From contig NZ_QOCB01000028.1 in NCBI RefSeq assembly GCF_003318165.1, positions 1-36,410 on the forward strand: DNA of 36,410 nt, written 5' to 3'. Every line of letters starts with the position of its first letter. The stretch's first letter is position 1. This document shows, one piece after another, positions 1 through 36,410 of the stretch. The notes under the pieces are model-generated. The model was not told where the DNA came from, searched no databases, and was given only the letters and a program-made list of their open reading frames with translations. The position numbers and the translations under genes were made by a program. The stretch comes from Psychromonas sp. B3M02. Lineage in GTDB: Bacteria; Pseudomonadota; Gammaproteobacteria; Enterobacterales; Psychromonadaceae.

Positions 1-785
1 GAATGAGGTTCATTCAAGAAAAGTAATTTAACTAAATCTGTTCCCCAGGGAAGGTTTTCATCACCAGGATATGGCACAGATTTTATTAGTTCATCAATCG
101 AATCGTTATAATTGGTGGTGTCATTGAAAAAAGGAAGCATCCATTCGTACAACTCTTTTTGGCCATCTCTTTTGGCCTTTATGCCACTTCCGTTCAGGCC
201 GTTGATTAAGGTTGTAGACACTTCTAATAATTCATTGACCGCAGTAATACCAATTTCTAAATCATTAACAGAAGATAATTTTCTATACATACAAAGCTTA
301 ACGTTGTAAGTTTTTGCAAACCAAGGGGAGTCAGTTATATCTTTGTCATAAAACAAGCCTTCTGGATTTGAAATTAAAGAAAAATGCTCTGCCATTCTCT
401 TTAAAAAGTCTTGGGTTAGCTTTGTTTCTTTTAAATCGTCAGGAATATGTTCCGAGAGCCTTTTTTTTAAATCTCTTAAACTTTCTTCGTTATATACAAA
501 AAATTGAAGAACAAAAGGCGGATCTAATTGGGGTACTGAATTTATGATTGTATTGATAGAATCGCTTATCTCTTCAAGATAGTTTTCAGGTCTAGCTTCA
601 CAAGATTTGGGCTGTATATCTATCAAGGTAGATACAGACTGTCCATCCTCAAGCATCCATATTTTGTTTTTAGGATCGTAATCTACCCAAGGTAAAAAAT
701 CATATACAGACCGACCGCCTTTATATAAAGATTTTTTTTCTTTTTTGGTAGCTGAAGATTGGGAATCAAGGAATTTTAAGAACAT
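1..785 (-). CDS. TraC/VirB4-like conjugative ATPase (TIGR03744, PFL_4706 family), N-terminal part
   Basis: This is the N-terminal 261 codons of the T4SS ATPase whose C-terminal part lies at the other end of the window. The ATG at 785 has a GAGGTG ribosome site 5 bases upstream. The reading frame is open to position 1, where the protein reads NEPH and runs off the window. It carries the family's N-terminal, non-catalytic region (…YDFLPWVDYD, then W-L-E-D-G). Counting the shared GAATG once continues the frame into SNLKDGTWEF at 36401, giving about 895 residues, close to the size I recall for TIGR03744. It should power pilus assembly and substrate transfer at the inner membrane. It is preceded by a 120-bp gap holding two hairpins, so it may head its own transcript. 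Confidence 0.85.
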   Translation of the reverse strand, partial: MFLKFLDSQSSATKKEKKSLYKGGRSVYDFLPWVDYDPKNKIWMLEDGQSVSTLIDIQPKSCEARPENYLEEISDSINTIINSVPQLDPPFVLQFFVYNEESLRDLKKRLSEHIPDDLKETKLTQDFLKRMAEHFSLISNPEGLFYDKDITDSPWFAKTYNVKLCMYRKLSSVNDLEIGITAVNELLEVSTTLINGLNGSGIKAKRDGQKELYEWMLPFFNDTTNYNDSIDELIKSVPYPGDENLPWGTDLVKLLFLNEPH

Positions 786-907
786 TGCACACCTCAAATT
801 ATAGATAGTTGAGATACTATCTATATTTAAGGTAAACCGAGCAAGATTAAACCGACATTACAAATTTTACGGTTTAAAGTAATAACTATAATGGATATGA
901 AAGGAGG
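786..907 (-). promoter_or_regulatory. intergenic control region upstream of the TraC-like gene (two inverted repeats)
   Basis: This gap inside an otherwise packed transfer operon holds a perfect 9-bp inverted repeat, ATAGATAGT-N6-ACTATCTAT, at 801-824. It ends 16 bases before the start codon. A second hairpin at 849-875 (AAACCG stem, 15-base loop, CGGTTT) closely resembles one at 5479-5505. Operator, attenuator or RNA-processing roles are all possible. No clear -35/-10 pair was identified. Confidence 0.5.
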
Positions 908-1315
908 TTATCGCTCTCCTGGGATGGCCCATAGATCTTTATCTGACATTCTAAAAGGCACACTGTAGCCAGGAATAGGAATATTATCGCTGTTTAAATG
1001 AGGGAATACATACCCTACCAACATAGGGTTTTCTAGTTTTTTAAATAGCACCTTAGTTTCGTTATTCACATTTCTTGTATAACCTCTTAGGTCGTTCTCC
1101 TTTAACTCTCTTTTCTTTTTTGAGGTTTGTATATCTATATCACTTTCTTGATTGTTTATTTTTTCCGGTTCATTTTTTTCTGTCTCATTGAAAGAGCCAT
1201 TGTAAATTTCTTTCATCGTCAAGCTATCAGGCTTAACGAAATCTTCTATTTTGGTTGCACAACCAAATAACAAAGGAGAAATTAAAAACAAAGAGTATTT
1301 TTTTAAGTGCGTCAT
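908..1315 (-). CDS. TraV-like conjugative transfer lipoprotein (TIGR03751 family)
   Basis: This 135-residue lipoprotein has a short signal peptide ending in a lipobox (LLFGC, Cys at about residue 19). The rest is a hydrophilic, Lys/Glu-rich middle and a conserved-looking tail (GYVFPHLN…PIPGYSVPF). In GI-type T4SS the gene after the TraB-like gene encodes the small outer-membrane lipoprotein of the core complex, functionally like VirB7/TraV. The start lies 9 bases after the TraB-like stop. The assignment rests on position, size and lipobox. Confidence 0.8.
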   Translation of the reverse strand: MTHLKKYSLFLISPLLFGCATKIEDFVKPDSLTMKEIYNGSFNETEKNEPEKINNQESDIDIQTSKKKRELKENDLRGYTRNVNNETKVLFKKLENPMLVGYVFPHLNSDNIPIPGYSVPFRMSDKDLWAIPGER

Positions 1316-1324
1316 AATATATCC

Positions 1325-2725
1325 CTAATCTAAGTTTGAGTTGCTTTTAACTTGATACTCATAGTTAACTTTTCTTGCGGCTTTATCGTAATCAATAAGA
1401 ATATTTCTATTTAAATGAATGGAAACAGGGGAACCCGAAGGGGCTACAACTGCATCAAAACTATTTTCTTGTCTGGCGGCTAGCCAATCTGCCGAGCTAG
1501 TAAACATATCCGAAACAGCGTTACCTAATACATTTTTACCAACGTCCCCATCTATTACAGATAAAACTGAATTTGCAGATGTAGAAGAGTAAGTACTTGT
1601 TTGTGCTGCTGCATAAGCTTCTCCCGCGCTCGCTATTCCAGTTAATGAGGCTTGAATACCAAGGAACTCTGCTACATTAGAAACAAAGCTACCCATGATG
1701 CAAGGTAATCCATATCTATCTGTAATATAGGCCATATCTTCACCACTACCATTTCCGCTTTTTTCTCTATAAGTTACTTGCCTTCCGTCACTAAAAATAA
1801 ATGTGTATGAATTTAATGTAGCTTTAACACAATTCAAGTTCATATCACCAGTGGCATAACCACTGAAAAACATACCCTCTACACCTGGTAAATCATATCC
1901 GTTGGCTAGTAAATTATCATTTCCAGTAATGAATTTAACTGGGTATGGATCAGGAACGACCCCATCAACAGGAATACGGCCAATCAAATAAGTGAGTGCT
2001 ACGGAATTATATAAAATGGCATTATCCGATATGGTCATTGCAGGATCGGGCTTTTCTATTTTTTTTGTAACATTAGAAACACTCTTTTTTTGTAAACCCG
2101 GGGCTTTCTTATATTCAATTTCTACAGGCATAACCCACCCTTTATTCGGGTCATTCTTGTCATAAGTTTTCGAAGAGACGTTATTAGTTTTTGAATTTGG
2201 TATTTTGAATAGATTAGAAGCCAATCCGAGCCCATTTTCTAGTGAGTACTCCCCTTTCATTTCAAAAGGAGGGGGTGTTGTGGTTTGCTTTTTATTCTCG
2301 AAAGTAGGCTTAAAATCAACTTTGGCGGTTTCTGTAGGATGCGTTTTTTTTTCAAGAAAGCTTTTAGGTTCTTTTTTTACTTCTTTGGGGGTTTGAGTGG
2401 TTTTATTTTGTAGTATTTTCAGTGTTTTTTCACTTTGACTCTCAAGACTTGCTATTTTGGCCTTTAATCGTTCATTCTCCTTTAGAGCGTCTTTTGTTGT
2501 GTTAATGCTTTTTTGAACGGTTGCCTGTAACGCGGCATAACTGTCAGCAGTAGAATCACCGACCAAGCTTTCAGGCGTTATTGGTGTTGTATTGGTGTTA
2601 TCTTGATCTACTTTATAAGTATTATCCTTTTGACCAGAAGAGTAATAAACAACGACAAAAAATATAAATACAAAAAATACACCTATGATGATTAAGCGGC
2701 TAGATTTCATAGTAAAGACTCCCAA
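1325..2725 (-). CDS. TraB/VirB10-like core protein (TIGR03752, PFL_4705 family)
   Basis: This 466-residue bitopic protein has one transmembrane helix near the N-terminus (LIIIGVFFVFIFFVVVYY). A coiled coil of about residues 60-110 follows, then a Pro/Thr/Lys-rich periplasmic linker and a C-terminal TraB/VirB10-type beta domain with Gly-rich segments. This is the usual layout of the protein that spans from the inner membrane to the outer-membrane pore. It overlaps the 3' end of the TraK-like gene by 19 bp, indicating coupled translation. The start may be the internal methionine six residues in (MKSSRLIII). Confidence 0.88.
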   Translation of the reverse strand: MGVFTMKSSRLIIIGVFFVFIFFVVVYYSSGQKDNTYKVDQDNTNTTPITPESLVGDSTADSYAALQATVQKSINTTKDALKENERLKAKIASLESQSEKTLKILQNKTTQTPKEVKKEPKSFLEKKTHPTETAKVDFKPTFENKKQTTTPPPFEMKGEYSLENGLGLASNLFKIPNSKTNNVSSKTYDKNDPNKGWVMPVEIEYKKAPGLQKKSVSNVTKKIEKPDPAMTISDNAILYNSVALTYLIGRIPVDGVVPDPYPVKFITGNDNLLANGYDLPGVEGMFFSGYATGDMNLNCVKATLNSYTFIFSDGRQVTYREKSGNGSGEDMAYITDRYGLPCIMGSFVSNVAEFLGIQASLTGIASAGEAYAAAQTSTYSSTSANSVLSVIDGDVGKNVLGNAVSDMFTSSADWLAARQENSFDAVVAPSGSPVSIHLNRNILIDYDKAARKVNYEYQVKSNSNLD

Positions 2726-3471
2726 AATGGACGGCTAGAAATAACATAAATAGTAGTAACGTTATTTTCAATATCACTTCGTTTACCTATCCATGAATGT
2801 TGCGCAGTTAAAAATAACCAATCACCACGGAAATGATATCTAGGATCAATAACCAGTTCTTTTTCATCAAGATTGGTAACTTCAATTGCAGTAACAAAAT
2901 AACCATAACCTTTCCAAGCTGAAACGATTTTTGTTAAAGCATTAAAAGTGACAAAATAACTCGCATCACCTTTTTTTATCTTGATATTTCTGATCTCTTT
3001 TGATGTTGGTTTGTATCTTTCGGGGTAATAAAGGCTTACTGATGCATGTTGTGTTAATGCTATGTAGGCACCGCCTTCAGGTATTTTGGATAAAGGATTT
3101 TCACCTTTTGACTTTTCTGAAGGGGTAATAATTCGAACACTACGAGGTGAGTTAGAATTATTAGAAGAGACATTAAAAATATATATCTTTTCTGTAACTA
3201 AATCTTGAAAAAGAACTCTTCTTGATTGGAAGTCGGTCAATGCTTTAATAATAACTACGTTGTCCGTAGGCAAAACATCAATATACCCTCCAAAATCATC
3301 TTTTACCCTAACTTGATTCGGAAAGTAAATTACAGATTCTTTTGCTGTTGATATAATGATATCTACAGGTAAAGATGTGTAATAAACATCATCAATCGCT
3401 GTTTGATGCTTTTCTTCAGCAGATAAATATGTAGACGTAAAGAGTAGAATAATAATCCAAAAGTTTTTCAT
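2707..3471 (-). CDS. TraK/VirB9-like secretin-domain protein (TIGR03749, PFL_4704 family)
   Basis: This 254-residue exported protein has a signal peptide at about residues 1-18 (IIILLFTSTYLSAEE). The body is beta-rich, with segments typical of the TraK/VirB9 family: an early 'ESVIYFPNQVRV' strand pair and a later 'VTAIEVTNLDEKELVIDPR' segment. It is probably the periplasmic/outer-membrane ring partner of the TraB- and TraV-like products encoded next to it. It sits 10 bases after the TraE-like gene. Confidence 0.85.
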   Translation of the reverse strand: MKNFWIIILLFTSTYLSAEEKHQTAIDDVYYTSLPVDIIISTAKESVIYFPNQVRVKDDFGGYIDVLPTDNVVIIKALTDFQSRRVLFQDLVTEKIYIFNVSSNNSNSPRSVRIITPSEKSKGENPLSKIPEGGAYIALTQHASVSLYYPERYKPTSKEIRNIKIKKGDASYFVTFNALTKIVSAWKGYGYFVTAIEVTNLDEKELVIDPRYHFRGDWLFLTAQHSWIGKRSDIENNVTTIYVISSRPFWESLL

Positions 3472-3481
3472 AATATTAACC

Positions 3482-4117
3482 TTATATACGATTATTTTTA
3501 ATTAGTGTTGGTTCAGAATAAAAACAATCAAGAGCTAATCCTTGTGGGTTTAATTCTGAATCAATATTGAACTCAACAATTCTAAGGGGCCAAAGCACAT
3601 CAATATCTTTAACTAGATCACCGTTGACATACTCTGTTATGTTTAAATACAGATCGGTATTCCAAACCCCTTTATCAATAATCGATGTTCTTTCACTTCC
3701 ACTAAAACTAACGCCTGAGCTTTCCATTACGATTCTTGTTCTATTTTGTAATTGACCCTGGTTTTTTTTATTTTTTAAATCATTGCTTAGAAATCTTCTG
3801 CATTTTGGAGTTATATAATTTTGTAATGCGAGTATATTTTGTGAATATTCTGTACCTCCGTTAGAGGTCCAGTTATTTACTTTTTGAGTTATTGTTAATG
3901 AAAAGCTATAGACAAAAGCCGGGGGGACTTCCCAGGACTTTCTAGTCGTTCCTGCTCTAATGTCTGGCTCCAATCTAATAAGTACTTCTTCTTTAGCAAT
4001 ATCAATAGATCGGTTTAAGCCAAAGCAAAGAGCTATCAAAGACATTATTATTAATAAAAGAAAAATATTGATGTAACCAATGCTCTTTAGGGAGTTTGAA
4101 AATCTAAAGTTAGACAT
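3482..4117 (-). CDS. TraE/VirB8-like inner-membrane protein (TIGR03746, PFL_4703 family)
   Basis: This 211-residue protein has an N-terminal transmembrane helix at about residues 13-34 (NIFLLLIIMSLIALCFGL) and a periplasmic NTF2-like domain. In the latter, 'PPAFVYSFSLTITQKVNNW' and 'LRIVEFNIDSELNPQGLALDC' look like the conserved ends. In this T4SS class it is the equivalent of TraE/VirB8, bridging the inner membrane and the core. It starts 3 bases after the upstream stop codon. Confidence 0.85.
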   Translation of the reverse strand: MSNFRFSNSLKSIGYINIFLLLIIMSLIALCFGLNRSIDIAKEEVLIRLEPDIRAGTTRKSWEVPPAFVYSFSLTITQKVNNWTSNGGTEYSQNILALQNYITPKCRRFLSNDLKNKKNQGQLQNRTRIVMESSGVSFSGSERTSIIDKGVWNTDLYLNITEYVNGDLVKDIDVLWPLRIVEFNIDSELNPQGLALDCFYSEPTLIKNNRI

Positions 4118-4120
4118 AAT

Positions 4121-4492
4121 TTAATCCTTCGAAACTTTCCAAAAACCATCATGCTCAATAAAAAATCTTTTAGTGCTAAAAGAGCTTCTTTGTTTTTTTA
4201 AGTTATTTTTTAAAATAAAATAACCAACGGGCCTACCATTTTTTATATTACTCATGCGCTTGGTTAACCTCATAAATAATATCGCGGTTATTACTGGTGT
4301 GATGGCTAATATATAAGTGTAATTACCAAGGACCAGGGTTATAGCTAATGAAAGAGAAAAACCAATCAAAAGCGACACCCTGACGATGGAATAAATTTCA
4401 GGCCATGAACAACCACGCAGAATAACGGGTTGTTCATTTAACCTATTTGGAACAAATTGGGCGGTTTTCAAAATGCCGCCTTCTAAGCCCAA
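4121..4492 (-). CDS. conjugative transfer membrane protein (TIGR03750 family)
   Basis: This 123-residue protein has two adjacent membrane helices at about residues 36-80 (VSLLIGFSLSLAITLVLG and YILAITPVITAILFM). The N-terminal 'RLNEQPVILRGCSWPE' segment is typical of the family and resembles TraL/VirB3-type proteins. It overlaps the pilin-like gene by 10 bp. A role beside the pilin and the ATPase is likely by analogy. Confidence 0.8.
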   Translation of the reverse strand: MGLEGGILKTAQFVPNRLNEQPVILRGCSWPEIYSIVRVSLLIGFSLSLAITLVLGNYTYILAITPVITAILFMRLTKRMSNIKNGRPVGYFILKNNLKKQRSSFSTKRFFIEHDGFWKVSKD

Positions 4493-4872
4493 ACATTGAT
4501 TGTTTCATTACCAAGGTAAACGGTAACAACTAATAATAAAATTGATGCGATTGTATGAATACCAATTGCACCCCAGTTTGGTTTTTCAAGTTGTCTTTCA
4601 GCCAATACTTTTTGCAATAAGGCCCAAGCAACCCATAGAGTGGCACCACTCATTAGCACAAGAGGAGTCCAAACTAAAATATCTTTAATCCAACCAGTAA
4701 GAAAGGCAAAAGCCCCACCCCCTGACCCAACACCATCTGAGTTACTTTCAACGGTTGGGATAGCCGCTAGAGCTGTAGTTGTATATAAGCTAGCAGCCAT
4801 TAAAGATGTTTTTAAAATAAAACCTTTAAGGTTAAATTTTCTTTTTGCTAAAAAATCCTTGATTGTTTTCAT
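4483..4872 (-). CDS. pilin-like membrane protein (TIGR03745, PFL_4702 family)
   Basis: This 129-residue protein has an N-terminal signal sequence with likely cleavage after TTALA (residue ~36). Two hydrophobic helices follow (DILVWTPLVLMSGATLWVAWALL and HTIASILLLVVTVYLG), separated by a basic loop. This TraA/VirB2-like layout makes it a candidate pilus subunit. It is preceded by a strong ribosome site (AAGGAAATAATC before ATG) and sits between two other small membrane proteins. Confidence 0.8.
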   Translation of the reverse strand: MKTIKDFLAKRKFNLKGFILKTSLMAASLYTTTALAAIPTVESNSDGVGSGGGAFAFLTGWIKDILVWTPLVLMSGATLWVAWALLQKVLAERQLEKPNWGAIGIHTIASILLLVVTVYLGNETINVWA

Positions 4873-4884
4873 GATTATTTCCTT

Positions 4885-5121
4885 TTAATTTATAAGATAA
4901 GTTGTAACTAAAATAAGCAAAATTATTCCAATGATTGTATTGAAAAATTGTGCTGTATCGATTCTTTCTTTACTCCATGCCTTGTATGCAGCAACCACTA
5001 TTATTATTGAAAAAATAAGGACTAAAGATATAAGGACTGAATTAAAGAAGATACTAGACTCAGCGAAAGAAGCCCCTGTTGCACTTTCAAAAGCAGCAGC
5101 TTGTTCTGACGTATAAGCCAT
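4885..5121 (-). CDS. small conjugative membrane protein (TIGR03758, PFL_4701 family)
   Basis: This 78-residue protein begins with the family-like 'AFESATGASFAESSIFF'. It has two transmembrane helices (SVLISLVLIFSIIIVVAAYKAW and FFNTIIGIILLILVTTYLI). It is another possible pilin or pilin-associated subunit. Its start codon overlaps the stop of the RAQPRD-family gene by one base. Confidence 0.8.
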   Translation of the reverse strand: MAYTSEQAAAFESATGASFAESSIFFNSVLISLVLIFSIIIVVAAYKAWSKERIDTAQFFNTIIGIILLILVTTYLIN

Positions 5122-5414
5122 TAGTGATAATCTCCATCAATAGGGGAAATATCATTAATTAATGAACGTGGGGAGCGATTAGGCATATCTAAATATTCCT
5201 GTATCCCTCCTTTTATTTTATTAAGGTCATCACTAAGCTGAGAGTATTTAAAGCTTGTTTTTTCATCCGTTCCCTTGGATAACTTTGCATTTAAAATAAT
5301 TCTATCTATCTTATTTAATTCTCTTAGGTAATTTGATAATTCAATTCTTTCCTCATTTAAAGAAAAAGAAAAAGAAGAGAAAAATATTAAAGGGAGAACA
5401 ATAAATAATTTCAT
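5121..5414 (-). CDS. RAQPRD-family integrative conjugative element protein (TIGR01690)
   Basis: This 97-residue exported protein has a signal peptide to about residue 18 (FIVLPLIFFSSFSFS). A helical region follows, then the family's C-terminal signature in diverged form: RSPRSL followed by PIDGDYH, instead of RAQPRD…GDY. The function in the family is unknown and presumed periplasmic. The gene begins a new block after a 94-bp gap holding two hairpins. Only a weak GTGAG ribosome site is visible, and it lies at the edge of one of those hairpins, so translation may be structure-controlled. Confidence 0.75.
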   Translation of the reverse strand: MKLFIVLPLIFFSSFSFSLNEERIELSNYLRELNKIDRIILNAKLSKGTDEKTSFKYSQLSDDLNKIKGGIQEYLDMPNRSPRSLINDISPIDGDYH

Positions 5415-5425
5415 AATAGATGCTC

Positions 5426-5505
5426 ACTGTGTTTATGTTGGAGCAATAAAAACACAGTGAAACTAAGTAATAAAGATCAAACCGCCATTACGAAAAAGAC
5501 GGTTT
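5426..5505 (-). promoter_or_regulatory. two hairpins in the gap before the RAQPRD-family gene
   Basis: An 11-bp inverted repeat, TCACTGTGTTT…AAACACAGTGA, occupies about 5427-5462. A second hairpin at 5479-5505 has an AAACCG/CGGTTT stem and a 15-base loop. On the coding strand its loop contains GTAATG, as in the copy at 849-875. On the + strand the second hairpin is followed by a T8 run. On the transcribed strand it lies just past the end of the upstream gene. Confidence 0.5.
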
Positions 5506-5508
5506 TTT

Positions 5509-6222
5509 TTATATGTATTTTTTGTATTTAGAGAAGAGTGTTCTGTATAAAACACACTGTATTATTATAGACGGTGCGAACATTATCATTGGGTTTATAG
5601 ATGTCGGAAAAGATAGGTAAATAATAAATGGAGCTATGAAAAAAGGCATTACCATTGACTTAGCGCCATCAAAAACAGTAGAGCTTTCACGGCCTGCGCC
5701 AAACCTCCTTAAATCCCTTTCAACAAGGCCATCTACAAACCCCCATAGGAAAGCCATTAAAAATAGCGGTAAGGAAAAAAAGACTAAAAATAACCTTAAT
5801 AGAAAAACCATTGAAATATTAAATGCTGCGGTAAAATAGGAGCTTACAGTGTTTGAAATTTCTGTGTTTGATGTATTGAAAATATCACCCGACATAGAAT
5901 GTAAAAAAATAAAAAAAGATGAGAATGTTTGGAATATAAATTTTGCCGCTATGACAAATTTATTGAAAATCCAAAAAAAATAACTGCTTGTGTCATTACC
6001 TAGAAATATATTCTTTACTGAGTCATTTGCATAATTTAACTCTTCTGAAAGCATTATTTTAGAATGCTGAGGGCCGTTATTCCACCAAGAAAAGTAGATT
6101 CCTACCCATTCTATTATAACGCTAAAAATTAAACTGAAGAAAATCCAAAACAAAATATTAACTAGCAAAGTTATTGAGTTACCTACTAAACCTGGCTTTT
6201 TCCTTGCTTTTAATTCTGACAT
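5509..6222 (-). CDS. integrating conjugative element membrane protein (TIGR03747, PFL_4697 family)
   Basis: This 237-residue protein has about four or five transmembrane helices (residues ~14-42, ~88-110, ~130-160, ~190-230). Between them is the characteristic 'FVDGLVERDLRRFGAGRESS' cytoplasmic loop, which strongly identifies the family. The gene follows traD with a one-base gap. It is probably an inner-membrane partner of the coupling protein. Confidence 0.88.
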   Translation of the reverse strand: MSELKARKKPGLVGNSITLLVNILFWIFFSLIFSVIIEWVGIYFSWWNNGPQHSKIMLSEELNYANDSVKNIFLGNDTSSYFFWIFNKFVIAAKFIFQTFSSFFIFLHSMSGDIFNTSNTEISNTVSSYFTAAFNISMVFLLRLFLVFFSLPLFLMAFLWGFVDGLVERDLRRFGAGRESSTVFDGAKSMVMPFFIAPFIIYLSFPTSINPMIMFAPSIIIQCVLYRTLFSKYKKYI

Positions 6223-6223
6223 G

Positions 6224-8272
6224 TTAGCTTCTCTCTTTTTGCCAATTAAAATCTAATTTATAGGCTTCCTTCATTTTAAAAAGCACTTCGTTTAAAGATT
6301 CTGGTAATGCTTCTAAATCAATTTTAGATGGCATTGGTGATCTGAGTTTGTAAAGTTGATTACCTTCCTTTAAACAATAGCTTTGCCCTTTAGGTAGCCC
6401 TGCAAAATCAGAGAACTGCAACATATCAACGCGTTCGTTAGATGTTCTATCTTCATTGCTTGAAAGAAACCCTACTTTATCGTCTTCTTTTGCTCTATCT
6501 GAAGCTCCTGATACCGCCATAATTGTTGAGACATTCACTTTAGGTAATTTCTTGATTACTATGTCTGCGGTCTTTTCATCTTGAATCCTCATTAACTCGG
6601 TCGTGCTTAAATTTGTCATTACTTGATTGGCTTTAGCTTCACTACCAAGTTTTACCTCTATATCGCCAAAACTTTGAGTGTAGAGAACTAATTGAAAATT
6701 AGCGCCACCACCTTTGTTAGCCAGTGGAATAAATTTAGATCCTATTAAGTCGGAAAATTCATCGCCATGAAAAATTATGTTTCTTTTTACTGGCTCAGAA
6801 AAAGGTGTCTCAGCATTAATGTCATGCTTATAAATATAACTAGCTAATGAGGTGAGAGCTGAAAATGTGCTTTCTGCTACAGCGCTTGCTGTTTCTGTGT
6901 CAGTTAAAGCGTCAAAACCTAAATAAACAATCCCCCCTCTTTTGTAAATATCTAACCAATCAAGAAAGGGTTTGTTTTTATCCGTAGATTGGCCTGAAAG
7001 CAACTCCCCAACTTTTCCAGATGTAACTTTTTCTAAAAAAGGTTGAATTGCTGAGGATATTTTTGCGAAATGTTGTGGGTCTAATTGATAAATATAAATC
7101 AAATCTTCTAAAGTACTGTCGTCTATCTCCATTTCTCTTATCAAAGCGCAATAAGCATTGGTTTCTTTATTTTGGTAACTTCCAGACTTGGTTTTTTGTT
7201 TTGATTCGTTATCTAAAATAGAGTTAAGTTGATCCTGGTAATCTATTTTATTTACAGACATATATTTTTTAATATATTTAATAAGTACCATATCTGGTCT
7301 TTTAAAAGCTTGCTTTACCTTTTTATAGCTACTGGTTTCACCATAAAAAAATAACGCTTTTGAGAATGTGTTGGTAAACTGCCATGCGAAATCTTTGAAA
7401 GCTTTGGCACTACCATCTTCAGGTAAAGAGCCTGTTACCCTAGTAGACAATTCAGTTATACGAGTAAATGAATCTAAAGGGTTATAGCAACAAGATATTT
7501 CAGGGAATCCTAAATGAAAAATCATAAGTTCAGATAACCTTCCTGCGGCAACGGCTTCCGCATATACCCTTTTTAATAAATCAGCATCGCCCTTGGGGTC
7601 TGCTATGATTACTAAATCATTTTTGTTACGTCTAATATCTTGGGATATATAAGTTTCTGCTTTCCTAGATTTACCTGTTCTAGTTGTTCCGACCACTATG
7701 TGGTGACCATATCTATTACTTATTTTCATAAGTATATTTTCTTCATTTTCCATTCCGACACCATGCAACCTAGAATCTCCTCCCACATCAGGGTATGGCC
7801 TAAAAATATTAAAAATAGAATCTGCTCTTAGTAGTTTAGAAATGAAATCACATTTTGTTTTTTCTAACTTATATTCAATTTTTCTCGCGTAAGAGTATGG
7901 CTTTGGTAGTTTTGAGTATGATTCATTTCGTCTTTCTCTAGCGCAATATAGCCGCTCAGTATGTAGTTCAGTCCAAAGAAACCCTTTCCCCATAAATAAA
8001 TAATTTTCAGAAGGCTTTATTTTAGATAAAGGCAAGCTGTACCTGGGCAGCCTAATTAAACATCTTTGGTATTTTAAAATTGAAATCCCTTGATGAAGGC
8101 GAATGGTTCCTGCAATAAAAAACATAAAAGAAAACGAATACCCAACCAAAGGGGACATTGATAAATGGCTCGGTGATAGCAAACAAACAGCGGCAATAAG
8201 ATACGAAGCCACCGTTGAATGCAATTCTATTGCAGGGCGCAATAAGTTCTCTCTTTCATATTTTATTTTCAT
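6224..8272 (-). CDS. traD: type IV coupling protein TraD, SXT/TOL subfamily (TIGR03743)
   Basis: This 682-residue hexameric ATPase delivers the relaxase-DNA complex to the secretion channel. Two N-terminal transmembrane segments are visible at about residues 22-60. Walker A is GTTRTGKS at 195-202, and Walker B lies in IIFHGDEFSDL, followed by the 'ANKGGGANFQLVLYTQS' segment. The 'IIADPKGDADLLKRVYAEA' stretch is typical of this subfamily. Size and motifs are complete. The ATG overlaps the stop of the upstream gene (TAATG), so translation is coupled. Confidence 0.95.
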   Translation of the reverse strand: MKIKYERENLLRPAIELHSTVASYLIAAVCLLSPSHLSMSPLVGYSFSFMFFIAGTIRLHQGISILKYQRCLIRLPRYSLPLSKIKPSENYLFMGKGFLWTELHTERLYCARERRNESYSKLPKPYSYARKIEYKLEKTKCDFISKLLRADSIFNIFRPYPDVGGDSRLHGVGMENEENILMKISNRYGHHIVVGTTRTGKSRKAETYISQDIRRNKNDLVIIADPKGDADLLKRVYAEAVAAGRLSELMIFHLGFPEISCCYNPLDSFTRITELSTRVTGSLPEDGSAKAFKDFAWQFTNTFSKALFFYGETSSYKKVKQAFKRPDMVLIKYIKKYMSVNKIDYQDQLNSILDNESKQKTKSGSYQNKETNAYCALIREMEIDDSTLEDLIYIYQLDPQHFAKISSAIQPFLEKVTSGKVGELLSGQSTDKNKPFLDWLDIYKRGGIVYLGFDALTDTETASAVAESTFSALTSLASYIYKHDINAETPFSEPVKRNIIFHGDEFSDLIGSKFIPLANKGGGANFQLVLYTQSFGDIEVKLGSEAKANQVMTNLSTTELMRIQDEKTADIVIKKLPKVNVSTIMAVSGASDRAKEDDKVGFLSSNEDRTSNERVDMLQFSDFAGLPKGQSYCLKEGNQLYKLRSPMPSKIDLEALPESLNEVLFKMKEAYKLDFNWQKERS

Positions 8273-8763
8273 TATTGTTCTATCGCTCTACTGTGAATGT
8301 AAGCAGGATATTTATTGTGGGATAATATTTCGGTTAATTTATTCAGACTAGCGGCCTGAACCACAATAGGGTAAATGGCACTTTTGAAGGTGTAATAATC
8401 ATCATAAGAAGGGCAATTAACGACAAAGCCTAATGCCTTTTTATCTTCTATTAATGGTTTTCTAAAGTTAACCCAATCTAGTGATTGAGGGTCGCAACCA
8501 ACTATAAATATTGGGCTAACCATATCGGGGAAATTAATTGCTTTTGAGCTGAATGTAGCAAGTTCCCATTGATCTGAAATGATAGGGAATTGGGATGATA
8601 AGACTTCTATGGGGTCACTATTAGCAACTCTTATATTTGAACTTGAATCGACTTTGAAAGGGTTTTTTATATTCGTAGCTTTTCCGGTGTCATAAAGAAC
8701 AGTTGTGTTCGACAAAGATTGAAACGAAATTAAAGAAAATAAAAAGAATATTATATTTTTCAT
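8272..8763 (-). CDS. integrating conjugative element protein (TIGR03765, PFL_4695 family)
   Basis: This 163-residue exported protein has a signal peptide to about residue 18. The body matches the family's usual opening 'TVLYDTGKA' and the closing 'KALGFVVNCPSYDDYYTFK…AAS'. No enzymatic motif is known to me. It always lies between the transglycosylase and traD in this class of ICE, as here. The ATG overlaps the transglycosylase stop. Confidence 0.85.
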   Translation of the reverse strand: MKNIIFFLFSLISFQSLSNTTVLYDTGKATNIKNPFKVDSSSNIRVANSDPIEVLSSQFPIISDQWELATFSSKAINFPDMVSPIFIVGCDPQSLDWVNFRKPLIEDKKALGFVVNCPSYDDYYTFKSAIYPIVVQAASLNKLTEILSHNKYPAYIHSRAIEQ

Positions 8764-9305
8764 TTTTGCACCTTTTTCAATATGGCATATACGCTTTTTC
8801 TATAAGATTCGGCTAATTTTTTGGTGCCAGGACTATGGTATCTGCCAGTGGCTTCATACCATCCATTTGTCTTACTACGCTTTCTTTCTGTTGTTAATAT
8901 AATTGCGGCAGCATTCATATTATTTATTGGGTCTAAAGCCTGCTCTGGTGATGTGAACTTATCGTAGTGAGATTGCCAATGAATTTGAAATAAACCTATA
9001 TCAACACTGCATTTGTCTAATAAGGCTTTTTTTAAAGCATCGGCAGCCTCTTTTTGAGAGTTGAAATATTTACCCTTACCACAAATATTTAAAGTCCAGG
9101 GCCAAGGTAAACCAATCTTTGGTCTTCTACTTTCCTGCATCGCTATTGAATAATATAACTCTTCAGGTATTTGATAATGAGCTGCTATTTTTTTATAGAA
9201 AGGCGGTATTTCAACCGCTTTTATATATGAAGAAAACAAAACAAAAAAAGAGATATTAATTAACAAAGTCGAATAATAGATCATCCCGCGATATGTAAAT
9301 TGCAT
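8760..9305 (-). CDS. lytic transglycosylase of the transfer system (SLT domain, VirB1-like)
   Basis: This 181-residue exported murein hydrolase opens the cell wall for the secretion channel. A hydrophobic signal lies at about residues 8-29. The SLT fold follows, with the probable catalytic glutamate in 'YSIAMQESRRP', then 'CSVDIGLFQIHW' and 'NNMNAAAIIL', and ending in 'ATGRYHSPG'. The ATG at 9305 has a good ribosome site (AAGGAG, 8 bases upstream), so the 50-bp overlap with the preceding gene is real. M8 is a weaker alternative start. Confidence 0.92.
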   Translation of the reverse strand: MQFTYRGMIYYSTLLINISFFVLFSSYIKAVEIPPFYKKIAAHYQIPEELYYSIAMQESRRPKIGLPWPWTLNICGKGKYFNSQKEAADALKKALLDKCSVDIGLFQIHWQSHYDKFTSPEQALDPINNMNAAAIILTTERKRSKTNGWYEATGRYHSPGTKKLAESYRKSVYAILKKVQK

Positions 9306-9978
9306 AGTCTTTGTCTCCTTGAATTATTTTCATTATTTCAGGCATTATATTTAAAGTTACCTTTCCTAGTTGAACGTCTTTAACTTTGATGTTGCTTTTG
9401 TTGGCCCAAGCGTTTAATTCATCTTCATTTAAATCGGATACATATATATCGGTTGGGTTTTTAGGAAAGTTAGCGGTTGTTATTAAGTCGTTAAGTAACT
9501 TTCCTGAACAATCAGCGCAGTCAGGACTAATAAAAACAACAAACCGATCTGTTGGTTTAATATAGTTTTCGTTATTTTCAAATAACAAGCCTGTGTTGAT
9601 AATCGGTTGGGGATATTTTTGATTAAATATTTCTCTGTAAAGTTGTGACGTAGCCAAGTCTTTTTCTGTACTGTCATAAACTAAGTCCGCGTAGATAGAT
9701 AAATAATGCTTTTTTTCATCTAAGTCTTCAGCCTCTAAAGCTAACGCTAAAGGTGGTGCTATACCTGGAGAGAAAGTACCTCTTGGCCCATTAACAACTT
9801 TTTGGTATTTTTCCATATCAGATATAGTTAAACCCCAGGCGTTTTTTGTACTTTTGTTTACGGAGTGTTGGGGTACTTCTATGCTTGAATTTTTAAGGGT
9901 CAATTCTTCTGTTTTTGTCGTAGCAGAAAAAGCATTTAAGCTAAAAGCTAGTGATAACGTAAATATTAATATTTTCAT
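9256..9978 (-). CDS. integrating conjugative element protein with CxxC motif (TIGR03759, PFL_4693 family)
   Basis: This 240-residue exported protein has a signal peptide ending near NAFSA. The N-terminal half carries 'WGLTISDMEKYQKVVNGPRG' and 'PPLALALEAEDLDEKKHY', the family hallmark. The C-terminal half looks thioredoxin-like, with 'VVFISPDCADCSGKLLNDL', a CADC pair suited to disulfide or thiol chemistry in the periplasm. It overlaps its neighbours on both sides by a few to 50 bases. Confidence 0.85.
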   Translation of the reverse strand: MKILIFTLSLAFSLNAFSATTKTEELTLKNSSIEVPQHSVNKSTKNAWGLTISDMEKYQKVVNGPRGTFSPGIAPPLALALEAEDLDEKKHYLSIYADLVYDSTEKDLATSQLYREIFNQKYPQPIINTGLLFENNENYIKPTDRFVVFISPDCADCSGKLLNDLITTANFPKNPTDIYVSDLNEDELNAWANKSNIKVKDVQLGKVTLNIMPEIMKIIQGDKDYAIYISRDDLLFDFVN

Positions 9979-10616
9979 AAACTAACACTCTCTATTTTCC
10001 CTGATGCATGAATAAAAGTTACTGTATTTAAATCTATGCTTAGTACCCCCCAACCGTCACCAATTCCTTCTTTTTCTGTTACTGTCTTATATCCATTTTT
10101 AGCTGAATAAATAACAGCCACATAAGAGGAACCCCACTTGTTTATGTTTGAAACTGAAATTTTTGGTGAAGGAGTGATAATTTTTTTTCTTTTGGGTTTT
10201 GCTTTTGTTGCTGTATTGATTTTATGTTTAATATTTACTTCTTTTTTTACACTTAATGATTCTATTTTCTTTAATCTATCTAAAACGGAATTTAATGATT
10301 CATCGATAATTTTAATATCGTTTTCAGTGTTTTTTTGGGCTTCATTTAAAGGTTGGTACTTTGAATTAACTTCATTTCTTAATTCAGTTATTTCATCGCG
10401 AATAGACTGTATTGCTAAATTATTACCTTCTAATTTACTTTTAAATGAATAGATTAAAGAATTTAAGTTTTCTTGCTTGGTGGTTAGATTTAAAACTTGT
10501 TGTTGAAGTTCGTTAAATGATTTTTGAGAAGCGAATTGTGTCTTTGGCTCCTCTTTAGAGCAGCCGGTTATTAGGGAGCTAAGTAATAATGATGCGATAA
10601 GCGTGGAATTTTTCAT
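9975..10616 (-). CDS. coiled-coil transfer lipoprotein with PilP-like C-terminus
   Basis: This 213-residue protein has an N-terminal lipoprotein signal (LLLSSLITGC, Cys at ~19) and a long coiled coil at about residues 30-120. A basic linker leads to a small C-terminal domain, 'WGSSYVAVIYSAKNGYKTV…GDGWGVLSIDLNTVTFIHASGKI'. That domain resembles the PilP/TraP-type beta domain of pilus and secretion systems. It lies between the PilL-like gene and the TIGR03759 gene and overlaps both by 4 bases. The exact family is not recognised. Confidence 0.7.
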   Translation of the reverse strand: MKNSTLIASLLLSSLITGCSKEEPKTQFASQKSFNELQQQVLNLTTKQENLNSLIYSFKSKLEGNNLAIQSIRDEITELRNEVNSKYQPLNEAQKNTENDIKIIDESLNSVLDRLKKIESLSVKKEVNIKHKINTATKAKPKRKKIITPSPKISVSNINKWGSSYVAVIYSAKNGYKTVTEKEGIGDGWGVLSIDLNTVTFIHASGKIESVSL

Positions 10617-11275
10617 GATAAAGGCACTCCAATTACAGATCCTGAAATTAAATGATTAGGATTGTTATTGATAAATGCTGATGGGTTCGTATCTACAATA
10701 TGGTTTATAATTTTAGGGTTATAACCAATTCCAAGATTGATTAATATTTTTGATATAGAGTCACCACTTTTTACAGTGTAAGTAACTATCTTTTTATAAT
10801 TATTGGCAATAGGAGTTATCGCTGTTTTATTTCTGAGCCATGATTTTTTATATAAAGCTACATTGACCGTATTAATTGATTTACTAGAAGACTTAAAGCT
10901 TAGTAACCTTAGTCCCTCATCGTAAACTGGTGTAAACCCACTTCCTGATAAAGTCTTTATTGCATCATCAAGTGTCATAACGCCTAATTTTTTGTGAATT
11001 TCGGGTAACGGCATTTCAAATAAAATATAAGAAATATCATTATCGCTTAAACTGAATCTGTAGCCTGAAGGTGCAATTAATAGTTTTAATGCTTCACCAA
11101 CTTTGGTTATTTGAGGTGGAAATTCAAAATCAACAACAACAAGTAAAGGATTTAGCTGTTGTTGAGTCGGTGTAATGGACACGTTTGTATAACGGCCTAA
11201 TTGTTTATATTCATTTGCATTGGTTTTAGGTAAAAAAAACAAAACCATAACCAATATTGGTATTAATGCTTTCAT
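10613..11275 (-). CDS. PilL-like transfer protein (TIGR03748 N-domain, LysM-like C-terminus)
   Basis: This 220-residue exported protein is first in the long transfer operon. A signal peptide (residues 1-20) precedes 'GRYTNVSITPTQQQLNPLLVVVDFEFP', typical of the PFGI-1-class PilL N-terminal region. Next come a secretin/STN-like segment (residues ~50-125) and 'VTYTVKSGDSISKILINLGIG', which looks like a peptidoglycan-binding LysM. The AGGGGA ribosome site supports the ATG at 11275. The neighbouring 370-bp gap should contain the operon promoter. Confidence 0.85.
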   Translation of the reverse strand: MKALIPILVMVLFFLPKTNANEYKQLGRYTNVSITPTQQQLNPLLVVVDFEFPPQITKVGEALKLLIAPSGYRFSLSDNDISYILFEMPLPEIHKKLGVMTLDDAIKTLSGSGFTPVYDEGLRLLSFKSSSKSINTVNVALYKKSWLRNKTAITPIANNYKKIVTYTVKSGDSISKILINLGIGYNPKIINHIVDTNPSAFINNNPNHLISGSVIGVPLS

Positions 11276-11698
11276 GCTGTAATCCCCTCTAATCCATTTA
11301 AATAGCTAACTTCGAAGTAGTTTTATAGATATGTTTATTACTAGCAACGTTAATGCGTAAATTAAAAAAAGACGGTTTCTTTGATTAACTGAACTGGTTT
11401 TAAAAGGTTATTGCTTTATTGTTATCAGCACAGGGTAATTTATAAGTTGTTATTTCTTATCCTGTGTAACAAGTCTTTGTATGTAACGAACATATAGAAG
11501 TATGTAGGTGGTTTTTTGTAGCTTAATTGTCAAATAAAAGAGAAGTTATAATGTGAAAGGAGATCTATTTTAGGACATTTTAGTTTTTTTAAAAATTTTC
11601 TAAAGTAGATTAAACAAGCAGAGCGCGTTAGGGGTTTCCTGGGAATGAGTGAAGCCGAGGCGATTAAAAAGAGTAAATTGAAAAAAAAGGATAATGTG
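11276..11698. promoter_or_regulatory. divergent intergenic region upstream of the transfer operon and the lipoprotein gene
   Basis: This 423-bp AT-rich gap separates the minus-strand transfer operon from the plus-strand lipoprotein gene, so it must hold both promoters. On the minus strand it contains AAACCGTCTTTTT (about 11370-11382). That is half of the hairpin element seen at 5479-5505, but without the pairing half. No convincing consensus promoter or operator repeat was identified. Confidence 0.4.
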
Positions 11699-12199
11699 AT
11701 GATTTATAAAATAAAATTTATATCTATGGCAACCCTGTTGTTTTTATTGGTTGGATGCGCCATTACTTCGGAGAAAGCTAGCGAATCAGATAAAGAAGAA
11801 ATAAAGATAATAGAAGTACCTGGTAAAAGTCGCGATGAATTATATTCAAAAGTTAATACATGGTTTATTGATACATTTAGTTCTTCTGGCTCAGAAATTC
11901 AACTTAAAGATAAAAATATGGGTAAGATTATTGGCTTGTATAGCCACCTTTATAAAGACGGGCTTTATCAATATCACGTTAAGTCCTTAGTTTCAGTGGA
12001 AGTAAAAGAAGGTAAGGTTAGGATTAAAATCTATAATCCGATGTATGCAGTTATAGGTGATTCGTTGAATGGGTTATATAAAAAGGCTTCTAAATATAAG
12101 ACTGATTTTAATCTTGAAGAAATGAAGAAAACACATGAACAATGGAGTTTATTGATTAATTCTCTATCTGAAAAGTTGAAAGAAAATGATCAATGGTAA
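11699..12199 (+). CDS. DUF4468-like lipoprotein
   Basis: This protein of about 166 residues has a lipoprotein signal (LLFLLVGCAIT). A TBP-like DUF4468-type domain follows: 'EVPGKSRDELYSKVNTWF', then 'SEIQLKDKNMGKIIGLYSH', then a beta strand ending in 'VRIKIYNPMYAV'. I place the start at 11699 (ATG with AAGGA 7 bases upstream) rather than the ATG at 11645, which lacks a ribosome site and would put 18 charged residues before the signal peptide. It is oriented against the transfer operon. The function is unknown; an entry-exclusion or envelope role is conceivable but unsupported. Confidence 0.75.
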   Translation: MIYKIKFISMATLLFLLVGCAITSEKASESDKEEIKIIEVPGKSRDELYSKVNTWFIDTFSSSGSEIQLKDKNMGKIIGLYSHLYKDGLYQYHVKSLVSVEVKEGKVRIKIYNPMYAVIGDSLNGLYKKASKYKTDFNLEEMKKTHEQWSLLINSLSEKLKENDQW

Positions 12200-12403
12200 A
12201 AGTCCCTCAACTACGGGCACATTTGCTGCGCAAATCGCATTAATAAACCGTTGATAACAAAAATACGTTACCAACCGCTTGTTAACACTTGCACACGTAG
12301 TCACTCCTTAATTTATAGATTTTTATTTTTGATCTGAAAATATGCAAAAAAATTGGAAACTAAGTAAACTAATTACAGAATAATTAGCTTACTTACGTTT
12401 ATC

Positions 12404-12505
12404 CTATCTCAACAAAAGATATGTCAAAATCAAAATACAAAGAGAAAAAAACTTACCTTTACTCATTTTATTAATTAAAGTGATTAAGCTAATTAAGTCT
12501 TTCAT
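12404..12505 (-). CDS. 33-residue hydrophobic peptide, type I toxin-like candidate
   Basis: This ORF begins MKDLISLITLINKMSKGK and continues as a hydrophobic segment ending LILTYLLLR. It is preceded by an ideal Shine-Dalgarno GGAGG (12512-12516) with 6-base spacing, the strongest ribosome site in the region. A CCTCC at 12538-12542 upstream in the same transcript can pair with that site, a typical arrangement for type I toxin mRNAs whose translation is blocked by structure. Size, hydrophobicity and context suggest a membrane toxin of a plasmid-stabilising module. No family match is claimed. It could also be a regulatory leader peptide. Confidence 0.45.
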   Translation of the reverse strand: MKDLISLITLINKMSKGKFFSLCILILTYLLLR

Positions 12506-13308
12506 ATTTTACCTCCTTTTTTTTAAAAAAGTTTATAGGAGGCCCTGCACTCAATATTGAAATGCATTTATTACTAATTTAATGTAGTATAGAAGTCGTC
12601 TACTACTTGCATATACTCTTTAAATTATAATTTTTAGGGCCTATTGCTTTGAAATTTGGTAGTCGTCTTTAAGGCGGCCTACCAAAATTTCATTCTAAAA
12701 TTATCTTCATCAATTCATATCCCCCCCTTTTTTTATTAAAAAATAAACATCTAATATAATTATACCATTGAAACCACTATTCTTACTAATGAAAGAATCA
12801 AAACACCCTCTGTAACCTCCAAAATAAGATTGTGAGAGCATTTCGCTGTATGTTACTAACTAACATAAGTGTCAGTAAGCGGCCCTTTAAAGGTATCTTT
12901 ATGCTCCAATATGGGCCATATAATGCAAAAATATACATTACGGCCAGTTTAATGATTTACGTGGAATGGATCACTTGTTAATTTTTATTTTTTACTTATT
13001 TATATTTAATTTTAATTATTAGTATTTTTTAGATTGAAAATCAGTAAAAGAATCATCATTACAATTTTCAATCTGTTTAGTTGGGAAGGGTTGATCTTAT
13101 TGGCTTCTTTATGTTCGCTCTAGGATAAATAAAACAAGCCAAGGCTGTAATTGAAAATGTAATGGATTATTTTGTAGATGAGTGGATATGACTTTGTTTA
13201 AATTGGCCTTGGAATAAGCGCCCCTTTAAAAATAAGTTACAGTGTAACTTTAGATGAGTAGTTTATGTATCATCATTAGCTCTCAGATGCTTTTTATAGC
13301 TATAAAAA
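12506..13308. other. 803-bp noncoding region with structured RNA potential and AT-rich stretch
   Basis: No convincing gene is visible. Inverted repeats include AGGCCCT (12540-12546) with AGGGCCT (12636-12642), and a 12-bp bulged hairpin at 12651-12691 (GAAATTTGGTAG…CTACCAAAATTTC). Another is a perfect 11-bp pair, AGATTGAAAAT (13031-13041) with ATTTTCAATCT (13064-13074). A very AT-rich run lies at about 12975-13030 and a TTACAGTGTAA palindrome at 13237-13247. The first part is probably the 5' region, and possibly the antisense partner, of the small peptide mRNA. Confidence 0.45.
13237..13247. promoter_or_regulatory. TTACASTGTAA palindrome, isolated copy
   Basis: TTACAGTGTAA followed by CTTT, the same 11-bp pseudo-palindrome that occurs at 13741, 13775, 17044, 17447 and 26093. 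It lies just downstream of the ribbon-helix-helix-like gene. Confidence 0.55.
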
Positions 13309-13722
13309 TTAATCTTCATTCTCTTGCGACGCAGAATTAAACATATTGTTAAATTCTTTGTGGATTAAATTATTAATAAAATCGACTGTAGTTTGATCTG
13401 TGTGTACTAGCATTCTATTCAACCTATTTTTATTTTCACCTTGTAGCTCGACTTGTAATCTATTCTTTCCATCCCTAGTTCTTGCTACTCGAAGTGAAAT
13501 AATTAGTTTTTTTAAACCTACTTTAGAAAGATAGATACTAACAAAGTGCTCTATGTCTGAATTACTAACAATGTAATTGCCCTTTAATTTCTCGTAAGCT
13601 CTTTGTGCTACTTTGATATTTAAAAAAGACTTGCCTCCTTCGTTAGCAAAATCAGCCATTTGATTATCAATCCATTTCAACTGTCTTTCGTGAGCAGTTT
13701 GTAACAATTCATTTTTTTTCAT
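13309..13722 (-). CDS. ribbon-helix-helix-like DNA-binding protein, divergent from parA
   Basis: This 137-residue protein has a charged helical N-terminus. The C-terminus fits a CopG/RHH domain: strand 'NRLQVELQGENKNRLNRM', then 'TVDFINNLIHKEF'. It is divergently transcribed from parA across 168 bp that contain two 11-bp and two 22-bp palindromes, so it is the obvious candidate to bind one of those sites. It may be an autoregulator or a partition accessory factor. I do not recognise the specific family. Confidence 0.6.
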   Translation of the reverse strand: MKKNELLQTAHERQLKWIDNQMADFANEGGKSFLNIKVAQRAYEKLKGNYIVSNSDIEHFVSIYLSKVGLKKLIISLRVARTRDGKNRLQVELQGENKNRLNRMLVHTDQTTVDFINNLIHKEFNNMFNSASQENED

Positions 13723-13740
13723 AGCAGTTCTCCATTTTAA

Positions 13741-13860
13741 TTACACTGTAACTTTTTAAGGTGGAAAAGTAAAGTTACAGTGTAATAATCATGTATAGCA
13801 TTTATGATATACAAAGTTGTTGACTGTTTTGATTTTCATGTATAGCATTGAGGATATACA
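13741..13860. promoter_or_regulatory. operator/centromere-like cluster upstream of parA
   Basis: The cluster has two parts. First, TTACACTGTAA at 13741-13751 and the inverse-oriented TTACAGTGTAA at 13775-13785, each flanked by CTTT/AAAG. Second, two copies of a 22-bp imperfect palindrome, TGTATAGCA-N5-GATATACA, at 13792-13813 and 13839-13860. Four sites in 120 bp between divergent DNA-binding protein and parA genes is typical of an autoregulated partition promoter or a parS centromere. Which protein binds which site cannot be read from the sequence. Confidence 0.65.
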
Positions 13861-13890
13861 TTGTTTTAAACATTTATAAAGGAGGTATTT

Positions 13891-14667
13891 ATGGCTCGCA
13901 TAATAATGATAGGAAACAGAAAAGGTGGGGTGCTTAAAACCACCACAACAGTAAACCTTGGTTACGAACTAAGTAAATTAGGGAAGAAGGTATTGGTTAT
14001 AGATTTTGATAGCCAAGCTGATGCTACAAAGTTTTTTACTAGCACTGATAAAGAATTTTATATTGGAAATGCATTACTAGACAGAAAGTTTGATATCGAA
14101 AAAACAATCTATAAGGCAGAAATAAAAGACACAGAGCAGGACAACTTACATTTTATTCCAAGTAGGGGGGGTGATGTAATGACAAAGCTAGATATAGATA
14201 TGATCTCATTGCCAAGACGTGAGGAGAGGTTGAAACTTCAGTTAGAAAAAATCGCAAATAAATATGATTACATTTTAATTGATACTAACCCTGGCACCTC
14301 AGTTCTTGGCCTTAATGCTGTAATGGCGGCAACAGAATACATCTTTCCTACTGAATATAAAGAGCATTCGCTAGATGGGGTTGAAACTCTTTTAGAGCAT
14401 ATTCAAGACGTTAAATTTATAGAGGAAGATGAAATTAAATTTTTAGTTGTTCCAAGTAAAATAGCAAAATCTGAAAAGAGAGCTATTGCATATGGAGAGG
14501 GATATTTAAAAAGTAGATGGGTAGAAAATACATCAAAAACAACTATATGGGCGCGTAGTTTGTTCACTGAAGCTGAATTTGAACATGAACCGGCATCTAT
14601 AACTAACCCAGGTCATGTTGCTGCTAGTTTTTATAAAAAATTAGCTATGGAGGTCGATAATGCTTAA
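13891..14667 (+). CDS. parA: ParA-family partition ATPase
   Basis: This 258-residue protein has the deviant Walker A KGGVLKTT at residues 11-18, Walker A' 'VLVIDFDSQADAT', and 'YDYILIDTNPG' as the Walker B-like motif. It is the nucleoid-bound motor of type I plasmid partition and lacks an N-terminal HTH extension, as in the short type Ib ParAs. A GGAGGT ribosome site precedes the ATG. The stop overlaps the next start (ATGCTTAA), so the two proteins are coupled. Confidence 0.92.
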   Translation: MARIIMIGNRKGGVLKTTTTVNLGYELSKLGKKVLVIDFDSQADATKFFTSTDKEFYIGNALLDRKFDIEKTIYKAEIKDTEQDNLHFIPSRGGDVMTKLDIDMISLPRREERLKLQLEKIANKYDYILIDTNPGTSVLGLNAVMAATEYIFPTEYKEHSLDGVETLLEHIQDVKFIEEDEIKFLVVPSKIAKSEKRAIAYGEGYLKSRWVENTSKTTIWARSLFTEAEFEHEPASITNPGHVAASFYKKLAMEVDNA

Positions 14668-15082
14668 TCCTGAAGAATTAGCTTTGCTTAATGAACTTAA
14701 AGAGAAAATAAAACTTACCCCACAAGAAAAAGCACAAATTAAAGCTTTAGAGAGAAAAAATAAAAAAACTAATAGAAATGCTGCTGAAGATAGAGGGGTA
14801 CAAAGAAACAATGTTTTTTCTACGGAAAGCACAACAAAGGTGAATCCTATCCCAATCAGGTTTTTGGCTATTGAGCGCAACGGTTTAACCAATAGAGGTA
14901 ATGCGATCAAAGATAATAGCTTAGATGATATTTTCGATATATTGGGCCCTAACGGGAAAAGAGATATTAACGAAACAAAGCTCATTAGGGCGGCTGTTTA
15001 TCTTCTTAAAGAAAGAAGCGATATAGAAATATTAAAGGCCATTAAAGCAGTCCAGTTGCAGATGTACAAAGGAAAGTCTTAA
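14660..15082 (+). CDS. ParB-like partner protein of the partition operon
   Basis: This 140-residue basic protein has a coiled-coil-prone N-terminus (residues 1-40), a disordered Asn/Thr-rich middle and a compact C-terminal domain of about residues 60-137 ('PIRFLAIERNGLTNRGNAI…INETKLIRAAVYLLKER'). No full ParB domain is present. Its place directly after parA with overlapping start makes it the likely centromere-binding partner, as with the small non-canonical ParB proteins of type Ib loci. It is not assignable to a named family by eye. Confidence 0.65.
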   Translation: MLNPEELALLNELKEKIKLTPQEKAQIKALERKNKKTNRNAAEDRGVQRNNVFSTESTTKVNPIPIRFLAIERNGLTNRGNAIKDNSLDDIFDILGPNGKRDINETKLIRAAVYLLKERSDIEILKAIKAVQLQMYKGKS

Positions 15083-15104
15083 TGTATATCATTGTTGTTA
15101 TACA
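15083..15104. promoter_or_regulatory. 22-bp palindrome upstream of the methyltransferase gene
   Basis: A variant of the plasmid's 22-bp motif (TGTATATCA-N5-GTTATACA), more symmetric than the other copies. It lies 44 bases upstream of the methyltransferase start and directly after the stop of the ParB-like gene. It could be an operator of a separate methyltransferase promoter. Confidence 0.55.
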
Positions 15105-15148
15105 TTAGTTTTGCGTTCACACAATCGATTTAAATAAGGAAGGCGAAA

Positions 15149-16027
15149 ATGATATCAATTCATAGTTTTTTTTGTGGAGCGGGTTTGTTTGATTACGGGC
15201 TATTAGAGTCAGGATTGGATATAACAAAAGCTTTTGAAATCGATGTGAATGCCTGTAAAACCTATAAGGAAAACATAGGGGATAATATAGATCAGTGTGA
15301 TATATCCAAAAAATTAGTGTTAGGTGGTGAAGAAAGTCATGGGATGGTTTTTACTTACCCTTGTACCAAATACAGTACTATTGCATCGGTTCATGGCAAT
15401 AGGAATGGGGACGAGTTGTTTTTACATGCTCTACGTCATCTCGCTTTAGCCCGTCCCGAATTTTATATTGTTGAGAATGTCCCTGGAATGTCAGCTTTCC
15501 CTATTGTGATGGAGGCTATGACTAAGATGCCCGATTATTATGTTAATGTTTTTTGCCCTGTTCAGGCTCAATTATGGCTCCCACAGCACAGAAATAGGCT
15601 GATCATCGTTGGAACAAAAAGAAGATTTAGCATAAGGCCGCCTAAAAATGCAAAAGCTATAAAATTATCCGAGATATTGGAGAAAGACCCTATTGTGAAA
15701 TTACCGAAAGCTCTTTATCAACGAATGAACGGTGCATATAGGGATTTACCTATCATTTCAGATCCATCCAAGGGGGATATTGCTCCTACTGCATTAGCGC
15801 ATTATAGTCGTGATCGCTCTACTCGTGTTGTTGTAGATAAAAAATTTCCTATGGGTGTTAGACCATACACTGTTCGTGAATACGCTAGGTTGCAAGGAGT
15901 AAGTGATTCTTTTGTTTTTCCTGTCCCTGATACTGAAGCATTTAAGCAAATTGGTAATGGTGTTCCTCCTCAATTTGGCCATTGGGTAGGGAATGAAATG
16001 ATCCGCTACATGAAAAAATCTAGTTAG
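15149..16027 (+). CDS. orphan DNA C5-cytosine methyltransferase
   Basis: This 292-residue enzyme has the ordered C5-MTase motifs. I is FFCGAGL (residues 7-13); IV is TYPCTKYS with catalytic Cys72; VI is ENV at 109-111; VIII is QHRNR at 146-150. Motif IX is in 'TVREYARLQGVSDSF' and X in 'QIGNGVPPQFGHW'. The target-recognition region between VIII and IX is short (about 80 residues), so specificity cannot be guessed. No restriction endonuclease lies nearby. It probably methylates plasmid and host DNA, for protection against restriction or for regulation. The ribosome site AGGAAGG supports the start. Confidence 0.92.
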   Translation: MISIHSFFCGAGLFDYGLLESGLDITKAFEIDVNACKTYKENIGDNIDQCDISKKLVLGGEESHGMVFTYPCTKYSTIASVHGNRNGDELFLHALRHLALARPEFYIVENVPGMSAFPIVMEAMTKMPDYYVNVFCPVQAQLWLPQHRNRLIIVGTKRRFSIRPPKNAKAIKLSEILEKDPIVKLPKALYQRMNGAYRDLPIISDPSKGDIAPTALAHYSRDRSTRVVVDKKFPMGVRPYTVREYARLQGVSDSFVFPVPDTEAFKQIGNGVPPQFGHWVGNEMIRYMKKSS

Positions 16028-16125
16028 GTTATAAATTAACCGGATAAATTATAAATCCAGTTTTAACTCTTAGTAATTATTTAAAGGTGCTAAAAGTAAT
16101 CATCTATAGTGAATAGGGGGTTACG

Positions 16126-16551
16126 ATGTTAAATAGTGAAGAAAAAGTATGGGCAGATAGTCCATCACAAATAATTAATTTGGGTTCGTTTATTTTTCTC
16201 TTTTTGTTTTTTTGGCTTGTAATTCCGCTCTTTATTATAGTGTGGAAGTACTTATCTATAAAGTGTACTCGTTATGAATTAACTAACGAACGACTTAAAG
16301 TTAAATCGGGTATATTGAATAAAAAAATAGATGAACTTGAATTATATAGAGTAAAGGATTACAGGTTAGAAAAACCATTTTTCCTTAGATTGTTTTCAAA
16401 AGGTAACATAATTTTAGATACCTCAGACAAAACACATCCCACCCTTATTTTAAGGGCCATTTCAAATAGCGAAGAGCTATGTGACATACTTAGAACTAAC
16501 GTTGAGTATAGCCGTAAAAAAACAGGTGTAAGAGAAGTTTCAGTGGATTAA
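16126..16551 (+). CDS. bacterial PH-domain membrane protein (YdbS/DUF304-like)
   Basis: This 141-residue protein has one long hydrophobic hairpin near the N-terminus (residues ~18-45). A bPH2-type domain follows: 'CTRYELTNERLKVKSGILNKKIDELELYRVKDYRLEKPFF', then 'GNIILDTSDKTHPTLILRAI'. That pattern is characteristic of YdbS/YdbT-like proteins. The cellular role is unknown. The ATG is preceded by AGGGGG. It sits alone between the methyltransferase gene and an HTH-like gene. Confidence 0.8.
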   Translation: MLNSEEKVWADSPSQIINLGSFIFLFLFFWLVIPLFIIVWKYLSIKCTRYELTNERLKVKSGILNKKIDELELYRVKDYRLEKPFFLRLFSKGNIILDTSDKTHPTLILRAISNSEELCDILRTNVEYSRKKTGVREVSVD

Positions 16552-16608
16552 TCATGCTCACCTTAAAGTTTTTCAGGTTTTATGTAGCGATATAAAAAGG
16601 GCTTTGTT

Positions 16609-17010
16609 ATGGATTATATAAGTCTAGTTATTAGAGAAATTGTTGAAGACTACCAAAAGATAAATAACGAAAAGGCTTTACACTTTATTAATTCAAACCC
16701 TGATTTAAAATTAGTCAGCAGCGGAAAAATAAAACCTCAGATCAGCTTTATCTATGATTTTTGTAAGGCTTTATCTATTGTCCCTTCTGCTTTTTTTTTA
16801 AAAGTAGAGAAAAGCAAAAGGGCCTGGATGGAGGGTTTAGCCGATCAAGAGATAGAACTTTTGGAAGAGTATAAATTGACTGACCCATTCAATGTTTTAA
16901 GGGAAATAAATAATTCGGGAATTAAAATCTTAGATAATCGCTTTACTGATGATCTAATGCTAGAGATTTGCATTAGATTGAACGTAGATATTTATATTGA
17001 TTTTAAATAA
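16609..17010 (+). CDS. putative HTH regulator
   Basis: This 133-residue protein has a central part, 'GKIKPQISFIYDFCKALSIVPSAFFL', that resembles the second half of an XRE-type helix-turn-helix. The rest is unrecognised. The start is supported by AAGGG 8 bases upstream. A 22-bp palindrome begins at the base after its stop codon and an 11-bp palindrome 33 bases further on. It is a possible regulator of the plasmid's palindromic sites. Confidence 0.5.
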   Translation: MDYISLVIREIVEDYQKINNEKALHFINSNPDLKLVSSGKIKPQISFIYDFCKALSIVPSAFFLKVEKSKRAWMEGLADQEIELLEEYKLTDPFNVLREINNSGIKILDNRFTDDLMLEICIRLNVDIYIDFK

Positions 17011-17054
17011 TGTATAGCACTAAAGATATACACGCCTATTTTATTACACTGTAA
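17011..17054. promoter_or_regulatory. paired 22-bp and 11-bp palindromes
   Basis: TGTATAGCA-N5-GATATACA at 17011-17032, followed 11 bases later by TTACACTGTAA at 17044-17054. No gene starts within several hundred bases downstream on the + strand, so this is not an ordinary promoter operator. Confidence 0.6.
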
Positions 17055-17381
17055 TTTTATTTTTATTCGGTTCCGCAACCCCAAACATCATATTATATGC
17101 GAGCCACGCTGCGCGTGGCGCTCGTATAAGATTCTATATTAATTTGTTTTTCATTAATTATAACAATCGATTAGGTCATTTTTTAATGGCTAATGGCTAA
17201 TGGTTAATGGTGATATGTTTAGGTTTTCTTTTAAGTTTATTGTTAACATTTATAAAAAAACAAAATATATAGGTTATATGGGAAGGTCAAAATATTAACT
17301 CATGCCGATAACTCAACCGCTGATCTCAGCTGAAGCTGAGGCGGTTTAAGTTCCTGTCATTCGTATGCATCGATTATTTAA
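17055..17381. other. noncoding stretch with hairpins and 7-bp tandem repeats
   Basis: No gene is visible. A GC-rich hairpin lies at about 17098-17128 (GCGAGCCACGC…GCGTGGCGCTCG). TAATGGC is tandemly repeated about four times at 17183-17210. A second hairpin at about 17315-17350 has an AACCGC…GCGGTT outer stem and a CTCAGCT/AGCTGAG inner stem. Paired palindromes flank this stretch on both sides (17011-17054 and 17382-17457). Confidence 0.5.
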
Positions 17382-17457
17382 TGTATAGCATGTGTGATAT
17401 ACACTATGTGTCATTTAAAATAAAGGCACAGTGACAAGCTTAAAAGTTACACTGTAA
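17382..17457. promoter_or_regulatory. 22-bp and 11-bp palindromes at the left inverted repeat
   Basis: TGTATAGCA-N5-GATATACA at 17382-17403 and TTACACTGTAA at 17447-17457. The second site lies inside the outer end of the 179-bp inverted repeat, so it is duplicated at 26093-26103. Confidence 0.6.
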
Positions 17458-17620
17458 TTATTTAATGTGATGCTAGAAGCCCTCCGCAGGAGAAAGCGAA
17501 GCGTAAAAGCTTGTGGGTTCGACTATCAAACTTACGTTAGAACGTTGCACTAGGTTCGCTCAAGCTAGCCTGAAGGCTTAAAACATAGCCCCCACCTGGA
17601 TTAACCGTCTTTTGACTTTG
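17442..17620 (+). repeat. 179-bp inverted repeat, left copy
   Basis: By direct comparison, identical without gaps to the reverse complement of 25930-26108. The outer end is AAAAGTTACACTG and the inner end GTCTTTTGACTTTG. The repeat stops 2 bases before the stop codon of the tyrosine recombinase gene. It contains several small internal inverted repeats (AGCCT-GA-AGGCT, CTCC-GCA-GGAG). It could be a recombinase substrate or a duplicated replicon/module boundary. Confidence 0.9.
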
Positions 17621-17622
17621 AC

Positions 17623-18489
17623 TTATCTACCAAGGTAAATAGCTGTTATTTGCTCTCTTTCATGACCAAGTTGTTTTGATATAAAAAGTCTAGCTTCTTT
17701 ATCAATTGCCTTTTGTTCTTTTGTTAAATTTTTAGATGTTAATCCCCCACATACTGGTGCTTTCCAACCAGTTATTTCAAGGTATAAATCTTGGGCGAAC
17801 TTATGTCTCAACCCATGAAGTTTAGAAAGTTCGGCCTGGGCCGTATGGCCCTCGTATATTTTTAGTTGCTGTATATAATTTCTGTGTTGTGGGATTAAAC
17901 TGCTTTTTCCAACGAATTTATGCGCAGCATCTAATATTTTTCTTTGTTCATCGTTTCTTATTTCGATAATTCTTTCTTTACCGCCTTTTGTCCAAGTATT
18001 TTTAAGTAAGATATGATCTCCTCTATCTGCAAATTCAGGAATGAATTTAATAGATTCTTCTCTCCTTAATCCAAAAGCTTTTTGTAATTGTAAAGAATGT
18101 TTAACATGCTCATCTTTCACTTTTTCAAGGGCAGCATTTTCAATGCTCCTTGATTTATCTTCATTGGTTACAAATTTTCTCTCTTGTATTCCATAATAAT
18201 CATTACTCCTTGATATTATAGAGGGTTTACCTATCTTTTCTGCCCACCATCTTAATGCTGTCATATAGTTTTTTATGGTCCCAGGGCTTCTTTCTTCTTT
18301 TGTCCAATGTTGAACTAGGCTATTTATATGCTTTGGCTTTAATGAAGAAGCAGACATTTTTCTATAACCATTTGCATGCAATAGATTAGCAATATTTTGT
18401 AGACGTTTTCCTCTACTGTTTTGAGTAGAAAAAGATCCGTCTTTGTTCCGGGTGCATAAATTTTTTAATTCATAATTTAAATTGTTCAT
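17623..18489 (-). CDS. tyrosine recombinase (phage-type integrase, Integrase_1-like)
   Basis: This 288-residue protein has an N-terminal SAM-like DNA-binding region (residues ~25-95) and a C-terminal catalytic domain. The catalytic set appears complete: Arg in 'FGLRREESIKF' (R142/R143), the beta-hairpin Lys in 'TWTKGGKER', H225-x-x-R228 in 'LHGLRHKF', H276 in 'QLGHE' and Y285 in 'AIYLG'. The ribosome site AGGA supports the ATG. The gene abuts the left 179-bp inverted repeat, so site-specific inversion or integration at those repeats is the natural hypothesis. Dimer resolution is an alternative. It ends only 3 residues after the catalytic Tyr. Confidence 0.88.
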   Translation of the reverse strand: MNNLNYELKNLCTRNKDGSFSTQNSRGKRLQNIANLLHANGYRKMSASSLKPKHINSLVQHWTKEERSPGTIKNYMTALRWWAEKIGKPSIISRSNDYYGIQERKFVTNEDKSRSIENAALEKVKDEHVKHSLQLQKAFGLRREESIKFIPEFADRGDHILLKNTWTKGGKERIIEIRNDEQRKILDAAHKFVGKSSLIPQHRNYIQQLKIYEGHTAQAELSKLHGLRHKFAQDLYLEITGWKAPVCGGLTSKNLTKEQKAIDKEARLFISKQLGHEREQITAIYLGR

Positions 18490-18655
18490 ACATCCTCGCT
18501 TTAATCAATGGTGTGTTTTTTAGGTAAGTGTTAATGCTTATATTAATACCGTAGTATTTAATATTCGGAAAACCGATAAAAAGCGAGGGACACCACTCCC
18601 TGTTTAGCCCATTTGGACTTATAACATGTTTATCTGTAGATAAATCAACTGCCAT
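18470..18655 (-). CDS. possible 61-residue protein upstream of the integrase
   Basis: This small ORF fills the gap between the upstream 133-residue gene and the integrase and overlaps the integrase start by 20 bp. Only a GAG triplet is visible as a ribosome site. No domain or membrane segment was recognised. It could equally be an untranslated gap. Confidence 0.3.
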   Translation of the reverse strand: MAVDLSTDKHVISPNGLNREWCPSLFIGFPNIKYYGINISINTYLKNTPLIKARMYEQFKL

Positions 18656-18667
18656 AGTTGAAACTCA

Positions 18668-19069
18668 TTAGCCTTCAGATTCTATTACACTTGATGCTAG
18701 TTGAGCTTTTTCTAGCCAATAATTGGATACCACTTTCGTTGCATCGGGCTTATTGGCTTGCGCTTTGATTAAGGCGCTACATACGGTCGTAATATCTGGT
18801 TTAAAACCATTTAGTATTTTCCGCATTTTTTTCTGAACTTCAGTTGCAGATTTAATTGCATCATCAGTTATTTTTACTTTTCTTAACTCATCTGGATCAA
18901 TTACCAGTTCAATTAGTTCTCCATTTTCTAGTTTATAAAGTTTTCCTTCTGTAAGTTCATCGGTAATACCTTTTGGGTTTTCTTTTTCATCTTCGTGTTC
19001 ATTTTTAACTCCTGTTTCTTGATTGTTTTCGTAATTTGTTGGTTGATTTATATGATGTTCATTATTCAT
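18668..19069 (-). CDS. hypothetical acidic protein
   Basis: This 133-residue protein has a low-complexity Asn/Glu-rich N-terminus (residues 1-35). A short beta motif (LTEGKLYKLENGELIELV) and a helical C-terminus follow. AAGGA 8 bases before the ATG supports the start. It is probably cotranscribed with the integrase downstream. The family is not recognised; an accessory or excisionase-like role is possible only from position. Confidence 0.55.
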   Translation of the reverse strand: MNNEHHINQPTNYENNQETGVKNEHEDEKENPKGITDELTEGKLYKLENGELIELVIDPDELRKVKITDDAIKSATEVQKKMRKILNGFKPDITTVCSALIKAQANKPDATKVVSNYWLEKAQLASSVIESEG

Positions 19070-19321
19070 TTTGTTGTCCTTTTTAGGTTTGGTTTTGGTT
19101 AATTATTTAACATTTTTGTTAAGGTTTTTTTTAAAAAATTGGCAGTTTTTTACCCACTGTTTAACATTTTAAATGTCTGTGATTGGGCTTCACTGTTCTT
19201 GATTTTTATAGTCATCAAGAAAGACTTTGCTTTGGATAAACCGCCAAAGCATCGGGTGGAAATCAAATAAAACAAAATAAAAAAATCAGAGAAAAAGAGT
19301 AATAAGAATTTTTTTATTTTG

Positions 19322-19361
19322 TTTTAGATCATTAGAGGAGAAAATTTCTAATGATCTAAAA
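19322..19361. repeat. 15-bp perfect hairpin
   Basis: TTTTAGATCATTAGA (19322-19336) and its exact inverse (19347-19361) are separated by a 10-base loop. It is in noncoding sequence upstream of the 133-residue gene and is one of a series of strong hairpins up to 19790. Confidence 0.7.
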
Positions 19362-19689
19362 AAGGGATATTGAGAAAATGAGAGTCGCTTAAAAGCTCTC
19401 TTAAAAAATGAAATGCACGTTTAGTGTTATATGAAGTGTGACATTAAATGTCACTTTGTGTTGCTTTTTGAATTTGAAAATTTGACGCTTCGCGTCATGC
19501 CTAAAGGCAGTATGCCTAGAGGCATATACAACTTACGGTGGCTTCGTCACTCTGCTGTCACTATAGATTTTAAGCTTCTAATCCAGTTAAATCAAGCCAT
19601 AGAACGAGAAACCGTAAGTCGTCACTACCTACGGTGTAGTGACGACTTACGAGCAAATGCATAATTATTTTCCTACGGAAAATAATGAC
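19362..19689. other. hairpin-rich noncoding region
   Basis: No supported gene. Hairpins seen are GTGACATT-A-AATGTCAC (19438-19454), TGACGC-TTC-GCGTCA (19484-19498), and a 16-bp perfect stem with a 7-base loop at 19613-19651 (CGTAAGTCGTCACTAC arm). This density is unusual for the plasmid. It suggests a functional DNA region such as an origin of transfer, a single-strand initiation site or a recombination site. Confidence 0.5.
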
Positions 19690-19745
19690 AAAAAAAAAGA
19701 GCATCGCTCTTTTTAAGAAAAAACCAATCTTAGATTGGCTTTTTA
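19690..19745 (-). terminator. tandem intrinsic terminators after the AcaB-like gene
   Basis: Read on the minus strand, a CCAATC/GATTGG hairpin is followed by T6, then an AAAGAGC/GCTCTTT hairpin by T9. Both also have A-runs on the other side, so they could act in both directions. They close the DUF2857/AcaB-like operon. Confidence 0.8.
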
Positions 19746-19788
19746 AAAATGAGTAATGTTAATTAAACAAATTAACATTACTCATTTT
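19746..19788. repeat. 19-bp perfect hairpin over the end of the AcaB-like gene
   Basis: Two perfectly complementary 19-base arms (19746-19764 and 19770-19788) flank a 5-base AAACA loop. The hairpin includes the last codons and stop of the AcaB-like gene. Its inner part (ATGTTAATTAAA) recurs in a 12-bp hairpin at 29571-29599. Confidence 0.75.
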
Positions 19789-20373
19789 GCTTTTTGCTTC
19801 CAACGCTTTTATATTTCCGATCTGAATATCTTCAATTGTTACGCTAGTACTTACATAGCTTTCTACTGAGTGAAATAAACTTCTTAGGCATTGGCCCATT
19901 GAGTTTATTTTGTCCTGGTAGTCGCTATCGGAGATTAACCCTAAATTATATATTGATTGTACCTCTCTAATGCAGAGGTCATAATCAGATAAAAGCAGGG
20001 CCACTTTATAACAAAGTGGTGCGGTGAATGTGAAGCTTTTCTCTATAGGGTTGTTGTTCTCTGCAACCAATATTTCGACCCCATTTTTTTTACTTTTCAT
20101 TATTATGTCTGCACAGTATTTTGATGTGTTTTTAATTTCAACTTCCGCTGCCGCGTAATTTTTCTTGGTAATTTTGATGTAATATTTTGCGTATGGGTTT
20201 TGCAAATTTGAGTCTCTTTCTACAATTTTAAACTTACTAGCAAATATCAAAAGACCTGCTATTTTATGTTTTTTTCTATTACTCCCATCGATTAGGTTGA
20301 TCGCATAGTTTGTATGGAATTTTATTTTTATTGCTTGTTTTAAGTTTGCTTGGGTTTGCATTGTATTAAGCAT
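19759..20373 (-). CDS. AcaB-like / TIGR03761 (PFL_4669 family) conjugative element regulator
   Basis: This protein of about 204 residues has 'KIAGLLIFASKFKIVERDSNLQNPYAKYY', then 'FTFTAPLCYKVALLLSDYDLCIREVQSIYNLGLIS', then 'GQCLRSLFHSVE'. These are the ordered landmarks of PFL_4669/AcaB proteins, which are needed for conjugation in IncC plasmids and occur in PFGI-1-class ICEs. I take the ATG at 20373. It has AGGGAG 8 bases upstream and overlaps the stop of the preceding gene (ATGCTTAA), while the in-frame ATG at 20430 lies deep inside that gene. It is likely a transcriptional regulator of transfer. Confidence 0.82.
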   Translation of the reverse strand: MLNTMQTQANLKQAIKIKFHTNYAINLIDGSNRKKHKIAGLLIFASKFKIVERDSNLQNPYAKYYIKITKKNYAAAEVEIKNTSKYCADIIMKSKKNGVEILVAENNNPIEKSFTFTAPLCYKVALLLSDYDLCIREVQSIYNLGLISDSDYQDKINSMGQCLRSLFHSVESYVSTSVTIEDIQIGNIKALEAKSKMSNVNLFN

Positions 20374-20998
20374 GTTTAATTCTCCCTGCGCCCTGGGTGT
20401 TTGATTTTTGAGGTTGGTTTCTAACTGCATGCCAAACTGTATTTAAAGGTATATTTAGTTCGGTGCTGATTCTTAATAGATCATGCTTTAGGTTGTCAGT
20501 TTTGGTTTCTTGATATCTTAGTGAAGCGGAATCTATATCCTCTAAATCTTGTCTACCTTTGGTTGTTATATTTATTTCATACTGCTTTCGTAGAGCCGCA
20601 GTTTGAGTTTTAGATATCTTAAATATATCGTGGAGGCAGAAACTGGACGCTCCTTTTCTTAGGTAAAGTAAAAGCTCTTCCCTTTGTGTTCTTGATGTAT
20701 GAAGATTTAATAAAATTCTACCGATTTCTTCGAATGAAATCGTCATAGAAACGCTAGATTCATCCCCATGAAACTGAATTATTCTATGAGAATCTTTTAT
20801 TAATGAATCTATGCCCATTAAATCTGTACTGCTTATATCCCTGGCTAATGTTGGAGGGATTAAACTAGATTGTTTAAATGAGTTATGTTGCTGAACAATC
20901 ATATTCACTAAGCTATGAATAACCGTTTTAGCTAATACCTTTTGTTCAGAAAATAGTATTTTTTCATCGAGTATAGTTCTTTCCATGATGTCACCCAT
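20366..20998 (-). CDS. DUF2857/FlhC-like regulator
   Basis: This protein of about 210 residues has a central motif 'LLLYLRKGASSFCLHDIFKISKTQTAALRKQYEI', the helix-turn-helix-like signature of DUF2857 and FlhC-related activators found near TIGR03761 genes in ICEs. A second helical segment follows ('LLRISTELNIPLNTVWHAVRNQ'). M5 (MERTILDE) is an alternative start. It is the first gene of an operon with the AcaB-like gene and divergent from an HTH-like gene. It probably activates transfer or excision functions, as SetCD/AcaCD do. Confidence 0.65.
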   Translation of the reverse strand: MGDIMERTILDEKILFSEQKVLAKTVIHSLVNMIVQQHNSFKQSSLIPPTLARDISSTDLMGIDSLIKDSHRIIQFHGDESSVSMTISFEEIGRILLNLHTSRTQREELLLYLRKGASSFCLHDIFKISKTQTAALRKQYEINITTKGRQDLEDIDSASLRYQETKTDNLKHDLLRISTELNIPLNTVWHAVRNQPQKSNTQGAGRIKHA

Positions 20999-21261
20999 AT
21001 ATGGTTAGTTGCGTATCTAAAAATGAGTAAATACTTTATTGTGCTTATTATTTATCATTTATTTTGTTTTTGTGTTCCCTAACGGGTACATTATATACCA
21101 TAATATAGTTTTTGCGCCAATTTTTGTACCTATGTCTATTTTTGCAATAGATCCTTTTTTGATCTTTTTGATTATTATCTAGCCTGTTGTAATTGTGAAT
21201 TACTTATAACTTTGTATTACAATGAAAAAAAAATTTAACTCTTTATTATGGTGCATTATTT
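20999..21261. promoter_or_regulatory. divergent promoter region
   Basis: This 263-bp AT-rich gap lies between the divergent DUF2857-like and HTH-like genes. It contains GGTA-N7-TACC around 21087 and TATA-rich segments suited to promoters in both directions. No copy of the plasmid's 22-bp or 11-bp palindromes is present. Confidence 0.4.
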
Positions 21262-21735
21262 GTGAGCAGTTTTTTCGAAGGTAATTTTAAATGTGGCAAG
21301 CTTGATGAGAGGGATTTTTCTTCGGATGATCCTATTTTGCGGATTGCAGCTCTTTATAAAAAGATAAATATTAGTCGATTTTCAGAGACGAAATCAATTT
21401 CAAGAAAGCAATTATATAAAATGAGGGATTCAGGTTTTGTGCCTAGAACGATTTTGCTTGATATGTGCCAAGAGGCGAGAATAAGCCCTGTTTTAGTTGA
21501 GTTTTCACCTAAAGAAAGATTAATGTTTTTTTCTGACCTTTGCTCTTATATTAAAGAGTCTGATGTTAACTCTTTATTTGAAGATGCATTAGAAAATCAT
21601 GAAGATAAAACTACGATTTCATTATTAAATTTATTGCATAATTTATATAAAAGTGGAGATATATCTGACTCTGTATTTCAAAATAAAATGCAAAAAATTC
21701 TGTCTGCTGAAGAAAATGCATCTATAAGGTACTGA
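21262..21735 (+). CDS. hypothetical HTH-like protein divergent from the transfer regulators
   Basis: This 157-residue protein has 'SISRKQLYKMRDSGFVPRTILLDMCQEARISPVLVEF', which reads like a Cro/XRE-type helix-turn-helix. A helical C-terminal half follows ('TISLLNLLHNLYKSGDISDSVF'). The only plausible start is GTG at 21262 with a weak GGTG upstream. It is possibly the repressor opposing the DUF2857/AcaB-like operon. Confidence 0.55.
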   Translation: MSSFFEGNFKCGKLDERDFSSDDPILRIAALYKKINISRFSETKSISRKQLYKMRDSGFVPRTILLDMCQEARISPVLVEFSPKERLMFFSDLCSYIKESDVNSLFEDALENHEDKTTISLLNLLHNLYKSGDISDSVFQNKMQKILSAEENASIRY

Positions 21736-21752
21736 AGTTGATTACTTAATTT

Positions 21753-22450
<698 letters not shown>

Positions 22451-22554
22451 GTTACCCCTCTCAAGATAAAACTGAAATTATTTAATTTACTATTAAACCG
22501 CTCGATATCAATAGGAATGAGATATAAGAATATTGTTTCTAGCGAGGTGCTATT

Positions 22555-22989
22555 GTGAATGAAAAAATTAAACTTACTAATTATGAAAAAAAATGGATTC
22601 CTAAGTTGGCAAGCATGACTTCGAATACCGCTATTATTCATTTAATAATAGAGCTAGATGATACATACATGGGAATTAATTCTTATGTGGGTGATTTTGA
22701 ACTACCTGGGTATGTACTTACAGCTGCGCTTGAAAGAAACAAATTTGCACATGAAAAATTCAAAAAAAAAGCGTTCTTACTGAGTCTTTACGAAATGGAT
22801 TTTTTTAAAGTGGGCGTAAGGCTAGTTGGAGATAAAGATATTAAATGGAACCCTATCGATGAAACGTTAAAAACTTTTATTACTCGGCATGGTGACGATG
22901 AGGTAATTTATTTTGAAAACAAATTATTTGAAGAGCTTATTTTTAGCTTCAAAGAGCGATTTAGTAAGCTCTCCTGTATTAACAACTAA
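22555..22989 (+). CDS. hypothetical protein coupled to the TraI-like gene
   Basis: This 144-residue mixed alpha/beta protein has no recognised domain ('GYVLTAALERNKFAHEKFKKKAF', 'KVGVRLVGDKDIKWNPIDETL'). It starts with GTG preceded by GAGGTG at 5 bases. Its 3' end overlaps the TraI-like gene by 77 bp in a different frame, so the two are translationally coupled or joined by a frameshift. It could be a relaxosome accessory protein. Confidence 0.6.
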   Translation: MNEKIKLTNYEKKWIPKLASMTSNTAIIHLIIELDDTYMGINSYVGDFELPGYVLTAALERNKFAHEKFKKKAFLLSLYEMDFFKVGVRLVGDKDIKWNPIDETLKTFITRHGDDEVIYFENKLFEELIFSFKERFSKLSCINN

Positions 22990-23767
22990 ACCTGTTGATG
23001 ATTACACATTGCTTCTCGGTAGTTTGTACTACGAGTCTGGTGTAAGCAAAAAAGTGTTTTTTGAGGTTTATATTAAGACTGCTCAAAACTATTTTACGCG
23101 TGTAAATAAATCAGCCAATGAAAGGGAGTTATTCCCGATAATAAAAGCTGCGATGAGAAAAAGGCGAGATTATTATCTACCTGATGGTGTTGTGCCTGAA
23201 GATGTTCATTGCCAACGTGATGTGTGGACGTTTGCGACTTTTTTAACTGGACTGTTATTGCCTCTGAAATTTTCAGATTTAAAACCTGTATTGGATAAAA
23301 TATTGCCAAAGGAGTGCAAGGTATGGTTAGTAAATAAATCCGTCATGGCTTCTTTACTATCTTTAGCTGAAGGTAATAGGTTAGATGCTAATGGCGAGAT
23401 CTTGTGTTCTTTTTATAAAAAAGAAAACGTTAAAGAAGATACGTTAAGTGAGGAATTTAAAGCGGAAGATAAAAAACAAAATGAAGATAATAAACAAGAT
23501 GGAACGTTAACCAATAAAGAGGTTGGGGAATTATGTTTAGCTTGGTTATATGAGCAAGCTAAAAACAAAAGTGAAATTTGCTATATCAAAGAAGAACGCT
23601 TGTTTATAAAAAGCCCTAGTGCATTTATTGCCTACGGAAAGGAAACTAAAAGATCATGGAAAAGCATACAAAAAGGCGTTATCAAATTAGGGAGGCACTT
23701 ACCTAACCCTGAAAATAACACGCCATTCATTAAAATCGAAAACAAAAATATGATAGTTATCGTTTAA
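22913..23767 (+). CDS. reduced TraI-like protein (TraI_2 / TraI_2_C, MobH relaxase relative)
   Basis: This 284-residue protein, starting at TTG with AGGT upstream, shows the framework of MobH relaxases. 'YTLLLGSLYYESGVSKKVFF' (31-50) matches the domain start. 'KAAMRKRRDYYLPDGVVPEDVHCQRDVWTFATFLTGLLL' (78-116) matches the region preceding the HD motif. 'LAWLYEQAKNKSEICYIKEERLFIKSPSAF…WKSIQKGVIKLGRH' (209-262) matches the C-terminal TraI_2_C domain. It is less than half the usual length. The HHxxGGLLxH and LLHD metal-site residues are absent (LLLPLK at the HD position). It may be an unusual relaxase or a non-catalytic DNA-binding derivative. Confidence 0.65.
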   Translation: MKTNYLKSLFLASKSDLVSSPVLTTKPVDDYTLLLGSLYYESGVSKKVFFEVYIKTAQNYFTRVNKSANERELFPIIKAAMRKRRDYYLPDGVVPEDVHCQRDVWTFATFLTGLLLPLKFSDLKPVLDKILPKECKVWLVNKSVMASLLSLAEGNRLDANGEILCSFYKKENVKEDTLSEEFKAEDKKQNEDNKQDGTLTNKEVGELCLAWLYEQAKNKSEICYIKEERLFIKSPSAFIAYGKETKRSWKSIQKGVIKLGRHLPNPENNTPFIKIENKNMIVIV

Positions 23768-23768
23768 T

Positions 23769-24023
23769 TTATGGGCGGTTTTTATTTTTGTATGGATCAT
23801 TTAAATCAAATCCAAAAGAGTATTTATCATCTAGTTTTTCATTTCCATTCTCATCCAACATATATGGAGAGGATTGATTATCAGCTCTGTTGTTCGCGAA
23901 GGCCGAAGTAATAACAGTAAATAGAAATGTGAACAAAATGGTCAATAGCTTAATGAATAAGGGAGTTAAAACTTTAAATAAATGATTAACATCGTTCATT
24001 AACTTTGTTTTGTTATTGTTCAT
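23769..24023 (-). CDS. small membrane protein
   Basis: This 84-residue protein has a central transmembrane helix or signal (residues ~16-43, LFIKLLTILFTFLFTVITSAFA) and an acidic Asp/Asn-rich tail. The start overlaps the stop of the upstream HTH-like gene and has AAAGGA 5 bases before the ATG. It is convergent with the TraI-like gene. The function is unknown. Confidence 0.6.
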   Translation of the reverse strand: MNNNKTKLMNDVNHLFKVLTPLFIKLLTILFTFLFTVITSAFANNRADNQSSPYMLDENGNEKLDDKYSFGFDLNDPYKNKNRP

Positions 24024-24270
24024 GAGAATCCTTTGTTTCCGGTTTGTTAACTGTTTTTAAAAAGGATGAATAACTGGCTTTATGCTTATTAAAATAACGA
24101 CCAACCGTCCGCTCAGAGACTGTAACGTGTTGTGATGCTAGCCACGTCTTGATACTAGAATAGGAGTAACCTTCGGAGCGGAGCTCAAAAACACTAAGCT
24201 GATGAGCTTCTATTTTATCTCTTGCGAGGGTTTTTGGTTGATGAATATTCTTAAAAGTATTTAAATCCAC
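24013..24270 (-). CDS. small HTH protein
   Basis: This 85-residue protein, starting at GTG with AGGA 7 bases upstream, has 'LSVFELRSEGYSYSSIKTWLASQHVTVSERTVGRYF'. That is a clear two-helix resolvase/transposase-like HTH ('WLA…VSERTVGRYF'). Two direct 18-bp repeats lie just upstream and are its likely binding sites. It is possibly a relaxosome or copy-control accessory protein. Confidence 0.65.
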   Translation of the reverse strand: MDLNTFKNIHQPKTLARDKIEAHQLSVFELRSEGYSYSSIKTWLASQHVTVSERTVGRYFNKHKASYSSFLKTVNKPETKDSHEQ

Positions 24271-24292
24271 ATTAAAATCCTGTATTGTCGGT

Positions 24293-24330
24293 CACTAGTA
24301 GTCAACTTTAGCCACTAGTAGTCAACTTTA
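24293..24330. repeat. two 18-bp direct repeats upstream of the small HTH gene
   Basis: CACTAGTAGTCAACTTTA occurs twice, at 24293-24310 and 24313-24330 (20-bp period), between the divergent HTH gene and the replication control region. They are probably operators or iteron-like sites. A TATAAT follows at 24334-24339 on the + strand. Confidence 0.75.
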
Positions 24331-24423
24331 ATCTATAATGCTATTGTTATCAAATGTAACTTGTAATGCGCTTGAAGATTATAAAGCTATTATAGGTATG
24401 AATTAACGAAGATATTGCAGATG

Positions 24424-24512
24424 AAAAAAAACCTGCCTTTGGCGAGACAGGTTTTTTAAAGTATAAGCCTAAGCAAACATAAACTTAGAAATACAAATAG
24501 TTGTTTAAGTTT
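24424..24512 (-). ncRNA. copA: candidate CopA-type antisense RNA controlling repA
   Basis: A hairpin with AAAAAACCTG/CAGGTTTTTT arms at about 24427-24453 ends in a U8 run on the minus strand. Its sense-strand loop TTTGGCGAG contains the UUGGCG (YUNR) element typical of IncFII/IncI/IncB antisense targets. A CATAAT -10-like box on the minus strand at 24520-24525 would start an RNA near 24512. That gives about 89 nt, the usual CopA length. It lies antisense to the repA leader, as in R1. The 5' end is inferred. Confidence 0.6.
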
Positions 24513-24522
24513 ACTTGGAATT

Positions 24523-24564
24523 ATGCGTTTTGCAAGTCTCAATTTAAAATTGAGTAAAAAATGA
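24523..24564 (+). CDS. 13-residue repA leader peptide (tap/repY-like)
   Basis: MRFASLNLKLSKK is encoded with TTGGA upstream of its ATG. Its stop codon overlaps the repA start (ATGA at 24561-24564). This arrangement is the hallmark of IncFII and related replicons, where translation of a leader peptide opens the repA ribosome site and antisense RNA blocks it. A CTCAATTT-A-AAATTGAG hairpin lies just before repA, and repA itself has no ribosome site. Confidence 0.7.
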   Translation: MRFASLNLKLSKK

Positions 24565-25523
24565 AAACATCCAATGTAAGCTCGTTGGTTATTGATAATA
24601 ATTTTCATTTATTGTCAGATACCAAGCAATACAACCCGAATAAAATCAGGAAAAATTATTCTCGCAAGGCGAGGAATCCTAATCCTACTTATACTGTGCC
24701 TGATTCACATATAAAAAGGCTCTCTTTTATTAAAGAATTAGTTCATCTATCAAAAATAAAAGATGTTACTAGATCTGACGTTGCTATGTACTCAAGAGCT
24801 ACTGGTGAACGAAAAAGACGATTTTACCCTGATAGAGAAAAAGCAATAAAGGCTTTATTTAGTGTCTTTTGTGAACATGTAAATTTAGTTACTCATCAAG
24901 TGGAAATATCATTACGGAACGCAAGTGATGCTTCTGGTCTAAGTACCATATCTCAAAATGAAATTGATAAATCTGAAGCTGATAAAAACTATACACCAAT
25001 AACATCTATTTCAAGGGCAAGTAGAGCGTTTAAAGATATGGTTCTTATGGGATGGATTGTTGCGCCTAAACACTGGCAAATATGGGATAAAGAAAGGGGG
25101 TATTGGTTAGATAAATATTTTGAAGTTACCCCTCTTTTCTTTAAGGCGTTAGGTGTAACACCTGAGAGAGTAGAAAAACAACAACAAAACAGGTTGACCT
25201 TTCTAAAAAAAAGGGCCCTGGATAGCGGAATGACCGCTGAAACAGTAGGAAGAATGTCTATTAGCCAAATAAAAGCAGAAAGAAAGATTGCTTGGAGGCG
25301 TTACACATTTGATAGAAGAAAAACAGAGCAAACAAGGAAAAAGGAAAAGCGTCTGCTTAATGGCAAAAGTAGAGCAGAACAAAGAAATGTTGCCGCTTTA
25401 AAGGTAATAAAAATACTTGGTGATAATATCCATGAAATATCTACTCAAGATTTCACGGATCTAGTAAATAAAGAAATAGCCACAATGAGAAAATTCACAA
25501 ATTTAAAACCTCCTCTACATTAG
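24561..25523 (+). CDS. repA: IncFII-family replication initiator RepA
   Basis: This 320-residue protein has landmarks matching the IncFII RepA family in order: 'YSRKARNPNPTYT', 'HIKRLSFIKELVHL', 'DVTRSDVAMYSRATGERKRRFYPDREKAIKALF', 'SISRASRAFKDMVLMGWI', 'WQIWDKERGYWLDKYFEVTPLFFKALGV', then a basic C-terminal region. It is slightly longer than R1 RepA (about 285 residues). Translation depends on the overlapping leader peptide. Such proteins act mainly in cis on an origin downstream of the gene. Confidence 0.93.
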   Translation: MKTSNVSSLVIDNNFHLLSDTKQYNPNKIRKNYSRKARNPNPTYTVPDSHIKRLSFIKELVHLSKIKDVTRSDVAMYSRATGERKRRFYPDREKAIKALFSVFCEHVNLVTHQVEISLRNASDASGLSTISQNEIDKSEADKNYTPITSISRASRAFKDMVLMGWIVAPKHWQIWDKERGYWLDKYFEVTPLFFKALGVTPERVEKQQQNRLTFLKKRALDSGMTAETVGRMSISQIKAERKIAWRRYTFDRRKTEQTRKKEKRLLNGKSRAEQRNVAALKVIKILGDNIHEISTQDFTDLVNKEIATMRKFTNLKPPLH

Positions 25524-25929
25524 TTATATTAAGTTTTACCTTCATTATTTAACTGTTCCGAGCATTACTTGGGGCCTCCCCACGCCTAAAATCCATTCAG
25601 AATAATAATCAACAAGACTTTTATGTAAAAAACACCAGTCGATTTTTATTTAGCCTTTTTAAATGAATAAATTCTTTAAAAAAATCACTATTGAAAATCT
25701 TATACACTTATATATGCAAGCCTAAAACGAAAACATGTGCATATATTTGTTATATATGTGCAAAATTATTCTTCTATTTAATAAATCTTCTATTTAAGTT
25801 ATACGCAACAAAAAACAGTGAATAAATGCTTACCCCATTTCCTGCTTTCAGCAGGGGGGTATAACCACTAATCTTCAATGAGTTTACAATATGAAAAAAT
25901 AAGGGCCTGCGGGCGAAGCCTACGGCTCG
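25524..25929. other. putative CIS element and replication origin (oriV)
   Basis: The 406 bp downstream of repA hold no gene, as expected for an IncFII oriR region. A GGGG-CCT-CCCC hairpin at 25571-25581 could be the CIS terminator. TTATACACT near 25700 is a degenerate DnaA box, followed by an AT-rich segment (25700-25820). An AGCAGG/CCTGCT hairpin near 25849 resembles the downstream priming site. The assignment is by analogy to R1. Confidence 0.55.
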
Positions 25930-26108
25930 CAAAGTCAAAAGACGGTTAATCCAGGTGGGGGCTATGTTTTAAGCCTTCAGGCTAGCTTGAGCGAACCTAG
26001 TGCAACGTTCTAACGTAAGTTTGATAGTCGAACCCACAAGCTTTTACGCTTCGCTTTCTCCTGCGGAGGGCTTCTAGCATCACATTAAATAATTACAGTG
26101 TAACTTTT
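25930..26108 (-). repeat. 179-bp inverted repeat, right copy
   Basis: Exact reverse complement of 17442-17620, separated from it by 8,309 bp. It lies between the putative origin and a small membrane-protein gene and includes the TTACAGTGTAA palindrome at 26093-26103. No mismatch was found on comparison, which implies recent duplication or continuing gene conversion/inversion. Confidence 0.9.
26093..26103. promoter_or_regulatory. TTACASTGTAA palindrome in the right inverted repeat
   Basis: Mirror copy of the site at 17447-17457, located at the outer end of the repeat. Confidence 0.55.
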
Positions 26109-26278
26109 TAACAGAGTTAATCTGTGCCGGGTGTTCCCTCTTGAATATGAATTATTTTAAGTGCAGAGTTACACGTTCTAACCTATGCTTGTTTAATAAA
26201 CAAAGTGGGTGTTATCTTAAATCTATAAAAATTTATAACTATAAAATAGCTAGCTCAATAAAATTAATAGGTTTAATT

Positions 26279-26542
26279 ATGAATTTAGAATTATTATTAA
26301 GTTTTATTATTTCTATTTTTTGGTTTGTATTTTATTTCTGCAATCCAAAAAATATTTTAAATAGAGATATTTTTACAAAGAATATTTGTATGGGAATTGC
26401 GGCTGCCTTTTTACTTCGTTCTGTAGGAAGTTTAATTGGCCTTAAAGCTATAACAATATTAAGCAGTATTATTATGTTCTATATTTTTTATTGCATGTTT
26501 AAAAAATATAGAACTAACATTTTATCAAAAAACGGTTTGTAA
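26279..26542 (+). CDS. small membrane protein
   Basis: I place the start at the internal ATG 26279 (MNLELLLSF…), giving about 87 residues. The longer reading from 26141 adds a Cys/Lys-rich stretch unlike a membrane-protein N-terminus. Two or three hydrophobic helices are visible (LLLSFIISIFWFVFYFC, ICMGIAAAFLLRSVGSLIG, ITILSSIIMFYIFYCMF). No family is recognised. The ribosome site is weak (AGG). Confidence 0.5.
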   Translation: MNLELLLSFIISIFWFVFYFCNPKNILNRDIFTKNICMGIAAAFLLRSVGSLIGLKAITILSSIIMFYIFYCMFKKYRTNILSKNGL

Positions 26543-26561
26543 AAAGTATTAAATGCTTAGT

Positions 26562-26798
26562 TTATTTTTTAAAAATTAATAATTTACTATCAAATTGAGT
26601 GTCCTTTAAATCAATATAAGAATCATAAAACCATCCATTTTCAGCCTGTTCTGTAATAATTTTTTTAAGTTTAGCTGCTGCTTTATCTGCATTACCTACA
26701 AAAGTTATAGTTATTACATTTGTTTCTTGAAGAGGTTGTGCTTTAGCTGTAGTTAAAAAAATAGCTAGAAAAATAAATAAGATTTTATGATTTATCAT
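26562..26798 (-). CDS. small exported protein
   Basis: The ATG at 26798 has AAGGAAT upstream and starts a signal peptide (MINHKILFIFLAIFLTTAKA). The mature part of about 58 residues has the look of a DUF4177-type 'FVGNADKAAAKLKKIITEQAENGWFYDSY' domain. The longer reading from 26846 would bury the signal peptide. The function is unknown. Confidence 0.55.
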   Translation of the reverse strand: MINHKILFIFLAIFLTTAKAQPLQETNVITITFVGNADKAAAKLKKIITEQAENGWFYDSYIDLKDTQFDSKLLIFKK

Positions 26799-26957
26799 TT
26801 TTAATTCCTTTGTTAACTTATGACCACCTTTAACGAATTTTAACACTTATTTTTTAATTAAAATTTAACTGAAATTTTGGTGAGGACTAATTTTTCATAA
26901 ATTTATTAAAATTTAACAAATTTATGAATTACGTTATAATTAAATTTCTATAGTTTT

Positions 26958-27082
26958 CGTTGCTATCTCAACGTCACCACCGATTTATGTCGGTACATTA
27001 AGAGTGTTTACACTCCTGGCAATTTTATTGCCACTTCAAAACAGCTTTATAGCTGATCAAATAACACGATTTTTAATCGTGT
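26958..27082. repeat. chain of six short perfect hairpins before the antirestriction genes
   Basis: Consecutive hairpins: CGTTG/CAACG (26958-26973), ACCGA/TCGGT (26979-26994), GAGTG/CACTC (27002-27015), TGGCAAT/ATTGCCA (27017-27033), CAGCT/AGCTG (27042-27055) and ACACGATT/AATCGTGT (27064-27082). Most have T-rich 3-6 base loops. The stems differ in sequence, so this is conserved architecture rather than a sequence repeat. Confidence 0.75.
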
Positions 27083-27152
27083 CTTCAACCTTCGGGGCAG
27101 AACATCGCCCTATGGTGATATCTGCCCTTTTTAATTTAATTAGGAGTCAGAT
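27063..27152 (+). promoter_or_regulatory. structured leader, copy 1 (before the ArdB/KlcA gene)
   Basis: This ~90-base leader comprises an ACACGATT-TTT-AATCGTGT hairpin, a spacer TCTTCAACCTTCGGG and a long GGGCAGA…TCTGCCC hairpin (27095-27127). The latter has an inner ATCGCC-CTAT-GGTGAT stem. It is followed by T5, an AT-rich tail and AGGAGTCAGAT as ribosome site. It resembles an attenuator: terminator-like stem, then the start codon about 25 bases later. Confidence 0.8.
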
Positions 27153-27605
27153 ATGCAAAATCCAGTCGAATATGAAATTGAAAGAAATAAAGTTCCTGAT
27201 GATCAAAAATTAGAATTTTTTCCAAGTTTTGGTGATTGTAATACATGGGGTTTTATTCCATTAGAGGGTTTTATTTACTCTTTTGCCCAAAGATATATAG
27301 AAAATTACATTGGTGGTTATTGGCATTATGTTAATTTATCCAATGGTGGAAAATACATTTATATATCAGACGTTAAAGAGCTTGTATTAACCAATAGTTT
27401 CAATTATTTTTCTGAAAAAATGAATAGTGAATTAGCTGGAATAATAATTTGTTCATTTGTATATGCTCAATGTAGTGAATATGCATATGCTCAAGGACGT
27501 TTGGAGTTATATGAGCAATTCAAAAACCATTTTAATGCTTTAAAAGCATATGTATTAACATTAGACAAAAAATCTAGAAGTATGTACTTTGGATTTTTAG
27601 ATTAA
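27153..27605 (+). CDS. antirestriction protein, ArdB/KlcA family
   Basis: This 150-residue protein has the family core: 'EGFIYSFAQRYIENYIGGYWHYVNLSNGGKYIY' (residues 38-70, matching the conserved Y-x-GGYW…LSNGG), followed by 'FNYFSEKMNSELAGIIICSFVYAQC', where 'AGII' is also conserved. ArdB/KlcA proteins block type I restriction in vivo and protect incoming plasmid DNA. It has a good ribosome site inside the repeated leader. It is the first of four genes sharing that leader. Confidence 0.9.
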   Translation: MQNPVEYEIERNKVPDDQKLEFFPSFGDCNTWGFIPLEGFIYSFAQRYIENYIGGYWHYVNLSNGGKYIYISDVKELVLTNSFNYFSEKMNSELAGIIICSFVYAQCSEYAYAQGRLELYEQFKNHFNALKAYVLTLDKKSRSMYFGFLD

Positions 27606-27628
27606 ATTTAATGATATTAATATAGACA

Positions 27629-27719
27629 AACACGATTTTTAATCGTGTCTTCAACCTTCGGGGCAGAACATTGCCCTATGGTGATATCTGCCCTTTTTAA
27701 TTTAAATTAGGAGTCAGAT
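27629..27719 (+). promoter_or_regulatory. structured leader, copy 2
   Basis: Nearly identical to copy 1. A C-to-T change in the inner stem (ATTGCC) still allows a G-U pair with GGTGAT. It contains the ribosome site AGGAGTCAGAT directly before the ATG at 27720. Confidence 0.8.
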
Positions 27720-28046
27720 ATGACGAATAGAAAAACTAATCCTGCACAAATATCGATGTTTCATTATTACCTTACCAAAGGTGTATTAAAGCAATCGACT
27801 GATACGAACGTGCAAGAATTTATTAGCATAAGTGAAAATGACTTTGTTGTTAGAATGTATGATTATGCGGTGATTCTTGAGGAAATTTATTTGTCCACTG
27901 AATCTAATGTAGAAAATGAATCTAATGATTTTGTTAAAGTTATTGAATCTCTTTGTTTTTGGCTTTGGAGTGAAATTTGTATCACTTACAAATTACCAAC
28001 AATTGGGGATTTTTTAAATGAAACAAGAAAAGCCTTAGCTAGCTAA
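27720..28046 (+). CDS. unknown small protein in the antirestriction block
   Basis: This 108-residue, acidic, mostly helical protein begins with 'TNRKTNPAQISMFHYYLTKG' and has a central 'FVVRMYDYAVILEEIYLSTE' helix. No known domain is recognised. It shares leader, orientation and size range with the ArdB/KlcA-like and RadC-like genes, so a role in plasmid establishment or anti-defence is plausible but unproven. Confidence 0.7.
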   Translation: MTNRKTNPAQISMFHYYLTKGVLKQSTDTNVQEFISISENDFVVRMYDYAVILEEIYLSTESNVENESNDFVKVIESLCFWLWSEICITYKLPTIGDFLNETRKALAS

Positions 28047-28062
28047 ATATTTTTTATAAACC

Positions 28063-28153
28063 AACACGGTTTTTAATCGTGTCTTCAACCTTCGGGGCAG
28101 AACATTGCCCTATGGTGATATCTGCCCTTCTAAATTTAAATTAGGAGTCAGAT
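28063..28153 (+). promoter_or_regulatory. structured leader, copy 3
   Basis: As copy 2, but the first stem reads ACACGGTT, where G replaces A and can still pair with U. The T-run after the long stem is interrupted (TTCT). The ribosome site is the same, before the ATG at 28154. Confidence 0.8.
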
Positions 28154-28579
28154 ATGTATCATCGTTTTAAATTATTTCATGGCGTAATATTAATTTCTGA
28201 TAAGTTAGTCAATGACATAAATTACTTGTTTAATTCAGTTGCTAAACAAGTTGTTAATCAACAATCACCAGAGGATGTAATAGCATTCATTGCTGATTTG
28301 TTTGACGTAGATTCATCTATAAATAGCAATGGTTACAATGAAGATAAAATTTGTAAACTTGCTGTTGTTATTTTGAATTTACGATTGGCTTATTTTGATG
28401 ATCTAGATATTGCAGTCGAAGAATTTAATCAAGAAAATTTACCTCTTACAGTCGGCACTCAAGAAGGGGCCTTTTACCCTTCAGGTATAGGACATTGGTA
28501 TGATCAACTAGAATTTGTTTTCATACCTAGAGATAAATTAGAACCTTTCGATTCTATCGACATATATGCTCGTATATAG
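28154..28579 (+). CDS. unknown acidic protein in the antirestriction block
   Basis: This 141-residue, strongly acidic protein has a helical N-terminal two thirds ('SPEDVIAFIADLFDVDSS', 'ICKLAVVILNLRLAYFDDLDIAVEEF'). A C-terminal part with 'GAFYPSGIGHWYDQLEFVFIPRDKL' follows. No family is recognised. Its acidity and position recall DNA-mimic anti-defence proteins, but that is inference only. Confidence 0.7.
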   Translation: MYHRFKLFHGVILISDKLVNDINYLFNSVAKQVVNQQSPEDVIAFIADLFDVDSSINSNGYNEDKICKLAVVILNLRLAYFDDLDIAVEEFNQENLPLTVGTQEGAFYPSGIGHWYDQLEFVFIPRDKLEPFDSIDIYARI

Positions 28580-28605
28580 CATTAAGAACCATAAAAAAAT
28601 CAACT

Positions 28606-28696
28606 AACACGACTTAACAATCGTGCTTTCAACCTTCGGGGCAGAAAATCGCCCTATGGTGATATCTGCCCTTTTTAATTTAATTAGGAGTCAGAT
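28606..28696 (+). promoter_or_regulatory. structured leader, copy 4
   Basis: The most diverged copy. The first hairpin is CACGA-N8-TCGTG with a changed loop, and the long GGGCAGA/TCTGCCC stem has AAAATCGCC in place of AACATCGCC. The 3' part, T-run and ribosome site are conserved before the ATG at 28697. Confidence 0.78.
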
Positions 28697-29152
28697 ATGA
28701 CTAATTTTACAAAAAAAGAACAATCAGCTATCGATAAAGCCATTAATATTATCGAAAGCAAGGCCGAAAATTCTTCATTTTTTGCGACTAATGCTGTTCA
28801 AGTAAAACAATACTGTCAGCTTAAAATAGGTAGCGAATATAGAGAATATTTTGGAGTGTTATTTTTAAATTCACAAAATGAACTCATTCACTTTGAGGTC
28901 TTATTTAAAGGTGGACTTGATTCAGCATCAGTACATGTTGATATTGTTACAAAAGAAGCTCTTATTCGATCAAGTAAAAATGTAATTGTGTGCCACAATC
29001 ACCCAAGTGGTGATGTTACACCTTCACAAGCTGACATGAATATAACTAAAAAAATTGAAACTTGTTTAGATTTATTCGATATCAGATTACTAGATCATAT
29101 AATTGTTAGCAAAATCAATACATTCAGTTTTGCAGAAAAAGGTATGCTTTGA
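28697..29152 (+). CDS. RadC-like JAB/MPN-domain protein
   Basis: This 151-residue protein has the metal-binding JAMM motif 'CHNHPSGDVTPSQAD' (H100, H102, S110, D113). It is preceded by 'GVLFLNSQNELIHFEVLFKGGLDSASVH' and 'IVTKEALIRSSKNVIV', typical of RadC. The N-terminal helix-hairpin-helix part of chromosomal RadC is absent, as in many ICE and plasmid versions. The biochemical role is not established. Such genes commonly accompany antirestriction genes. It is the last gene of the leader-linked set, followed by a strong terminator. Confidence 0.9.
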   Translation: MTNFTKKEQSAIDKAINIIESKAENSSFFATNAVQVKQYCQLKIGSEYREYFGVLFLNSQNELIHFEVLFKGGLDSASVHVDIVTKEALIRSSKNVIVCHNHPSGDVTPSQADMNITKKIETCLDLFDIRLLDHIIVSKINTFSFAEKGML

Positions 29153-29154
29153 CC

Positions 29155-29186
29155 AAAAACCAACTATTTTTTAATAGTTGGTTTTT
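29155..29186 (+). terminator. strong terminator after the RadC-like gene
   Basis: A 14-bp perfect stem, AAAAACCAACTATT/AATAGTTGGTTTTT, with a TTTT loop and A/T runs on both sides, so it works in both directions. It starts 2 bases after the stop codon. Confidence 0.88.
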
Positions 29187-29191
29187 ATTTG

Positions 29192-29213
29192 CGTATAGCA
29201 TTTATGATATACA
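29192..29213. promoter_or_regulatory. 22-bp palindrome upstream of the XRE-like gene
   Basis: CGTATAGCA-N5-GATATACA, differing from the 13792 copy only in the first base. It lies 78 bases before the XRE-like start and just after the terminator, a natural operator position. Confidence 0.6.
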
Positions 29214-29250
29214 TTAATAATCCTGAAAAGTGTTGATTTATTGACCTGTT

Positions 29251-29275
29251 ACCGCCATAATAAAGCGGTTTTTAA
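29251..29275 (+). promoter_or_regulatory. possible attenuator before the XRE-like gene
   Basis: ACCGC-N9-GCGGT (29251-29269) is followed by TTTTAATTT, 20 bases before the XRE-like start codon and just ahead of its ribosome site. Stem and CCAT loop resemble the AAACCG…CGGTTT hairpins in the transfer operon. Confidence 0.45.
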
Positions 29276-29291
29276 TTTGAGGAGAAATGTT

Positions 29292-29612
29292 ATGTCAGAA
29301 TCAAAACCTATGTACAATGGTCAATCTACCCCAAACACACTAGAAGCGTTTAAAAATAGAAATTGTGGTTTGGGCATACAATCTGAAAACTATGTTCACC
29401 CAACTACAGACGAGGTGAGAGCGTTAAGAAAATTAATTGGGTTTTCTCAGAATGAACTTGCTCTATTTACTGGGGTGGGCTTTGACCCTAAAAAAGGGTC
29501 TTCTACGATTAGAAAGTGGGAAGAAAAAAAAGGTGGACTGAGCTGTATAACCAAGTCTTCTTGGCAATTGATGTTAATTAAATCAGGTTTAATTAACATT
29601 GATTGCATTTAA
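29292..29612 (+). CDS. XRE-type HTH protein
   Basis: I place the start at the ATG 29292, preceded by GAGGAG, giving about 106 residues. The HTH is 'VRALRKLIGFSQNELALFTGV…SSTIRKWEEKKGG', with a long insertion between the recognition helices as in plasmid-type regulators. It is convergent with traG and lies downstream of a 22-bp palindrome. It is likely a local transcriptional regulator. Its last codons form a 12-bp perfect hairpin (29571-29599). Confidence 0.75.
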   Translation: MSESKPMYNGQSTPNTLEAFKNRNCGLGIQSENYVHPTTDEVRALRKLIGFSQNELALFTGVGFDPKKGSSTIRKWEEKKGGLSCITKSSWQLMLIKSGLINIDCI

Positions 29613-29618
29613 AGTAAT

Positions 29619-31220
29619 TTATTTGTTGGGGAAGCTTTTCATAATATTAGATATACCCTTAGAAGCTCCCCTCATAGCGCCAGATGCCATCCTTCCCCCT
29701 GCCGCTCCTAAACCACCTGTTAACGCTCCTGCTTGAAGCCCTCTAATTACATTGTAACCGCTCCATCCTGAAATAATCGCAAATACAAGTGGGATGGCTA
29801 TATATAAATAATTTAGCATATACATTAATATGAGATTTCTATTTGCCTGGGTTACTCCTCCTGCATCTATCACGGTAAAAGGAATAGAGCCAGAAGGGAA
29901 AATAGAAGCTAAAATATTTTGATCTAACCACCAAGCAATCATCCAACATGCACTTAAAAACCTAAAGCTGAAAAGTGCCCAGGTAATAATTAATACTCCT
30001 TTTATGGAAAAAGACGTTAGAAGTAAGACGAAAGGAATAAACATTACAATCAATAGTAATAAAATAGCTTGGGCCATAGGTGCTGCGTTTAATAGCATGG
30101 AAACAACCACTGAATTTGTAACTGTTTCTACACCACCACCTACTAGTCCTGCAAATTGTTTCAAGTGGCGATTTACTTCAGATGTAAAAGATCCATTACC
30201 ATAAGTTGAGTTGGAGTAATTAAAATCATAACCACGGGGGGTAAAAGACTCAGGAGACTGTGCTATTGCGCGTGTTAATAATATGTCTTCCTGATCAGCA
30301 ACCCCAAACTCACTAGCTACTGTTGAATGCATTATCTCGGCCCAAGAAATGTCATCATAAATTTTTTCTCTAAGTCCATTAGAGTTGGCCCACCAATTGT
30401 CACAATAAGGTTTTCCATTGTCAGGAACATCGGGATCTGTTGGGTCCCACTCTACATCCCTTGAAGAGTTATAAGGGAATCCCTCTACAATGACTTCAGC
30501 ACGAATAGAGTCATAATAACCTGGGGTTGATAAATAAATATGAGAACCCTCCCAATAAGGGTCGTTTTGCCCTTCAGCATCTAATATATTATTTATATCT
30601 GTTACATAATTACCCGTTTCATTGGGTTTCTCTGATTTATATTTGCTTAACGCTTTTACATAACAATCGCGTCTGAAATCTTGTAACTCAGCTCTTGTTT
30701 CAGGGTCTTTTACTTCTAGTTTTTTTAGGGTTTCTATATATTCTCGAATATCTACAGGTGCAGAAAGAGAAGTCATTATTGCGTGTGTAATACCTAGTGA
30801 ATAATCATGAACGAACCACCAAAAAGGAGGAACTTCAACATCTAAAGGGTAGTCACTAAAGGATAAACCTTCACCATAAGTTGAGTCATTAGAGGCGATA
30901 TCATAACTCGATTGCGAAGCTGAATTTACCATGCTTGAAGGTGTAAAATTAACGTCTGTCGCATCAAAACTTAAATAAGGAACGCCACAAAGCATTATAA
31001 CAATACAGGCCAGGACCATTTCACCTAAAAGGTTACTTTGCGCCTCTTTTTCTGAATAATCGTCAGTATCGCTTTTTCCATAATTAGCTAAGTGATCAAA
31101 AACCATTCCAATAAAAGGTAATAACAATACCCCTGTTGCCTCTAGTACTCCCCAGATAGTTCCATATAATTGCCAACTATATAACAAAGTAAACATTTCT
31201 AAATAGCTATCAGTACCCAT
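29619..31220 (-). CDS. traG: TraG N-domain mating-pair/pilus protein
   Basis: This 533-residue inner-membrane protein has N-terminal helices around 'LYSWQLYGTIWGVLEATGVLLLPFIGMVFD' and a further helix at ~70-88. A large periplasmic domain follows, then four or five C-terminal helices (residues ~370-500) and a Gly/Ala-rich tail ('GGLGAAGGRMASGAMRGASKG'). This is the TraG-N arrangement of GI-type T4SS, needed for pilus assembly and mating-pair stabilisation. It is the last gene of the transfer operon. The F-type C-terminal extension is absent. Confidence 0.9.
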   Translation of the reverse strand: MGTDSYLEMFTLLYSWQLYGTIWGVLEATGVLLLPFIGMVFDHLANYGKSDTDDYSEKEAQSNLLGEMVLACIVIMLCGVPYLSFDATDVNFTPSSMVNSASQSSYDIASNDSTYGEGLSFSDYPLDVEVPPFWWFVHDYSLGITHAIMTSLSAPVDIREYIETLKKLEVKDPETRAELQDFRRDCYVKALSKYKSEKPNETGNYVTDINNILDAEGQNDPYWEGSHIYLSTPGYYDSIRAEVIVEGFPYNSSRDVEWDPTDPDVPDNGKPYCDNWWANSNGLREKIYDDISWAEIMHSTVASEFGVADQEDILLTRAIAQSPESFTPRGYDFNYSNSTYGNGSFTSEVNRHLKQFAGLVGGGVETVTNSVVVSMLLNAAPMAQAILLLLIVMFIPFVLLLTSFSIKGVLIITWALFSFRFLSACWMIAWWLDQNILASIFPSGSIPFTVIDAGGVTQANRNLILMYMLNYLYIAIPLVFAIISGWSGYNVIRGLQAGALTGGLGAAGGRMASGAMRGASKGISNIMKSFPNK

Positions 31221-31222
31221 CT

Positions 31223-31549
31223 TTAATCACTCCATAACATGAATGGAAATCTCAAAACTAAAAATATTTCATAAAAAAGAATGAAAGCTATGGCTAGTTT
31301 GATAACCCATCTGATATTCTTTTTTTTGCTTAAAAAATACAAAAATATAAAAAATAAAAAATATTCAATAAGCCTAATAACAGAAAAAAATACTTTATTT
31401 TCTTTGGCGTAATTAACGATAGCTAGGTCATTAGTCTCAAGAGCATTAAAAAACAAAAAAATAGTAATGATTATCAAAAAACCAGTACCTAATAATTTGT
31501 ATTTATTTCGGAAAAAAAACTGAAATAACGATTTAAACATAACAATCAC
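31223..31549 (-). CDS. small transfer-operon membrane protein
   Basis: This 108-residue protein has three hydrophobic helices (LLGTGFLIIITIFLFFNAL, FSVIRLIEYFLFFIFLYFLS, WVIKLAIAFILFYEIFLVL). It is packed between the TIGR03755-like gene and traG with gaps of 0-2 bases, so it is part of the transfer machinery. The specific family is not recognised. Confidence 0.7.
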   Translation of the reverse strand: MIVMFKSLFQFFFRNKYKLLGTGFLIIITIFLFFNALETNDLAIVNYAKENKVFFSVIRLIEYFLFFIFLYFLSKKKNIRWVIKLAIAFILFYEIFLVLRFPFMLWSD

Positions 31550-32908
31550 CTACCTTTTAATTCGCCCGTCTTCGAGTTGATTACCTTGTTCATTTTGTAC
31601 AGGTGCGGTTCCATTAGCAGCTTGTTCTTGCTGTCTTACTAGGTTTAGTAGTAAAGGTATAGATTCACCCATTAAACTTTTTTTAACTTCATTTTCTTTC
31701 AAAACAAGATCTATCTCTTCGTCTAACTCAGTTATTGATTCGCTTACTTTTTCAGTTATTGCTTTAGATGAATAAACATCAGATTCCTTTTTACCAGTGG
31801 CTAGTGTTCTACGAATTAACAGAGCTGAATTAATAGTGTCTGAAATAGCTATTTCATCAGATAATCTATTAATAAATATTGATGCCTTTCTGTCTCCAAG
31901 TGTTCTTAGGCCCGTAATAATTTGGGCTGTTACCATTAAGCCTGGGGCAGAAATTTCGCTTAGATTATCTAAAGTCGCTTCAGTAGAGCCGTTATACATA
32001 TCTATAAGGCCGTTATACACTTCTGTCTTTCTGCTATTAACTAAAGGCAACAACCCTGCCCCAGGTGTAGAACTTGAAGAGCTAGAGCTGTCTTCATCAT
32101 AAGTAACATCACCTACAACTAATTTAACCCACTCCTTTACAGCGGCAGGGCTTTCAAATTTAGTAATTAATTCTTCTGAACTTGTTGTAGATGCAACTAC
32201 AGAGGTTTCACATTCATTTCGATCTAAAAGCCTGTTGTAACCAATTGAGGCCACATCTGTGATGATGTTATATGGCGTTTGATTCTCGCCCCCTGCTCTT
32301 CCATAACAAGGGTGAACAATTCCATTTACTTTTGAATCTTCAGCTGCTTCTTGAACGTTTAATATATCGACTCCTGATGTACCTACGCTTGACTTCCAAG
32401 TATCCCCAACTGAAATGCTTGCTAAATCTTCAAAAGGGTCTTGACCGTCCTGTATTTCTGCCTGAATCATTTCACAAGACTTGGTTGCTAAATCAAAATC
32501 TACTTCAGCAGAAGCAATAGCATTCATGAATAAATCGTATAAATTAGGATTTACTTTGCTCAATACATATCCAGGTAAATTTGCGATAGCGGCAGTTGCG
32601 GCAGATTCCATTTGAGTATATGAATCCTCTAATCCACTTTTTACGCTGTTTAATGTATTTGAAATGGTTATATTTGGATCAAACCCACCACAAGTTAAAC
32701 CTGTGGTCGATGTTTTATAGCTGAGAAGAATTGAGGTTACTTGCCACCTTGGTAAAGCTCTAAAAGCTCTTCCTCCACCTAATTTATAATAAAATAATGA
32801 ATCTGCTACAGGAGTAGTATCTGAAGCCAGTACGGTATTTGGTATTGATCCAAGGTTGAAAACTAAAACCACGGGTAACACCATTGATTTAAATATAACT
32901 TTTTTCAT
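31550..32908 (-). CDS. integrating conjugative element protein (TIGR03755, PFL_4711 family)
   Basis: This 452-residue exported protein has a signal peptide (residues 1-28, ending TVLASD). Landmarks are 'SLFYYKLGGGRAFRALPRWQVTSILLSYKTSTTGLTCGGFDPNI' and 'GIVHPCYGRAGGENQTPYN'. The C-terminus is helical and Glu/Lys-rich. It is probably a periplasmic or outer-membrane pilus-assembly protein, analogous in position to TraH. Confidence 0.87.
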   Translation of the reverse strand: MKKVIFKSMVLPVVLVFNLGSIPNTVLASDTTPVADSLFYYKLGGGRAFRALPRWQVTSILLSYKTSTTGLTCGGFDPNITISNTLNSVKSGLEDSYTQMESAATAAIANLPGYVLSKVNPNLYDLFMNAIASAEVDFDLATKSCEMIQAEIQDGQDPFEDLASISVGDTWKSSVGTSGVDILNVQEAAEDSKVNGIVHPCYGRAGGENQTPYNIITDVASIGYNRLLDRNECETSVVASTTSSEELITKFESPAAVKEWVKLVVGDVTYDEDSSSSSSSTPGAGLLPLVNSRKTEVYNGLIDMYNGSTEATLDNLSEISAPGLMVTAQIITGLRTLGDRKASIFINRLSDEIAISDTINSALLIRRTLATGKKESDVYSSKAITEKVSESITELDEEIDLVLKENEVKKSLMGESIPLLLNLVRQQEQAANGTAPVQNEQGNQLEDGRIKR

Positions 32909-32920
32909 TATTACAATCCT

Positions 32921-34078
32921 TTAGATGCAAATATGGAGTGGCACTGTATTGATATAAGATCCTTTCCTTTGGCAACATTCGTACTTTCGCCAAACTATAT
33001 AAACAGAAGGGGATTTGTTAGTTTTCCATCTATCAGTAGTCCAATCTGAATAACTTGCAGTGTTTTCACTTTCAGCTATTTCATCAAAAACAACACAGGT
33101 ATCATCTTTTTTAGGAAGTCTCATTTGCCAAGCACTGCCATCGCTGCCATCGGCTTTTGTTGTGCTAGGAGTAAAGAAGAATTTTTGACTGCTACCTGAA
33201 GGAGTTCCTGTAGAGGGCATATAAACGCGAGAATTATTATTAGAGCTAACTATATTTACCGCTCTCATGGAAAGAACTGCGTTAGCTTTTGCAGGGTTTA
33301 ACTGCTTAATGAACCCCGTTCTCCAATATAAACTTCCCCACTCTTTTATGTATGGGATTCCAATTGATTCAGTGAAGATTAAAGGCGTATAAAGGATATC
33401 TGTTAAACCAGTTCTCCAGAGGTAAGCATCAAAACCACTTGAGTAATAAGGTACAAAAGGTTTAGTGGTGCTATCACAAAAGTAATCATCATCTATTTGA
33501 GAAAAATCATAGTAATACCCTGCTACATCAACTTCTCTAAAAGTCGTTGAAAGTACTTTGTTACCAGTTCCACCTTTTGATGCTTTGGTGGTCGTTTTAC
33601 CTCCTCCTGTGTCAGCACTACTTCCAATCCATGAAATAACCGACTCGCCAACGCTCTTTTCCAAATCACCCCATATCAAACGAAACTCTGTCCACGGGTT
33701 ATCTCCAAGTTCGCTAAAGGCTGACACTACAAAGTCGGGGTTACGATGGCTCATTCGTAATGATGAGCGAATGGTACAACCCGTAAAACCACAACTTAAA
33801 AACATGCACGTACCTTCAAAACAATAATCGGTGCAGTCTAGGTTTGTAATTGGGTCTACAAACAACTCAAATGAAGAAATATCATTATCGTCAGGATCAT
33901 TGTTAGTAAAGTCTTGAAGGGGTGATTCGATGGATTGCTCTTGACTGTAAACAGAATCTAACGATTCTTCAAAAATTTGATAGTCATCATCACTCATAGA
34001 GTCTTCATAACTATAATCCAGGGCGTTAACGTTAAAAACGCAAAAAATAAAACACAGTAAGCAGATATGATTTATCAT
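32921..34078 (-). CDS. TraU-like pilus assembly protein (TIGR03756, PFL_4710 family)
   Basis: This 385-residue exported, Cys-rich protein has a signal peptide to about residue 19. After an Asp/Ser-rich segment comes 'LDCTDYCFEGTCMFLSCGFTGCTIRSSLRMSHRNPDFVVS', a hallmark of TraU-type proteins. 'DDTCVVFDEIAESENTASYSDW…YIVWRKYECCQRKG' lies near the end. Many disulfides are expected in the periplasm. Coupled by 4 bp to the upstream TIGR03757-like gene. Confidence 0.88.
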   Translation of the reverse strand: MINHICLLCFIFCVFNVNALDYSYEDSMSDDDYQIFEESLDSVYSQEQSIESPLQDFTNNDPDDNDISSFELFVDPITNLDCTDYCFEGTCMFLSCGFTGCTIRSSLRMSHRNPDFVVSAFSELGDNPWTEFRLIWGDLEKSVGESVISWIGSSADTGGGKTTTKASKGGTGNKVLSTTFREVDVAGYYYDFSQIDDDYFCDSTTKPFVPYYSSGFDAYLWRTGLTDILYTPLIFTESIGIPYIKEWGSLYWRTGFIKQLNPAKANAVLSMRAVNIVSSNNNSRVYMPSTGTPSGSSQKFFFTPSTTKADGSDGSAWQMRLPKKDDTCVVFDEIAESENTASYSDWTTDRWKTNKSPSVYIVWRKYECCQRKGSYINTVPLHICI

Positions 34079-34506
34079 TTTTTATCCCCTGTATTAAGGA
34101 ATATTTGTAATGCTTTATTTAAATTTAATTCACCATAGACAATATATTTTTGGTTAAAAATAATGGCAGGGTATTTATCTAGTTTATATTTTAACGTTAG
34201 GATTTTTGCTTTGTATGCCTTCATTACCTCGGGGGCTAATGAATTATTAATACGTTCATCGGCTTGTTTTCTTGCTTTTTCAGGGTCACTTGAAAGGCCA
34301 AAAGATAACCTTTTTTCCATACTGGCTACATCATCGGTTGAGAAAATAGAGAAATCTCCTCCGTGATAAGTAAAATAAGCCTTAACTTTATTAACGCCCT
34401 TTAAATTTAACTTTTGTTTTTCATTAACAACAACCTCCATTTCAAATGGCGTCATTGAGTAACAGAAGTTAGAAAAAAGTAAAATAGAAAAAATAAAATA
34501 TTTCAT
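34075..34506 (-). CDS. integrating conjugative element protein (TIGR03757, PFL_4709 family)
   Basis: This 143-residue exported protein has a signal peptide to about residue 17. The fold is TrbC/thioredoxin-like, with the C-terminal 'KYPAIIFNQKYIVYGELNLNKALQIF' typical of the family. It probably assists pilus assembly in the periplasm. The start overlaps the stop of the TraC-like ATPase gene (ATATGA). Confidence 0.85.
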   Translation of the reverse strand: MKYFIFSILLFSNFCYSMTPFEMEVVVNEKQKLNLKGVNKVKAYFTYHGGDFSIFSTDDVASMEKRLSFGLSSDPEKARKQADERINNSLAPEVMKAYKAKILTLKYKLDKYPAIIFNQKYIVYGELNLNKALQIFLNTGDKK

Positions 34507-36410
34507 ATAGCTTTCCTTTTTTGTTTAATCTGTTCTGAAATCATCTCTACTGCATCAAGTTCACTAATACCGTGTAAATCCATTAATTTTTTGCGAGCTG
34601 ATTTTTCATTAGGGTCTGTCATAGCTAAGGCTAAGGCGAAACTGGGTGGGATACTTCTAAAAAGGGAAGGGGGCATTGTTTTAGAGAGAACAACGCCTTC
34701 TGTATAAAGACCTCTCATTTTATGGCAACTAAGAAGCAAACTTTTTTGGTTGTCATCAATATCTCTAAATTTAGAAATTTGCTCAATTTCTTCCTTAGGA
34801 CAGGCCATGGCAATGAACCATTCGAACATTGAAAGCATTTTTTTTGAGTCATTAGCCCAATCTTCTAAGTTCTGAGTTGCAAACCAAGGCCAAGTATCGA
34901 GCTTTCTCATCATTTTGCCTATCTTTACAACATAGGGGGCTAGTAGTTCGTTTTTTAAAAATAAATGGCTTTCATCACCAATTACTATAATAGGTCTCCC
35001 TGAATATTGATCTCGCTCTGCAATGGATATTATTTGCTGCATTTGAGTCATAAATGATAAAGCTAATTGTCCTTCATAACCCTCTTGTGCAAATAAACCA
35101 AAATCCATAATGGTAACGTCAACCTCTGGTAAGGGTTCCCCTGGGGAATTGAAAATATTTCCTTCAAGTCCTTCAGAATAACGAGACATAGATTTAGCCA
35201 TTGATCTTAATTTATCTTTTTCTGCACTTCCATTTGGAGCATTTTTAGATAATAAATTTAACTCTTCTATCACGTCTGATGGTCGAACAATTTTATCTTT
35301 TTCAGAATTTTCTTTGTTCTCAAAATATAGTTTTTTTGCAGCAATATTTATCGCTTCTCTTATAGATACTTTATGTTCAGCTCGTAATTCATCCTCTTCT
35401 ATCTTGTCCCCACCAGTTATCATTACACGCGCTAATAACTCCATTTCACCCAAATAATCCCTAGCTTCATTATCATCTTCATCATCTATAATTGGTTTAG
35501 GATTTTCTTTTTCATCTATCATTTTTGTGGCGTTAGCAAACGGAGGAAGTGAAATCTTTCCATTGGGTTTTAAGGATACTCTGTTAACAGACATATCCAT
35601 TTTTGATAAATATTGACCCAAAAGCTTGAAGCTATCTCCTTTTTCTAAGATGAAAAACCTGGGTCTTGCGATAGCGGCCCACATCCAAATCATATATACC
35701 AATAGAGCTGACTTACCTGAACCCGGTGGACCTAAAATAGCACCAAAGGCATTACTAGAACGGTCTTTTAAAATATCAAATGAAAAATCTTCTGCTCCTC
35801 TATTAAAAAATATTAACCCTGGATTGCCTGTGCCTCTTGATCTGCCGTATAAAGGCAATAAATTAGAAATCTGAGAGCTGAAGAGCAACCTTGATCTCAT
35901 ATCGTATTCATCATTTTTGAAGTCGTAACAAAATGGCAAATTAGTACAAAATTGATTTAAAGGTATTTCATCGTCTCGACTATCTATTAGGTGAATATCA
36001 TTATTCATAAGGAGGGATTTAATAGTTCTTATGTTTGAATTTAAATCTTTTTTATCATTCCCTTTGATAAAAAAAGTGGTTGTTACGGGATAAAGATGAT
36101 CACCTGATTCAATTGCATCTAAAGCAGATTCGGCCTGAATTTTCGATTGTTTAGATTCAGAACTACCTCCCTTTGAACTGTTTTTAATTTTATCTATTTT
36201 CGACTTTATAAAAGAAGAAGGAGCAATCGTTACGGTTATATTTGTCATGGTCCCTGTAGGGAACTTGTCAAAAACCGCAAAAAATTTATCTGAATGGTTT
36301 CGTTCAGCGGACAAATGACCGACTTTGGGAACCTTGCGATATGCGTTTACTGTAAAAGCTTTGAAAAGTTTTTTACCAAATTCCCAGGTACCATCTTTCA
36401 AATTAGAATG
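34503..36410 (-). CDS. TraC/VirB4-like conjugative ATPase, C-terminal part
   Basis: This is the C-terminal ~635 residues of the ATPase whose N-terminus lies at 1-785. The frame is open to 36410, so the apparent TTG start at 36401 is not a real start. Walker A GPPGSGKS lies near residue 487 of the joined protein and Walker B in 'RPIIVIGDESHLFL'. 'GKMMRKLDTWPWFATQNLEDW' and 'EWFIAMACPKEEIEQISKFR' are typical C-terminal elements. Counting the shared GAATG once restores NEPHSNLKDG across the junction. A direct head-to-tail join without removing those five bases would shift the frame and stop within a few codons. Confidence 0.9.
   Translation of the reverse strand, partial: HSNLKDGTWEFGKKLFKAFTVNAYRKVPKVGHLSAERNHSDKFFAVFDKFPTGTMTNITVTIAPSSFIKSKIDKIKNSSKGGSSESKQSKIQAESALDAIESGDHLYPVTTTFFIKGNDKKDLNSNIRTIKSLLMNNDIHLIDSRDDEIPLNQFCTNLPFCYDFKNDEYDMRSRLLFSSQISNLLPLYGRSRGTGNPGLIFFNRGAEDFSFDILKDRSSNAFGAILGPPGSGKSALLVYMIWMWAAIARPRFFILEKGDSFKLLGQYLSKMDMSVNRVSLKPNGKISLPPFANATKMIDEKENPKPIIDDEDDNEARDYLGEMELLARVMITGGDKIEEDELRAEHKVSIREAINIAAKKLYFENKENSEKDKIVRPSDVIEELNLLSKNAPNGSAEKDKLRSMAKSMSRYSEGLEGNIFNSPGEPLPEVDVTIMDFGLFAQEGYEGQLALSFMTQMQQIISIAERDQYSGRPIIVIGDESHLFLKNELLAPYVVKIGKMMRKLDTWPWFATQNLEDWANDSKKMLSMFEWFIAMACPKEEIEQISKFRDIDDNQKSLLLSCHKMRGLYTEGVVLSKTMPPSLFRSIPPSFALALAMTDPNEKSARKKLMDLHGISELDAVEMISEQIKQKRKAI

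Follow-up and report, generated by a model that had tools for sequence, protein, structure and literature searches.

The closest described counterpart of the leaders analyzed here belongs to the SXT/R391 ICEs: an attenuator ahead of bet that strongly reduces translation and occurs in IncA/C plasmids too (PMC4542580, citing Garriss et al. 2013). Judging by the short description in this review, to which the comparison is limited, the attenuator resembles the leaders in its position at bet and its effect on translation but is described at bet only (PMC4542580), whereas the leaders come in many copies, precede unrelated genes and possess a covarying SD-free fold. Among structured RNAs, the radC RNA (catalogued as RF01754; Weinberg 2010) has 149 positions, unlike the leader, and the STAXI motif, as outlined in its description (Weinberg 2010), resembles the leaders in its gene surroundings (SSB, antirestriction and integrase genes) but differs from them in its tandem pseudoknots. 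The Frpo/ssi elements, as portrayed in the pertinent part of PMC11541004, are likewise structured DNA ahead of the establishment genes of conjugative elements, but these are DNA promoters on the transferred strand, whereas the leaders are read on the sense strand and involve the SD and the AUG.

The window, a stretch of 36,410 nucleotides from Psychromonas sp. B3M02, contains four direct repeats of about 102 nt (27055-27156, 27621-27722, 28055-28156 and 28599-28700), each of which ends at the ATG of a separate gene. The four near-identical leaders of the original prediction are thus real, and the ATG positions and Pfam matches bear out the genes that it placed behind them, namely an ArdB/KlcA-like gene, two genes with no assigned function and a RadC-like gene; the predicted ribosome site, AGGAGTCAGATATG, is the same in all four copies. 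The features of this array are the following (R2 is a covariance model described below).

26913..26940, + strand: promoter-like site TTAACA-16-TATAAT, 11 of 12 matches, upstream of the four-leader array
27064..27082, + strand: short upstream hairpin of leader 1, inside the repeat, with counterparts before leaders 2-4
27087..27155, + strand: leader 1 (AACC to ATG), preceding the ArdB/KlcA-like gene, from sequence, RNA folds and R2 (17.6 bits, E 0.047)
27088-27090, + strand: leader 1 segment a, ACC
27094-27101, + strand: leader 1 segment b, GGGGCAGA
27107-27110, + strand: leader 1 segment c, GCCC
27114-27116, + strand: leader 1 segment d, GGT
27118-27124, + strand: leader 1 segment e, ATATCTG (+CCC)
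27142-27146, + strand: leader 1 SD, AGGAG
27148-27154, + strand: leader 1 segment f, CAGATAT
27153..27605, + strand: ArdB/KlcA-like antirestriction gene (PF03230, 5.4e-13)
27653..27722, + strand: leader 2, preceding the gene at 27720, from repeat, folds and R2 (19.1 bits, E 0.023)
27720..28046, + strand: open reading frame for a 108-aa protein with no assigned function
28087..28156, + strand: leader 3, preceding the gene at 28154, from repeat, folds and R2 (16.9 bits, E 0.068)
28154..28579, + strand: open reading frame for a 141-aa protein with no assigned function
28631..28699, + strand: leader 4, preceding the RadC-like gene, from repeat, folds and R2 (17.5 bits, E 0.05)
28697..29152, + strand: RadC-like (JAB) gene (PF04002, 1.1e-39)

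The site at 26913..26940 is a possible common promoter of the array; the region holds 10 promoter-like sites, fewer than shuffled sequences (mean 15.1). In PADLOC, the ArdB/KlcA-like protein had weak matches to cyclase models only (0.00073 and 0.0092). The 108-aa protein had no Pfam match above the cut-off, the 141-aa protein had none at 0.1, and neither had a PADLOC match at 0.01; according to Pfam, bet is not among the four genes. Using blastn, the leader was found four times in its own genome and in none of 23 other genomes of the genus, and DNA patterns of the window-type leader had no match in the viral contig or genome contig collections. Relatives of the RadC-like gene on four Vibrio/Photobacterium plasmids have no such leader by eye and none according to R2 at E 1.

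The RNA folds of the four leaders are more stable than those of all 200 dinucleotide shuffles of each (z -5.15, -5.21, -4.56 and -3.79). A complementarity overlooked in the original prediction connects CAGATAT at the start site (f) with ATATCTG (e), the 3' side of the hairpin that had been considered terminator-like; these form 7 Watson-Crick pairs in all four leaders and are paired in all four RNA minimum free energy (MFE) structures. The layout of AACC(C) followed by a G-rich/C-rich hairpin, P1, is present as AACCTTCGGGGC...GCCC..GGT in the R2 alignment, and the 5' arm of P1 also matches the middle arm (GGGCAGA/TCTGCCC in all four leaders), such that two rival folds can be drawn: that with e paired to f, denoted OFF, has -21.5 to -23.9 kcal/mol, compared with -18.2 to -21.0 kcal/mol for the best SD-free fold. 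In sequential MFE folding, OFF is the MFE structure only in the final 1-5 nt of the folded stretch. When copy 4 was folded in another frame of sequence, the terminator-like hairpin was preferred over e:f and OFF was never the MFE. The leaders form strong hairpins as DNA too, on both strands.

We propose, with a probability of roughly 0.8, that each leader acts in cis as a bistable attenuator of translation, which consists of six segments, a-b-c-d-e-f, and alternates between the OFF and SD-free folds. In the OFF fold, a would pair with d and b with c, yielding the upstream hairpin P1, and e would pair with f (SD-to-AUG), blocking ribosome loading; in the rival fold, b would pair with e, with c:d inside, exposing f and the SD. 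In computed stepwise folding of the growing RNA, most leaders pass from P1 through the SD-free hairpin to OFF after transcription of f; a new mRNA would thus be translatable briefly and then closed, unless something held the SD-free fold. The leaders of the MS2 maturation gene and of the hok mRNA are kinetically controlled in a similar manner, in that a transient structure of the growing transcript, distinct from its end state, governs translation, but each of these leaders serves a single gene; we know of no sequence relation between them and the leader family.

On the IncA plasmid pRA1, 23 start sites have a leader of the same layout but with other letters; these leaders were picked by eye from 38 starts of one region, so that tests on them are not independent, and two of the 23 (74206 and 87959) are at starts without CDS annotation. 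A pseudoknot-like element lies directly upstream of leaders in pRA1. Because sequence alignment cannot register the leaders (MAFFT followed by RNAalifold yielded zero consensus pairs for 27 of them), a structure-guided seed was needed. The first covariance model, R1, was given the OFF pairs only as its structure, with two window sequences in the seed, and found leaders in other genomes; R2 was built from rows without window sequence, albeit collected using R1. On other proteobacterial contigs, the genes behind the leaders encode RadC, ArdC, RecT/Bet, exonuclease, DUF3150 and methyltransferases. Leaders of bet/recT genes (PF03837) are among the model matches in pRA1 and two contigs, L047 and L059; the bet/recT leader in L047 adjoins an SSB gene and a YqaJ exonuclease gene. 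Within the window, the four leaders occupy ranks 1-4 among the R2 matches (16.9-19.1 bits; next 10.7), with E values of 0.023-0.068 in 36 kb, and they were absent from the results of whole-genome searches at E 0.01; their putative membership in the family rests on anatomy and these modest scores.

An SD-like site followed by an open reading frame of at least 40 aa is located at the end of 59 of 72 matches with at least 25 bits, compared with 175 of 4000 random places, although the SD-like sites are partly expected from the model's own 3' arm (the 72 are 75 matches minus L064, twice, which duplicates L049, and L017:109+). Palindromes can mislead the models: the end of a Collinsella contig that was pre-selected by pattern scored 33.6 bits. 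Of the 29 stretches found with a broader DNA pattern, the Collinsella, Clostridia and Bacteroidaceae matches were dropped as palindrome-like or partial. The short upstream hairpin was detected in 57 of 95 leaders; places further upstream gave 38-45 of 95, and shuffles averaged 21. This set of leaders omits L017:109+, L088 (twice), L089 (twice), L111, L102, L090:2944+, L100:7525-, near-duplicates and rows lacking upstream sequence, and includes the four window rows. The hairpin is part of the repeat but is not clearly specific to the family.

Comparison with Rfam 15 revealed no family above its gathering score in the window, and lax scans of the leader stretches gave only chance-like sub-threshold matches at the leaders, namely AgrB on the minus strand of window leaders 1 and 2 (20.1 and 18.9 bits against a threshold of 40; E 2.4 and 4.4), DAOA-AS1_2 in L063 and snoU82P in L060. 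By eye, there is no conserved unpaired core as in a metabolite riboswitch aptamer, and the letters of arms and loops differ among the leaders. Motifs named after DUF3577 and DUF3085 were reportedly described by Weinberg in 2017; Rfam scans of the stretches with leaders before genes of these types gave no match to motifs so named. The radC RNA was found in one of 339 genomes, in four copies, and in all four an R2 match starts between -33 and +18 nt from its 3' end. Two of these matches are clear, one preceding a DUF3577-like gene (L044) and the other overlapping the radC RNA by 33 nt (L046), and two are weak; the two RNAs are thus neighbors at genes of one type, where the final hairpin of the radC RNA can double as P1 of a leader. 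Identity of the two was rejected because searches with RF01754 came up empty both in the window genome (at E 10) and in pRA1 (at E 0.1). Identity with STAXI was likewise rejected, given the tandem pseudoknots of its outline description and its absence from the Rfam scans of leader stretches. In the literature searched, no paper was recognised as describing the leader family, the nearest being the review passage on the bet attenuator, and the leaders appear to form a family of RNA brakes on conjugative elements that had gone unrecorded.

Both rival pairings show leader-specific covariation. Among 42 non-redundant leaders found with R1 (excluding pRA1 rows, the window, L017:109+ and near-duplicates), b:e, a pairing absent from the structure given to R1, averaged -12.55 for cognate segments and -8.69 for non-cognate ones, and none of 20000 permutations was as good. 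The same holds for e:f (-8.57 versus -3.76; 0 of 20000), a measure biased towards the model that aligned these segments, whereas the control pairing b:f showed no difference between cognate and non-cognate segments. Across 58 rows, the OFF pairs are 94.9% paired, with a covariation score of 0.610 compared to 0.170 in shuffles, and the e:f helix has double-sided changes at all 7 pairs. We further followed 93 non-redundant leaders, 13 of them from pRA1 and none from the window (120 rows minus ten, namely those named above and L100:7947+, and then minus near-duplicates). In 73 of these, the MFE structure is the SD-free fold at one or more nascent lengths (ten sets of chimeras with swapped halves gave a mean of 18.8 and a maximum of 24), and in the other 20 it never is; the final fold is OFF in 86 and otherwise in 7. 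For the 23 pRA1 and four window leaders, sequential MFE, which represents fold steps on a growing RNA rather than kinetics, yields the SD-free fold as an intermediate in 23 of 27 and OFF as the last fold in 25 of 27. The predominance of OFF as the final fold, the often wide OFF margin in pRA1 and the report of hindrance at bet without a switch, in the review's short account (PMC4542580), would fit a fixed damper as well, in which e:f, with P1, holds output down and no switching through the SD-free hairpin ever takes place; such a damper has no need of b:e, which nevertheless covaries leader by leader (0 of 20000 permutations; 73 of 93, where the chimeras reach 24 at most), and we consider it unlikely. 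The SD-free fold of the bistable attenuator is presumably used in cells, and the window leaders would act like the bet attenuator.

The hairpin formed by b:e could instead be an intrinsic terminator, with P1 as the antiterminator. This possibility draws on TTTTTAATTT, located 3' of the hairpin in three of the four window copies, and on T-runs (at least 5 T in 8) that follow the hairpin in 40 of 93 leaders (runs of A, counted as a control, do so in 4 of 93), but a T-run is absent in 53 of 93 and interrupted in window copy 3 (TTCTAAA). A scan detected no + strand terminator-like site at the leaders, although it allowed loops of no more than 8 and would overlook this hairpin, and in the review's account bet/exo of SXT are highly transcribed and translationally hindered (PMC4542580). 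Transcriptional attenuation accordingly seems quite improbable as the general mode: the 53 leaders that lack a T-run and the fact that the pairing partner is the SD arm point to a switch that is translational rather than transcriptional in general. Because of the T-runs in the remaining 40, termination may contribute in some leaders.

The strand on which the pairing matters was addressed by counting G.T and A.C on the sense strand in 55 leaders (excluding L017:109+ and near-duplicates). There are 50 G.T versus 2 A.C in b:e (non-cognate, 1407:464) and 22 versus 5 in e:f (non-cognate, 497:577), which favors the sense strand. A swap test on 22 leaders (the 27 minus five near-duplicates) was also positive on the minus strand and hence demonstrates pairing, not strand. 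The original claim that differences among the window copies preserve pairing only on the + strand was correct for the C-to-T changes in copies 2-3 and the A-to-G change in copy 3, but the changes in the short hairpin of copy 4 favor the minus strand (5 pairs on +, 8 on minus, the latter with DNA parameters). The four copies by themselves are thus equivocal, and the wider family alone settles the strand.

These counts bear on the alternative, raised in the original prediction, of a single-stranded DNA promoter of the Frpo type that is read from the transferred strand on entry. In such promoters, the paired strand is the template strand, whereas the counts favor the sense strand; moreover, the SD and start codon take part in the pairing, and the hairpins contain no strong -35/-10 pair, the nearest (9 of 12, at 28135) spanning the linker and the start of leader 3. 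Although the genes are of the establishment type, the DNA hairpins are strong on both strands and PMC11541004 reports Frpo ahead of an SSB gene within leading regions, we regard this alternative as very improbable. Even less credible is that the repeats are functionless products of recent gene-cassette duplication or gene conversion: the four copies are near identical and similarly spaced, but diverged relatives keep both rival pairings with other letters. The leader-specific covariation of the rival pairings together with the G-T/A-C asymmetry instead supports selection on a transcribed, attenuator-like RNA, as originally envisaged; covariation and a G-U pattern in homologous leaders, on which that prediction had been staked, are both present.

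As for what might hold the SD-free fold, a ProQ/FinO protein borne by the element was rejected, given that no such domain was found on pRA1; one ProQ is encoded in each of four genomes searched. We tentatively consider that one shared trans-acting signal, from the element or the host, could hold dozens of sequence-unrelated leaders per element SD-free at a set moment, for example on arrival, and that the site where this signal is read could be the radC RNA or, in pRA1, the pseudoknot-like element. The result would be a synchronous, self-ending burst in which proteins for anti-restriction, recombination and DNA processing are made. Conjugative elements would in this view possess a post-transcriptional regulon, an RNA layer in addition to Frpo-type and AcaCD/SetCD-type promoters.

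Of 72,556 plasmid records, 841 match a leader-bearing stretch of pRA1 (72-80 kb), and in 756 of these the match covers at least 80% of the stretch; the RNA brake would therefore sit on many IncA/C-type conjugative plasmids. A switch of this kind would presumably serve establishment after transfer and, if real, would explain how costly DNA-processing and anti-defence genes of conjugative elements are kept quiet during residence. It would also represent a general, gene-independent design in which the rival pairings are fixed and the letters are free. A single remark on bet of SXT thereby becomes a question about a whole family, which is open to study with reporter fusions.

The leader array of the window consists of four direct repeats, each about 102 nt long and ending at a start codon:

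27055-27156, leader copy 1
27621-27722, leader copy 2
28055-28156, leader copy 3
28599-28700, leader copy 4

The genes behind them encode an ArdB/KlcA-like protein (PF03230), two proteins of unknown function and a RadC-like protein (PF04002). By blastn, the leader is present four times in its own genome and absent from all 23 other genomes of the genus that were searched. As RNA, all four are more stable than each of 200 dinucleotide-shuffled versions (z between -3.79 and -5.21). In their minimum free energy (MFE) structure the terminator-like hairpin does not form; its 3' side, ATATCTG, is instead base-paired to CAGATAT, which lies between SD and AUG. Because ATATCTG can pair either with the 5' side of the hairpin or with CAGATAT, segments b and f of the leader (a to f, 5' to 3'; f is the SD-AUG segment) compete for a single middle arm, e, and a second rivalry arises from the upstream segments a-d. 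The OFF fold combines a:d and b:c (the upstream hairpin P1) with e:f, which hides the SD; the SD-free fold consists of b:e with c:d inside, and exposes the start region. The OFF energies of leaders 1-4 are -21.5, -22.4, -23.9 and -21.5 kcal/mol, and the best SD-free energies are -21.0, -18.2, -18.2 and -21.0 kcal/mol; in these calculations, the two folds form a poised pair. When the folded stretch takes in eight coding bases and omits the short hairpin, copy 4 favours the SD-free fold.

In 24561-36401, the window carries an IncFII RepA-family gene (PF02387) and, past the leader array on the minus strand, TraG_N, TraU and TraC_F_IV genes, which suggests that it is part of a conjugative plasmid. 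Between a promoter-like site and the first leader, five short hairpins stand in a row (26958-27055) and beat shuffles on both strands (z -4.16 on plus, -3.82 on minus). The short hairpins preceding leaders 2 and 4 (27628-27650 and 28606-28627) read as terminator-like sites in the minus-strand direction; the region contains 3 such sites versus 1.0 expected.

Relatives were reached through a weak blastn match (E 9, 55% of the leader) that led to 66 plasmid records; the two examined, pRA1 and pR210-2-VIM, are both typed IncA. At the match, pRA1 has the layout of the window leader in different letters, and a three-way complementarity scan of this plasmid yielded 30 sites on the plus strand and 13 on the minus strand (9-14 in five shuffles). 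From 38 starts inspected at 73.8-101.9 kb, 23 leaders were picked visually; they have AACC(C), or a sequence close to it, and a P1 hairpin, and most also have the two rival pairings. A covariance model holding only the OFF pairs (R1; two window and twelve pRA1 rows) matched pRA1 at 74-100 kb and the window; beyond these, the first search gave one weak match, in contig L010 (13.1 bits), and none in L008. Of the 24 family genomes searched, among them that of the window, R1 was positive in one, where the leaders accompany SSB, RecT/Bet and YqaJ exonuclease genes in a single module; in the class, it was positive in 16 of 369 genomes (E 0.01).

The second model, R2 (58 rows, window sequence left out), was positive in 14 of 398 genomes of the phylum. 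Across 502,720 bases it produced 127 matches at E 1, some of them reverse-strand or partial echoes of P1, and none in L008 or L010. Among the 29 stretches from a pattern scan of named genomes, those with good R2 matches include Shewanella profunda, Citrobacter, Thiorhodococcus, Methylobacter, Thiocystis and Gammaproteobacteria, and, in Providencia, both the chromosome and plasmid p8538-NDM-1; a 33.6-bit match at a Collinsella contig end looks false. The window leaders score modestly (E 0.023-0.068 within the window) and fall below reporting in whole-genome searches; model calibration was short. As in the window, several contigs carry runs of leaders ahead of consecutive genes. In one contig (L050, 52-7373), nine matches of at least 26 bits precede consecutive genes over about 7 kb, and several have nearly identical arms, reminiscent of the near-identical window copies; local duplication or conversion is possible.

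Both rival pairings covary. A test of 22 non-redundant leaders, from pRA1 and the window, showed stronger pairing between the arms of one leader than between swapped arms, both for e:f (-14.1 vs -9.8) and for b:e (-22.1 vs -15.1); in each case 0 of 20000 permutations were as good, and b:f gives nothing. The result recurs in 42 independent leaders, which were collected by a model that lacks b:e: -12.55 vs -8.69 for b:e (best permutation -10.38) and -8.57 vs -3.76 for e:f, again 0 of 20000, with the b:f control flat. In the 58-row alignment, which is biased in favour of OFF because it was fitted to that fold, e:f has two-sided changes in 7 of 7 pairs, and 94.9% of cells are paired versus 71.9% when shuffled.

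The arm-swap test in the 22 leaders is also positive on the minus-strand reading and so does not tell the strand. The original prediction had argued for the plus strand from differences among the four window copies; two changes bear this out, but copy 4 has changes in its short hairpin that fit the minus strand better, and the copies, which count as roughly one event, are too alike to carry the argument. With G.T and A.C scored equally, b:e in 55 leaders contains 50 G.T versus 2 A.C (1407:464 for mismatched partners), and e:f 22 versus 5 (497:577). Thus, the covariation and G-U pattern anticipated in homologous leaders is present, and the sequence counts indicate that the sense strand is the one kept, which points to mRNA and speaks against a single-stranded promoter of the Frpo type, in which the template strand would carry the structure. 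The window leader is a real sense-strand bistable RNA leader.

The position of the leaders bears on the level at which they act: e pairs with the very segment that spans SD and AUG (f), and of the 72 matches of at least 25 bits, 59 end at an SD-like site followed by an ORF of 40 aa or more, as against 175 of 4000 random places. A run of T comes after the hairpin in 40 of the 93 leaders (A-runs in 4, C-runs in 18), so that some may act as terminators; however, 53 of the 93 lack the run, and it is interrupted in window copy 3. The best interpretation of the window leader is that it belongs to an unrecorded family of translational attenuators. Searches of the literature found no recognised account of such a family. 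A review describes a strong translational attenuator upstream of SXT bet, also in IncA/C plasmids (PMC4542580); the bet leaders belong to the family defined here, of which this is the one reported case, and the OFF state of one member is therefore probably backed by experiment.

Rfam 15 has no over-threshold match in the window, and lax scans gave only chance-like sub-threshold matches at the leaders, for example to AgrB, which matched leaders 1 and 2 on the minus strand with E 2.4 and 4.4. Searches with the radC RNA model (RF01754), which gave no match in the genome of the window at E 10 or in pRA1 at E 0.1, led us to reject it as the identity of the leader. Over-threshold radC RNAs occur in one of 339 genomes, in four copies, and each copy has a leader-like R2 match whose start lies at -33 to +18 nt relative to the 3' end (two are clear and two weak; E 0.019-0.69 in 12.6 kb), one preceding a DUF3577-like gene. 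The radC RNA may be an upstream companion of the leader, and P1 may be held in part of the published radC RNA alignment; this slightly shortens the distance from known things and leaves the case for the switch unaffected.

Other elements were noticed alongside. A pseudoknot-like element (TAGCTGG loop; stem GAGA/TCTC, GCGA/TCGC or GAGG/CCTC; then an A-rich stretch and CAGC) has eight plus-strand copies in pRA1 (73671, 74720, 79043, 83463, 87864, 91644, 94785 and 97053), starting about 23-65 nt ahead of leaders, with no Rfam match there; it occurs also in contigs L090, L101 and L108, and in L071 with stem GAAGG/CCTTC, and may be another RNA element belonging to this regulon. Vibrio cholerae plasmid pSA7G1 has a different recurring leader, without R2 match, with GGCAATCCCGCCGC ahead of the SD (upstream of CDS 925, 5472, 6401, 7366 and 8195; altered forms at others), often accompanied by a similar TTGACC promoter-like stretch. 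In a Photobacterium plasmid, identical leaders lie upstream of 3635 and 5699, where the start region AAGGACTC could pair with upstream GAGTCCTT, possibly another SD-hiding leader of different layout.

In the proposed mechanism, each leader attenuates translation and has an open state built into its folding path: transcription would let ribosomes in briefly, and the finished mRNA would then close. The attenuator itself is supported by sequence evidence. The passage through the open state is suggested by stepwise MFE folding, whose steps are not kinetics, in which most leaders go from P1 to SD-free to OFF. Of 93 non-redundant leaders (13 from pRA1, none from the window), 73 have the SD-free fold as their MFE structure at some nascent length, 86 end in OFF, and 67 do both; in ten sets of chimeras joining a 5' half to another leader's 3' half, the SD-free count averages 18.8 (maximum 24). 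A factor holding b:e would make the leader an inducible switch; a search of pRA1 for a ProQ/FinO domain found no candidate.

Outside the window, leaders precede genes for RadC-like proteins (all 8 scanned match PF04002), ArdC follows a leader in L063, and other leader genes encode RecT/Bet, YqaJ exonuclease, DUF3150, CbbQ-type AAA, VWA, DUF3577, DUF932, DUF6094 and C-5 methyltransferases, and helicase; several proteins have no Pfam match. In pRA1, YfbR also lies behind a leader, and DUF3085 behind a hand-picked one lacking a model match. Such genes make up the part of conjugative elements that serves DNA processing and establishment. The leaders are predicted to function as attenuators in the window plasmid.
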